Program-made: the position numbers and the translations under genes
Shown here: piece after piece, positions 1 to 64,000 of the stretch
Position numbering within the stretch: the first letter of the stretch is position 1
Layout of the letters: every line of letters starts with the position of its first letter
The notes under the pieces: model-generated
The model's input: the letters and a program-made list of their open reading frames with translations, nothing else
The model's database searches: none
Told to the model about the DNA's origin: nothing
Assembly: GCA_010405405.1 (NCBI GenBank)
Contig: MU004231.1
Coordinates: 4,142,884 to 4,206,883, forward strand
Source: Microthyrium microscopicum
Lineage: Eukaryota; Ascomycota; Dothideomycetes; Microthyriales; Microthyriaceae
Direction of reading: 5' to 3'
Length of the DNA stretch: 64,000 bases

Positions 1-298
1 GCTGGGTACTAATCTCGTTTATAAGTTCCGACTGGAGCATTCGTGTGTATTAAACTCAGAATTGTCAACTACGTCGGTTGAGAGTCTCATCTCTCGACTT
101 AGCATACAGGTCTCAAAATCTAGAGAGCTTCTTGCACGAAGATAATAGATCCTCAAACATGGTGAATCGCTTTGAGAGTTGGTGGCGAGACAAATGTAGG
201 TTGGTGCATTTATACAGATGGTCTGTGACTAATATTGAAAACTTAACTTGTTGACGTGCCAGTATTTCTGTCAGTATAAATAGTCAGAGCTCAATCGT
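1..298. other. intergenic, no gene seen
   Basis: No reading frame with an ATG and coding-like composition is visible here. A TATA-like run lies near 275-280 on the plus strand, but no convincing plus-strand gene follows it. Confidence 0.4.
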
Positions 299-321
299 GA
301 TGTTCCCAGGCAGGGAACATC
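299..321. repeat. perfect 9-bp inverted repeat
   Basis: The arm GATGTTCCC (299-307) is followed by a 5-nt spacer and its exact reverse complement (313-321). It lies just after a TATA-like run and could be a dimer binding site or a small hairpin. The function is unknown. Confidence 0.6.
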
Positions 322-728
322 AAGGAAGAGAGCCCGCCCCTGAATGGAACTGCCCATTTGAGAACATTGCCAGCAATTTTGACCCAACCTTCACCCCATT
401 TGACCCAATTGATTTCCTTGTTAACCTTTGGAATCTCTTTCTCTTTCGGCATCTCTTGTCCAGGAATGTCATCTTTGCTTGGAGGATACTGATTGATACA
501 AGTTTTAACTTGTATGTGATCTTGGTATATACATGTAGGCATCCAATTTACGGCCGCAATGCTTCTCCTGCTCAAAGCAGTTCCGTCATTTGGCTTCGCG
601 GTGGCGTCGCGGGCAGCAGTGTTCACTGTGCCGTGGGTGGAGGTGATTATTGAAGTGAATTAGTCCAAGAGCTTTGGAGTAGACGTGGTATTGGACAACA
701 CTGAACACGAAATGCGACTGGAGCAAGG

Positions 729-962
729 CTAAGTTGCCATTCCATCATGCTGAGGAACAGACCAACGATCAACTGACGTCGGACGAGAAAACGATGGGGA
801 CAACTTACAATCGGTCGTATCATCTCTGTTATCTATCGACGTACCCATCCCCTTCAGGGAAGTCATTGGATGGTGTATTGAGCCTTGCGGAACAGGTAAA
901 GCCAAAGTAGTAACGGAAAGGAAACATACTGCTGAGATAAGTGAAGAAACAATTCGACGCAT
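729..962 (-). CDS. putative small secreted peptide
   Basis: A 77-residue frame starts at the ATG at 962. The first 20 or so residues form a classic secretion signal: two Arg, then a hydrophobic core (IVSSLISAVCFLSVTTLALP), with a likely cut after TTLA. The remaining peptide is short, polar and almost Cys-free. A TATAAAG box lies on the minus strand at 1075-1069, about 110 nt before the ATG, which suits a fungal promoter. A GTAAGT donor at 808 with a CAG acceptor ending at 701 offers an alternative spliced form with a different short C-terminus. The family is not recognised. A secreted peptide or effector-like product is an inference from the signal and the size only. Confidence 0.4.
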   Translation of the reverse strand: MRRIVSSLISAVCFLSVTTLALPVPQGSIHHPMTSLKGMGTSIDNRDDTTDCKLSPSFSRPTSVDRWSVPQHDGMAT

Positions 963-1028
963 CTTGGCTTTGCGGGAAAGGATTTCAATTGGTTTATTCC
1001 ACTGAGCAATTGAGGTAAAAGTTGACAA

Positions 1029-1711
1029 GAAGAGACTGAAGGCTGCTGCTGAAGATGGTAATGCCTGTCTTTATAGACACCCGTCCTTCAGGGTGGAGAA
1101 GAGCAATACACAACTTGTATGACTCTCCCCATTATTTCTACATGATAATATCATGTTAGTCGACCAGTACCAAATACATTGAGTCCACCAAAGCATGGCA
1201 TGCTCCCATCGAATGTGATGTCGCCCAGTTGTATATCAACTGAAAGCGAGTGCCCGCTTTGGATCCCTTAAATCTAGTTAATACTCAAAAGTATTAACTA
1301 AATTCAAGTTGACCTACGGATCTCTTCTTTCAATCTGGTGATCCAAATTATTCAAACCGAGGTTGTACTTCGAAGCTGAATTCATCGTACGTTTGACCAT
1401 GCACTTCGAGCTCGATGCCGATGAACAAAATATCCAATTGCATTCTCACGTCCATGAACAACTCAAAGTATCCAATTTTCTGCCTTGATATTGATGCAGT
1501 TCAGCAGCGGTGACCTGTTGAAGGAAGAGATGAGGTAAAAGTCCAAGTTCCGAATCGCAACCCCCTGATTGGCCCGTGCCATTTTCAACATCATTCGACT
1601 TTCAACCTCCCAAATCTTCACCATTGTCCCATCTCTCCGAACCTCAATCGCCCACACGACCGGCCCTTCGACCCTAATCTCGCGCCTCTCCACTCCCTTA
1701 TCGCATTCGAA
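1029..1711. other. intergenic, promoter side of cox6
   Basis: About 680 nt lie between the putative peptide gene (minus) and COX6 (plus), a head-to-head arrangement. The TATA box of the peptide gene is at 1069-1075 and a perfect hairpin sequence is at 1275-1300. No coding region was seen. Confidence 0.5.
1275..1300. repeat. perfect 11-bp inverted repeat with 4-nt loop
   Basis: TAGTTAATACT (1275-1285), loop CAAA, then the exact reverse complement (1290-1300). It is AT-rich and could form a cruciform or a hairpin in RNA, or mark the ends of a lost short element. It lies between two divergent genes. Confidence 0.6.
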
Positions 1712-2415
1712 ATGTCCTCGCTGCACATTCTGCGCGCTGCTGCCCGCTGCAGCTTCAGACCGGCGGCTCGATTCACACCCGCGAGCAGACTGCTCGTGCA
1801 ACGTACACAGGTCAAGACATTCAGCGCTGTCGCACCGCTACGTAGCGCTGCACATGAGAATGAATCGTTCGAAGAGTTTTCAGAACGGTAGGACTGGGTT
1901 CTTGGAGTTTATGGGATAGCGTGCTGAATTGGAGATGTAGATACGAGAACGAGTTCAATGCGGTCAACGATGTTTTTGAGCTTCAGGTACGATATTCTTC
2001 GGAGGTCCGGACAGTTGCAGCCTTCAATTGGCGGGGCATTGCAATACGGAGGGTTGTGCTTGGAAAGCGGAACATTTTGCTAATGGTTTTCGCAGCGTAA
2101 CTTGAACAACGCCTTCGCCTACGATCTTGTCCCATCTCCATCGGTCATCACTGCTGCTCTTCGAGCTGCTCGTCGAGTCAATGACTTCCCAACGGCTGTA
2201 CGAATTTTCGAGGGTAAGTTTCATAGCTTCATACGGCTTAGTTAATGAGTAGATTTATACTCTCTTTGGAACAACTTGGCTAACACTATTTTCCAGGCGT
2301 CAAGTTCAAGGTCGAGAACCCTCAACAATACGAGGAATACCTACGCGAGTTGGAACCAATACGGCAAGAACTGGGCATCAGTCTGAAGGAGTGGATGTAT
2401 CCTGACCACGCATAA
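1712..2415 (+). CDS. cox6: cytochrome c oxidase subunit 6 (mammalian subunit Va)
   Basis: Nuclear-encoded subunit of respiratory complex IV in the mitochondrial inner membrane, on the matrix side. Four exons: 1712-1887, 1941-1986, 2096-2213, 2297-2415, giving 152 residues. All junctions are GT-AG and in phase. Residues 1-40 are rich in Arg, Ala and Ser with almost no acidic residues, as in a mitochondrial import signal. The mature part begins near SAAHENESFEEFSERYENEF and carries the family hallmarks FAYDLVPSPSVI, AARRVNDFPTAVRIFEGVK and the C-terminal LGISLKEWMYPDHA. Length fits the fungal family. It is tail-to-tail with the proteasome gene downstream. Confidence 0.93.
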
Positions 2416-2749
2416 GGGGAAAGCGAGTAGGATATAATTCAGCAACCGGGGCTTTTGCCATACATAGACCAAGAAGAAAGCTCAAAAAGAGTGTGTATTA
2501 TCAAGAGAATTTATGTTTGCTTACTGGTGACGTTGTCGGGCGGCTAGTGGTTTAGTCAAATGGCCAGCGCGCTTTGAATTTATAGGTTAGATTCAATACC
2601 TATACAGGAATGGTTTGAACGGACGCCAAGTTGATGTTAAAGTTGGACAATCACGCAGTGTTAAGGCCAGTCAGATGGGTGTACACGACCTGTGATTATC
2701 TATATATCCTCTTAGGATCTTCAATCGCTAGTTTTGGTTATAGGCTAGA
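2416..2749. other. shared 3' region between cox6 and the proteasome gene
   Basis: The two genes converge here. It presumably holds both 3' untranslated regions. No other feature was recognised. Confidence 0.5.
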
Positions 2750-3694
2750 CTATATGTCCTCATCGCCTGCGTCACCTGCTCCTCGAGTAGGCAGAGTTGT
2801 CGTGCCACTTGCACCAGCAGCACCCTGTCTTCCTGGTCTTCGAGCAGCTTCCTCTTGCTTCTCATTGTTGATCTCCTCGACATACTTCTCAATCGCCTCC
2901 GTACCAAGCAACTCGAGTGTTCCACCAGGCTCCATCACAGCAATCTCAATGTTCTTGGCACCAGTTTGGACAACCTCCAACAATGAACGCACAGTCAACT
3001 TGACAGTCTCCTCACGATCCATATCCGGCTTGTGATTACGCTCCAAGAACTCTCTCACCGTCTTTGAACTCCGACCAATCGCATTAGCCTTCCTATACCA
3101 CTGTTAGCCCACCATTCTTCATCCATTTCTACTTGACTCACCAAGCACTGTAAATTCCACTCGGCTCCGTCTGATAAAGTCTCGGCACCTTATCATTCAA
3201 ATCGAATCCCACAACCAACGTACTAATCCCAAACGGTCTCACACCACCCGCCTGCGTAAACCGCTGCTGCACACCCGCAATATACCGCGTAATGTACTCA
3301 ATGCTCACCGGATCCTCCACCGTCAGCCGATGGCTTTGAGCTTCAACGCGCGCATTGTCAACCAGGATGCGTGCGTCAGCGTTGAGGCCGGCGAAAGCGA
3401 GAGCGACGTGATTGTCGACGAGACAGATTTTGGAGGGCGTGATGCGTGTGTCTTGGAGTTTCATGGCGGAACGCTTTTCGCAGCCGAGAACGACGATGTG
3501 GGCGCCTTTGACGCCTACGGCGCAGGTTCCGCGTTTTACGGCTTCTTGGGCATATTCGACTTGGAAGACGTGGCCGTCGGGGGAGAAGACTTGGGGTTGT
3601 TAGTATGTTTTGGTGGGATAGGAATTGGGTGGTGGGGTCATGGGCTGTGAGAGATGTATGTACCTGAGAGAGCGCGGTCGTAGCCTGATGCCAT
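2750..3694 (-). CDS. PRE6: 20S proteasome subunit alpha-4 (PSMA7/Pre6)
   Basis: Structural alpha-ring subunit of the 20S proteasome core; alpha subunits gate the chamber and are not themselves catalytic. Three exons on the minus strand: 3694-3664, 3589-3142, 3092-2750, giving 273 residues. The first coding exon is only 31 nt and ends in the alpha-subunit signature, which continues in exon 2 as [20 protein letters not shown]. Other conserved blocks are [73 protein letters not shown] and [13 protein letters not shown]. These match human PSMA7 and yeast Pre6 better than other alpha types. The tail after residue 240 is Gly/Ala-rich and ends acidic, which is typical of a variable alpha tail. Confidence 0.93.
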
Positions 3695-4191
3695 GTTGGA
3701 GATTGGAGAGAGGTGTCGGGGTTTATAGTAGAAGAGAGTTGAAGTTAGAAGAGGGGAATTGAAGAGTTGAAAATGCTAGGTCGGTGTGATGGGAGCAGGC
3801 AGGCGCGGCCGCGTAGTTTGAGAATGAGCAATGGCTTAGAAAGGCACCGGTGGATTTTGGATTCTGCGACTGAATATCGAACAGTATCAATCACTCCGGG
3901 GGCTCTGACGTGTAGAAAGAGGATGAAAGAAGCTCGAAGGTAGTAGTTCAAAGGTATATCAACAATTGTCTTCAAAGTTTAGATGCATTTGGTGGATGGA
4001 AGCTAGAGCTCAAGCAACCGTGCAACCCTAGACCTGATTAAGCTAGCCACATGGCGCGCTTGCTATTTTCGCGTGGCTGAAGCTGACATCATGCAGAATT
4101 TCAATATCAAACTCGCATTGATATTACAACCCCACCTGGCCACTCTTTGATAACGCCGTGATGCTGAACTTCCCTACCGGTATACAGTCCA
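3695..4191. other. divergent promoter region
   Basis: About 500 nt separate the start codons of the proteasome gene (minus) and D-2-hydroxyglutarate dehydrogenase (plus). No coding region was found. It presumably carries both promoters. Confidence 0.5.
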
Positions 4192-5931
4192 ATGGCCAGT
4201 CCTAGCCAAGTGTCACGCCTAGCGGTGAGAGCTGCACTCTCTGCTGGCCGCAAAGCTTCTTGTAGAGCTCCAGCTCGACTCGCTCCCATTGTCCAAGCGA
4301 GATCATGGAGCTCATCCCAGCCGAGACGAGCCGCCACCAAGAAGGTCAAATTGACTAGAGAAACGTTTGTTTCCTAAGTAAATTATCAGATCATGTTGCT
4401 AAAATTGTATTAGCTATCCTGAGCTGAAACGCCGGGATAACTTTGCGCAAGTCACCGCCGAAGATGTCGACTTCTTCAAGTCCGTTCTCGGCTCAGACAG
4501 TGCCATCCTCGAATCCATATCCTCGCCCGCCGCCGAGGCAGATATCACACCTTTCAACAGTGACTGGATGAACAAGTATCAAGGTCAGAGCCGCGTCGTC
4601 TTGCGTCCCGAATCTACAGAGCAAGTCAGCAAGATTCTGAAATACTGCAATGACAAGAAATTGGCTGTTGTGCCACAAGGCGGAAATACAGGTCTAGTCG
4701 GTGGGTCTGTGCCTGTTTTCGACGAGATTGTCATTAGTCTGGGACGCATGAATAAGATTCAGTCCTTTGACGATCTTACTGGTATTCTTGTGGCGGATGC
4801 TGGTGTTATTCTGGAAGTGGCGGATCAACATTTGGCTGAGAAAGGGTACATCTTCCCTCTGGATCTAGGTGCAAAAGGATCTTGTCATATTGGTGGCAAT
4901 GTGGCGACGAATGCTGGAGGCTTACGACTGTTGAGATACGGAAGTTTGCATGGAACTGTTCTCGGAATTGAGGCAGTTTTACCAGATGGAACGATTGTAG
5001 ATGATCTCTCCAAACTGAGGAAAAACAACACTGGCTACGATTTGAAACAGCTATTTATTGGAGCTGAAGGCACTCTAGGAATTATTACGGCCATATCGAT
5101 CCTCTGTCCGCAACGATCCCCGGCAGTAAACGTCGCCTATCTTGGCTTGGAAAGCTTCGATAAAGTCCTTCAAGTGTTTGTCGAAGCAAAGAAAAAGCTA
5201 GGCGAAATTCTCTCGGCGTTTGAACTCATGGATAGCAGAGCGCAGAACATGATTCGCATACACCGTGACCTTGACGCTGGCGTTCTTGAAGGAGACCACC
5301 CTTTTTATTGTCTCATTGAGACTAGTGGCTCTGATGCCGATGCAGACTACAAGAAAGTTGAAGCATTTCTAAGCGACATAATGGAGAAGGATCTTGTCCA
5401 GGACGGTACATTGGCGGATAACCAGACACAAATAGCCGATCTTTGGAGCTGGCGAGAAGGCATTCCGGAAGCACTTGGCCATTTTGGAGGTTGCTATAAA
5501 TACGATCTCTCGATCCCCCTGCGAGAACTCTATCAATTGGTGGATGATACCAGAGAACGCATGAATAAAGCCGGCATTGTTGGATCCACTGATGAATTCC
5601 CAGTCGTGGATGTTGTGGGCTATGGCCATATGGGTGATGGCAATTTGCACTTGAATGTGCCTACTCGCCGTTTTGACAAGAAAGTTGAAGAAGTTTTGGA
5701 GCCCTACGTATATGAATGGGTAGCGAAGAGGAACGGAAGCATCAGTGCTGAGCATGGCTTGGGTATTGCAAAGAAACCATTCATTGGATATTCGAGAAGT
5801 GATAATATGCTTGGTCTGATGCGCATGGTCAAGAATACATTTGATCCGGTAAGTTACAATTTGATTCTGAGTGTTTGCATTTACTGATTAGACTCCAGAA
5901 TGGTATCATGAATCCATACAAGTACATTTAG
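4192..5931 (+). CDS. DLD2: mitochondrial D-2-hydroxyglutarate dehydrogenase (FAD-linked)
   Basis: FAD enzyme that oxidises D-2-hydroxyglutarate (related enzymes use D-lactate), passing electrons on in mitochondria. Three exons: 4192-4364, 4414-5848, 5899-5931, giving 546 residues. The first 45 residues are Arg/Ala/Ser-rich, an import signal. The FAD-binding PCMH domain shows VVPQGGNTGLVGGSVP and CHIGGNVATNAGGLRLLRYG. The C-terminal domain shows the metal-site motif GYGHMGDGNLHLN, then SAEHGLG and an ending in NGIMNPYKYI. The set matches the D2HGDH/Dld2 branch rather than cytochrome-linked D-lactate dehydrogenase. The first intron uses an unusual GTTTGT donor; it is supported by phase and by the joined sequence RETYPELKRR. 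The last coding exon is only 33 nt. Confidence 0.9.
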
Positions 5932-6409
5932 CTACTGGGTTTGAAGTTGACGATGTAGATGCAATATACCCGAGCGAAGTAATCGTCGTCTCATTCTTCT
6001 GATAACGGCACAGCCAACTGAGTTGACAAAATAAGTCGTGCTCCAATCGACTCCGCTGGCTCATATGCTATTTTCTGTTGTCGAGTGCTTTGTTTCTCGG
6101 AGATAGTGTTCAGATTTGGTTATCTCATCGACTGTGATGGGGATTATCGCATCCTTTGATTAAAGAGGCCAAGGAAGCCATTCCCGTCGCTGGGAGTATG
6201 CCATCTACTTTGCCATTCAGTTGACAGCTTGATCGCTCGTGATACCTCCTCTACTAATAGCTTCTAGTGTAAATGCGACATTTCGCTCCCATACAATAAC
6301 TCATGCGCCCAAGAATGCACCCGCTTCATTATAAACTTGACCATCCAGGCCCAGCCAACTTTTGTACATTATCATATATCGCCATCATCACAACACCTCC
6401 TTTCTCCCA
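5932..6409. other. convergent 3' regions, no gene seen
   Basis: The plus-strand dehydrogenase and the minus-strand CHY gene converge here. Short frames present lack coding character. Confidence 0.45.
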
Positions 6410-6851
6410 TCAACCAGCCTTATCCATCAAAATCTCATCAATCTCTCTCTCCATACTCTTACTCCGCAATCTTTCATCCCTCAACATCCTACTATCCTTC
6501 CTCACATCCTCGCCCTCCACCTCCAGCTTCATCTGCGGCTCAATAGCCTCGATGACAAAGTGATTATCGCAGTGTGGACAAAATTCGTCCGCCTCGTCGA
6601 ATTCGGCGGCATCTTTGCGGAAACACTTTTTGCACTTTTTGCAGGCGAATACCATTTCGATGGCTTTTTGGAGTTCGTGGGTCTCGCTCTCGGCGTGGCA
6701 GGCGGCGCAGTCGAACCATTTGCGGCAGCAGGGGGAGCGGATGGCGACTTGGGCGTTTAGGACGTGTTTACTGTGAGGAGAGTGGTGTTAGAGGGGCGCG
6801 GAAGGGGGAAAAGGCGGGAGGAGAGGAGGGAGAGGAGAGGGCGTACCACAT
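6410..6851 (-). CDS. CHY-type zinc-finger protein
   Basis: Small metal-binding protein of the CHY zinc-finger family. Yeast Hot13, an intermembrane-space helper of Tim13, belongs to the same broad family, but this protein's role is not shown by the sequence. Two exons: 6851-6847 and 6770-6410, giving 121 residues. The first coding exon is only five bases (ATGTG); splicing GTACGC...CAG then gives MCKHVLNAQVAIRSPCCRKW, which is the family's usual N-terminus as I recall it and explains the choice of start. Paired metal ligands follow: CCRKWFDCAACHAE, FACKKCKKCFRK and EFCPHCDNH. The last 45 residues are charged and probably helical. It is head-to-head with the 5-phosphatase gene. Confidence 0.82.
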
Positions 6852-7506
6852 TGCGCAGAGATGCAGCGAAAGTTGGCGCGGGTGTTTTGATTTCTATTGC
6901 TGGTGATGTTGGTGGTGATGTTGGATACTTTGTGGTTGGTGAAGAGTTATGTTGGTGGAAACGGTGAAGAAGATGTTGGTGGGAGAAAGATCAACAAACG
7001 CCACAAAAAGTTGCCATATGGGTTGGACCTGCCTCAACATTCATGTCCAAGACCAACCAAGACATCTCTCTGTCTCTCCATAGTATGCTGCCTGCCAATA
7101 CATACAACATCGTCTCCAAACAGTAATTTCCCGCTCATAATATCTTAGAGTACTCTTCAGACTTCTTCGTCCCACTGTCTCTCCTTCATCTCAACAACTA
7201 CTACTCCACACCCTCCCTTGCCAACTTGCCTTAACCTGCCAGTTACCCAGCTGCATACCGTAACCCTCAATTATATCCCGCTCTCCTGACACCCTACGCT
7301 ATTATCATACCCTTTACCGCTCTTTCCGTCGCTTGAACATACAATCCCGTCGACTACTTTATTTCTTGTCCTACCTTGAGACTCTCCTCATACTGGAACT
7401 CGGCAAGCGTCAGCGTAATACAGCGTGGGGTTGTGACATGTTACATCACGCATGGAAGAGTGGAAATCTTGGAATCTGAGCACTTCCAGCCGGATATCCG
7501 GTTCTC
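6852..7506. other. divergent promoter and 5' leader region
   Basis: About 650 nt lie between the CHY gene and the 5-phosphatase gene. The second half (7070-7480) is pyrimidine-rich on the plus strand, typical of fungal promoter/leader DNA. A 5' UTR intron is possible but was not proven. Confidence 0.5.
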
Positions 7507-10500
7507 ATGGACGTTCAAGAGGAGGGAAATCATGATGGCTCGTCCATCAAGCCAGTATCATCGCTACGGAACAAGTGGGAGAGCTTAATCCAAGGACATG
7601 CCGCTACACCAGACAAGCCAGGACCAGTTATACCTGCGAGGCCAAGTAGGAAAGATGGCGGCGCAACCATAGGCAATCAAAGAGACGACTCTACAGGCGC
7701 ATCAGAAACCAGAGGAAATGTGCGAGCGTCGTTGGATATTCCTCGTCCTCATGGACTTTATAACTCTTCGGCGCATCAAGCCCAATTGGAATCGATGGTT
7801 TCTCCAGTTAGAGAGGATTCTGGACCGCAGACTCCTAGGACAAAGGCTAGGCCAGCTTCCATGATATCCATGTCTCCTTCGAGATCTCCTCCACGTGTAT
7901 ATGTTGATTCTCCAAAATCCAATCTTCGTCTCCAAACACGGCCAACAAATATCTTTCAGTCTCCGCCAGATATTCGAACAAGTCAGACTACGTCAGGCTC
8001 GCCCACATCACCTACAGCGCCAAATAGATTCAAACTCCCAAACAGGGTGGGAACGCCGGTTGTAGATTCACCCTCTATGCCTCTATTTCAACCATCGCCT
8101 CGAGTGATTCCTGTGACAGATCCGCGCAAACCGTCGTCGCGAATTTCTCCCACTCGAGGAACGGCTTCAGCAAACAATTCTGTCCCGCCACCTATCAACC
8201 GAGCCGGGAAGCCAAAAGCGTTCTCAACCCCGCAACCTCGAAAGATGAATGATAGTCTTGCAGCTCCAGTAAACCATGATATCGACGAGGACAAGGTGTC
8301 TCCTTTCAGCACACCTCCAAGTGAGCCCGAAAGTCCCCCAGCGCTAGACCTACCTCCTCCCATACCAGAATTCTCAAAACCAAAGCAAACTCCTGTTGCC
8401 CAGGCCAGAGACAACTACTTCAGTAGACCGCCCAGACGGCAAGCTGAAGAACACCCTCCTCCGATCAAGCCGCCGAGGCCGACACAGCATGTCGACGAGC
8501 CAGCTACGCCTTTAAGAGGGGACCGGATTCTGCCGCCTCCAATACTACCACCGCGGCGAGATAATGTTCAAGAAAAGCAACCGCCGCAACCCCCTCAATC
8601 TCGCGCGAGATCACCGCATCCTCCACTCCCACCGCAATCTCGAGCACGATCGCCAAAACCACCCTTTCCTCCTCCAGAGCCCCCTGTTAGAAGATCAATG
8701 GATCAAGAGCCTAGATCAACACAACGGAATGTGACGGACGTATCGCGACCCTCTCTAGATAATGATATGATTACTCGTCATCGTAATCAAGACCCTCGCA
8801 ATCTAATACCACCACGCCGAACTGCCACTACAAAGGACCTATCTAGTCTTCCACCTCCGCCACGTCCTCCAAGAACCGATACTCTAAACAATGCTCGAAG
8901 ACAATCTCCGCCGCGGCTATCTGGGGATACTTTAATACCGGGTAGGCGGGGATCAAGACCTCGTGCTCTGGACTCGGAAGACGATGAAGACGAACAATCT
9001 CCAGAACGCAGTACTCCATCAATGGATGATTTTCCTGATGCCTCTCAAGCAAATAGAAGACCACCTAGATTCCTTGAAAAGCCGCATGAGATATTTACCA
9101 AATACGAGACAAAACTCTTCGCCGTGTGTGGCGAGTATTTATGTACTTCAGGTTACATAACTCGCGCATGGAACCTCGTCACTGGGGAGCTATTGCTTAA
9201 TTTGCCTCATGGCGAACACGTAAAGGCTACTTCCCTAGCATTCAAACATGCACGGGATGTTGAAGACGAGGGAAAGCGGATATGGGTGGGAACAAATAAT
9301 GGTGAACTTCACGAGATTGATATTCCAAGCAAGTCCATCATTGCTAGCCGACTCGACGCTCATTCACGCTCCAGTATTGTCAAGATCCACCGACAGATAC
9401 AAGACATGTGGTCCATCGACGAGGAAGGCAAGCTCATGGTCTGGGCCCCAGGAGAAGACGGAACGCCAAGTTTGGACTTGTCTCCCAGCCTGTATCGAAT
9501 ACCTCCCAAGCCTAATTTCATCCTTATATTGGAAAATAGGCTCTGGATCGGCATACAAAAAGGGATATGGGTATACGAACACGATCCCAGCGAACGAACT
9601 GCCCGACAACTCACGAAAAGCCCACTTACTCAACATGGAGTCGGCGACGTGACATCTGGAACCATTGTTACTGGCCAAGCAGATCGCGTGTACTTTGGCC
9701 ACAATGATGGCCGTATCACCATATACAACCGTAAAGACTTTTCGTTCATTGGAGTTGTTCAAGTCAGAGAATACAAAATCAGCTCCTTGGTTGGCGTTGG
9801 TAATTATCTCTGGGCTGGCTTTTATACCGGCATGATATATGTCTATGATACCTCCACTCAACCCTGGAAAGTTCTCAAGGATTGGAAAGCTCACGAAGGT
9901 ACTCTGTTTGGTGTCCAGGTTGACAAAACGAGTATCTGGAAACTTGATCGCCTTCAAGTCGCTTCGCTTGGAACAGACGGAGCTGTAAGATTATGGGACG
10001 GAATGATGACTGATGACTGGCTCGAGAATGATATGCAATTAAGCGATGAGCAATTTTGCACTTTCAACGAAATCACAGCCAGCGTCCTAACATGGAACGC
10101 TGGTGCTTCAAAACCATCAAGTCTCAGAAACGACGATCGAGACAACAACTTCTTCCGGGAGTATCTCTCTGGTTCAGAACCGTCAGACATCTACATCTTT
10201 GGTTTCCAAGAGCTCGTCGATCTCGAAGATGCTGGCAGCACTCGCCGCGACGTCACATCTCAAGTGATGAAGAAGATGTTCAAGCGCGACAAGAAAAAAG
10301 ATGGCGCCTCAGATTCACACTCCCAAGAGCGCATGCGCCACCAATATCTCGACTGGAAAAACCACATCGCCCGCATGCTCGACGAAAATATGCCCTCCGA
10401 CACTACCTACCAGCTTTTGCACACCTCCAACCTTGTCGGCCTCTTCACCTGTATCTTTGTCAAAGACAGCATCCGTCCCCGTATCGATAGTCTCGATGCC

Positions 10501-11328
10501 GCTCAAATCCGCCTCGGCATGGGCGGCCATCTTGGTAACAAAGGCGCCCTCGTAGTCCGCTTTCTCCTCGACGATTCCTCTCTGTGCTTCCTCAACTGCC
10601 ATCTCGCAGCCGGTCAACGACACACGCGCCAACGCAACGAAAACGTCGCCGCAATCATGGAATCCACGCCCCTCCCCACCGCCTCTCATGCTTCTGTGCG
10701 CGCAGCCAGTTTCGTCGGCGGTGGCGATGGCAGCATGGTGCTAGATCACGAGATATGTATTCTGAACGGCGATCTCAACTACCGCATCGACAGCACGCCC
10801 CGTGACACCATCTTTGCAGAGCTACGCCGCGGCCAGCTACACAAGCTGCTTGAGCGCGATCAGCTGCTCGTCAGTCGACGACGAAATCCAGGCTTTCGGT
10901 TGAGAGCGTTTGAGGAGCGGCCGTTGACATTTGCGCCAACGTACAAGTATGATGTGGGGACAGATACATATGACTCGAGCGAGAAGAAACGTGCACCAGC
11001 CTGGTGTGATCGTGTATTGTATCGTGGGCTTGGGCGCATAAAGATGGATGAGTATAAGCGTTGGGAAGTACGGACGAGTGACCATCGGCCGGTGAGCGGA
11101 AGGTTCCGTGTGAGAGTGAAGACGGTGAGGCCGGAGGAGAGGGAACGGGTTCGGCTAGAGGGAGAGCGGAGGTTTGAGGAGGTTAAGATGAAGGTGGGCA
11201 TGGATATCAAGTAAGTTTACATTGCTATCATCGACAAGATGTAGTGGCTAACAGAAATTAGGCTCGATTATCTGGTTAATGTGCTGGGTATGAATGAGAA
11301 GGAGGCTATGAGACGCCTAACGGCGTAG
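7507..11328 (+). CDS. inositol polyphosphate 5-phosphatase with WD40-like repeats
   Basis: Predicted to remove the 5-phosphate from phosphoinositides or soluble inositol phosphates, acting at membranes. Two exons, 7507-11210 and 11262-11328, giving 1256 residues. Residues 1-510 are disordered and very rich in Pro, Ser and Arg with PPLP/PPRPP-type SH3 ligands. Residues about 520-840 look like a WD40 propeller (VWVGTNNGELHEID, DRVYFGHNDGRI, LWAGFYTGMIYVYD, SLGTDGAVRLWDG). The phosphatase domain follows at about 850-1205 with GNKGALVVRF, LNCHLAAG (near 1030), LNGDLNYRI (near 1085), PAWCDRVLYR (near 1164) and SDHRPV (near 1192). The small second exon adds a UBA-like tail, LVNVLGMNEKEAMRRL. Yeast synaptojanins have a Sac1 domain instead, so this is the WD40-type branch. 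The start at 7507 is the first suitable ATG; an upstream non-coding exon is possible. Confidence 0.88.
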
Positions 11329-14300
11329 TCGATTGAGTGGTAATAGCTGTCTCTCTAGAGAAGATGGGGCTTAGCGATAGGACATTGAGATCATATCATC
11401 ATGAAGATTATTATCAAACTCGTTGACTCCTGATGCTTGCGGCTCAGAGCCTATCAAGATGTGCACTTTTCTATCTCCCAGTATCGCTGCTAATATCAAG
11501 CAACCCGTATCTTACTTATACCAAAAGCTTATGAAACGGTCGCAACAAAAAGTCCAAGTCCTCTTGATACACTACTCAAGACGTCAACAAAACGACTTAC
11601 CCACTCCCGTCGAGTAAGATGTCTACCACCGTACCCTATAGACAGCATACTCTGTGCAGTAAACACCATCACATGCTAATATCCCACCATCGACTTAATT
11701 AGCCAGCCTTGTCACACATCCAGGGCCATCTAATCAGGCTGAATACCCATTACCAATATATCAGCGAATCAGCTAGAGCATCTATCGCAATTCCGCATAT
11801 AGTAGGGGGGGTGATGGATGTACACAGATTTGACTTGACAGGCAGGACGGGTTTGCCCTTTATCTGGGGACGCACTAGGTCGTGCACATTCCACCGCGCT
11901 TTTGGATGTGCCATTGAGATTGCGCTTTTGCGTGGAAGAAAATTATTTGCTTGAGAGTTTGTTACTTATTCTGTGGGTGTGAGAAATGATCGAGTGGTGG
12001 TTTTTATCTGCCAATAATGGACCTTAAGGGGATTGTGATGAGGCTGGCAAAAGCCACCCAGCCTTGCGTATTTTTAAGCAGATTCTGTGGTAAGACCAAC
12101 AGGACGGAGTAGAATGTGTTTATCAGGCATATTCAGTGTCGTTATGAGACTATTTCGGAGCAGCGGATGGTTTTATTTGACTAAAGTTAGACAGCCTTGC
12201 TGAGTCGCGTGGATAGGTATTTAATGTTACTCTATAGCCGTGTAAATTGCAAAGTCCAGGGTGAGAAGGGAGTTGACGGGCCCAAGGCTGAACAAACGTG
12301 GGGAAAGAAAGGGGGCCAGCCAAGGATAGGAGAGGCGTTGGAGAGTTGTCGTTTGGTTTGGGCGTCGGTGTCGTGGTATTGTTTATATAGTTAGCGAGTT
12401 AGCGAGTTAGCGAGTGGTTTTAGTGAGAAAAGGGGACTCTTGCTGATGACTTCGTCGGGTCAGGAAACCTTATCATTGCTTATGGCTCCATCGCACTCGC
12501 AATGAGCCATCGCGCTCGCTGGGAGCCATTGCGTGCGATGGGATCTCAATCTACATGTTTGAGATTTGCAGTTCTCGCACCTGTTCGCGGTATTAATATA
12601 TCATTACGCTCTATGGCTTCCAGCGCACTTCTTAACAGCCATCGCGTGCGTTGGAATTTCATCCTATATACTGGAATACTGCGCTTTTGATACCTTTCGG
12701 TCTTGATGGAATATCATCACCCTCTATTGAGTCCCAGCGCACTTCATATCTGCCATCGATTTTGCTGTTTGGTAGGCAGCCTGCATAATAACATGCTTTG
12801 ATTTGAAGCACGCAAGAGAAAAGTGAGTCAAAAACGGACCCACGAGGCTCAAGATTCTGCCACGGGGGGCGCGTGACAATCAACTCTCCACTTCCCAATT
12901 TTGGGCGTATGACTTCCATACTATAGAGAAGATCAGGCGTATGGATACATCTTTAACTAAATCGCAAGGCTCTAGAGGTGTTTGATATGTGTCGTACTTC
13001 AATTGGAAAAGCCAAACGGGAGCTGTGTGGGGTAGAGCAGCAGCAGCAGCAGCAAGGCAAAGGGCCAGTTTGACAACCGGCACACGGCTGATATGTGTAA
13101 TTTTCAATTATCAGGCTACGCTTGCAAGGGCTGAGCTGATTCTACGCCTTTTGTTGGCTTTCGATTGGCTGAGGTGCTTGCGTCGCCGGCTGGATCCGTG
13201 CCATTTTTTATGCACGAGCAGGCTAAGCTGCCGAATCGAACCCTTCAAGGCTGATTGACGTGATAGATGAGTTTCCGCCTCTTCCTCGTTACTTTATCAG
13301 AGCAGAAATGGAGTGACGAATTGACCACTCGAATAAACAGATTCGATCATTGAGGTACTCAAGAATCCGCAACAGTCTAGAGTTATAGGCAGATAAGAAG
13401 CTCTGCCGAAGCTCCAATTCTATCATTCATTTGGCATGGAGATTGAATCATATTGTCGAGCTGGGAATTCATGATAACGACGAAGCCATCTTTGGCAGCT
13501 TTGATGTAAGAAAAAATTGAAGGCAGCGAGAAGGTTTCCAATGGCATCTTGATTACCGGTCGAACATGGAGCGTGCTGAAATGAGCGCGATGCATGATTT
13601 ATGCCTTCAGACATTCACATAACAAGCTCGGAAATGCAATTGGATCAGGCTGATGGCGAACCAGTAAGCGTAGCCAATTGATCACAAATGATCCGATGGG
13701 ACGCCTCCTTCTGGTTAGCTCTTCCTCTTGCGCGATTGTTATGCAACCTTGGAAGTGGTGAGACCCGCGTTGACCTTTCTATTTATCTACTTGGGTGAGA
13801 GAATGGTCTTTGAAATTTGACCCGCGATGTGAAATATACGATAAACAATAATGGTGGTGATGGGATGCAGTAGCCATTGCCTTAATTCTGCACGCTGCAT
13901 TTTTCAGATTGGGGGGTGGGTCACGGTTGTTTAGCGCAATCCCTGCTCAAAGTAGCGTGGCCCCATTACCCAACACAGCAAGGCTGGATGGTTCCTTCCC
14001 CGTCCACCTTCAACCTTCAAGCCTTGCCAGATTTTCTGCTCGCTCTACCCTTTTCATCCTCCGTTCATCCACAACACCATTGCTCTTTCTATTCAATTCC
14101 CTTAGAGCGCGTGGCTCTCATCATCACCTAGCTACAGCCAACCCACCTGCTTACTGCAGCTCAAATTACCGTCTCTTGCTCCTCTGTTTGTAGTCTACCA
14201 TGCTTACCGTGTTCCTCGGCCTTATTGCCAGCGGGACAGCCGCATGGTGAACCCAAGAAGTACACGCAGCGCACTCTTCAGTTCCATCAGCTTTGTCATT

Positions 14301-14946
14301 TGTGACAAAAAGCTGGATCTATTGACAAGATCAATCCATAAAGATTCTTTGCTCTGGTATCGAAAAACCGCTTTAGGAGAAAGAGCGTTCTTGTTTGACC
14401 TGTGTGCTGGTTCCATCTATTTCACCCAGGCCACATTTTCAACCACCGGGATACAACATAGTCCCCTGAAAGTTAATCTGTCGCGTCATTCGAAAATACC
14501 ATTCAATATCAACCTCCAACTTGAGCTCAAGTACGGGATTTTCCAACGTGGCTTTCAGTAATACGGATCTGACCACTGCCCATAGGTATCGTTCTTGCCA
14601 ACAAGCTCGGTGGTCACGGGACTTGGAGCTCCTCCTAATTTTGCTCGGCAAGGCTGAGAACCAACCACCATCGCACTTGCTCAATAGAGTAAGTCACCTC
14701 AACCCTCTTTCCTTCTTCAACAGGAAAGACTACAACAGTTCTTTCCTCTTGTATTTGTGCCGGTGGAAGGTTTTTCCTTACCCCACTTAGACATCAGCCT
14801 TATAGTCTCCCTCCTCACCCTCGATTCTAAATTTCTCTAGCATCTCGATTTCCATCAACCTTGCAAGAAATTTTCATCCAAGCATTCAAGCATTCAAGCA
14901 TCCAAACTTTCCATTTCTCAAACAACCAGCAATTCAAGCACTCACC
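11329..14946. other. 3.6-kb gene-poor interval
   Basis: No convincing gene was found between the 5-phosphatase and the HDA3-like gene. The interval holds a triple GTTAGCGA direct repeat (about 12391-12415), a hairpin-forming repeat block (12488-12770), an AGC microsatellite (about 13037-13054) and, just before the HDA3-like start, repeats of AAGCATTC (about 14878-14905). Long untranslated leaders or a noncoding RNA could lie here, but nothing shows this directly. Confidence 0.45.
12488..12541. repeat. imperfect inverted repeat, long hairpin
   Basis: The left arm CCATCGCACTCGCAATG (12488-12504) pairs with the right arm CATTGCGTGCGATGG (12527-12541) except for a 2-nt bulge. The loop itself contains a third copy of a GCCATCGC-type word. 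Further copies of that word and two exact CCAGCGCACTTC words (12620 and 12734, 114 bp apart) follow, so this is part of a decayed local repeat block up to about 12770. Confidence 0.55.
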
Positions 14947-17900
14947 ATGCCACCAAAGCGATCTGGACCAGCCAACGAGAGCGGTGAGACTGCTCCTCGC
15001 AAGAGCACTCGAGCAGCCATGCAAGCCGCCAAAAAGGAAGCGGAGGCGGCTGAAGTGGCAGTCAAAACTAACTCTCAGGCCTACCAGCGCAATGTACTTG
15101 CTCGTAGCAAGAAAATTGCCCAACGTCGCCAGCTCTCCAAGGGCATGGATTCCAAACAGGATTCCCCGGAGTCCGAGGCTACTTCTTCCAACCCAGGACC
15201 CAACGGCTCTGAGACCGCTCGTGGCAAGAAGAAAAAGGACCCAAATTCCATCAAAATTCCCGCTGGTAACCTATCATCCTCTGGAGACGGCAATAGTGCC
15301 AATATTGACGATGATCCTCTTATTGACACTGTCTCAGCTCTACCAAAACCTCTGGACATGAAAGGACCTACCTTGTCGACCATGGAGTTCATCATCCCGG
15401 TTCCCTTTGTCAGCCAGTCTGGTGGCCAGTACCAACGAATGATCACTGATAGCAAGGACTTGATCGAGGCATTCACCGCTTCCCGCGCTCCAACGTCTGA
15501 CATGGTCCAAAAGGCTTCGGATTTCGTGGAGTCTATGCGTGACATTTGCTTGCATCTCGATTTCGTCCAAAAACCAAACCTTGACTTTCAAGGCGGCGAG
15601 GTCGAACCATCCCAGCAGGTAAGCTTTAGAGAATAGCACAATTGTCCAGAAGAATTTATAGCTAAAACTTTCAGGCATCATATGATCGCTCCATCAGCTA
15701 CAAGTTCCAACTATTGAGCGACATCTTCACCGCCTTGAAGGATCAGGGCTTCCACATTGTCATCTTCGCCAAAACCCGGCACTTGAACTTGGTTCGTGTC
15801 TTTGTCAAAGGCAGCAACAATGTCGCCAAGTCCAATACGACCGTCACTATCCTCTCCTCTACCGACTTTGAGTCAGACAACTTGCCGTCAGCCAATTTAA
15901 TGATCACCCTTGACAATGAAATGGATATTCATGCCTCTCAGGTTCACGAATTCCGTCAACAAGATGCGTATCTCGTGCCTATTATCTCCTTCGTCATCAA
16001 AAACACCATCGATCACATTGACCAAACTATGAAAGATAGCGTCAATGCAACAGAGCTTCTAGGCGTCGAAAAACTCCAGCACCAAGTTGCATGCATTGCG
16101 AAGCTTCGTGATCATGCCAAATTGAGCACATCCAAACTGAACACTCCCGACAAAGTCCAGATGCCAATCATTGCCGAACTGGTTGCCGACTTTGTTAAGA
16201 ACAAAACCGACAATTCAGAATGGGCAATTCTTCCTATCGGTCCACTGGATGACACAGACTCATACGAATTAGCGAATGGTAACGTTGTTTTGGAAACTGG
16301 AGGTCCCAATAATTCAGAAGAGGTCGTCGATGGGCAGGCGTCAGAAGGTGCGAAACGAAAACGTTCAAGTGAGGATACAGGCGAAGATGTTGGACGTCCA
16401 ACCAAAAAGCAGGTCTTCACTGGCCACGACGACTGCGTCAAGCGCGAGTCTGTCCTATCCCAGCAAATCACTCGCTTGAAACAAGAGCTCTCGGGTGTCC
16501 GCAAAGAGATGACAGGTAAGTGATGCTTTGAACGTGCTATGGCATTCGCCAATCAGCACAGGTCTTAAAGCTTCCAGCTAACATATCCCAGGCAAATTTG
16601 CAGAGCAGACTGAGCTTCGGGAGATAATCGCAGCAAAAGATGCGCACATTCATCGAATGGAGAATGACTGGAATGACACGATCGAAAAGCTACATGCGAA
16701 AGACCGTGCCATCGCTCAACATGAGAAGGACGCTGCGAAATATCGCGACGATTTGGAAAAGTCTCTTGATGTACGACGCCGTCGTGATGAACAAAATTCT
16801 CTCCTTCGATCTCAGATGGAAGAGCTTACTGCGCAGCGTGACGAGGCACGACAAAAGCTTGAGTCCAGCGAGATTCCAGAAATTGCCGAAATGCAGCGCC
16901 TCACTCGTGAAAAAGAGGAGGCCGAAGCCGCTCAAGTCAAGGCCGAAAAACGTTTCGACTCTAGTGAACAACAGGCCGCCTACTTGCGTGATCAATATCA
17001 GCAAAACTCCATTGAAGCCATGAAACTTACCGAAGAAAATGACGAGCTCAAGGCCAAAAACAAAGATTTGGCACGCAAAGCGAGTGGTGAAGCGCGAATG
17101 CTCCGTGAAGCGACTAACGAAGGAATCATCGCACAGCACCTAGAACTCAAAAAGGAAATGGAGGCTGAGATTGTTAGCTTGAAAGCTGCCGTCGCAGCAC
17201 AAGAACTTGAGTTGCAAAAGAAACGAAGCGGTGTGAATACTAGAGCTCAGTCTGTCCCGCGTTCCCCACGAGTAGGTCCCATATCAAGCCGCGCTGGCTC
17301 CCCTATCCCTGACCGTCGAGTGGAGTCGCTGAAGAACAGCTCTCTGTGAGTTCTCTATTTCATATCGCGTGAATTGCGACTTTGATTCGGTTCGCCAATG
17401 ATGCAAACTTGTTGGCTACACCAGTCTCCGATTCGGTCCTATTTTTTTTGAACCTGATGGAACATGCTGCTGACTTTATTTAGTGCCGGCAAGAAAACAA
17501 ACGCGCCCGTCAAGTCAACTCGCGGCCAAACCAACGCACGAGAACCAAACCAGCGCCAGAACCAGCGTCAGACTCAGAAGGAATCCCATTCGCAGCGCCA
17601 AAGTCAAGCAGAAACCGGAAGCCCGCGCCAGACCCAGCGACAGCGCCAGAGCCAGGCTCAGCGTCAAACACAAGCAGAAAGCGGAAGAGAGACGAGTCAG
17701 CGCCAGAAGCAGAACCAGCGCCAGAGTCAAAACGATCGAGAACCCAACCGTCGCACTTCACGCCAGCAGTCACTCGAGCGCGCGCAAGACGACTCGCAGC
17801 AGTCCCTCCCACAGACACAACAGGAACAACCCGACGAGGACGCAATGGAGTTAGATCAGCAACAGCCGAGCCGAGCAGACGGTCTGCTCGACTCAAAGCT

Positions 17901-19470
17901 ACCTGAAATACAACCAGCACAACCAACTCGGCCTCCGGCCATTGAGATGAAGAGTGGTCCACCAGCTTCTAGACCATTCCCATGCTGTTTCGCGCAATAT
18001 AATTGTAATGCATCATTTACCTCAAAGAACGAATGGAAACGACACATCAGCACCAAGCATATACAATTAGGTTTCTGGCGATGCGACATGTGTAACCCCT
18101 CCCCCGGCCTCGATCATCCGGTTTTCAACGACTTTAACAGAAAGGATTTATTTACTCAGCATCTTCGACGAATGCATGCACCTAATTCCCCAAGTCTTCC
18201 TACAACTCCGAGCCAAGCCACAGCTCCGGAGCCAATTGTAGATCCAGCCTCTCCTTCAGCAAATGGCCCAAGCGGTCCTCGTGGCGAATTGAGCGATGAG
18301 CAGATTGCAGATATTCAAAAACGTTGCTATCGCATTCTTCGTCAGCCGCCTCAGCAGTCCAATTGCCCATTCTGCAGTCGAATCTTTTCTGGACCAAATA
18401 GTTGGGAAGAGCGTTTAGAGCACGTGGGTGGTCACCTTGAACGCGATCGCAAAAATGGAACAAATTGTCTTGATATTGAATCTTGGCGAGATGATGACGA
18501 GCTGCGTCAATATCTTGTACGAGAAGGAATTGTTGAGCAAGATCAGCGAGGTCAATGGCGTATTGGCGATGGACGTCCTCGACGACCAACTGATATACAG
18601 CCTCCTACATCAAACCCACCATCTGCTACCCCTGGAGCTCAGTCTACAACCATGCTGCAAGGTGAACAGGAATCGGATGGGTCGATGAGTAAGCGTCGTC
18701 GAGGTAGACCCCCGAAGCGTTACTCTGATATCGATACACCACAGAGACTAGCACCAAATATGTCTCCAATGGGTTCACCATCCGAAATACGAGCACGACC
18801 TGAGCAACATTCTCTCCAGCCAGCTCCACCTCACACTCCTGGTCCTCATCCTACTTCAGATATGCGTGGACATCACATTCAACCTCGTATTGATTCCACG
18901 CCTGTTACTCCGATTTCTGGACCTCCTAGTCAACAGTATCATGATTCTTATCATCCACCACCTCTCGCACCGCAATCGCTTCCTCGCCCGCCCCATTCAC
19001 TTGGAACTCCACAACATCCTCAGGATCCAAATTCTGGGAGCTCCAATGGACCTCAGCGACCTCAACTACTCCCACACCTCATGCCACGCCAGCCTCAGAA
19101 TTCTCCTGGACAGGGTCCTATGGGTCCATATGGCAGCCAACAGCAATCCCATCCAGCGAGTGGTCCTCAGGCCGTTGCTATTGCTCCAGCATATCACCAT
19201 CATCATGGTATGCAGGCAATCGCTCCCGCTCCACCACAAAGTCAGGTCGCGCCACCAGCAGCCATTATGGGTCCGAATGGGCCAGTGGCCATTTCACAAG
19301 CCATGCAGCAGCAGTTTGTTGCGCAACAGGCACTTGGTCCAATCAGTCAAGGTTCACCGCTAGGTCCAGCTTTGGCCCCAGCTCCTCAACCTTCCCCTTC
19401 TGCAGAGCAGCTAGGCTCGGAACAGCAACGGCCTCGGACTTTTAGAGAAGTCATTTTTGAGCAGCATTAG
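14947..19470 (+). CDS. HDA3: HDA1-complex subunit 2/3-like protein joined to C2H2 fingers and AT-hook
   Basis: Predicted chromatin protein. Four exons: 14947-15618, 15675-16515, 16592-17345, 17484-19470, giving 1417 residues. Residues 1-125 are basic and disordered. Residues about 130-400 resemble the class II histone deacetylase complex subunit 2/3 domain (TMEFIIPVPF, KFQLLSDIFTAL, FHIVIFAKTRH, LVPIISFVIKNTIDHID), which in yeast Hda2/Hda3 docks the deacetylase. Residues about 480-725 are a long coiled coil. Exon 4 adds a Gln-rich tract (about 770-880), C2H2-type fingers (about 920-1060: CNASFTSKNEWKRHISTKH, FWRCDMC with QHLRRMH, and NCPFCSRIF with HVGGH), an AT-hook RRRGRPPKR near 1160 and a Pro/Gln-rich tail. 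A reader could instead see two genes (stop at 17349; ATG at 17464). I prefer one, because the gap is only 114 nt, a GTGAGT donor, a GCTGAC branch site and a TTTAG acceptor fit, and the phase matches. Confidence 0.62.
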
Positions 19471-20304
19471 GTCCGCGATCGAAAAGGTGTCGGTCAGATG
19501 ATAGGATGGGAAGACGGCTATTGTCGATGAAGGAGAAGGAAGGGCCTGGGAGTGATGGTGGTGACAATCTGTCGGATGGAGAAACACAATGGCAAGCCAC
19601 TGGGTGTTGATGCTTGTTGCTGCTTTGCAGCAATTAAGACCCACCCAGACGGCCTTTAGCTACTGGTTGTTGATGCTTATTGCTGCCTCGCAGCGAGTAA
19701 GACCCATCCAGAAATATTAGCTAGCTACTGGGTGTTGATGCTTATTGCTTCGCAGCAATTAAGACCTACCCAGAAGTTGTTCTTCTGCCCAGCAGATTTG
19801 CTAGCCAGCCTGAGCCTCCAGGCTCGAACAAGGCCAGGCATTGATTGATGTATGAGTATGGATTGGTTTGCAAAAGTTCTCTTATTCTTCTAATGGACAT
19901 GCTTTTGTTTGACAATTCGCGCCAAGTCTCTGTGACATTAATCCATGCTAATATGGCAATATGGCAGTCTAGGTGACTATTAAGAGCAATCGTTTAGTTT
20001 TCGTGACCAAGATTCAGCGACGGTTGAGCCACCATCTCATAATGCTGACAAAGTACAAGATTTCCGGGATTCCGCGCATATGCAGATTGCTAACGACAAG
20101 AGACGGAACGAGTGGGATGTCAGAGTGATGTCAAGAGCTACAGGCAGCCGATGCTTAGCCCCGCGGAATCCCTTCTCGAGTCGCCCCTCGCTCTCTGGAC
20201 AAATCTTTCCGCGATTTCTCAGAGTCAATTAGTGCACCTTTAAAAACCTCATCAATCTCCAATTTTCAATTACCTTCCAGTCAAATCGCTCCTCGTCAGC
20301 CAAT
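19471..20304. other. intergenic, with hairpin repeats
   Basis: This holds the 3' region of the HDA3-like/C2H2 gene, three tandem hairpin units (19600-19773) and the promoter of the transaldolase gene. No coding region was recognised. Confidence 0.5.
19600..19773. repeat. three tandem hairpin-forming repeats
   Basis: Three imperfect copies, at 19600-19648, 19663-19711 and 19728-19773, start about 64 nt apart. Each begins CTGG(G/T)TGTTGATGCTT, has a central self-complementary TTGCTGC...GCAGCAA or shorter loop, and ends with (A)AGACC(C/T)A(C/T)CCAG, so each folds on itself. The copies differ at several sites while keeping the pairing ends, which suggests selection for structure or repeated duplication. 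They lie 130 nt after the stop codon of the preceding gene, possibly in its 3' UTR. Confidence 0.7.
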
Positions 20305-21414
20305 ATGTCCAGCTCACTCGACCAATTGAAGGCCACTGGCACCGTAAGAGCTCCCATCTCTCAAGCTCACGATTGACATCACTGCGCTTGATAGACTTCA
20401 CCAAGACGATTGACTAACACCTAAACAGACAGTCGTGTGCGACTCTGGTGACTTTGCCACCATTGATAAGTACAAGCCTCAAGATGCAACCACCAACCCC
20501 TCTCTTATCCTCGCTGCGTCCAAGAAGTCCGAATACGCCGCTCTCATCGACAAAGCTGTTGAATACGGCAAGAAGAAGGGAGGCGATCTTGACCATCAAG
20601 TTGATGCCACACTTGACAATCTCCTTGTGCAATTCGGTAGCGAAATCCTTAAGATCATTCCTGGCAAAGTATCCACGGAAGTCGATGCCCGCTTCTCCTT
20701 CGACACCAAAGCTAGTGTTGACAAGGCCTTGCACATTATCGAACTCTACAAAGAGATTGGCATTGGTAAGGAGCGCATCTTGATCAAGATTGCTAGCACA
20801 TGGGAGGGTATCAAAGCCGCAGAGATTCTGCAACGCGATCATGGCATCAACTGCAACTTGACACTCATGTTCTCGCTCGTCCAAGCTATCGCTGGTGCTG
20901 AAGCAGGTGCTTTCTTGATCTCGCCATTTGTGGGCCGCATTTTGGATTGGTACAAGGCGCACACTGGCAAGACATATGCGGCTTCCGAGGATCCTGGTGT
21001 CCAGAGCGTGGGTAGCATTTACAACTACTACAAGAAGTACGGATACAAGACTATTGTCATGGGTGCTTCGTTCCGAAATGTTGGCGAGATCACAGAGCTT
21101 GCTGGTTGCGATTATCTCACAATCTCGGTAAGATTGCAATTTTCAAAAGATAAGCTTTGCGCTAACTTGTATGATAGCCAAATCTTCTTGAGGATATGTT
21201 TACCTCTCAGGATGCGGTTCCAAAGAAGCTTGATGCTTCCGCTGCTTCGTCTCTTGATATCGAGAAGAAGACATATATCAAAGACGAGGCCACCTTCCGC
21301 TTTGACTTCAACGAGGACCAGATGGCCGTTGAGAAGCTTCGTGAAGGTATCTCCAAGTTTGCAGCTGATGCTGAGACTCTCAAGGGTATCCTGAAGGAAA
21401 AGATCCAAGCATAA
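20305..21414 (+). CDS. TAL1: transaldolase
   Basis: Cytosolic enzyme of the non-oxidative pentose phosphate pathway; it moves a dihydroxyacetone unit from sedoheptulose 7-phosphate to glyceraldehyde 3-phosphate through a Schiff-base lysine. Three exons: 20305-20343, 20429-21127, 21178-21414, giving 324 residues, the normal length. Family signatures are DATTNPSLI near residue 33, the catalytic-lysine region [13 protein letters not shown] near 130, [11 protein letters not shown] and [11 protein letters not shown]. The last exon completes the barrel and C-terminal helices (PNLLEDM... to [11 protein letters not shown]). The first coding exon is 39 nt. It lies upstream of SOD1 on the same strand. 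Confidence 0.96.
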
Positions 21415-21999
21415 TTGAGGCAATCAAAATAGTCTTGAAAACGGGCATATATAAATGAATGCAACAAGGTCAAGACGAAGTGTTTGTGAAGGTCAATGAT
21501 TGTATTTAGCTATTAGAATAGCAAATTGACGGTCAATTTTACCTTACAATCACCCCGCCATCTACGTTGCGGAATCATCTCCGGCATTGTCTATATCGAT
21601 AACTTGTGGTACTCCATTGATATCGAGTCCAAATTTCGAGCGGCCTGAGGGAATATGGAACCAGAAAGGCCTTTGGTTGATAGACCAGGTGCGGATGCAG
21701 AGTGTTGATGCCTGTATCCGCATCATACTTTGACCTTTAGGACCTGGACCTTGCAATCAATTCTCAAAGTGAGGGCAAGATCCGACAGCTCCGATTCAGT
21801 GCTCCTATGCAAAATGACGGAAGTTTGTGTCGAAGTTGCCTGCCCCACCTTGCAACTGACTCCGCAAGTCATAACATCAGCTTCATCCCCGGCTTCTGAC
21901 ATTGCCACCAACCATTCTCTTTTCTTGTCACCTTCATATACCCAATTTTGTTCTTCAAATCACCTTATATACCTCAATCTCAAACAATAATCCGACACA
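21415..21999. other. intergenic between TAL1 and SOD1
   Basis: About 585 nt, probably the TAL1 3' region and the SOD1 promoter. Nothing else was recognised. Confidence 0.5.
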
Positions 22000-22839
22000 A
22001 TGGTTAAAGCAGGTACGTGCTAAGCTCCTTGGTACCGCGTCTTATGGGCCGGCCCTCCCGATGCCGCTGTGAGGCCAATTGAGCATGTTTCGCAGTAGTG
22101 ACATCAACGGGTCCAACGTGGAGGAGGCTCCCACAGTCCATTCCTATGGCACCGTAGCTTCTTTCATGGACCCGTGTATCTCTACCGTCGAGTATGCCTC
22201 AGTGACTAGAGCAGCTGTAGCAGGGTCCATATATAGACTCCAGATGCGAAGATGGAACTGACATCACCTTTACAGTTGCCATCGTCCGTGGAGACTCCAA
22301 CGTCAAGGGTTCCGTAACCTTTGAGCAGGCAGACGAGTCCTCATCCACCAAGATCAGCTGGAATATCACCGGCAACGACGCCAATGCTGAGCGTGGCATG
22401 CACGTCCATGTCTATGGTGACAATACCAACGGCTGCACAAGTGCTGGTGGTCATTGTACGTCTTACCTTTCCTAGCACATCTGAAACCATCCACATACTT
22501 ACGGTTCAACTAGTCAACCCATTCGGAAAGAACCACGGCGCACCAGGCGACACTGAGCGCCACGTTGGTGATCTCGGAAACATTCAGACGGACGGCCAAG
22601 GCAATGCTACCGGATCCGTCGATGACAAGTTTATCAAGTTGATTGGCGCTGAGAGCGTCATTGGCGTATGTTGAGAATCTGTTAATTGGGGTTGAAATGA
22701 TTACTGACGATGGTTGTAGCGAACTGTTGTTGTGCACGGCGGCACTGATGATCTTGGAAAGAGCGATCACCCGGAGTCCAAGAAGACTGGTAACGCTGGG
22801 CCTCGCCCTGCATGCGGAGTGATTGGAATCGCTGAATAG
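22000..22839 (+). CDS. SOD1: Cu/Zn superoxide dismutase
   Basis: Cytosolic enzyme that converts superoxide to oxygen and hydrogen peroxide. Four exons: 22000-22012, 22276-22455, 22514-22665, 22720-22839, giving 154 residues, the standard length. The first coding exon is 13 nt (MVKA plus one base) and the first intron is long for this genome (263 nt). All metal ligands are visible: the two copper His in [12 protein letters not shown], the bridging His in [14 protein letters not shown], zinc His in KNH and ERHVGDLGN with Asp, and the last copper His in [13 protein letters not shown]. The C-terminus [16 protein letters not shown] includes the Cys and Arg of the active-site channel. HVHVYGD replaces the commoner HVHxFGD, a conservative change. 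Confidence 0.96.
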
Positions 22840-23375
22840 ATATCATTGCTGGTATGCTTGCCAGATAGCTTTGGCTGTCAGTGAAAAGATGTAGATGATT
22901 CAAACTCAAAATGTATGTTAAAAGAAACACGGGAAGAGCAATCTATAGTAAAACGCCGCTCTGTTGTCTACCATCAATATCATATTTCAAAGGTGATTGT
23001 ATCTGTTGCGAGTTGTATCAAATTGTCTCCATGGGATGACCTTGGCCCTTCGACATGAACCGGTCTCTCCTCCTCAAAGCCAATGAGGCAATACTGGGGT
23101 AATTTGTCACTAGAACGTCTAACCCAAGGAGATGAATAAGATGTTCACCCGATGAAACAGATATTCAAGATAAATGCCTAAAATAGAAGGACGTGGGAAG
23201 GTGCTCGCGTGGCTGTCACTCTCATGCACCTGTCACCCCGCAAACCACACTATTGCCTTCAAAATCCAACATCAACAACTGTCCTTTAATATTCCTTTCC
23301 ACACTTCCCTTTGCATACCGACCTACTTTTGACCCTAAACGCAATTCCAAAATAAACGATTGAATATCTCCCATC
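22840..23375. other. intergenic between SOD1 and Tudor-SN
   Basis: About 535 nt without coding sequence; it presumably holds the 3' region of SOD1 and the promoter of the next gene. Confidence 0.5.
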
Positions 23376-26171
23376 ATGGCTGGGCTCTCACCACAAGATA
23401 TCCTCCCTGGCTACCTCCAAGCTCGAGTCAAGAGCGCTCTCTCCGGCGACACCGTCATCCTCACCAAACTCGACAATCCTAAACAAGAGCGGACCCTGAG
23501 CTTTGCCTTTGTCTCCGCACCACGACTGAAAAAAGAAGGCGATGAAGTAAGTTCCCACAAGCTAAAGCAGCCTTCCGCCCACCCGTCTGCGTTGCAAACT
23601 ATCGAATAATTACAATGTTCCACAAGCTAACCACTTCTCCAATTATAGCAATTCGCCTTTGACTCACGCGACTACCTCCGCAAGCTCCTAGTCGGCCGCA
23701 CAATCCTCTTCAAACCGCTCTACACGATCCCTACCACTAAGCGCGAATACGGCATCCTAGTAGTCCCGAAAGGCCCACAATTCCCCGAACGCACCGTAGC
23801 TGACGGCTGGGTCAAACTGCGCGACGACGCAGGCCGCAAAGACGAATCCGAAGAAGCCACGCGCCTCCTCGAACGTCTACAAGTTGCCGAAGCACGCGCC
23901 AAGGCCGATGAAAAAGGCGTCTGGCAGGAAAAAGGTGGCCGCGTGGAATGCGACTATGAGATTCCAGGCGACGTCAAGGCCTTTGTGGAGAAATACCGTG
24001 GCAACCCGCTAGATGGCTTGGTGGAGCGTGTGGTTACTGGCGACCGGCTGATTGTGCGGCTGCTGTTGAGTCCGACACATCATGTGCAGAGCATGCTGCT
24101 GGTGGCCGGTGTCAAGGCGCCAAGCACCAAGCGCCTAAATACGAGTGATGGTAAAGAGCAGGCGGCGGAACCGTTTGGTGAGGAGGCGCAGGGGTTTGTG
24201 GAGTTGCGAATATTGCAGCGCAATATCGTGGTGGATTTGCTGGGTGTTAGTCCGCAGGGCCAGTTGGTGGGTACTGTGAAGCATCCGACGCAGGGCTCGA
24301 TTGCGCCGCATATTCTTAAGGCGGGTTTGGCGAGATGTACGGACTTTCATTCTACGCTGCTGGGTAGTGAGATGGGTGTGTTGAGACAGGCGGAGAAGGA
24401 GGCGCGGGATAAGAAACTTGGTGTCTTTCATGCGCATACTGCAAAGGCGAATGCTGCTGGTGAGGCTGATGCGACGGTCTCGCGAATTCTCAGCGCAGAC
24501 ACGATCTTCCTGCGGAATAAAGCTGGCGTTGAGAAGCGGATTAGTTTGAGCTCCGTTCGCCAGCCAAAACCATCAGACCCAAAGCAAGCTCCATGGGGCG
24601 CTGAAGCTCGGGAATTCCTGCGGAAGAAATTGATTGGCAAGCATGTCAAATGTAAGATTGATGGCAAGCGAGCTGCAACAGAAGGATATGAAGAGCGGGA
24701 AATGGCGACTGTCACGGCAACTGGCAAGAATGTCGCTTTGCTCTTGGTGGAGAATGGTTTTGCTTCAGTCATAAGACATCGACATGACGACCCTGATCGG
24801 TCGCCTGTATACGATGATCTTTTGCAGGCAGAACAACAAGCTCAAGAACAGCAAAAGGGCATGTGGTCCACAAAATCCGCTCCACCAAAGAAATTCGTCG
24901 ACTATTCTGAATCACTGGAGAAGGCAAAGCGACAACTTGCTCTGCTTTCCAGACAAAAGAAAGTTCCAGCGATAGTCGACTACGTCAAATCTGCTTCTCG
25001 CTTCACCGTTCTTATTCCTCGCGAAGACTCAAAGATCACATTTGTTCTTAGTGGAATTCGAGCGCCTAGATCTGCGAGAAACGCGACCGAGAAGAGCGAG
25101 CCATTCGGTCAAGAAGCACATGACTTCGCCAACAAGCGATGCCTACAACGCGACGTTGAAATAGACGTCGAAGATGTAGACAAAGTCGGCGGCTTCATCG
25201 GTTCTCTATATATCAACCGCGAAAACTTCGCCAAAGTACTCGTCGAAGAAGGTCTAGCATCTGTTCACGCCTACTCCGCTGAAAAATCTGGCAACGCAGC
25301 TGAGCTATTCGCCGCCGAAAAGCGCGCTAAAGAGCAACGGAAAGGACTCTGGCAAAACTGGGATCCATCCCAAGACGCCGAAGACGATGCCGTCGCGGGT
25401 GCTCAATCTACCAATGGTTCTGGCGCCGCCAATGGCAACGGCGAGTCCAGCGCGCGTCGCAAAGAAGACTACCGCGATGTAATTATCACCCACATCGACG
25501 AGTCGGGCCACCTCAAACTGCAACAAATTGGCTCAGGCACCGCCGCTCTCGACAGCCTAATGTCCTCATTCCGTGCCTTCCACCTCTCCTCGCAGTCCAA
25601 ACTCCCCGGCCCACCAAAGGCAGGCGATGTACTCGCCGCTAAATTTTCCGCCGACGGTAGCTGGTATCGTGCCAAAGTTCGCCGCAACGACCGCGAAAAG
25701 CAAACCGCTGAAGTCGTCTACCTAGACTACGGCAACAGCGAACTCGTCCCCTGGTCCGCACTTCGTCCACTCGGCAAAGATGACTTTACTCTCGCACGTC
25801 TAAAGCCACAAGCTACCGACGCAACGCTCTCCTTCGTCCAACTTCCTGGTGCGCCAGAGTATCTCCGAGATTGCATTGCGTGGCTAGCAGATGCGACTGA
25901 CGGCCGTACATTGGTGGCCGCCGTAGACCATGTGGATGTTGGCACGGGCGCTTTAAGTGTCACGCTATTTGATCCAGAGCGCAGTCAGACTGTCGAAGAG
26001 AGTTTGAACGCAGAGCTGGTAAGTGAAGGCTGGGCATTGGTGCCGCGCAAGATGCGCGCTTGGGAGATGGCGGATAAGGAGGTTGTGGAGCAGGTTCGGC
26101 AGAAGGAGGTGCAGGCCAAGAAGGATCGGAAGGGTGTGTGGGAGTATGGTGATATCTCTGCTGATGATTGA
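23376..26171 (+). CDS. Tudor-SN (SND1-like) staphylococcal nuclease/Tudor protein
   Basis: Multidomain RNA-binding protein known in other eukaryotes for roles in RNA decay, splicing and stress granules. Two exons, 23376-23546 and 23649-26171, giving 897 residues, normal for the family. Four tandem nuclease-like folds are visible: SN1 about 10-145 (QARVKSALSGDTVIL), SN2 about 180-320 (LVERVVTGDRLIVRLLL), SN3 about 330-480 (TVSRILSADTIFLRN) and SN4 about 495-640 (IVDYVKSASRFTVLIPRED). A Tudor domain follows near 710-770 with AKFSADGSWYRAKV and VYLDYGNSE (aromatic cage), and a split fifth SN fold closes the protein. Between SN4 and Tudor is a short Asn/Gly-rich linker. It converges with the STAND-type gene downstream. 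Confidence 0.94.
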
Positions 26172-26418
26172 ATGGCATATGAATGAGGCAGCCAGGGACG
26201 TTCTTAGGCTGTAGGGGCAGTGGTTGGGTATGGCTCTTCTCGTGGTATAGATCATGATTCATGATGCATTGGGTGGTGTATAAAATTCATTAAGATTATG
26301 ATATCAAAGCAGTCTTTGTCCCTGATTTATACGCCCCATATCATGGGATGACAATAACAAATGCCCATACAAACACTTCGGCTTATCGAAGTCAAGCAAA
26401 CCTCCCGTATCAAACTAC

Positions 26419-28647
26419 CTACTCAACCTCCTTTGTCCCAACAACCTCATCACCCTCCTGTATGAACCGATCCGTCAACCTCCTCTGCAATACATCATCC
26501 CCCTTCCCAGCGCCACCCATAAATCCAAAGCCCATGGCCCCCTGCCAAATCGCCACCCCATCATTTCCCTCCTTGACAAACCATGCTATCTGCTCTCCCG
26601 CTCCAAGGATTTGCTCATCCAACTCTAACGTTACACTTGCACTGCCATCCCAGTTCTGTAGCACGATACGATGTTTCCCCGTGCTTTGCTCGACGATGGT
26701 ACTGGTCGTTGCAGCGGCAAGTAGCATGTCGCTGAGGAGAACTGTGCCGACGGGGCGGGTGAAGAGGATTTGTTCGCTGACGAGTGGGTTTTGGAGGTAG
26801 GAGCGTAGGAGATGGTGCTGGACGGTGTGGAGGAGGCGCTGGAGTTGAAAGCCGCTGCTGGGGAAAGTATGGGAAGAGAAGCCGAGTTCGACAGCGCAGT
26901 TTAGTGTTGTGGTTAGAGAGTGACAGGTTGTGGCTGAGAGGGATATGTGGTTGGTTTCGGTGGTTATGCTCATGTCTTTTGTTAAGAGGACATGGTAGGT
27001 CTCTGAGTCGGGATGGTTGGAGCATTCAATTATGAGCTCGGCGTCTGGGTGGGCCAAGAATAGGGGCGTGTTGCCAGAAGTCTGGTTGAGGTCGAAGGAC
27101 TTGTAGTGAAGGAGTTGGATACGCTCGATGTTGGTTAATGAAAATCGAGTGCCGCTGGAGACGAATGTGATCGAAGTGATGAGCTCGGTTAGCAGATCTG
27201 AATCTCTAGTTGGCTGTTAGAGTGATTCAGTGACAGATAGGGTATACTTGCGCTTTGGCAGAGAGTATGCGAGTTTCGTGGGAGTTTGAGGATATCAAGT
27301 GTGTGTTAAAGCCTTGTTGGGCGTGTAGAAGTGCCTGTGACTGGGCAAGGAGAGTTGCATAATCTTCGAAAGACTTGGGCTGAATAGGGTCCTCGACTTG
27401 CGTGAGAGCATCACTGTGAAGAGCTATAGACCTTGTAGATATATTTGATAGAGTCACTTGTGAAGGCTCATTTGAGTATGATGAGGCTAAGTATATCTGG
27501 TATGAGTTGCTGAGTGACTCGCTTGAAAGATGTCGAAGAAGAAGACTTATAGGTAGTACTGCAGAATCGTTAGTTGTGTAAAGACTCGATATGGTAGGGA
27601 TACATTCAACTCAATTCAAGTTGTGGAGCATGAGGATGAGTTCCTGCGCAATTGCATATAAAGACGGAGCCTTCACTATTGATGCTTCTGCCCGACCAAA
27701 CATCGCCAAAGGTAGCAGTAGGACACAAAACTGTGCTCATTCCCGACATTTGAGTGGAGACAGTAAATGTCACTCGTGTGGTGAAATTTGAATCTGTTTT
27801 CTCCTGTAATGGCGTTGAGCCCTTCTTGGTCTTGTTCTCAACGATTATGTTTGCCAGAAACCAATCGTATATATGAGTAATCTTTTCGTTAGCACTTTTA
27901 GAATGACTCCTGACAAGTTGTCAGTAAACCCAATAGACCATTTTATCTTGGTCTGAGGCATCGAACAAGAGAGCCATTTGAACACTATTTCCATTATGTC
28001 TGTCATAACAGTTCTTGAAGATAGAAGGCTTTTTATTCCATTGATTGCTTTAAACCTCTTTTCAAACCAAGAAGTGTTATGGCAGACACCGTCGCCGATG
28101 AAGATGTTCCCACAAACCGCTTCATTGTCTTAAAGGTGAAGAAGCGGAGACAATCTTACATTCCTAACGCTCCGACTGCAAGAGTCAATCCATTTATATG
28201 AGCAGTCAATGTTGTCTTGAGCTTGATGATATCGCCTCCCTCTTTTGTCCAGATAATCATCTTCCAACTCATCTTCACTTCATCTTGTACTCTCTCCGAT
28301 TTTGTAGACTCGCTATACTTGGGATCAATAACTTCATACTTGACTACTATCGCCTCGAGATGGGAGAGCGTTCTGTGGCATCCTTGGAGCATATCCGAGA
28401 GTAGTATCGTATCATTTTCAGACAACTTGCCTTTCGACTCTTCCTGATCGTCTGGTTCCGCAGAGACATCTTGTTTTGGCAGCTCTCGAGCTACCAATTT
28501 TAGGACATTCTCCAACGTGTTCAGCAAATCTTGAGTTTCCAAGAACTCAGAAGGCGCTGATTTGCGACCTGAGGACAGTGCTCGCCCGATCTTGTATGCA
28601 ATTTGAGACAAAAGGATAGCATCGCCAATCGATACCGAAGAAGTCAT
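26419..28647 (-). CDS. fungal STAND-type N-terminal domain protein, unknown function
   Basis: Five exons on the minus strand, resolved by phase: 28647-28160, 28047-27930, 27881-27611, 27558-27252, 27205-26419, giving 656 residues. The N-terminal 150 residues (SIGDAILLSQIAYKIGRAL, SGRKSAPSEFLETQDLL) resemble the helical N-terminal domain found on many fungal STAND, ankyrin and related signalling proteins. The rest (YLASSYSNEPSQVTLSNIST, SFEDYATLLAQSQALLHAQQ, LTNIERIQLLHY) has no domain I can name; no nucleotide-binding P-loop or repeats are visible, so this is not a full STAND protein. Splice sites are unusual: a GC-AG intron (donor GCAAGT at 27251), donors GTTTAC (27929) and GTTGAA (27610). 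An in-frame TGA at 27921-27923 falls inside the 48-nt second intron. The start is only 23 nt from an opposite-strand ORF. Confidence 0.68.
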
Positions 28648-28670
28648 GATGCGGAGTACATGATGTTATT

Positions 28671-29264
28671 ATGAATATCGAGGTGTATACTTGGAGGTGC
28701 TGCCGCCAATCCCACAACGGATCCTTCAAGCCTTCAAAAACCATCAAGTGCTTCATCGAAAAGTACTACACGCCCCAGACCATCTTGCGTTTACAACGCG
28801 TGTTCAATAGGCGCGATGAACAGCCACAGCTCAACGTAATTCTCGCCACGGTCCTAGCCATCCATATTCTTCGGACTATCTTCAAAGATAGCCAAGACCT
28901 GGTTGAGCTATGCGTCAAGAAGGCGGAAGGCTTCCTAAGAAATGAGCAGGGGATTACTCGCTGTGATATGCTGCGTGCTTGGTTCAGACTTGAAGCGGAA
29001 CGCAAGATTGGCGTTGGATACTTCCTATCTAGAATAGAGTTACTGCAGAGAGATTTAGATATAGAACCACGCGGGCCCGAAGTTTCAAGCTCGAAAAGGG
29101 TGGACTGGCGGGAAGCGAACGCGTATGCAAAAACGCGGGTGTTGGAGTTGGCAGGGACGGATCTCTTTGAGGATTTTGATGCGGTTGGTCTGGATGATCT
29201 GGACGATGAGATGGAGCGGCGGGAGAAGATTTGTCAAATGAACAGCCGCAGTGCTGGGGTTTAA
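28671..29264 (+). CDS. hypothetical protein, head-to-head with STAND-type gene
   Basis: A 197-residue frame with coding-like composition: ILRLQRVFNRR, ILATVLAIHILRTIFKDSQD, VELCVKKAEGFLRNEQGI, CDMLRAWFRLEAERKIGVGY, then a Ser/Asp-rich end. It looks helical, basic at the start and acidic at the end. No domain is recognised. The first ATG (28671) is only 23 nt from the ATG of the opposite gene, too close for two ordinary promoters, and the first 15 residues look unlike coding sequence. The true start may therefore be elsewhere, in an unseen upstream exon antisense to the neighbour, or at Met 28968. Confidence 0.45.
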   Translation: MNIEVYTWRCCRQSHNGSFKPSKTIKCFIEKYYTPQTILRLQRVFNRRDEQPQLNVILATVLAIHILRTIFKDSQDLVELCVKKAEGFLRNEQGITRCDMLRAWFRLEAERKIGVGYFLSRIELLQRDLDIEPRGPEVSSSKRVDWREANAYAKTRVLELAGTDLFEDFDAVGLDDLDDEMERREKICQMNSRSAGV

Positions 29265-30416
29265 GTGAGTGTATGTAGATTTCCATCAACTGGTAGCTTA
29301 GCGCAGGCACGCATGTATTCACTGGACGTTCGGGAGATGGCCTTTCGGTAGCAAGTATTTTGAGAAAGATATTTCTTGGACGTTAGAATACCTAGGTAGG
29401 TCATTCGGTGGTATTCCCGTCCATTATCATCTCTGTGGTAGCATTTCGGGACGATGGAAAGCTTTACTTCTTATCTCATTCGATATATATATCAACTTTC
29501 GATCCTCGTGGGAATAATAAAGCACTTGATAATATCGCGAAGTAGATGTCGAATATCAAAGCTTATGAGAGCATCCGTTGAGATTGCTAGCTGGATTTGA
29601 TTGCCGACAGCGAATGCTGTTGAGGATATTATGTAATGTACGAATAAGCGATCGCATTTCCCTATTTCATTTCTAATTGTTGGAAATGGCAAGTCCTGAA
29701 TATACTCTTGTTCAAGAAAATACCGATATCCAGTACCTCACATTGGTTGTTGTAGTCAATACTTCTGAGTCAGATCGAAATCTCAGAATAATCGTTTTTC
29801 AGAGAGTGTGCCATTTCCCAGCTCTTTCCAAAAATAATTTCACAACACTTATTAGTTAATAGCAAAATCAGAAGAGTCTTTGAACAGTCGTTTCATCATT
29901 AGCAAGACCTAGTGCCTTTGAAAGGTCAGCAAACGCACCAAAACAAAGTTATAATACAATGCTGTTGTCTCCATTAATTTTCCGAAGAATCAAGTCTTCC
30001 GATTTTTGAAACCAACGCACGCTCTCCATTCCATGTTTTTGCCAAACGCCCAGTCTTCCAATCTAGACGTTTCTAGCCATTTCCGGATCCAGTGTTAAGA
30101 TCCACGGCTGTGGTTGATCGTTGTATTAAAGAAGTCGATGTCCGACGATTGAGGAAAGCTTCGATATGCGGTGGGAAAAGAGTCGCTAGTGTTGTCGAAA
30201 GGAGAAAGTTGGTATCAATTCATTGAAGACGCCGTGCGGTACTCCAATGTTTGGTCTGCCAGCCGTATTCCAGGGGTAATCATACACACTAATCCAGTGT
30301 GTTCCAAACATAAAAACGCCGTTTTAAACCAATACCATGGAAAGGCCATGGCTGGTTCGCCCATGAACGAGTGCAAGTGTATGATACAAGAAAGCACGCG
30401 AGGAAACAAAGATAGA
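29265..30416. other. intergenic, no gene seen
   Basis: About 1.15 kb between the hypothetical ORF and the 3' end of SHO1. Short frames are present but lack coding character or signals. Confidence 0.45.
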
Positions 30417-31466
30417 TCATAGCAGAACAAGGTAATTGCTCGGGGCAATACCCGTCTCGCCATTTTCCTTCTTTGCTTGCCACCATCTTCCACTGACATC
30501 TGACACTTCGAGTACCTCGTGTTTGCCAAAGGAGATTTCATTGGCATCGTCTGGATTTGCTTCGTATGAGTAGATGGCTTTTGCCTTGTATGGGTATTCC
30601 ATGGGGGCGTTTGTCTCTGCTTCGGTAGGGGCGGGGCCGGTCGTGGCCGAAGTCATGGTTCCGTTAGCAGCTCCGAAACGTGTGACGGCCGAATTTCGTT
30701 GCGGCTCGGCAGCACCCACTGGTCCACCGGGGAAACCAGAGACTGGAGAGCTAGTCTCGAACCCGTTGAGTTGCGCGGAGGTGTACATTTGCGGTTGTTG
30801 GGCATCGCTGCGGGAGCCATATGCGTTGGACATGCCGCGACTTGCTCGGAAGCTCTTTTCGGATTTGTGTAGGGCGAAAGAATCGATGTATTTGCGGGGA
30901 CCGGCTTGAGGCTTGGCGCCAAAGTATGCTATCCAGACCATCTAAGGGGAATTAGTTTCGGGGGTTCGAGCACGTGGGGACAATTTTAGCGTACCGAAAC
31001 CATAGAAAGGAGAATGAATCCGGACGCTGATGCTTGTTTCGACGCTTGGTTGGTGTAGATGAGACTGTTGACGGCGGATGCTGTTAATACTACGCCTGCT
31101 GATAAATAGCCAACGATCTGAAAATGTCAGCCTATAGTATAGAAATGCAGTTTTGTCCGGCCGTACTGCAACACTGTAGATGTCTTCTGTTTCAGTCGCA
31201 ACTGATATCGTAACCGCAAGGATACAGAGGAACATGAACACTAGAGCCCACCAGGCGAAATTTGGGAATTGGTCCTTGACATCGGCATATATGGATGAGA
31301 TGAATGCAATGAGCCATGCAAGCTGTTAACCGTTAGTAACATGTCCATGATCATCTTCCAGGTTGAATTCTCTTACAATAGCAATGGATATTGTAGCCAA
31401 CGCAAATGGGTCTCCGATAATTCTTGATAAATCGAACCGCGCGGCGGTCTCGTTGTATCTCTCCAT
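30417..31466 (-). CDS. SHO1: high-osmolarity signalling protein Sho1
   Basis: Plasma-membrane osmosensor/adaptor of the HOG MAP-kinase pathway; its SH3 domain binds the MAPKK Pbs2. Four exons on the minus strand: 31466-31377, 31322-31167, 31117-30995, 30941-30417, giving 297 residues. The first 20 residues are cytosolic, then [20 protein letters not shown] begins the four-helix membrane block (about 18-120), including [20 protein letters not shown] and [21 protein letters not shown] Ser/Gly/Ala-rich linker follows, then a C-terminal SH3 domain (about 237-297: [40 protein letters not shown]). Size and order are those of fungal Sho1. Intron positions separate the membrane helices. Confidence 0.95.
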
Positions 31467-33858
31467 CGCGTAGTATGTAGGTCCTCGCGCGTTAAGAAAT
31501 GGAGAAGAAGGGATAGAAGAGTATTTTAAGAAGATAAGACGCGAGCAGTGGTTGTTTGTGAGAAGATATTGACAAGCTGTCAAATCGATCTAGGCGCAGG
31601 GGGAGGGCGTTTGTCTAGTAGAAAGGCGGGAGATTGGGGTTGCAGAGGCGTCGTTCTGTCGAGTTTGTAGCGCGGCGCGGGAGAGTAGGATAAGCGGAAA
31701 TGGGAGAATTGGCGGGTGAAGAGAGGTATTAGAAGTAAATGTATGAAGCTCGCACCAGGAAAGCAGCAGTAGTGGGAATGGAAGAGAGAGTGTGGGCAAA
31801 AACACAATGGCCGAAAGTGGAAGTGTTGGATTGAAGATGGAGGTCTTTTGGGATGCAAATGGCACGAATGGCAGGCACGACGGGATAGAAAGGGCTCAAC
31901 AGGAGATTTGGGCAAGAACGTCCCTAGCAAATGGGAAGGAGACGGTGGGTCTGGCTGACGCTTCCTTGCCCAATCCCTGCCTGTTCAAGTCCATGCTTCC
32001 TGACGCTTTTGGCCTGCAGTTCCTGGACTTGGCAGGGATTTACAGACACATGCAGTAGCTACTGCCCACTCAATGTTTGATACCAATCCTCTGACACACT
32101 CCTGTTTCGTTCATTTCTCCACGCTCTCCAGATTCTACTGCGCTCATGCCATGGCTCGTTGTCAACCGACAGATCCATGGTGATGCGACAGATCATATGC
32201 AGGTACTGTCTACGGATGAGGATGAAGCCATTCTGGTCAAGCCAATGGCCAGTTACTCGGCCAGATTGCACATATGCTAGACACAATCCACCAAGACGAG
32301 ACAATGGCTCCAGCACTCGACATGAACCATCCATCTCACTGGACTAGATGTAGCCGAACCATTGCACTCGACTAAGAGTCATGAAATACGAAGCACTCAA
32401 TATACACCACAGTGTACGAAAGAACCAATACCACATGAATAGAATATTCCAACTGTAACATGTTTCTTTGGCGTTTTCTATATCTACAAGATCACCTTGG
32501 CCATCCAATAGTTATACTTTCAATATTGTTTGATTTTAAATCCGCAGTCTTGGTTTCAAGGGTTAATTCAATAGATGCAGCCATCACAACACCAAGGAGG
32601 CCTGATATTTTGGATCAGTCTGTCTTGATTGGTCACGATAGCCAGCCTTATACGCAGCCAGCAATACTTTGCACATGGCACAATCCTTTGAGCCTATCTA
32701 CCGGTACAGTAGTGATACCTATGTCCCTCGAATAATTGTCAAAGTAAATCTCCATCAGATACAAACATACTGTTCATGTGCCCAAATCCGCATATTCAAA
32801 ATCAAGTATAGCCAACATCCCTACAACACTCCCTATACCGACAAGTCTCATGCACAAAACTCTAAATCAATTAAATTAAACCACCCGTACAAGCACATAT
32901 TCCGCCTATAAACCCAGGAAGTGATCCACTAGTTCCCTCGAGTATTAATTTATACACCACCACAGGGGACCATCCAAACTATCGTTCACTCAACCCCTCT
33001 CTTCCAGTCACAAAGTAAATCGTAACAGAGTAGAAGGTAGGTATTCGGACAATATTAATCTTACCCCTCATTACGTTGACTTGACTCGTTGCATTGCAGT
33101 ATGTTCTTTATCCATATTTGTATGCGGGTAAAGTTCATGTCTGAAACGAGAGCTGCATTGTGCCGGATTCACAGACTGCCGGACCGACATGTGTTGGTGG
33201 GGACTGGTTGTGACAGGAAACGGAGCTGATGTAATTGTTGAAACTTGTTTGGTTGGCTGTGATGAGGCAAGGCGCTTTTTTGGAGGTTTACGGATACCGT
33301 ACGTGTGTTTTTGGTTCATCTGATGAAGGTTCTAAATAATTGTAATCGTTGATGTCTTCCAAAAGATATAGGTTTTTTGGATTTGCGCTTTTTGTTATTA
33401 TTCTCTGTCGGTTGCAAATAAGATCTATGTACAGCTGAGCAATGTTGTGAGATATGGCAAGTTGGTAGGTGATTTGAGAATATCTCATACTACATGACTA
33501 CCATACTTTCGAAACTGGAGAGAAGATGAACTGCAGCTCGACGTAACGCCGGTCAGCATTCTAGTTTAGCTTTCTATGCGCACGAGTTGAAGTAAACCAT
33601 ATGCAACCTGCGTCAGTACATATACTGTCGTGTCGAAAGTGTGGAGAGCTTGAGGTCTTGCAGGTCGTGCTGTATTGACCCATTTAGGCTGTATCGACTT
33701 CTTTGCGCAACCATTCGCATTCGCCTTTGATTCTACACAATACCACCCATGAATATCCCACTCGTACGGATAGCATGCCCGGACAATCCCTCCCAATATC
33801 CAGCCATCCAGTCTCCATCCATACCCATCTGATCAATCCCCTGACCATCCACTACCTC
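31467..33858. other. 2.4-kb interval without a clear gene
   Basis: The SHO1 promoter side, then AT-rich DNA up to the RO10 gene. A minus-strand frame with an ATG at 32334-32059 (91 residues, rich in Trp and Arg) could be a small gene but shows no recognised domain or clear promoter. The remaining frames look random. Confidence 0.4.
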
Positions 33859-34523
33859 TCATCCCCTCTCATCCCCCCTCCTCCTCTCCGCCCTCCCAAT
33901 CTCCCTCTCCACCCTCCGTACTCTACCCTCCCACTCAACCCAACATCTCATCTGCGCCAAAACATCCACATCATGCCACCTCGTCACCGCCACCGCACTG
34001 CGTCTTCTCAACTCTGAAATCTCTGCATTCTGCTCTGTCTGTCGTGCTGCCACGTCTTCAATGCGCGGCCACAGACTCGCCCATTGCGCAAATGAACTTG
34101 TGGGCGGAAGCTCCGTGTCTGCCAGCGAACGGAGTTGTGAGGCTGTGCTTTGCAGCGCGGGTGCGGCGGATAGGACGGTGGCGAGTTTTTGGGCGGTGGG
34201 GAGGGCTGGTGGGAGGGTGGTGGTGGGTGGTGGTGTGAAGATGTCGGGATGTTTGGACTCTAGGGGATAGGTCAGTTTATGGGTATGGTATGGTATGGGA
34301 GCAATGGGAGGTAGGTACGGAGTTTGAGGAGGTTGGAGACGATGTCGTTTTGGGAGGCGAGTTTGAGGAGGGATTGCTCGAGTTTGTGGATTCGTGGGAG
34401 GACGGGTGTTGGTTGCGGGTCTTGGGTTGGTGGGGCGTGGAGGAGGAATTCTAGGCGTTGGAGACGCCAGTTTAGGAGGTCGAGGGTGTGGAGGACTAGT
34501 TCGTCGAGATTGTGGTTTTCCAT
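33859..34523 (-). CDS. ro-10: dynactin p22/p24-like subunit (nuclear distribution protein RO10)
   Basis: Small subunit of the dynactin shoulder that helps dynein move nuclei and vesicles along microtubules. Two exons on the minus strand, 34523-34319 and 34259-33859, giving 201 residues. It is almost all helical and rich in Leu, with coiled-coil stretches: LDLLNWRLQRLEFLL, LPRIHKLEQSLLKLASQND, QKLATVLSAAPALQSTASQL and the C-terminal VEWEGRVRRVEREIGRAERR. The order (N-terminal LxxLxxRLxxLE, mid QWASLWPRIEDV, C-terminal VTRWHDV) matches fungal RO10/p24 as I recall it. Such short helical proteins are hard to assign by eye, so the name is likely rather than certain. Confidence 0.7.
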
Positions 34524-34876
34524 GATTGGGTATGTCCGGAAAGTAGTATTGTAGTGTTTTGGGAGATATTGTATTTGTAGAGCAATGAATGAAGCTTGAA
34601 TGAAAGTCGCGATGTGGGATATGGCGCTAGCAGGGGTTGTGGGCTTAGCGCGCTTCTCAACTTCAAGTCATTCATCATCGCCTACGCAAGCATCGCAATT
34701 CTTGACGTTGATCCAGTTCATTACTACAACATTCTCCCGTCAAAACTTCGAGGAGCACCGTATACACTCCCGTCTTACATCCGTTTGCTATCATCATACT
34801 CTTCGCCGCCGCCAATTGCTTTCTTAGCCCATGATTCTCTCCTGCTGAGCCGCATAGCTTCGCCAACTTGGCCATC
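34524..34876. other. divergent promoter region
   Basis: About 350 nt between the start codons of the RO10 gene (minus) and the amino-acid transporter (plus). No coding feature was seen. Confidence 0.5.
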
Positions 34877-36615
34877 ATGGCGAACTACGCAACCGTTAGC
34901 CAGGCCGATCCTGATGTAGGAGGTGGTTCTCCAACACCAAGAATGAGACGGTAAGTGGGATAGCTGGACAAGCAGTACGACTAGATCATACACTGACAGA
35001 ACTTTCTAGACCTCGCAGAAAGATAAAAGATGGCAACTTTACCGGTACCGCCAGCTTCTCCTCCAGTGTCATCAACCTGGTCAACACAAGTATGACACTT
35101 ATATCGAGCTATATTGGGATGGCACTAACGATATATAGTTGTTGGAGCTGGAGTTTTAGCTATGCCGAGGGCCATGTCGCAGATGGGTATGCTGTTGGGA
35201 ACTATTTTCATTGTATGGTCCGGCATAACAGCAGGCTTCGGTCTCTACCTCCAAACGAAATGCGCCATGTACCTGGAACGCGGCCACTCATCCTTCTTTG
35301 CGCTTTCCCAGTTAACATATCCTAATCTGGCCATCATATTCGATGCCGCTATAGCCGTCAAGTGCTTCGGGGTTGGCGTCAGCTACTTGATTATTATTGG
35401 AGATTTAATGCCCGGTGTCGTACTTGGCTTCAATGCAGCCGCCGGAGACGTAGGGTACCTGGTCGATAGACATTTTTGGATAACCGGATTCATGTGAGTA
35501 CTTCGAGTTGCAAATATGGAGCTTTTACTGATCTCATTAGGCTGGTTGTAATTCCTCTTTCTTTCTTGAGACGTTTGGATTCTCTCAAGTATACGAGCAT
35601 CATTGCTTTAGTCGCCATTGGCTATCTAATCATTCTAGTACTGGCTCATTTTATTAAAGGAGATACCATACCCGATCGAGGGGAGGTAAACTTTGTTCGC
35701 TGGGCAGGACCTCTCAATACGCTCGCCAGTCTTCCAGTCATTGTATTTGCCTATACATGCCATCAAAACATGTTTTCAATTCTCAACGAAATCAAAAACA
35801 ACTCTCACTTTCGCACAACTGGAGTTGTTATTGCCAGTATTGGCACAGCATGCTCCGTCTATGTTCTGGTCGCTATTACTGGTTACCTTTCATACGGCAA
35901 TAATGTCCAAGGAAATATTGTCAGCATGTACCCACCGACAATTGCATCCACAATAGGCCGGGCTGCAATCGTCGTCTTGGTCATGTTTTCATATCCACTG
36001 CAGGTTCACCCCTGCCGTGCTTCCGTCGATGCTGTCCTAAAATGGCGTCCAGCTTCACGAAGGACACCACCTCCGCCACCATCAAGTGCTCCATCTACTA
36101 CGCGTTCTGGTTCACCATCTCGAGCACCAGATAGTAGTCAACATCCTGGTAAGGGAGAGATGTCCGACACCCGATTCGCAGCTCTTACAGGTGCAATTAT
36201 CATTGCATCTTATCTAGTAGCCATGATCGTCTCTAGTCTCGAAACTGTGCTCGCCTATGTTGGGTCGACCGGCAGCACAAGTATCAGCTTCATCCTCCCT
36301 GGTCTATTCTACTACAAAATATCATCTCCTGACAGCCCGGCTCACCAAAAACTCATGAAAGACAATGACTGGGATGAGGATGACGATTACTATTCAGATC
36401 ACGACGATGAAGACGCTGATGCCGAAGGAAATCCTTTGCTCACTTCCAGCATTGCATCTCTACGCTCACTCCAGCGCGGCACCAACCGAGTATTGCGTAG
36501 ATTCAAGCCCAGAGATCTACTCAGAAAGCTAAGCTTGACATTGGCGATTTATGGTGTGGTTGTTATGGTTGTGTGCCTGGGCACCAACGCATTTTTGCAT
36601 TCAACAAAGCATTAA
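34877..36615 (+). CDS. vacuolar amino-acid transporter, AAAP/AVT family
   Basis: Predicted to move neutral or acidic amino acids across the vacuolar membrane. Four exons: 34877-34950, 35010-35089, 35139-35493, 35541-36615, giving 527 residues. The family's first-helix motif is clear: SSVINLVNTIVGAGVLAMPR near residue 45. About ten further hydrophobic segments follow, including IIALVAIGYLIILVLAHF, ASLPVIVFAYTCHQNMFSIL and SISFILPGLFYYK. Two cytosolic inserts are notable: a Pro/Ser-rich loop near 340-385 and a very acidic loop near 440-465. The best match is the Avt5/Avt6 branch (eleven-helix, export from the vacuole in yeast), inferred from the helix-1 and FAYTCHQNMF motifs. Confidence 0.85.
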
Positions 36616-36700
36616 AGATGTAATATTGTTAATATCTTACAGAATTGCAAACTCTCCATGGCTTGGAGTCTATCATCAGCCAACATAAGAATAAAAATCC

Positions 36701-37670
36701 TTAGCAATTCCAGCCACCGTCTATCGAATAACACGCACCCGTGATGAAGGAGCTTGCATCACTGACTAGAAATGCGATCAGGTTTGCGATTTCCTCTGGT
36801 TCTCCTTTTCGGTTTAATGCGGTATGTGATGTGCTGATTTCGCCCCTGGTTTCGAATGACTTTCGAAGCATTGGCGTATCCACGATTCCACTTATAGAGG
36901 TGTTAGAATTACAACAAACGCCAGAGTTACCCCGCATCGCACAAATCCAAAGGCCATATGTAGCTAATGAATGAAGAACTTACGGTGCGATTGCGTTCAC
37001 CCTAACGCCTCCAGATCCACATTCTCGAGCAGCAGCACGAGTGAGGCCAAGCACTCCATGCTTACTGGCGACGTAGGCCGCATCGCTTCCAACTCCGATT
37101 AAGCTTGAGATACTCGCTGCGTTGACGATGGAGCCTGTTTTGCCGTTCATGGCGTTCATTTCTGCTCGTAGGCAATGCAGTACACCTATCCCGAATCAAC
37201 TGTCAGCGCTGCAACATTTGGCTCACCAAGGCTTAGTGACGAACCTTTCAGATTCACGCTCATAACAAAATCAAAGTCATCTTCGTCGAAATCTTTCATC
37301 TACGCCAATCGTATCAGATACAATGTGCTATGTCCGGGGCTTGCGGATGAACACTCACAGTTCGATCCTCGTATTTCCCCACAACACCGGCGAGGTTTAC
37401 TGCTCCATCTAGAGCGCCTCCCCATTCGACCGTGGCAGCAATCCAAGCGTCGACAGATTCTCGTGATCGGACATCTACTGCTTTCGTGAATACGTTTGTC
37501 GTCCCAGCATTGGCTTGTTCAAGGTCTGCCTTTGCGGCATCGAGGCCAGCTTGCGAAACGTCTCCGATGGATACTTTGGCTCCTAGAGATACCAGTAGCT
37601 TGACAGTTGCGAGACCGATTCCAGATGCTCCACCTGTTACGGCTACTACTTTGTCCTGGAGATTGATCAT
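36701..37670 (-). CDS. short-chain dehydrogenase/reductase (classical SDR)
   Basis: NAD(P)-dependent oxidoreductase; the substrate is not deducible. Four exons on the minus strand: 37670-37359, 37299-37245, 37185-36984, 36890-36701, giving 252 residues, the standard size. Key motifs are all present: cofactor site [10 protein letters not shown] (residues 12-21), Asp in IGDVS after beta-2 (pointing to NAD rather than NADP), NLAGVVG, catalytic Ser in [16 protein letters not shown] with catalytic Tyr and Lys, and a C-terminal [13 protein letters not shown]. No signal peptide. The third coding junction uses a GTTCGT donor. It ends only 85 nt from the 3' end of the amino-acid transporter, tail-to-tail. 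Confidence 0.93.
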
Positions 37671-38472
37671 GATGGATGTAGTGTTTGGATTTTGATATTC
37701 TGCAGTTCAGCTATGGCGGCGGGAAGAATCGAAAACAGCTCACAAGCTAGACACGAAATTGAAATATCAAGCGCGAGCTGCAGCCTTGCGTTCAAAGTGG
37801 GAATATGCCAGTATTTCGTTATTTGCGGGTAAGGGTACCCATAATTCTCGAACATGGATTTTGTAGAGGGAGATGTGTATAGCGAATTGTGGCGCACTTT
37901 CGAAACTGCTTCGTACAACAAAGACGTTCTCCAACTTGTCAAATTTTTAGTATCATGGGCTAGTTACCCCATGGGGTTCGCTAGCTCGAATAAGCGAGAG
38001 AAGTGGAGACTTTATCTATACAAACATTGGTTCCTAACTTCCTTTGTAGTGTTTGGCTGGGATGCTTAGGATTTCTGCTCGGAAGTACAATGCCGTAGCT
38101 CAACGCCAGCCTTATGCTAAGCCTTATTGGTCTGGGGCAAGACACGACTCGACAAGAATTATCTGGGGAAAACGCCGTATCTTCCGAATAACAACAGATT
38201 TAATAGATATTTCAAAGGGACCGTTATGCCATATCATCACGAGGCGTATCTTGGATGCCATGGAGAGTCAAGACTCGCCGCTGGTCTTCCGGTAACTTGG
38301 ATATATACCCGACAGTTTGGATATACATCTAGGTGATCTGCATCTAGCCTTGCATCTTCAAGATATAGCCATTTCTGGAGTCATTTTATTCTTTGTACAG
38401 ATCTTGTGCCAATTCCAGTACTCCCCCATAGACTCTGACCCAAGCATACAGCTCACGCATTAGCTACGCACA
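37671..38472. other. divergent promoter region
   Basis: About 800 nt separate the SDR (minus) and the TRI12-family transporter (plus). No coding sequence recognised. Confidence 0.5.
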
Positions 38473-40472
38473 ATGGTGGGCTCGATCAAGGAAGGAGCTG
38501 CGCATATGGAGCAAGTCGAGTTCCAAGACAACAAACCCAGCCACATGGAAAAAGCTGCAGCGCATTCTCACGCCGACTCGGACGATGATTTGCCTCAGAA
38601 GGTATCACTCAAGACTTGGTTCGTGGTACTTGTAAGTAGACTCTTAACCACGAGGACAAATCAGAACGACCGACTGATCTTACTTCAAGATTCTATCACT
38701 AGGCTATGGCCTGTCCTTCGTGCCCATACCTGTTATGGCTGCTGTAGGACCTGATATTTCCACAGACCTGGGCGACCCTACTGGATACGTCTGGTACGTC
38801 GCGTCTTGGATTACGGCCATCACTATCAGCTTCACAATCGTTGGCGCAAATGCCGATCTTCTAGGCCGTCGATGGTTTCTTGTTGGTGGGAATGTCATAT
38901 GCTTCGTAGGCCACATTGTTGTCGGTACGGCAAAGACTTCGAATGCGGTGACGGCTGGTTTGGCGGTTACTGGATTTGGCGCGGCCAATTGTCAGCTTGC
39001 TGCTTTTGCAATTGGCGAGTTGTTGCCGAATAAATGGAGGCATATCGGTGAGCATTGACCCTCTAACCTTCATCTGATTTCACTAATCAAGTTTTAAGGC
39101 GTTGTACTCGCTGATGCTGGGTTGTATTTCGTCATTGTGGTCATTCCGGTCACAGCTCGTTATGGGTAAGCCAGTATTCCTATGCCTTGTGCGAAGAATA
39201 TGAGTTGACTTTACCAGATATTTCGTTACAACCTGGAGAGCCAACTTCTATGCTGCAGCTGCTTGTCAAGCAATCTCCTTCTTGGGGTTGCTCTTATTCT
39301 ACTTTCCTCCCGCGCATCCTCTGGGTCTTCCTTACGCACAGGTCTTTAGAGAAATGGATTACATCGGCATGTTCCTATTCACCGCAGGAGCATTGCCTAT
39401 CCTCATGGGCATCGTGTGGGCAAGCGTTTTCCCGTCTACGGACGCTCACGTTATCGCACCCTTGGTTATCGGAGCTGTCGCGCTTGTCGCCTTTGCTCTC
39501 TACGAGACTTATGCCAAGATCAAGCATCCTATCACCCCAACATCAATCTTCACATCCTCCATGGGTCGCGATTTCTCTGCTCCTTGTCTAGCATTGGCCA
39601 TCCTTAACATGTTCTACTACTCTGCCAGCATCGTCTGGCCTACCATGATCAACTCGTGGTATACAACGGATTGGAGAACAGCTGCAGTCCTCTCTTTGCC
39701 GCAGAATGTTGCTGTCATGGGAGGAGGAATCCTACTTTCCGTCTTCGGCAGCAAGCTCAAACACTGGAATTGGCAACTAACAGCGGCAGTAACGCAGTTA
39801 GTCATTTTCGGCTCTTTGCTCGCCCTAGCCACACCGGACAACAAGAACCTCATGATCGCCTTTATGGTACTTGCTATGCTTGGTCTAGGTTATGGCAATT
39901 ATCTCTGCATTGCCATGTGCCAGATGGGTGTGCCACAAGAACAGCTGGGTACCAGCGGAGGTTTAGCTGGTACTGCCCGCTTTGGTGGCGGAGCGAGTAA
40001 GTTTCCTTTCCGTCCATTAAAGTCTGCTCATGCTGATATTGACACCTTTCAGTCGCCCAGGCAATCTACCTTGCCATCTTTACTTCTACGACAACTAAAG
40101 CGACCGCCGAACTCGTCCCTGCTGCGGCGATCAAGGCTGGTCTTGCGGCTGCAGATGTACCAGCCTTGATGAAAGTTTTAGGCACGCCGGCTTTCGCCAC
40201 GATGTACAATGCTGCTGTTGTTGCTGCTGTTGGTACTGCGCAGAAGGAGGTCATCCGGCGCGGTGTTCAGTAAGTCTTCCCTACTTCTTTGGCTATTAGT
40301 ATGTGAGATGATTTAACAGTAATCTAGACTTGTCGCGTACGTCTCTATCCCGTTCGGTATTGTGGGTATCATTGCATGCCTCTGCTGCAAGGATGTCAAC
40401 GATAGGATGAATGAGAAGATTGAGGTTTACCTTGAGAATACTGATGGCGCAACCCATAACAAGTTTCATTAA
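38473..40472 (+). CDS. MFS transporter of the TRI12/siderophore-pump family
   Basis: Predicted drug/proton antiporter of the 14-helix type; relatives export trichothecenes or move siderophores. Six exons: 38473-38631, 38690-39047, 39099-39165, 39218-39996, 40053-40269, 40328-40472, giving 574 residues. The cytosolic N-terminus (about 50 residues) is acidic and His-rich. The MFS motif GANADLLGRRWFLVGGN lies in the loop after helix 2, and GVVLADAGLYFVIVVIPVTA and TTWRANFYAAAACQAISFLG are typical of the TRI12 family. Later helices are clear (AHVIAPLVIGAVALVAFALY, NLMIAFMVLAMLGLGYGNYL). The C-terminus is a short charged cytosolic tail. All six junctions are GT-AG and in phase. The substrate is unknown; no biosynthetic cluster is visible beside it. 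Confidence 0.9.
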
Positions 40473-40710
40473 AAATGGTAATGGTGGATTGGGGATCAGC
40501 GATTGACAGTGGAATTTGGACTTGTTGTTCTCAGAACTGCCGCTGAAGCGACCAAAAATACAAAGATATTGGGCTCAATGCTGGTTAATGATAAGCAGAA
40601 ACGCCCTGTCTGGTCTTCACGGATGCGCCGACGAAATGGTCATAGAGTACTAATCGCCAATTTTGTCCTATTAATTCTTTACAATATCAGAAAGACATTT
40701 ACATCCAGTC

Positions 40711-41813
40711 TCAGTTCAAATTAGCCGCAGCATTCAAGTCATCGACATTAAGCAGCGCAACTCCTTCATCCAATAACAGCCTCCACACTGCGTCCCGAGT
40801 ACCAACAGGCCATAACGGCTGATCCCAATATCGAGCTCCAATGCCTCGACTCGAAGCAGCACTCAACTGCTTTCGTAGCGTAGCAAGCTGCGTGCCATTG
40901 AAGATCGGATATGCGCTTCCAAGCGGCCCATCATTTACCACTGGCCCAAACACAGCTGCAAAATCCGTACTGGCAATCGGTGAAATCAACGATGTGATAT
41001 TAGTGTTTTGCAGCGTTGCTAACGGCGCATCATAGAACGTGTATCGTGGACTTGCACTGCTTGCTGGATCTGTGGGCGAGAAGTATGAGAACGGGGTGTT
41101 TCCAGTGCCGATTACAGTGACTGTTCCTGGTTTCACGGTTTTGCCGTCGGTGGTGGTGAGCCAGCCGCCGTCTTTCAGGGGAGCGAGAGCAGAGAGGACA
41201 GAGGACCAAGTGGTGGGTCCATCAGTCTTGACGTCGATCCAGAGGTAGAGGGTTTGACCGGAGCTGGTGTCATAGACGCCGCTGAAATGAGCTTTTAGCA
41301 GTTGATATACATGAGGGTACCCAAAGCACGTACTTTTTGCTAGAAGATGAGCTAGTGAATGGTGTAGACGGGTTTTGGCGCTTCAGTGTGTCTAAGATGG
41401 GCTGGATATAGAGAGATGATAGAGTTCTGGCGGATGAAAGAGCGGCTAGTTCATGGCCCACCTTCTCGAGTCAGTTAATTGAGCCGTATTTCAAGGTCTA
41501 GAAAGGTACATATAATGTTCCGTTCACCAGCCAGACGTCAGCCTCAACTGAGACAGCTCCAACCGACAAGGCTGAATAGTAGGGAACATCTCTCCAGTAG
41601 TCGTTGTGCGAATGAATCGGTTTCTGGTTCATGATTAGTGATAACTTTTGTTTTATGGCCATAGAAACCGACTGGAGCAATATCTCTTGTGAAGTCTGAT
41701 GGGTATGAATTCTGATCTTTACCTGCACCAGAAAGTATTATTTGTAGTGCTGGGGAGAGAATATCTGCAAATATTGGAGCAATGAACAGAGCCCACGAGA
41801 GGATTGAAAGCAT
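40711..41813 (-). CDS. AIM6: secreted AIM6-like PLC-type phosphodiesterase
   Basis: Member of the PLC-like phosphodiesterase superfamily near yeast Aim6 and fungal secreted relatives; the substrate is unknown. Four exons on the minus strand: 41813-41673, 41623-41510, 41461-41334, 41281-40711, giving 317 residues. A signal peptide is visible (LSILSWALFIAPIFADI). The barrel's catalytic strand motifs are present: PIHSHNDYWRDVP near residue 48, SVEADVWLVNGTLYVGHE, and LWIDVKTDG. The first intron has the rare donor GTCGGT; it was chosen because phase is kept and the join restores the family motif KPIHSHNDYW. The end is VWRLLLDEGVALLNVDDLN, matching the last strand and helix of the fold. It converges with the TRI12-type transporter. 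Confidence 0.85.
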
Positions 41814-42327
41814 CTTTACGTTTATTACTTATTATGTTTGCAAGTACACAAGAAGTTAAGGACATTGCTTCTTGTTTTCAAGAGATTATATGACTTGATG
41901 ATGGCATGCCTTAACTAAAGTTGAAGGATCCAATCAACGGATAGAAATTAAGCACATGGATGTATGCTTTGGTTATATCGATATGCGAAGGGTTTATACT
42001 TCACAACGGCCAAAGAACATTAATTATCAATCTTTTGCTTTTCTAATTATAATAGAATCATTGTTCGCTATTTTAGTTCGGAAGGAAAAACAACGCGTGT
42101 AAATCAACCACGGTTCAGTTGTTGTCTTCATGCAAGTCAGTTTAGATAGAGCAAAGGTACATCGTACGCAGGAAAAAGTCCACTAGAATACTGAGCAGTC
42201 AAATATTTCCTTGCTCGACGTTGTAGGTCGTCTTTATTGAACGATGCATACCTGCCACGACACATAGACTGGAGATTTGAGTCATTCACTGAAACCTTAA
42301 GTTCTTATTTGTTGAGTTACAGAATAT
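41814..42327. other. intergenic between the AIM6-like and AA9 genes
   Basis: About 510 nt of AT-rich DNA: promoter of the AIM6-like gene and 3' region of the AA9 gene, both on the minus strand. No other feature seen. Confidence 0.45.
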
Positions 42328-43727
42328 CTATCCAGTGAACTCTACAGCTCTCTTATTTGGACCATTCTCATTACCATATGACGCTGGTGGTGGCTTATTT
42401 CCCTTCATGGCCGAACCTGGGGTTTCTGTGTATCCAGGGCTGTTCACTGGCTGAGCATATCCAACATAAGGATGGCCTGGAGATGTTGGGTTGATTTCAG
42501 TGCACTTGACAGTGGATGGATCAGCTCCATCTTCCCAGAAGCAGCCACCAAGACCGGTCTTTCCGTCTCTGATGTCGTTGGCGACACTCTTCAAGAGTTG
42601 TTTGCCATGCTCAATTCTTGCTACTGAGTATGCCTTGCCCTCTTCACCTGTCATCTCACCAGTCTCCTTGACGACTGGGACGGGTCCCTCTGGTGGGTTT
42701 CGCTCGCCTTTGTAGACCGCTGGGCCGGGGGTGATCTAGAGATAGATATTAGTGCTGCTTAAAACTAACAATCCCTTGTCACCTCGGAAGACTTACATAT
42801 CGCTTTGGTCCGTAGTGGATGTTGACGAGAATACCTGGGTCGCGCCAGTTGTAAGCACCTGGAAACTTGACACCAGGTGGTGTTGCGGTTCCAGATCCAG
42901 TGACTTGAACCTCTAAAGCGCAAAATCGAGTCAGTATAGACTCATGGTCAAGACTCTGTAGCTATTGGGACTTACTGATGCAGGTTGGGTAGAGCTGAGC
43001 ACCGCTCGTCTTCTTCTCCTTGTTCTCTCTCCACGAAAAGTGCAAACCAATGAGTTCTGTGCGTACCGCATACATGCCGGGCTTAATATCGCTAGGGATA
43101 GTCACTGTTCGAGTGCTATTGTTATTGATGATATCGTCTGTGCCCCAGAGATCTTTCTCCTTGTCATATCCAACTGACGTCGTTAGTTTATGGATGTCAT
43201 TGATATCAATTCAAAAGACTTACGCTCGTCAATCTTGAAGAAGTTGACATCGTTGACGGTTGTCTTCTCGTCAGGTATTAAACCCATGTACTAATAACCA
43301 ATCAGTATGCCTCTTACATTCGCACCACAAATACAGTAACTTACTGTGAGGACTGGGCCTCTGTGATTGCCGAACCATGGTGTCCATTCAAAGGTAATTT
43401 TCGATCCAGCACGAGCAACAGCGTTGATCTTGGGTTCAACTAAGGGACCAAATCTGCAAGCAATGTCCTTTGAAGCGACTTGCTCTACTGGGCCAGTTCC
43501 TTCGGCGTTGGTCTTAGGATAACCCCAAGTGATACGCTTGATGCCTGGGTAGTCATTGTCTAGACGTGGATCGTACATGGGATAGCTATAGCAAAGTAAG
43601 AAAGAGCACAACAAAACCCGCTTTTTTTGAGTTCGACGTACTAGGTTCCATCAACAACTGCACCATCGAGAATGCCATGTGCGGCGGCGAGACCCGCTGA
43701 ACCGGCTAAGACGAGAAAGCTACGCAT
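42328..43727 (-). CDS. secreted lytic polysaccharide monooxygenase, AA9-like
   Basis: Copper enzyme that cleaves polysaccharides such as cellulose by oxidation outside the cell. Six exons on the minus strand: 43727-43642, 43585-43345, 43290-43224, 43173-42976, 42912-42797, 42735-42328, giving 371 residues. The signal peptide (MRSFLVLAGSAGLAAA) ends just before His17, which would become the N-terminal His of the copper brace (HGILDGAVVDG). The second brace His is in GNHRGPVLTYMG. The conserved second-sphere His, Gln and axial Tyr are in LHFSWRENKE and GAQLYPTCIKV. The core ends with YNWRDPGILVNIHYGPKRY and ITPGPAVY. A Pro/Gly-rich extension of about 120 residues follows with no CBM1. The sequence is a divergent AA9; a neighbouring AA family cannot be excluded. 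Confidence 0.85.
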
Positions 43728-45324
43728 GTTTGCTTCTACTGAAAATTACTAAAGGAGTGTGGTTGTGCTGTTGTGAAGTTGATGGACTAAAGTGTAGAGA
43801 GCCGCTAAGTAATATAGATCTGTATGTTGTCTCTTTAGCACACCGAGGTGTTCATGCCCAGCTAAATTAAAACAATAAGCTTTGCGCAAGGACGATCTCC
43901 GATCCCATCTACGCGATCTAAAGCAATTTAATACAGTACTATTATTCGACAATCGGCATGTCGGTCTTGAATTTCTGTCACTATAAGCAGGTCTCGTTAG
44001 ACTGCCCACATCATGATGAAATCTCCTACTGGCCAAAAGATTAGCAGAAGACTAGGAATATCTTCTTGTCACTATATGCCCTACGATCGATGTGGGACAT
44101 GGGTAAGTATAAATTAAATCTTCACACACAATACGTCTTGCGTGACCCAGATCTATTAAATGATCTTTGACAGCTCGCTAAGCTGATGACTTAAATGAAG
44201 GATGCTCTTTACGCATACCTATCCGGTTATCCCAATTTTGTGAGTTGGGACGTTGATGCAAGGCTGAAAGCTGTCAACCAATCAAAGTTACTAGTCCTTC
44301 GACATCTACTTTCTATTGGCCGCTGAGAAGACTGCGAGGCTGACCAGGCCAGAAATAAGTATTCAGCCAATTTATACTCCAATTGGCATCCACGTTACGG
44401 AGATGTGGCGAAAAGCCTATCAAATAGCCGGGTTATGAACTGCAGAATAAACCACGGAATGTTATACAATATCTGTTTACACGCCATATCAAGCCTTTGT
44501 TAATTCACTGCGCAGAAAGTCAAAGTCAAGTTTGAAATACAAGACCTCAGCCGATTGTGTTTGGTTTCTTACCTGTTTTGTTGAGGGACTTTTTGAATGG
44601 CAACAAATCACCCAACAACACCAAAAGATTTTGGATAACATCTCAAGCTAGACCTTGGACATTTGTAGCTCCAAAATCATCAGCGTGATGCGCACATTCG
44701 CGCTATTACCTTGAAATTCACAAAGTCTTTCTCGGTTTCATATCCCTCTCTCTTCTTACCTTACTTCTTTGAGTCAGTCAGGTAATGCTAATTTCCAACC
44801 AAATTTGCAACCTAGAGTATGCTGAACACTCGAAATTGCAAAGTTTTGCGCAAAGGTGTCCAAGGACGGAATTATTATTGAGGGAAACTGACTGGTTACT
44901 TAGCTCTTTGAAGTTCCTTTAGAATTTAAAGCTATCGTGCAGTCAGAAACCAAAGCGATCAAACGGTTGAAATTCCTGCTGTCTGGCGTCTTGAATGAAG
45001 ATATAGGGTACTGTTCTCAGCTACTATCATTACAGATGTTAGACAATTTCACAGGAAGAGATATCACGGCCCCTAGGTTTCGGAGATATCTACAGCTACT
45101 CGGCTGCTAGCAAGACGGCGCACGATGGCTACTCAGACTTTCGTTGGCTGTGCCGTGGCCCGATGGGCTTGATCTATTGACGAGAAGAAGCACCTGCGAA
45201 CAAGTACCCCTTACGCTAGGCCATATTAGGCTCTAAACAACCACCCTGTTGACAACCTCCCTGTTGGTGGCGCATCTTGTTTTTGTGCAAGGCTGAAAAA
45301 AAGGTATCGCCATCTTGTTTTCTA
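43728..45324. other. 1.6-kb intergenic region upstream of the AA9 gene
   Basis: Promoter of the AA9 gene and flanking DNA up to the transposon. Base composition looks ordinary, unlike the transposon interior, so the RIP-like decay has not visibly spread here. No gene seen. Confidence 0.5.
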
Positions 45325-45368
45325 ACGTAGTGGACAGGGTTTCCAACAGACCCCCTTTCCGACACCCC
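45325..45368 (+). repeat. left terminal inverted repeat, 44 bp
   Basis: Begins ACGTAGTGGACAGGGTTTCC and ends in CCGACACCCC. Matches the right repeat at 43 of 44 positions; the single difference (A here, G on the right copy's equivalent strand) is a G-to-A change as RIP would make. Confidence 0.93.
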
Positions 45369-47085
45369 ACATTAGATAATTGTAGATTTACTTAAACTAC
45401 CACAACAATGTAATTAAATGTTGTTTTGCTTTAAAATTTAAATAGTAAATTAAGAAGACCTTAAAAATTGCGTTTCTGCCTTTTTAAATAGTAAATATAC
45501 CTTAGAAGTCAAAGCAGCAAAGGCTTTTAGGGTTCCTAGATCTACCTTAAAGGGACGATTAAAAGGCGCTAAAAATCACAAATCTAGCTATTCCTCTTAT
45601 TAAAAATTATTAATTACAGAAAAGCATAAAGTTGTCCTTTAGTATAAGAATAAGGAATTAGCTAGTTATCTTCCTACCTACGTAAGGATTAAAAACTTTG
45701 CTTAAGAAATTTTATAATAGTAAATTCTAAAGGCCTTTTTAGGCGCAAATTAGCATAAATCGTTTAAAAGACGAAATCTAGATATCGTTTCTATTATAGT
45801 AAGACGTATTAATAAATAGCAAGTTAATAGAACTAATTTCAAAGCTATTATAGACTTCTTTTAATAATTTAAAAGTACTATTTCTTCTCTTAAGGTTAAA
45901 CTAGCTAATATACATAATATAGACGAGATAGGAATATGTCTAAGCATTACTAGTAAAGAAGTAGTTATTATATCTCAATAGATAGTAGAAATAACGAAAT
46001 CTAAAGACTTATTCGTCTTAAAAAATAGTAGTAGAGAGAATACTTTAATTCTTAAAACTATGTTAGCTACTAGTTAAACTATACTATTTTTAGCTATTTA
46101 TAAAGGCTAAAATATTCAAAATTCTTAGTTCCTTCTTAGATTACGTAAAGAACTTAAATTTAAAGGCTTTTTCTTTGCTATAATAACTAATAGCTAGACG
46201 TTAAATTAGTTAGGCGAACAATAGCTTAAAATGACCTTTTTACCCTTTATAAAACTATTAGATCCTTTAGAATAGAGGATTTTAATCTGTAATAACTATA
46301 GATTATATACTACTTTAGAATTTCGTTATCTTTACTTTAAAAATAAGATCTAAATCGTCTATTTACCTCTATATTTATTATATTAAACTTAGCCTTTAGA
46401 TATTAGTATTTTTAGACTATTAAAACGACATTTTATAGCCATACTTAATAAATCTTCTCTTAAGTCTTTATCTACTCCTGTTTAGAAGAGAATCTTTATA
46501 TAAATATATATAATTGCTTATTAAAAAGCTTTCTATAAAGCGAATGGCGTTTCTGCTTTTAAAGTAACTAGAATTTAGCCTATAAATTAATATAAAGTAC
46601 TTTAGTATATTCTACTAACTCCTAAAAATCCTTAATAGTTAATTTCTATGCAATCTATATCTATTTCTCCTTCTTTACCTTCTTTGCCCTTTATTAAAAG
46701 GCTTTAGTTTATGCTAAGAATAAAGAGATTAATTATGCGCGGTATTTTAAAAGAAATAAGCTAAATCTCTTTTTATAATTTGGCCTTATAATAATATATA
46801 GTTATGCTTCAAAATTAAGTAACTATGCTTATAGTACCTAAAGAATTAGACATAAGGAAGAAGAGGAATTATAATGAAGAATTAAAGAATACAAATTTAA
46901 TTATATTAGAATATGCTTCAAACAAGCTTATATAAGCTTCTGAAGCTATTTTAAAGGCTTAGAAACTAATTAAAAAGAAGAAATATAGCGTAAAGATCAA
47001 GCTTAATTTATCTATTTAATTTATTTAATTATCTTGTGTTTTAGCTAAGATATCTTATAGTAAAGATCTAGTAATTATCTATTTT

Positions 47086-47129
47086 GGGGTGTCGGAAAGG
47101 GGGTCTGTCGGAAACCCTGTCCACTACGT
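47086..47129 (-). repeat. right terminal inverted repeat, 44 bp
   Basis: Reverse complement of the left repeat with one mismatch. Unlike the interior it remains GC-rich. Confidence 0.93.
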
Positions 47130-47486
47130 TATTCGCCAAGACAATTTTAACCTTCAGATTTAGACCGCTTCTAGTAAGTTCTGGAGCGCGACACGCCTCT
47201 GTGGCGCTTTTCCCAGGTGCGGTCACCGGTGATCCAGATTAGCACCGTCAAATTGGGAAGATGTTAAAACAAATTCTAGACTGAGAGTTGTCTCTGAAAG
47301 TCGTCATTTCAGCACTCATCAGCTCTTTTCTCTCTTCAAAACTTTGATAAATGCGTTTTTTATTCCGTAGTTTCTCGTGTCCCTCCATGACTTTGTAATT
47401 ATAGTCTTGTCCTTCCTTTGACTTTTCTGTGTATTTGGCCAATTCTTCATTCTTTCAAATTTGCCCCATACGGACTTACCGACAAC
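47130..47486. other. promoter region of the cell-wall protein gene
   Basis: About 355 nt between the transposon's right end and the ATG of the Ser-rich protein. No gene seen. The transposon therefore lies within likely promoter distance. Confidence 0.45.
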
Positions 47487-49993
47487 ATGAGAATCCACGC
47501 CCTCGCCGGGATATCACTATCATTATGGACAGTATCTAATGCCTAGTACGTATGCCCAAACACTTGCACTGCACAACTATCGGCTGCAAACGAAGCAAAT
47601 GATGCATGTACTGGTAGCACAAATACCAACCAATGCTACCAATCTTGGCAGAATGATTGTGAAAACATCATCAGTGCCGGTATCCTCGCAAAGACAGCAG
47701 CAGAGGCATCGCTTACAAAATGCATGGTTTTTTGTGCTGGATATGCTGCTGCAGACTTTGGTTCAACTACCGCTACATCGTGTCGGTGTCGTCCATCTTT
47801 CACAGCCACATCTCTCAAAAGCGGCGCCAAAGTTGCATATGCTTGCGCTTCAGATGGTATCTCATCGTCTTCTCTCCCAAGCTCAAGCACCTCAGCATCT
47901 TCATCGCAGAACTCAGCAGTCACTGCCAGTAGTACTGTAGCTTCTACATTATCAGCCGATTCATCATCTTCAATCGTTGCTTCATCTACCGATTCATCGT
48001 CTTCTGTCACTGCATCATCGGGCTCCTCGTTAACCTCATCTCGCAGTCTAGTATCATCGAGCTTCCCAGTTAGTGTTGACGGTGGCTGCGGAGTCGAAGC
48101 GGAAGAAACCTGCGTCGGGAGTATATTTGGTAACTGCTGTTCCGACTACGGTTTTTGGTAAGTTCAGTTTCAAACCACATCAGGTACAGCACACTAACAA
48201 GAGTTAGTGGAGACGGTGATGTTTATTGCGGCGCTGGTTGCCAACCAGGATATGGAAACTGCGATGGTATCGTATCTTCATCCTCTGCTGCCGCTTCGTC
48301 AACATCCTCGTCGCCTTCGTCCGCTTCGTCCACTTCGGTTAGCTTGACGCCGTCCTCCAGTTCTTCCAGTCCTTCCAGCTCCATCGATGTTACTAGCTCC
48401 TCCGCTTCTAGTTCTTCCAGCTCTAGCGACGTTGCCGGATCCTCCAGTGTTCCAAGCTCTCCCAGTTCGTCTAGTCTTCCCAGTTCTTCCAGTTCGACCA
48501 GTTCGACCAGCTCAGCAGTCGACTCATCCACTGTATCATCGACCACTGTATCTGCCGCCGCCCCAAGCGCTTCCTGTGGAGGAAATGTCCCGATCACAAT
48601 CAACTGCCCTGGTGGCCAAGGCTTCACAGACTACGGAACATACAAGAGATGCAACGGATATGCTTATTACCTGTTCGGAACCGGTCTCACTGGACAACAG
48701 ATCGACCCCGGCACGTCAACTTGTGTTGCAGCTTGTCAAAGCCAGGGAGGAGTTGTGGCAACAACAGCTAGTAATGGGTATTGTTTCTGCTTTAATATTG
48801 ATGTCTGTGCTCACGGAAGCACTGAAATTGACATTCCAGCGTCAGGAGCAAGTGGTGGCTACAACTATGAATGGATCGACCCGATGGCTCCAGCTTGCTG
48901 TCCAGTATCAAGCTCATCGAGTTCTCCGGTTTCTACGACTGTGACGTCCTCTGATGTTCCAAGCACAATGTCATCGACTGTTTCCACTAGCAGTGCACCG
49001 TCGTCTGATAGTTCCAGCAGTACCGTCTCATCCGATGTCTCTAGCACCGCCGCTTCGTCGACTATCTCTAGCACTGCGATTGCATCCAGCTCCATTAGCT
49101 CCACAGATGCTTCGCCTACCAGCTCCGGCTCCAGCACTGAATCATCATCGTCGTCAGTCGCAACCTCGACATCCTCGGTAATATCATCAAGCTCGTCTTC
49201 CAGTGTTGCTAGTTCATCAAGCAGCGGTTCACTCTCCAGCTCGGTGACATCCTCATCCACTGCAACTTCATCACCTAGTAGCTCGTCATCATCAAGTGCC
49301 GCTCCCACAATATCCAGCACTTGTGGTCTCGTCGGTTACGACTTGAACAATCCAGTTTCATACGACTATTCAAGCAAGACTGCTGATACTAGTCTGGCAG
49401 GCTGCTTGGCTTTTTGTAAGAAGTCGTCTACGTGCAAAGCTTTCGCAGTATCAGCTGGTAAAGAGTGCTATTTGTACACCAGCGTTGTTAACGGTAACGT
49501 CAAGAGCAATCCATCATCGCCATACATGTTCTTCGACGTCACCTGTCTAAACCCCGTCCCGTCAATCACTAGCAGCCAGGCCTCATCGACAAGCAAGACT
49601 TCCTCAAAGTCCAGCTCAACCAACTCGGTATCGAAAACGACTTCTTCTACTCTTGCGACTAGTAGCCAAAAGTCGTCCTCTGTGACTTCATCAAGCTCGA
49701 CTCTACACACATCTACACGTACATCATCAACCTCAAGCGCTCCTGCTCCATCTGTGTCACATATTTGTGGGACAAGTGGATACGATTCGCAGAAACCTGC
49801 CGCCTATCTGACTTCCACCAAAGCTGCAAACTACAGTCTGGCGGGCTGTACAGCCTTCTGCAAAGCAAACTCGGGTTGCCTGTCCTTTGCTGTTGGATCT
49901 AATACGTGTCTCTTGTACAAGGCTGCAGTAACTGGAAACTTGAACGCCAACACAGCCTCTCCATACAAATTCTACGATAGCTCCTGCTTCTAG
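47487..49993 (+). CDS. Ser-rich cell-wall/adhesin-like protein with CBM18 and two PAN-like modules
   Basis: Predicted secreted, heavily O-glycosylated surface protein. Three exons: 47487-47545, 47618-48157, 48208-49993, giving 794 residues. A signal peptide opens it (MRIHALAGISLSLWTVSNA). Residues 20-100 are a Cys-rich module. Near 173-220 is a hevein-like chitin-binding domain (CBM18: DGGCGVEAEETC, FGNCCSDYGFWCG, YCGAGCQPGYGNC), split by the second intron. Long Ser tracts follow, then a Cys-rich block near 330-430 and two related PAN/apple-like modules near 570-650 and 717-794 (SLAGCLAFCKKSSTC and SLAGCTAFCKANSGC). There is no GPI tail. The first intron (GTACGT, 72 nt, divisible by three) overlaps a TAG in the ATG frame; splicing there is inferred. 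Confidence 0.75.
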
Positions 49994-50327
49994 TCTATCG
50001 CCGAGTACCATTTTTGTGCCAAACATACAAATAATGTAATCAATAATAGACATAATCCAAGTCATTGTACCAAGCGCAAGGGAAAGAAGCTATCGAATCT
50101 CATACATATTGATCACCCATTAAAATACCACATACTCAAGCACCAGGAAATAGTCAAAAATGTAAACAATAATAGCATTAAACCCAGCCAAAGCGATCGC
50201 ACTGATTCACTTCAACATAAAACGCTACCAATAACCATACTCCCTACCAATGCATAAACTTCGTTACTTCTTCCCAAAATCACTTCAGTACAATATCAAT
50301 ACATCTACCCCCTTTTCACACAGCGCT
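49994..50327. other. convergent 3' regions
   Basis: The Ser-rich protein gene and CYK3 converge here. Nothing else was recognised. Confidence 0.45.
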
Positions 50328-53300
50328 TCATACACACTCCCACTCTGCAAAAACACACCACCTCGCACTCCGATCTGCCAACACCAATCCTCTCCACGTC
50401 CCTCGCTCACCGACCTTGATCACCGTCTCCCACTCACTGCCTTCCGCCGCTCCCTCACTCTTCCCGCCTACCGTCTCCACCTTTCTCGTCAGCCGTATTA
50501 TCTTGCCACTTGGCGTCTGCACTGCCAACTTCGCTGGTTTGATGCCTCCTGAACCGGTGGTGGATCCACTGGACGTGCTGGAAGGGTTACTGTATGCGCT
50601 GCCGGAGGCACTTATCGACGCCATGCTCATTGCTGAGGCTGGGCGCACGATTTGATTGCCCATTGGGTTTGGTGATGGTGCTCGTGTGGATCCGAGGATG
50701 GGTGAGCGGGTTAGACTGGATGGATGCTGGCGTACGCAGAAGACGAAGGTGTTGTTGGCTGTTAGGCGAGCGCATTGGGGTTGGGCGATGTAGAGATCGT
50801 GTCGTTGGGCGTGGGGAGTTGGGTGGCGGGTTAGGAATGAGTATGGCGGATTTTGGCCTGTGTGGAATATTGGGAGGGCGAGTGCTAGGGGATGGGGATT
50901 GGATTTTATTGAATGCTATGATCGTGTTAGTAAAGCGAATGATGGAATGATTGGAAAGGGTGAGCTTACCATAAGGCCACGCTTGCCAGCGTAGATTTTG
51001 AGCACTCCTTGACCTTCATCGCTGGGTAGGACGGCTTTGATGGTGAAGCGTTTGCGGCCGGCGAACCATTCTGCTTGTGAGAGGGCAGGTTTTCGGACGA
51101 CATCGCCGCTCTCGAAGAGATCACCGTCTGCGTCTCTAGCGAAGGCGCGGACTTCAAGCTCGGCGATGAGTTCGATGTCATCCCGGACGAAGAAGTGTAG
51201 GTGGGTGAGTTCGAGATTGTCGAGATGTAGAGAGCTGGTATCAAAGTCGTAGATCTCAATATTGTTGCGGAAGTATGGCGGACAAGCGCATGGCAGCGAA
51301 AGAAGGACTTCTGGCGCCATGGGCGGCACCATATGCTGGTGTTCTGGATGTATGGGGACGTGTGTATAACAGATCTCCGTCGGTCGAGCGAGGAACCACC
51401 ACGACTCTGCCATCTGCGCGCTCGTCGTCGAGTATTGTGTTCTCCGAGGATTCGTAGGACTGGCCAACGAGCAGTCCATTATACGCCATTCTCCATCGAC
51501 AATGACCGTATTCCACCAGTGATTTGGCCGCGCCATTAGATCGATATCCAGCATTTCTCCCGGCACCTTCAAGTAGCCACGCACAACCTCAACATGCACC
51601 CCAATTGCCGCACACATCTCGGCAACCAGCAGTGCAATTTCTTGCGTACACCCCCTTTTCGTCGCAAGCACGCGTCGAACATTCATCTCGCCTTCAAAGT
51701 CCTCCTCCCACGAGATCCGCTCGCTAACCCACGTGAAAATCGCTCTCAACCGTTGCACATCACTGCGATACGGCCGACATAAGTATCCCTGTACCAGCGA
51801 CATAACAGTCGTACTCGGCGGTAGATTCGCCACAAAGCGCGCACTCTTATCCACCATCCCCAAATTACACACCGTAAAGTCCGTCGGCTCCACCACCGGC
51901 AGCCCATCCAGTCCCTCATCGCCCTCCACACACTGCAATAGCTCTTCAACTGGCGCAATTACGGGTATATCCAGCATCTGGCACCGTTCTGCGCGCTCAC
52001 GGCGCTCATTCTTGCTTAGCGAGTTGGACCGGTGCACATCACGCCGCACCTGCACCCAATCCATTGTACCACCCAGCCCCATCTCGCGCGCCGCACTAGA
52101 TTGTGGACGTGCAGACTGCACTGCCATGCCGCCCGCGATGCCGACCATACTCGAATTGGCGTGTTTGCCGAACTTGACAGGGCTGCCTGCCCGACTACCA
52201 GGGCGACTGTGATTTCCAGCAGCAGAGATTGTGCTACGGGCAGTGGCGGCAGATGCGCGCGCAGAGTCCATCATTTTGCGGAAGAAGCCGCTTTTGCGTG
52301 GACTCGGAGTTCCTAGACCGCCGTGTAGACCGTCACCGGGTAATGCGACTTGGGCGTGTGTGGCGTGGCTGGAGTGGAAAGATGGACCGGAGAGTACGGA
52401 TTCGGGACGATTGCCGCTGGTGAAGCTGACGTTACTGCTAGACACGAAATCTACTGAGCTTTGTGGGCGAAGAGGTTTGCCGTTGATTTGGCCGAGTTTC
52501 TTGTTGTAAAATGTGCCAGCGCTGGCACTAGACATACCGCCGGCGGATGTGCCGCTCCAGAGAGTGTGGTTTGTGCTATTGCTGCTGTTAGTAGTGGTGG
52601 TTGCTGAAGATTTGAGGGTGAATGTTCGGCCTAGTGCAGCAGTCGCTAGTTCGTAGGCAGATTTTTGTTTCTTGAGTTTACGTGATCCTTTACGGCTGCT
52701 GAGTGCTGAGAAGGGCCGTTGTATTTGTTCGCGGAGGTTGTAGTTGGAGTTCTTTTCGGGAATTGGTGGTTTCAGCTCTTCGTCTTCTTGATCATCGCGT
52801 TCTTCCCAGCCGGAGTTTTGGAGCTCTCTAAGCCTCTTTTCCATCCGGGGGATATAGTCGTCAAGTTGACTTCCCGCTCCATCTCGCTGCCCATCCGAGT
52901 CTCCGTCTACAGTATGGTAGCCAGAATCTATTTGCGTAGTCGCCATGGACGTGTGAGGTCTTCGAACCCGTGTTCCGACTTGTGCATCTGCGCCATATAA
53001 TTTCTCATAGTCATCAGGACCCCATATGCTGCCCTGCGGAAAGTCTTGGTGCTGTTCAGGTTGTGCGGGCTCTTGTGCACCAGCTAGTGTCATGTCTTGG
53101 AATGTATCCATAATGTCATTGAACGCAGAAGTAAAAGGCGACGGAGTGTTTTTCCCTTGCCGATCTCCGCGCTCAGGATTCGGAGTGCGTGGTGCATTGC
53201 CATAAGCTTCCTGGGCCATGGGATTAGGAGAAGGCGCTCTGCTGTTAGCATAACGATGTTGTGGCGGAGGTGGCGGTGGAGGAGAAGCTTCTTGGGCCAT

Positions 53301-54078
53301 ATAAGGATTCGGAGATGGAGCCCTTGAGCCATAATGCATCATAGCAGGTGACGGTCCTCGTGAATAAGGTCGCCCCATGGGCGAAGGTGCTCTCGAATAC
53401 TGTGGCATAGGCGATGGTGGGCCTCTAGAATATGGCCGTGGCACTGCAGGTGAGACTCGTCCAGAGTGTAGATTGCTTCGCGAATATTGATGTCGTGGAG
53501 TAGGTTCATAGACTTGCGACATTGGCCTGTTTTGACCCATCCGTGATCCACCTCTCTCGACATTACTTCTTGCCATTGACGAATACGGTCGGCGCGAACC
53601 ACTGCCATTTTGAGTCCCATTACGTGCTCTATCCACCAATGAACCACCATTCTTTATCGCGACCTCCCGCGCCGCAGCCTCTGGATTCGGTGACGGCGCC
53701 TCCGAATATGCCTGAAACGGCTTTCTCCAAGTCTTACTTTTCTGCAGTTTATCTTTGGCGGGTGTTTGGGCGGGTGGTAAGGGGCTAGGACTTCGCGATG
53801 CCGGCTGGTAGGATTCATCGAGGACTTTGACAAAGTTTGAAGGGAAAACGCCGACCATTCGAGGATCGCGACGGAGACGGCCAGTCCACCAAGAGCCGTC
53901 GCCGGCATTGAGGCATTCGATCAGGTCACCTTCTATGAAACCAAGATCTCGTTTAGTCTATGAAGGTTAGCTTGATTAAGATGTTGAGATTCTGATTGAA
54001 TACCTCGCCACCCCAGGAATATACAGCTTGAACCCAACATGGGAACCGCATAGGTAAACCCGGTGGAGCGGGTACCAT
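50328..54078 (-). CDS. CYK3: cytokinesis protein 3 (SH3 plus transglutaminase-like)
   Basis: Contractile-ring protein that promotes septum formation. Three exons on the minus strand: 54078-54004, 53957-50970, 50915-50328, giving 1216 residues. An SH3 domain spans about 10-70 (WVQAVYSWGGE, KRDLGFIEGDLIECLNAGDG, SWWTGRL, VGVFPSNFVKVL), split by the first intron. Residues 70-690 are disordered and rich in Ser, Pro, Arg and Tyr, with repeated YSRGPSP/APSPN units. The transglutaminase-like core lies about 720-870. It keeps a Cys795 (KRGCTQEIALL), His838 (PNHWWNTVIVDGEWR) and Asp853 (IMDCS), in the order of a catalytic triad. A C-terminal beta-rich region follows. Domain order and size are those of fungal Cyk3. 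Confidence 0.92.
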
Positions 54079-54717
54079 GGTGAGTTTCCGCTCGATAAAT
54101 AGTAATGTGATGCGACGATTGTGTAGACGTGGAGTAGGTTTTTCTTGGGCGCAGATCAAAGGGAGTTTATGAATGATGGAAATGCGCTTGAGAATGAATG
54201 TGAAGAATGACCAGGAGCAACAAGCGAAAAAGCTTTGAGCAATGGATTGAGACGTTGGCGATGTTGAGGACGGGGATCGTGGTGGAGCTAGGAGATGTTT
54301 ACCTAGTGTGTTGTTCGGGAGTCGTACGGGGCAACCCGCTCTACTGACCATTGTCGCTTGCTTGCAGAAAATTATTGAAAACACCATCGCCATCACCAAC
54401 TTCCGACTTCCGTTCTTGATGTCAAAAGCCTTTGCTTGCCAGCATTGGAATTGCTTTATTATTTCGTTCTGATACCTTCCTTGATGTATATTAACTTTCA
54501 AGTCCCGACAAGAACAACGTGTGCACCTGCCGCATATGCCCCATAAGCATTTTTGGAAATCCTCATCTGCACCTTTTGAAGAAAGAGGAATATCGCTGAT
54601 TATTCCGAAATAAAAAATCAGAGCATATCAATACATACTGACCTTTACATCAAACCAGCCAGTCATCTACATTTGATCTTCATTAACCAAACATACAGTA
54701 CAAGATCTATATACAAT
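54079..54717. other. intergenic between CYK3 and nitronate monooxygenase
   Basis: About 640 nt; CYK3 promoter and the 3' region of the next gene, both on the minus strand. A frame over CYK3's 5' side (54501-53953) is unlikely to be real, since it overlaps the true first exon and intron. Confidence 0.45.
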
Positions 54718-55829
54718 CTATAGCTTAGCCTGACCATCAGCCGACCACAAACTCTGGTTCTTCTGCAACGTCTCAATCGCTTCCTTCTCAATCCGCTTAA
54801 TCAACACATCGCAAGTAGGCACATCATGAATCAACCCAATAACCTGACCAGCCGTCCAAACACCATAATCGACATCTCCGTTGACGAAAACTTGTCGTCC
54901 ACGCTGTCCACTCATATACTGACCAATACCGCTCTTTCCAAAATCACCCGTCGTATCCTCCTGTTCAACCTTGAGCGCAGCCTTGGCTACCTTGTTGCCA
55001 TACAATCTGCTTGTATTCCGCCATTTGCGCAACACCAGCGCTGTGTCCGTCTCTTGCGCTTTGACAATCTCATCTTTAATATTCTGATGAATCGGTGCCT
55101 CCACCGTACACATAAAGCGTGTCCCCATATTGATTCCTTCCGCACCTAGCGCCAACGCCGCCGCAAGACCCTGCCCATCCGCAAACCCTCCACTCGCAAT
55201 AAACGGCACACCTCCCAAACTCTGACGCGCACGACTCAGCAGGATAAAATTGGTGATATCGCTCTCGCCCACATGGCCAGCACACTCAAAGCCATCAATG
55301 CTCAAAAAGTCAACGCCGAGCTTAACAGCAGACTGTGCGTGGCGGATGGTGGTGCACTTGTGCAAGATTGTAATGCCCGCCTTCTTGAGCTCGCGGATCA
55401 CTGGGCCGGGCGAGTTGCCGGCGGTCTCGACGATGCGGATGCCTTCTTCGATGATGACGCGGGTGTAGGCGCCGTAGTCTGGGGGCGCGAGGGCGGGGAG
55501 GAGGGTGATGTTTACGCCAAAGGGCTTTTGGGTCATGGTGCGGCATTTGCGGATTTCTTTGCGGAGATCTTCGGGGGTGGGTTGCGTGAGGGCTGTGATC
55601 TAGGGAGATATGTGAGCGCTGGGTCGGATCTGGGAGTGTAGAGAAACACGAACTAGTCCGAGACCGCCGGCGTTGCTGACGGCGCTGGCGAGTTCAGCGT
55701 AGCCAACCCATTGCATGCCGCCTTGGACGATGGGGACTGTGATATTGTTAGTATTGGCACATGTCAGTAGCGTAGTAAGATCTGACCTGCGATGCCCAGC
55801 TTGCGAGTGAGGGCGGTATTGAAAGGCAT
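54718..55829 (-). CDS. nitronate monooxygenase (2-nitropropane dioxygenase family)
   Basis: FMN enzyme that oxidises alkyl nitronates such as propionate 3-nitronate. Three exons on the minus strand: 55829-55787, 55736-55654, 55599-54718, giving 335 residues, normal for the family. The barrel starts with KLGIAVPIVQGGMQWVGYAE and SAVSNAGGLGLITALT. The FMN and active-site motifs are present: GVNITLLPA, AVKLGVDFLSIDGFECAGHV with the likely catalytic His, IASGGFADGQGLAAAL and GAEGINMGTRFMCTVEA. The C-terminal part (GQVIGLIHDVPTCDVLIKRI) closes the barrel. No signal peptide or import signal is seen, so it is probably cytosolic. The first intron has an unusual GTCAGA donor and the second GTTCGT. Confidence 0.92.
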
Positions 55830-56567
55830 GACGGCGGTGTATGCAACGAAGGATATGGAGTATGCACGATGTCCTTTCAAGCGACAGGTAGTAAGGATAC
55901 AGAAGGAGTGTGTATAGGGAGAGGAAAAGCGGGTGGAATGGTGTTGCAAAACCCCAGTTCCCCAGATATTAAACCGCGGCTAAGCTCAAAGGCGTGGCGG
56001 GCCTGTAACCCCACATGAGGAAGGTGCAGCCAATGACGGTTCATTAAAGCCGAGGCTTTTCATCTTCAAGATGACAATGATTACTTTCTAAGACTATTAT
56101 ACTCACCATGGGCTCTGCTTCCATAAAATATTTGTAAAAGTTTCTGCAGATCGGACAATTGTCAATACGACTTTCAAAACATGCACCGTTATTTCTGTCT
56201 TTATGCCATTGAATATGCGACTCAACATCTACCGATATATCGATATTGATATCACGGAGAACTCTCGGAACCAAACAATTCACATGGTTCAATAATATCA
56301 AAAGACAAGAAAATCAAAAACTTTTATTCATTAATGCGTCCCCAATGCCACCAGCAATGCAGTTTCCTTCCACCAGATATTCCATATCCCCATCCGTTTT
56401 TAACATGCTAGAGAGTAGATTAAACCCAAGTTCCCCAATTTTTATACACGTAAACGTGCTTCAAAGAATACCGAAATCGCTATATCAAGATGCATGGACA
56501 AGTGCGAAATCAACTTTTAGTTGTTGACCTTTGCTTGTTCAGGTCTTCTGCGTGGCATTCCAGCCTT
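55830..56567. other. intergenic, no gene accepted
   Basis: About 740 nt between two minus-strand genes. A Cys-containing minus-strand frame at 56301-56044 (NCPICRNFYKYFMEAEPM) ends in a GTGAGT donor and could be a relic exon, but it lacks an ATG. Confidence 0.4.
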
Positions 56568-57835
56568 TCATTGCGGCCCAGCTCCCATTTCCAATACCTG
56601 GACTGCGCGTTCCAGGTCATCTTCCATTACCATCACTGCGCCGGCTTTTGTTGTGCTTAGATACGCCATTTCGACCGGGCCAGTGATATCTGTTTTCGTA
56701 GCATCGACAAGTCTTCCGGCAATACCGCAGACGATACCGGTGCTTTCCAGCGGAAGGGTGCGCAGATCCAAGATGATGGGAATCAAAGTGTCGGACGTTG
56801 TGCCCATCAGTAAGCTCTGATCATATTGTGCGCGGCCTGGGGATGTGCGGCCATTAGTGTTGGCTGAGCTGGGTAGCTCAAACAGTGGGAGGGAGCGCGT
56901 TTCTAGGAGCAAGCTGGGTGATTCTCCTTCGGAAAGGGTCAGGCTGAAGAAGTTGGGTGTGCAGAGGAGGGTTTTGATGATGGCGAGTAGTAGGGCGTGT
57001 TCTTGCCGCTTGTCGTCTTTGCCAGCACATTGCACGAGACGTGTCTCCTTGTTTACAGATGGCACGACGTTACGTTTATGGAGGGTGTTGAAAGTTCGCA
57101 CTTGGAGCTCTGAGAGTGTAGATGGAGGCGGTGTGCCGGGTGCGAGGAATTGCGAGCCGCTGCTGTCGGAAGAGGCGGTGTTGGGGCGGTTGACGTATGC
57201 TTGGCTAGAGTGTTGGTTGATTCGGCCCCAGTCATGCTCGCTGAGTTCGAAGCCTTGGGACTTGAGGGCAGCGATCACAGCGGCTTGGGAGCGACGGGGG
57301 CAGATGATGTAGTCGCTAAAGTAGGTGGTGATGAAAAAGATGGAGATTCCAGCCAGGGCGAGAGGTGTGGTAAGGTCGATTACGCGTTGAGATGGGGAGC
57401 TGCCGGAGCCGGAGACGAACATTAGGATATAATCATCAGGGGCAATAGTGACTGAAGCATCTTTGCCTTCGGTGTTCAATGAGCTGAGAAGGGGTCGAAA
57501 GAGAGAGTTTGCCAATTCTTTGGGGAGAACGACAGAGGCTTCTACTGGATTGATGGAGATGTTGAGAAATGGGAGATCCTGGGCATTTCCAGATTCCGGT
57601 AGGAGCAATCGGAGGATTGGGTGAATACATTGGCTGTAGAGTTCGATTGGAATATGCACCAAGGACAGTTGAACATCCTGTTGCACAATTAGCTATGACA
57701 ACAAGAAAGATGATACCATCGACGCTCTCATCTATTGGGACCAAGAGTAGGGGCAAGGAATGATGTAGGCTTTGAAAACAGACTACTTACTATAAATTGG
57801 ATTTGTGCATTGAGAATAGAAGTCGAGTCCTCCAT
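56568..57835 (-). CDS. CASTOR-like ACT-domain amino-acid-binding protein
   Basis: Two exons on the minus strand, 57835-57791 and 57677-56568, giving 384 residues. The layout matches animal CASTOR1, the arginine sensor of the TORC1 pathway: an N-terminal LVHIPIELYSQCIHPILRLL, a first ACT-like pair with DYILMFVSG, then VIDLTTPLALAGISIFFITT and FSDYIICPRRSQAAVIAALK. A second pair follows with LIPIILDLRTLPLESTGIVC and GIAGRLVDATKTDITGPVEM and AYLSTTKAGAVMV. A disordered, Ser-rich linker lies near 170-240. Fungi carry such ACT proteins, but I know of no proven role, so a nutrient-sensing function is inference from the fold only. No signal peptide or membrane segment. Confidence 0.78.
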
Positions 57836-60576
57836 GACTACATCTGATAATGATGAAGAATTTGTTTTTGAACAGTGGCTTGGTTTAAGTGAATTGGAAT
57901 ATCACTTCAATCTGTACCAATGGTCAGCTCAATCTTCACAAAAGTCGTCAAGCGAGACATGCATGGCATTGAATTTCTTTGAAGTCAATGGATATGAGTC
58001 ACGATACTGCTAGTTCAGACAAAATCCGTGCCGTAACTAGCCACATGTCTATCCGAATGAAAACAATACAAAACAGAAACAGTGACCGAAATAAATCAAA
58101 AGTACAACTCCCAGGGCGCAAGATTCCAAACTAGGAGAGATATCATACCTTGCCTGAAAGCTCAACGATTGATATGTTCCTGTCCAACGGGCCAATGGCT
58201 CGTGCGAGTCTTGAAGTTCATCGGCAAAGTTGGTTCTTTGAATGTTTCTTGAAATAGTTCCTAGTGCCAAGAGACGTCTATTTGACTACGTTTCTCTCGG
58301 TGACCGAGCGTTGCATTGAACAGCCGGCGCACAAGATGGTATATGGACAGATATTACGAGCACACCCCGACGTACGATGATGGCATCTGTCTGCACCCGG
58401 CGAACTGGAGCGAAAAAGTGGGGGTGGGTTTTCTGGGGGTTGTTGTTTTTGATTTATTCCAGCCGGAAAACACGGTTGGTAAGGAATTGTCGATGGTAGT
58501 TATACGATCTTTGGAATGGTGAGACGCAAGGTTAACTGAGTCGTTGGTCAGACGGTCTTGTCCGATTGATGGTGTAGTAATTGATGGAAGGCCTGGAAGG
58601 AAGGAGGAAGAGTGAAGTTAAGGTAAAGTTTTTTTTCTTCAGCTTCTCAGCACAACACCAGTACCTTTCTGAATGATTTGAACTAGTGATCGGGCTGATA
58701 GTGGCGGGTATTAGATGCCCAGTGGAGACAGTCTACGCGATAATGGGAAGAGGAAAAAGTTGTCTAGGCTGGGCGGAGCCAGACACCTTGTCTGCTGCTA
58801 TCAAAACCTTGCCAGGGACTGTCTTCTTTTTCCCATCGCAATTGTAACGAAAAGAAAGGACGGAAGGAAAGATGGAATTACGCGTGCTACTCTACTCAGA
58901 TATCAAGCTAAAGACCGAACGATCGTCAACAACCCCATATCAGCAGTAAGCTTGCGTTGTTTCTCAGAGAGATTCCCCCGATTGGGACGGTTTACAATGG
59001 ATCTACAAAGATGCTTAGGCTGACAGTATTTGCATGAATGAAATCGAGGCCACCGGCCAACACACCAACAAAACACCATGCAAAAGGCTGGATGCTTTCT
59101 TCAGTACTGCTCCCTGTCTGCATCTCGCCTGGTTTTTTTTGCGGGGTATCGCGGCACACTTGTGGTTCAGCAGATTGCTTTTTCCTCTCTCCCCAGATCA
59201 CCAATATTCAGACTCCAGAACCTTTAACCTCCATCTCCATCTCCAACTCCATCTCCCTATTCAATAAGGGCAGTTCCATAGACAGCTCTAGAGAATGCTA
59301 GCAGAAGATGGCGGCATTTTGAACCATCCATGCAATCAACCCTCCAAGAAAACCGCCCCGACATTCGCCCTTCAACGTGGATCAATCGGCATCTTCTCTC
59401 CTCTTTCAATCCCCAGCGTCTTCGGTCTGCAAAGGGTCTTCCCGCCCAATGACTTGCATGCTCCTGCAGCACTCAACTCAGCCAGCCACCCTGCTAACTA
59501 CATCTTCCAACTGCCACAACATATCCGTTCTCGGCATACTCAGACTACCTCGTAGATTTCGACATCATGCTAGTAGCATGCGTAGAAGTATCATCACTAA
59601 CAACAGAGCACAGTCCAAGGCTAGAGTACAGGTAGCTTTACTAAGATACCCAACACCTTGTTTCCGCAAATTATCTCCATCTCAGACACTCAGTACCAGG
59701 ACGCTGGATAAACGAATAGGCACTTCTCCCGCCCTCCCCGAGCCATGGGAAACTCGACGCGCAAGAGTACAGAAATAGGCAAAAGAGTTACAAAGTTGCC
59801 AGGTACCCCAGCAAACCACCGGTAAATGTTCAATTGACCCAACTTGCCTTGCTTGCCTTGCTTGCCCAAGACCACCAGCGTACATAGCGTTAAAGAGTGG
59901 CGTGGTTCGTGAACAACGACCTTGCATGCATCAATAGGGCGTGGGGGCGCATACGTAGTCGTGGGATGCGAGAGATGAAGGCAGCTGACCAGACCAGCAG
60001 GGCAAAGCAGGTAGGGAGCGAGATTGGCGATAGAAATGAGTTTGGGGCTTGACACATTTTGTATTGGTATGATGTTCGGAGAAAGAAGTTGGAGCTACGG
60101 GATAAGTTGGAATGAAATAGGTCATGCCTAGAACATTATCGTCTGAGAACGATTCTCTATGATCATAATAAGTGAGGTCTACAAGAATACTGAATGCGAT
60201 TGAAATGAAAGCAGTCCTGCTTTAAGAAGTGTTATATCAGATATCGGATTCGATGGCAGTATCTCCCAAAGTGCCCATTGATTCCACCATCAAAGACCAA
60301 TTTTATATTATACATATCGATTCAATTATTAGTTATTTATTCCTACACTAGAGTGTTCCTATATCCCACCTATGCCGCCCCAGTGGTATACCTCCCTATA
60401 CACTATAATCTCAACCAACGCCCAACACAAAAAGCTATGCAGGATATCAATCAGACTTTATGTATATGTTGCTGAACAACCCATTTCCCAAACAAACGAA
60501 ACGAAAGAAAAAACCGCCCTTCAAATGATCCATCCTCTCAACATCCTTATACCACATTCTTCGACAATCTACTTGT
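57836..60576. other. 2.7-kb gene-poor interval
   Basis: No convincing gene between the CASTOR-like gene and the 3' end of the large disordered-protein gene. Short frames lack ATG, signal or coding bias. Pyrimidine-rich stretches near 59180-59270 and CTTGC repeats near 59844-59868 are simple-sequence DNA. Confidence 0.45.
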
Positions 60577-63500
60577 TTACTTCTTAATCCCCATCATCTT
60601 CCTAAATCGACTACCAAACTTCTTCTTACCCTCTGGCACCATCATCTTAGTATCCTGCTCAACGTCTGGTCCCTTGCCGTTGGCATCTACCAGTATCCGG
60701 TCATCAATCGGTGCTCCATTCGTGGTTGCTTCCGTCTGCAGTTGATTGCTTAGCACGTCGTTTGCTGAGCTGCGTCGTTGACCCATATCTATGCGTGCGC
60801 CGAGTGGCCGACGGTCCACTGGTCCATCTGCGCTAATTGGACGGTCGTTGAGATCGCCAAAACGCGGTGGTGCGAGTGGCCATTCGTTTTGTGTCGGCGC
60901 GAGTGGGGAGTTCTTGTTTCGCTTCTTACGTAGTAGTTTTGTTGCGCGCTGTGGGCTAGGTGTGATTGGCGACGCGGGTCTGGGTGATACTACGCGTGCT
61001 GGAGATGCTACGCGTGCTGGAGATGCTACGCGTGCTGGAGATGCTACGCGTGCTGGAGATGCTACGCGTGCTGGAGATGCTACCCGTGGCGGAGATGCTG
61101 AGACCGCGGGTACTGCTGGCACAGGAGGCACGGGTGGTGCATCTTTTGACGAGGGCTTTTGACCTCGATGTAAGAAGGACCAGCGTTTGTGGCTACTGGG
61201 CCGTTTGGGTGCGAATTTGCTGGAAGCCAGACCAGTGTCTACGACGCCAGGGCTGTGCGCCTTATCGACGTCTTGCACGGTTGGTACTGGAGGCATATCC
61301 AGGTCGCTGTCTTCGAGATCAGTTGAGTCGGCGTCATCGCGGCGACGTGGGATGCCACGGACTGGAGCAAGTCTGGGCGGCTGTGATGCTATAGGACTAG
61401 ATGGCATATCATCGTCAGAGTCGTCAAAGCGGCTGACAAACTGGCGGCGAGGGGTCACATCTTCGTCGCTATCACCGCCAAACCGGCTTTGTTGTATCTG
61501 CTGTGGCTGAGGAGCCTTCTTGTTGCTTCGCGTAAAAGGATTGAAGCGGGCCAAGCTTGAAGACCTACTCGAGGATCTCTTCTTGGGATTGTAGTTGTCG
61601 TCTGAGAACGACCGTGGAGGCATACTATTGCGCATAGATGGTCGCATTCGGACTTGAGCTGAACCTACTGGCGATACAGATCGAACGGAGAATGCTCGAT
61701 CATTATTGGATCGCACGGAGAATGGTCGACCATCATTCGGCGCTACATCCATACTTCCCGCGCGAAGGCTTTTCCGCATAGACATTTGTCCGAATCCGCG
61801 TGGTGATGCTGCTCTTTGTCGCTTGAAACTGCTTGCAGAATCCGCACTACCACTGCGACGTAGAGTTGGAGCTAGCACGTTCTGCTTTGGCTTATTCTGG
61901 CGCAATGTTCTAGTCTCTCGTGGCGATCCTGTAGTGGCACTTGGTGTATCTCTTAACGTATTTCTTGGACTCCATTTAGACTGCTGAAGTGACGAGCTTG
62001 CTTTGGAGTTGCTGGTAGCCTTGACCGGTTTGGTCCTTATTTGTCTAGACTCTGTTGATTTGGTCGGCTTGACGGGCTCCACATCCTCGTCGTTGTGTTC
62101 ATGGCCTTCACTGTTCAAACGAGCCTCATCTAACCTCTTCTCCAAAGTTATTGTGTCCACACTATCCATGCTGACCAATGGAGGCTTCGTTTCCTTATCT
62201 AGCGCCTTTGAAGCTTTGGAGACTTGCGCTGGCGTGGATTCTTCCAATATTCGATCAAGACTCGCAAACCCACCGTTGTCGAAATCTTCTTCAGCATCCT
62301 CATAAACACTGTCATCATCTTCAGAGGATGATTCGTTCGGCTCCTCAACGATCGTTTGTTTCGAGATGGTGGGTGTAACAAAGGTCACACTTGGCTTCTT
62401 TTCATGATGGGAAGACGAAGCAGTTTCAGGTTCTGCAAAAGTCTCTGGAAATGCGCCAGGAATAGCCCAATCTTCAATCTCGGTAGCGGGTGTTGGAGGT
62501 TGCAACGTAATATCTGGTGCTGTGAGAGCAATAGACACAGCGGTCGTGGTCGATTCTGCTTCCGCGGCTTGCTTTACAGGGTCAGCAATAGTAGAGGACT
62601 GTGCCGGCTCCTTTTCGAATGTGTTGGTCTCTGGCTGACGACCTTCGCCGCTTTCGTCATCAGAGGATTGAGCATTCTCTCCAGGAAGCAATGGGCTATG
62701 ATCTCCATCAAGATGTTTTGTCCCATCAGCATCTTCGCGCCTAGCTCCTTTTCCAGCAAGCAAGCTTTGTCTAAGAATGCCGTTAGATCCGGACTCTTTG
62801 GAGTCCGCGTGAGCACTCAATAGACCTCCAATCCTTTCATCTGCAGACGCCTCTGTCTGTTCACGGCTAGGGTCTCGAACACTTCCAAATGATGGTAGTG
62901 CTCGTCTTGGTTTCATGATTTCATCCAAATCCTCGTCAAAGGTGTGATGAAGTTTGACTGGCGTAGGCGGCGCATATCTCGAAGTTTTCATCCCATCAGA
63001 TCTCTCGGATTCTTCGCCTGGAGTGACTTCAAGATTGATTCTCACAGATTTCTTCCGCTTTGCCTCTGTAGGACTTTGCGCCCTGGGTGAGTCCAGTTTT
63101 GTTGGCACCAACATAGGCGATTGTCCTGCCTTTTTCAACGCCGACTTGGCTGGTGATGCTGTTCGCTCTGGAGGTATATGACGTTGACCGTTCATCAAGA
63201 CTGTTGCGCCATCAAAATGTGCTGCGCGTGGTGGACTCATTGAAGGCGTTCGTGATTTGGAGGTTCTCTGATTTTTATCTTTCACAGGACTTAGTTGTGT
63301 GGTGGGCAATTTGAAATTCTCTCCTATTTCCTCAGCATGACCTTGTGGTTTGTCCTGATGATTGCCATCTGTAAGAACATCCTGGTGTGAGAACTTTGCG
63401 CCAGTCATTTGTGTATCTCCATCACCCGCATTATCGTCGATTATAAGTAGTCGTTGCGATGGCTGAGGGGCTATCGGATCAACTGCAGTTGATTCACTCC

Positions 63501-64000
63501 ATCTTGAAGATTCCAATCCACTTGTTTCCGATACAGGGCTGCCAGGTTCTTGAATGTGAGTTACCGGCTTTGGCTCAAAAGCAGGTGCTAAGATGCCACC
63601 TGACCTGAGTATTTGTTGTTTTGGCTGAGGCGCAGCTATGGCAGACTTCACAGATGGCGTGTCATGCCTTGGTGCATTTCCAGTGACGACGGGCCCAGTA
63701 AACCAGCCACCCCTTCGAGGCGGGCGCTGCGCGACACTTGAGCTTGTTGGTGAAGAGTTTTGTGGTGACATGGGGCGTGAGAAGTTAACCGAGCGCCTAC
63801 TATTCTCTCGAGAAAGCTCCTGCAGTTGTGGTAAACGATTTACAGGCTTCGTTGTTGACCTGCGGCTTCCTTCGTCCAAGCTTGTTCCACGTTGATTCGA
63901 CCTTCCTGGGGAAGAGACGCCTTTTGAGGTCTGCTCCAAGCTAGATGATCTAGGTCGGCCTCCTCCGTATTTTCCCTGCAACTGCTGAGGTATGGACGGA
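60577..64000 (-). CDS. large disordered protein, C-terminal part (runs off the window)
   Basis: The frame is open from the stop at 60577 to the window edge, so the N-terminus is missing; at least 1140 residues are visible. Composition is Ser, Pro, Arg, Glu and Lys-rich with no folded domain, no membrane segment and no signal. It carries many SP/TP sites (SPRRSPV-like contexts, KSALKKAG, TPSMSPPR) suitable for proline-directed kinases, acidic patches (SSEDDDSVYEDAEEDFD) and a run of exact ASPARV repeats encoded at 60991-61098. The C-terminus is a basic patch, KKKFGSRFRKMMGIKK, which could bind membrane or a partner. Not recognised as a named family; likely a scaffold or cytoskeletal/polarity regulator, but this is a guess from composition. 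Confidence 0.7.
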   Translation of the reverse strand, partial: PSIPQQLQGKYGGGRPRSSSLEQTSKGVSSPGRSNQRGTSLDEGSRRSTTKPVNRLPQLQELSRENSRRSVNFSRPMSPQNSSPTSSSVAQRPPRRGGWFTGPVVTGNAPRHDTPSVKSAIAAPQPKQQILRSGGILAPAFEPKPVTHIQEPGSPVSETSGLESSRWSESTAVDPIAPQPSQRLLIIDDNAGDGDTQMTGAKFSHQDVLTDGNHQDKPQGHAEEIGENFKLPTTQLSPVKDKNQRTSKSRTPSMSPPRAAHFDGATVLMNGQRHIPPERTASPAKSALKKAGQSPMLVPTKLDSPRAQSPTEAKRKKSVRINLEVTPGEESERSDGMKTSRYAPPTPVKLHHTFDEDLDEIMKPRRALPSFGSVRDPSREQTEASADERIGGLLSAHADSKESGSNGILRQSLLAGKGARREDADGTKHLDGDHSPLLPGENAQSSDDESGEGRQPETNTFEKEPAQSSTIADPVKQAAEAESTTTAVSIALTAPDITLQPPTPATEIEDWAIPGAFPETFAEPETASSSHHEKKPSVTFVTPTISKQTIVEEPNESSSEDDDSVYEDAEEDFDNGGFASLDRILEESTPAQVSKASKALDKETKPPLVSMDSVDTITLEKRLDEARLNSEGHEHNDEDVEPVKPTKSTESRQIRTKPVKATSNSKASSSLQQSKWSPRNTLRDTPSATTGSPRETRTLRQNKPKQNVLAPTLRRSGSADSASSFKRQRAASPRGFGQMSMRKSLRAGSMDVAPNDGRPFSVRSNNDRAFSVRSVSPVGSAQVRMRPSMRNSMPPRSFSDDNYNPKKRSSSRSSSLARFNPFTRSNKKAPQPQQIQQSRFGGDSDEDVTPRRQFVSRFDDSDDDMPSSPIASQPPRLAPVRGIPRRRDDADSTDLEDSDLDMPPVPTVQDVDKAHSPGVVDTGLASSKFAPKRPSSHKRWSFLHRGQKPSSKDAPPVPPVPAVPAVSASPPRVASPARVASPARVASPARVASPARVASPARVVSPRPASPITPSPQRATKLLRKKRNKNSPLAPTQNEWPLAPPRFGDLNDRPISADGPVDRRPLGARIDMGQRRSSANDVLSNQLQTEATTNGAPIDDRILVDANGKGPDVEQDTKMMVPEGKKKFGSRFRKMMGIKK
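60991..61098. repeat. 18-bp tandem repeat, five exact copies plus one variant
   Basis: TACGCGTGCTGGAGATGC is repeated five times without change at 60991-61080, followed by a variant copy at 61081-61098. On the minus strand it encodes ASPARV units. Identity at every base, including third positions, points to recent expansion, and copy number is likely to vary between strains. Confidence 0.95.

Follow-up and report, generated by a model that had tools for sequence, protein, structure and literature searches.

An Hda2/3-like subunit probably joined to C2H2-like fingers and an AT-hook core in Microthyrium microscopicum

Introduction

The plus-strand locus at 14947..19470 of a 64,000-nucleotide stretch of contig MU004231.1 of Microthyrium microscopicum (hereafter the window, to which all coordinates refer) raises the question of whether a scaffold subunit of the HDA1 deacetylase complex carries C2H2 fingers and an AT-hook on its own polypeptide chain, or whether two separate genes lie here side by side. 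A first-pass annotation proposed the former, with a 138-nt intron joining an Hda2/3-like half to a finger and AT-hook half. We find that one fused gene is the best and most economical reading of the sequence, with an estimated probability of roughly two in three. The evidence for each half and for the intron between them is presented below together with the competing readings. Searches of the organism's own genome covered the 36.9-Mb assembly of 20 contigs.

Gene organization

The locus can be read as four exons. Exon 1 (14947..15618) contains the start codon and encodes the N-terminal part of the Hda2/3-like subunit in an open reading frame that leads to a GTAAGC donor at 15619. Intron 1 (15619..15674; 56 nt, phase 0) was assigned by direct reading of its GTAAGC...TTTCAG boundaries; it departs from the CTRAY branch-site rule and is absent from the set of 34 introns described below. 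Exon 2 (15675..16515) holds the best HDA2-3 stretch, residues 285-371 corresponding to positions 171-255 of PF11496. Intron 2 (16516..16591; 76 nt, phase 1), with its GTAAGT donor, CTAAC branch site and CCCAG acceptor, was found by the intron scan. Exon 3 (16592..17345) encodes a charged, proline-poor stretch, possibly a coiled coil, followed by a Ser/Arg/Pro-rich tail.

Intron 3 (17346..17483; 138 nt, phase 2) joins the two parts. It has a GTGAGT donor, a CTGAC branch site and a TTTAG acceptor, whose AG occupies 17482-17483, and from there the frame is open to the stop codon at 19468-19470; its coordinates, splice signals and phase are as originally claimed. Exon 4 (17484..19470) carries the phase of exon 3 on for 661 whole codons and encodes a Gln/Arg-rich linker, three C2H2-like fingers, an AT-hook core and a Pro/Gln/His-rich tail before the stop. 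The joined four-exon frame specifies 1,417 amino acids. An in-frame TGA at 17347-17349 sits inside the GTGAGT donor itself, and retention of intron 3 would consequently end translation there and yield a 756-aa product.

Three direct repeats of 55 nt in register, spaced by 63 and 62 nt, occupy 19595-19775. The array starts 125 nt past the stop codon and presumably belongs to the 3' untranslated region. The repeats fold into three hairpins with a predicted energy of -71.2 kcal/mol for 19590-19790 (z -3.86; none of 200 shuffles was as stable), and a genome search returned no other copy of them. The next gene downstream, at 20306-21414 with ends placed by eye, encodes a transaldolase (PF00923, 263.3 bits on 20414-21130). 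Further along the window, 45001-47000 is sharply AT-rich, with GC fractions of 0.348 and then 0.240 per kilobase against 0.41-0.52 in the flanking kilobases, and is possibly a mutated repeat. Within the window Rfam gave 0 matches at the gathering score.

The finger and AT-hook half

The linker at the start of exon 4 includes 37 Gln and 19 Arg among its 148 residues. It leads into the finger module, which together with a conserved stretch after it (17971..18588) is 45% identical to a paralog, L010, with an E value of 1.1e-51. Over the finger module the identity is 45-46% and all 12 of the 12 finger Cys/His positions are conserved, in a comparison of these two sequences only. The paralog shares the three-finger module; unlike the present gene, it is a stand-alone frame of 544 codons elsewhere in the genome, is devoid of an HDA2-3 domain and ends right after the module. 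About 325 residues lie between its first Met and its fingers.

None of the C2H2 models reaches its Pfam cut-off on the exon 4 fingers. Six weak matches to solved structures were obtained for exon 4, with E values of 0.16-0.82, to Aiolos, Ikaros and CTCF fingers and to a maturase. The predicted fingers are nevertheless clear from the Cys/His pattern and from paralogy to L010, though below the Pfam cut-offs. Direct reading of the sequence also places an AT-hook core, KRRRGRPPK, at 18691..18717; PF02178 scores 12.9 bits there, under its cut-off of 17.4, and the core is not among the 7 places listed by the genome search with that profile. Of the Gln-rich, C2H2 and AT-hook region described in the first-pass annotation, the linker, the Cys/His pattern and the RGRPPK core are therefore present, but neither a finger model nor an AT-hook model attains its Pfam cut-off.

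Intron 3 and the case for a single gene

The likelihood that intron 3 arises by chance was estimated by dinucleotide-shuffling 17346-17483 5,000 times with the real flanks kept. An intron that kept the phase and had all three signals (donor, branch site and acceptor) appeared in 2 of the 5,000 shuffles under a strict donor definition and in 11 under a loose one. A conservative intron scan, limited to lengths of 45-160 nt and to the branch rule CTRAY, was run over the window plus another 20 stretches of 10 kb from the genome, and yielded 34 introns in total, intron 3 included. GTGAGT is the second commonest donor in this set (7/34), and a length of at least 130 nt occurs in two of the 34, intron 3 being one of them. 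Taken together, the rarity among shuffles and the scan indicate a good splice signal in an intron of unusual length, and intron 3 is most likely spliced.

Because a consensus in-phase intron emerges from so few shuffles, the sequence is best read as one fused gene comprising the HDA2-3 half and the finger/AT-hook half. The claim of a fusion stands to the extent that the intron far exceeds chance expectation and that a single gene is the most economical account; against it count the stand-alone state of the nearest finger paralog, the unusual length of intron 3, the sub-threshold score of the AT-hook and a competing frame at 17484-17906, which is treated in the next section.

The alternative that survives best is a pair of closely packed genes, namely an Hda2/3 gene ending at the TGA at 17347-17349 (756 aa) and a C2H2/AT-hook gene starting from the ATG at 17464, 17845 or 17947. 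The independent existence of L010 agrees with this arrangement, as does the unspliced Hda part, which has the layout, a DNA-binding domain and then a coiled coil, given for yeast Hda2/3 in the available portions of PMC7062823. A start at 17464 would also leave 169 residues ahead of the fingers. However, that codon is the first ATG of the finger frame and lies only 114 nt beyond the Hda stop, an interval that would have to accommodate a 3' end, a promoter and a 5' end, and the starts at 17845 and 17947 leave 42 and 8 residues, respectively, ahead of the fingers. The finger part thus has little room for a promoter of its own. Two separate genes would moreover make the in-phase intron a coincidence of the frequency given above. 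We consider this arrangement unlikely.

A second open frame in the linker

A competing open frame runs through 17484..17906 on the same strand, offset by one base from the reading frame of exon 4. It comprises 140 codons and a stop codon at 17904-17906, ends in RRSARLKAT and would add a basic tail to the Hda part. T makes up only 7.4% of 17485-17903, and for this reason stops are rare and 17484-17844 is open in all three frames. Even so, the openness of the second frame across the T-poor 17484-17906 exceeds the expectation from codon resampling of the fused frame. When the fused frame was resampled with genome-average codons, the second frame was stop-free in 0 of 5,000 cases, with a mean of 7.7 stops; when the real codons of the fused frame were reordered, it was stop-free in 32 and 43 of 5,000 in two runs. 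The linker repeats weaken this codon-order test, and with four-codon blocks, which keep more of the repeats, the count rose to 891 of 5,000. Conversely, when the second frame served as the starting point, 540 of 5,000 resamplings and all 5,000 codon-order shuffles left the fused frame open.

Coding scores are nearly tied, and codon bias on its own is insufficient to tell the two frames apart. Over 17485-17724 the second frame is ahead by 2.4 log units; over 17485-17903 the lead, of 2.9 log units, belongs to the fused frame, which scores better from about 17680 onward. The synonymous codon score over 17484-17844 is 0.021 for the fused frame and -0.008 for the second. In a calibration on T-poor coding sequence, the true frame was best in 3 of 3 pieces with a clear margin, which the linker does not have, and another frame was stop-free in 3 of 3; the three pieces overlap within one ORF, a sample too small to lean on.

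These observations suggest a further alternative, in which the Hda2/3 gene extends as far as 17906 in the second frame, by way of another splice or because the assembly is wrong by one base after 17484, with the fingers belonging to a separate or overlapping gene. The asymmetry of the resampling tests (0 and 43 of 5,000 in one direction, 540 and 5,000 of 5,000 in the other) points this way, as do the slightly better coding score over 17485-17724 and the resemblance, judged by eye, of the second-frame tail to that of a nuclear protein. Yet the splices that would enter this frame are weak. The best is a GTAGGT donor at 17272 joined to 17483, an intron of 212 nt and the sole route listed that combines a pyrimidine-AG acceptor with the long tail; those from GTGTGA at 17231 to an AAG at 17493 or 17514 are poorer. 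In addition, a stop at 17904-17906 leaves 40 nt before the ATG at 17947, the scarcity of T makes stops rare in every frame, the repeats weaken the shuffles, and the fused frame scores better over the later part of the linker. Continuation in the second frame is rather improbable. A single fused gene was retained as the best reading because the splice into the second frame is weak and distant and the gap to the ATG at 17947 is so short.

The two frames and the TGA within the donor also raise the speculative idea that intron 3 acts as a switch. Retention of the intron would produce a plain 756-aa subunit and splicing a self-targeting 1,417-aa form, and the linker may be dual-coding, with a third form bearing the basic tail and arising from the weak donor at 17272. 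We regard such a switch as doubtful. If it did operate, the general and the targeted HDA1 scaffold would both come from a single gene, the only HDA2-3 gene found in this genome.

The Hda2/3-like half

A 289-aa piece of the predicted protein (residues 138-426) scored 33.3 bits on PF11496 (HDA2-3), whose cut-off is 27, in agreement with the proposal of an Hda2/3-like subunit encoded in three exons; the family was not reported at E values up to 0.1 when the 756-aa part was scanned whole. The same piece gave no match to a solved structure at E values up to 10, and a structure prediction for exon 2 from the single sequence, with no alignment, had a mean pLDDT of 33.3 and was unusable.

The region encoded by exon 3 lacks proline over two runs of residues, 467-599 and 601-726. 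Its 3.5-residue periodicity was reached by 139 of 5,000 shuffles for residues 505-720, by 583 of 5,000 for 560-700 and by 16 of 5,000 for 480-505. This charged, proline-poor region following the HDA2-3 domain may be a coiled coil, with weak periodicity.

A profile search of the genome with PF11496 returned six places, the present gene and five long SNF2/CHD-type frames, whose remodeller identity was judged by eye from helicase motifs. The presence of several Hda2/3 genes in the genome was rejected because the other five places lie in frames of this type, and a protein search of the genome did not find a second copy of the HDA2-3 domain. That the match instead reflects the degenerate C-terminal lobe of an SNF2 protein unconnected with any deacetylase complex is very improbable: the profile does match the five SNF2/CHD-type frames, and the Hda2/3 domain is described in the available part of PMC7062823 as a structural homologue of the SNF2 helicase lobe, but the Pfam scans of the Hda2/3-like protein returned no helicase family, the HDA2-3 score exceeds its cut-off, and the charged, proline-poor region comes next, as in Hda2/3.

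Comparison with known HDA1-type complexes

According to the available text of PMC7062823, yeast Hda2 and Hda3 have N-terminal domains that bind DNA non-specifically, and coiled coils pair the two proteins and are proposed to contact the deacetylase domain of HDA1. The premise of the first-pass annotation that DNA binding by an Hda2/3 subunit depends on fingers was for this reason too strong. The present protein resembles the yeast subunits in its HDA2-3 domain and in the charged, possibly coiled-coil region behind it, and an HDA1 with an Arb2-like domain is encoded in this genome as well. In contrast to yeast, one HDA2-3 subunit was found here and, if the two halves are fused, it has an additional C-terminal linker, C2H2 fingers and an AT-hook.

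CHAP of Neurospora has two AT-hooks and a zinc finger, and the zinc finger binds the Arb2 domain of HDA-1 and is not known to bind DNA. The fingers described here therefore need not be the DNA-reading part. Like CHAP, the fused protein would be a putative HDA1-complex subunit that combines a candidate AT-hook with zinc fingers, and HP1-like and HDA1 genes are present; unlike CHAP, it has one AT-hook core instead of two, and the likeness is drawn from descriptions of CHAP. For an AT-hook in an HDA1-type complex, as the first-pass annotation envisaged, there is precedent, since the available portions of PMC13297926 and PMC7218100 place the AT-hook protein CHAP in the Neurospora HDA-1 complex HCHC, and those of PMC7218100 state that CHAP recognises heterochromatic regions via its AT-hooks. 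The stand-alone finger paralog described above offers a likeness within the genome itself.

In the SHREC complex (Clr1, Clr2, Clr3 and Mit1) with Ccq1, Ccq1 is the Hda2/3-like protein and Clr1 carries zinc fingers. In that system, however, fingers and Hda2/3-like part reside on different chains. The chain of HDA2-3 domain, fingers and AT-hook predicted here is plausibly a novel architecture within a familiar class of complex. For Ccq1 of fission yeast, the available text of PMC5778466 reports structural homology to HDA2/3 and direct binding to Clr3.

Searches of viral_contigs, genome_contigs and plasmids gave no confirmed match to relatives; all three collections are non-fungal, and the result says nothing on the rarity of the fusion. 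A fused HDA2-3/finger protein is not named in the available portions of PMC13297926, PMC10861482, PMC8038932, PMC10512235, PMC8880415, PMC7218100, PMC5778466, PMC7062823 and PMC10913545, and PF11496 as a literature term had no match. The architecture could already be known in relatives, as CHAP was compared by description only, without its sequence, and the collections searched were non-fungal.

Proposed role and implications

The genome encodes an HDA1 (PF00850, 268.6 bits; Arb2-like domain, 82.8 bits) and an HP1-like protein (chromo, 54.4 bits; chromo shadow, 26.5 bits). By analogy with the known complexes, the HDA1 enzyme would most likely be held by the HDA2-3 domain together with the helical region. 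The AT-hook would then position or stabilise the complex at AT-rich DNA that is probably heterochromatic, and the fingers would make a further contact, either with DNA or with the Arb2 domain of HDA1. The whole would then be a scaffold subunit carrying a CHAP-like module, one that most likely joins HDA1 and most likely has a role in its targeting.

A genuine fusion would suggest that, in an HDA1-type silencing complex, scaffold and DNA-targeting factor operate together as a single unit. It would also provide a natural test of how a fungal deacetylase chooses its sites without relying on HP1 alone. By the Rosetta-stone argument, relatives of the finger/AT-hook part in other fungi would then become candidate partners of HDA1.
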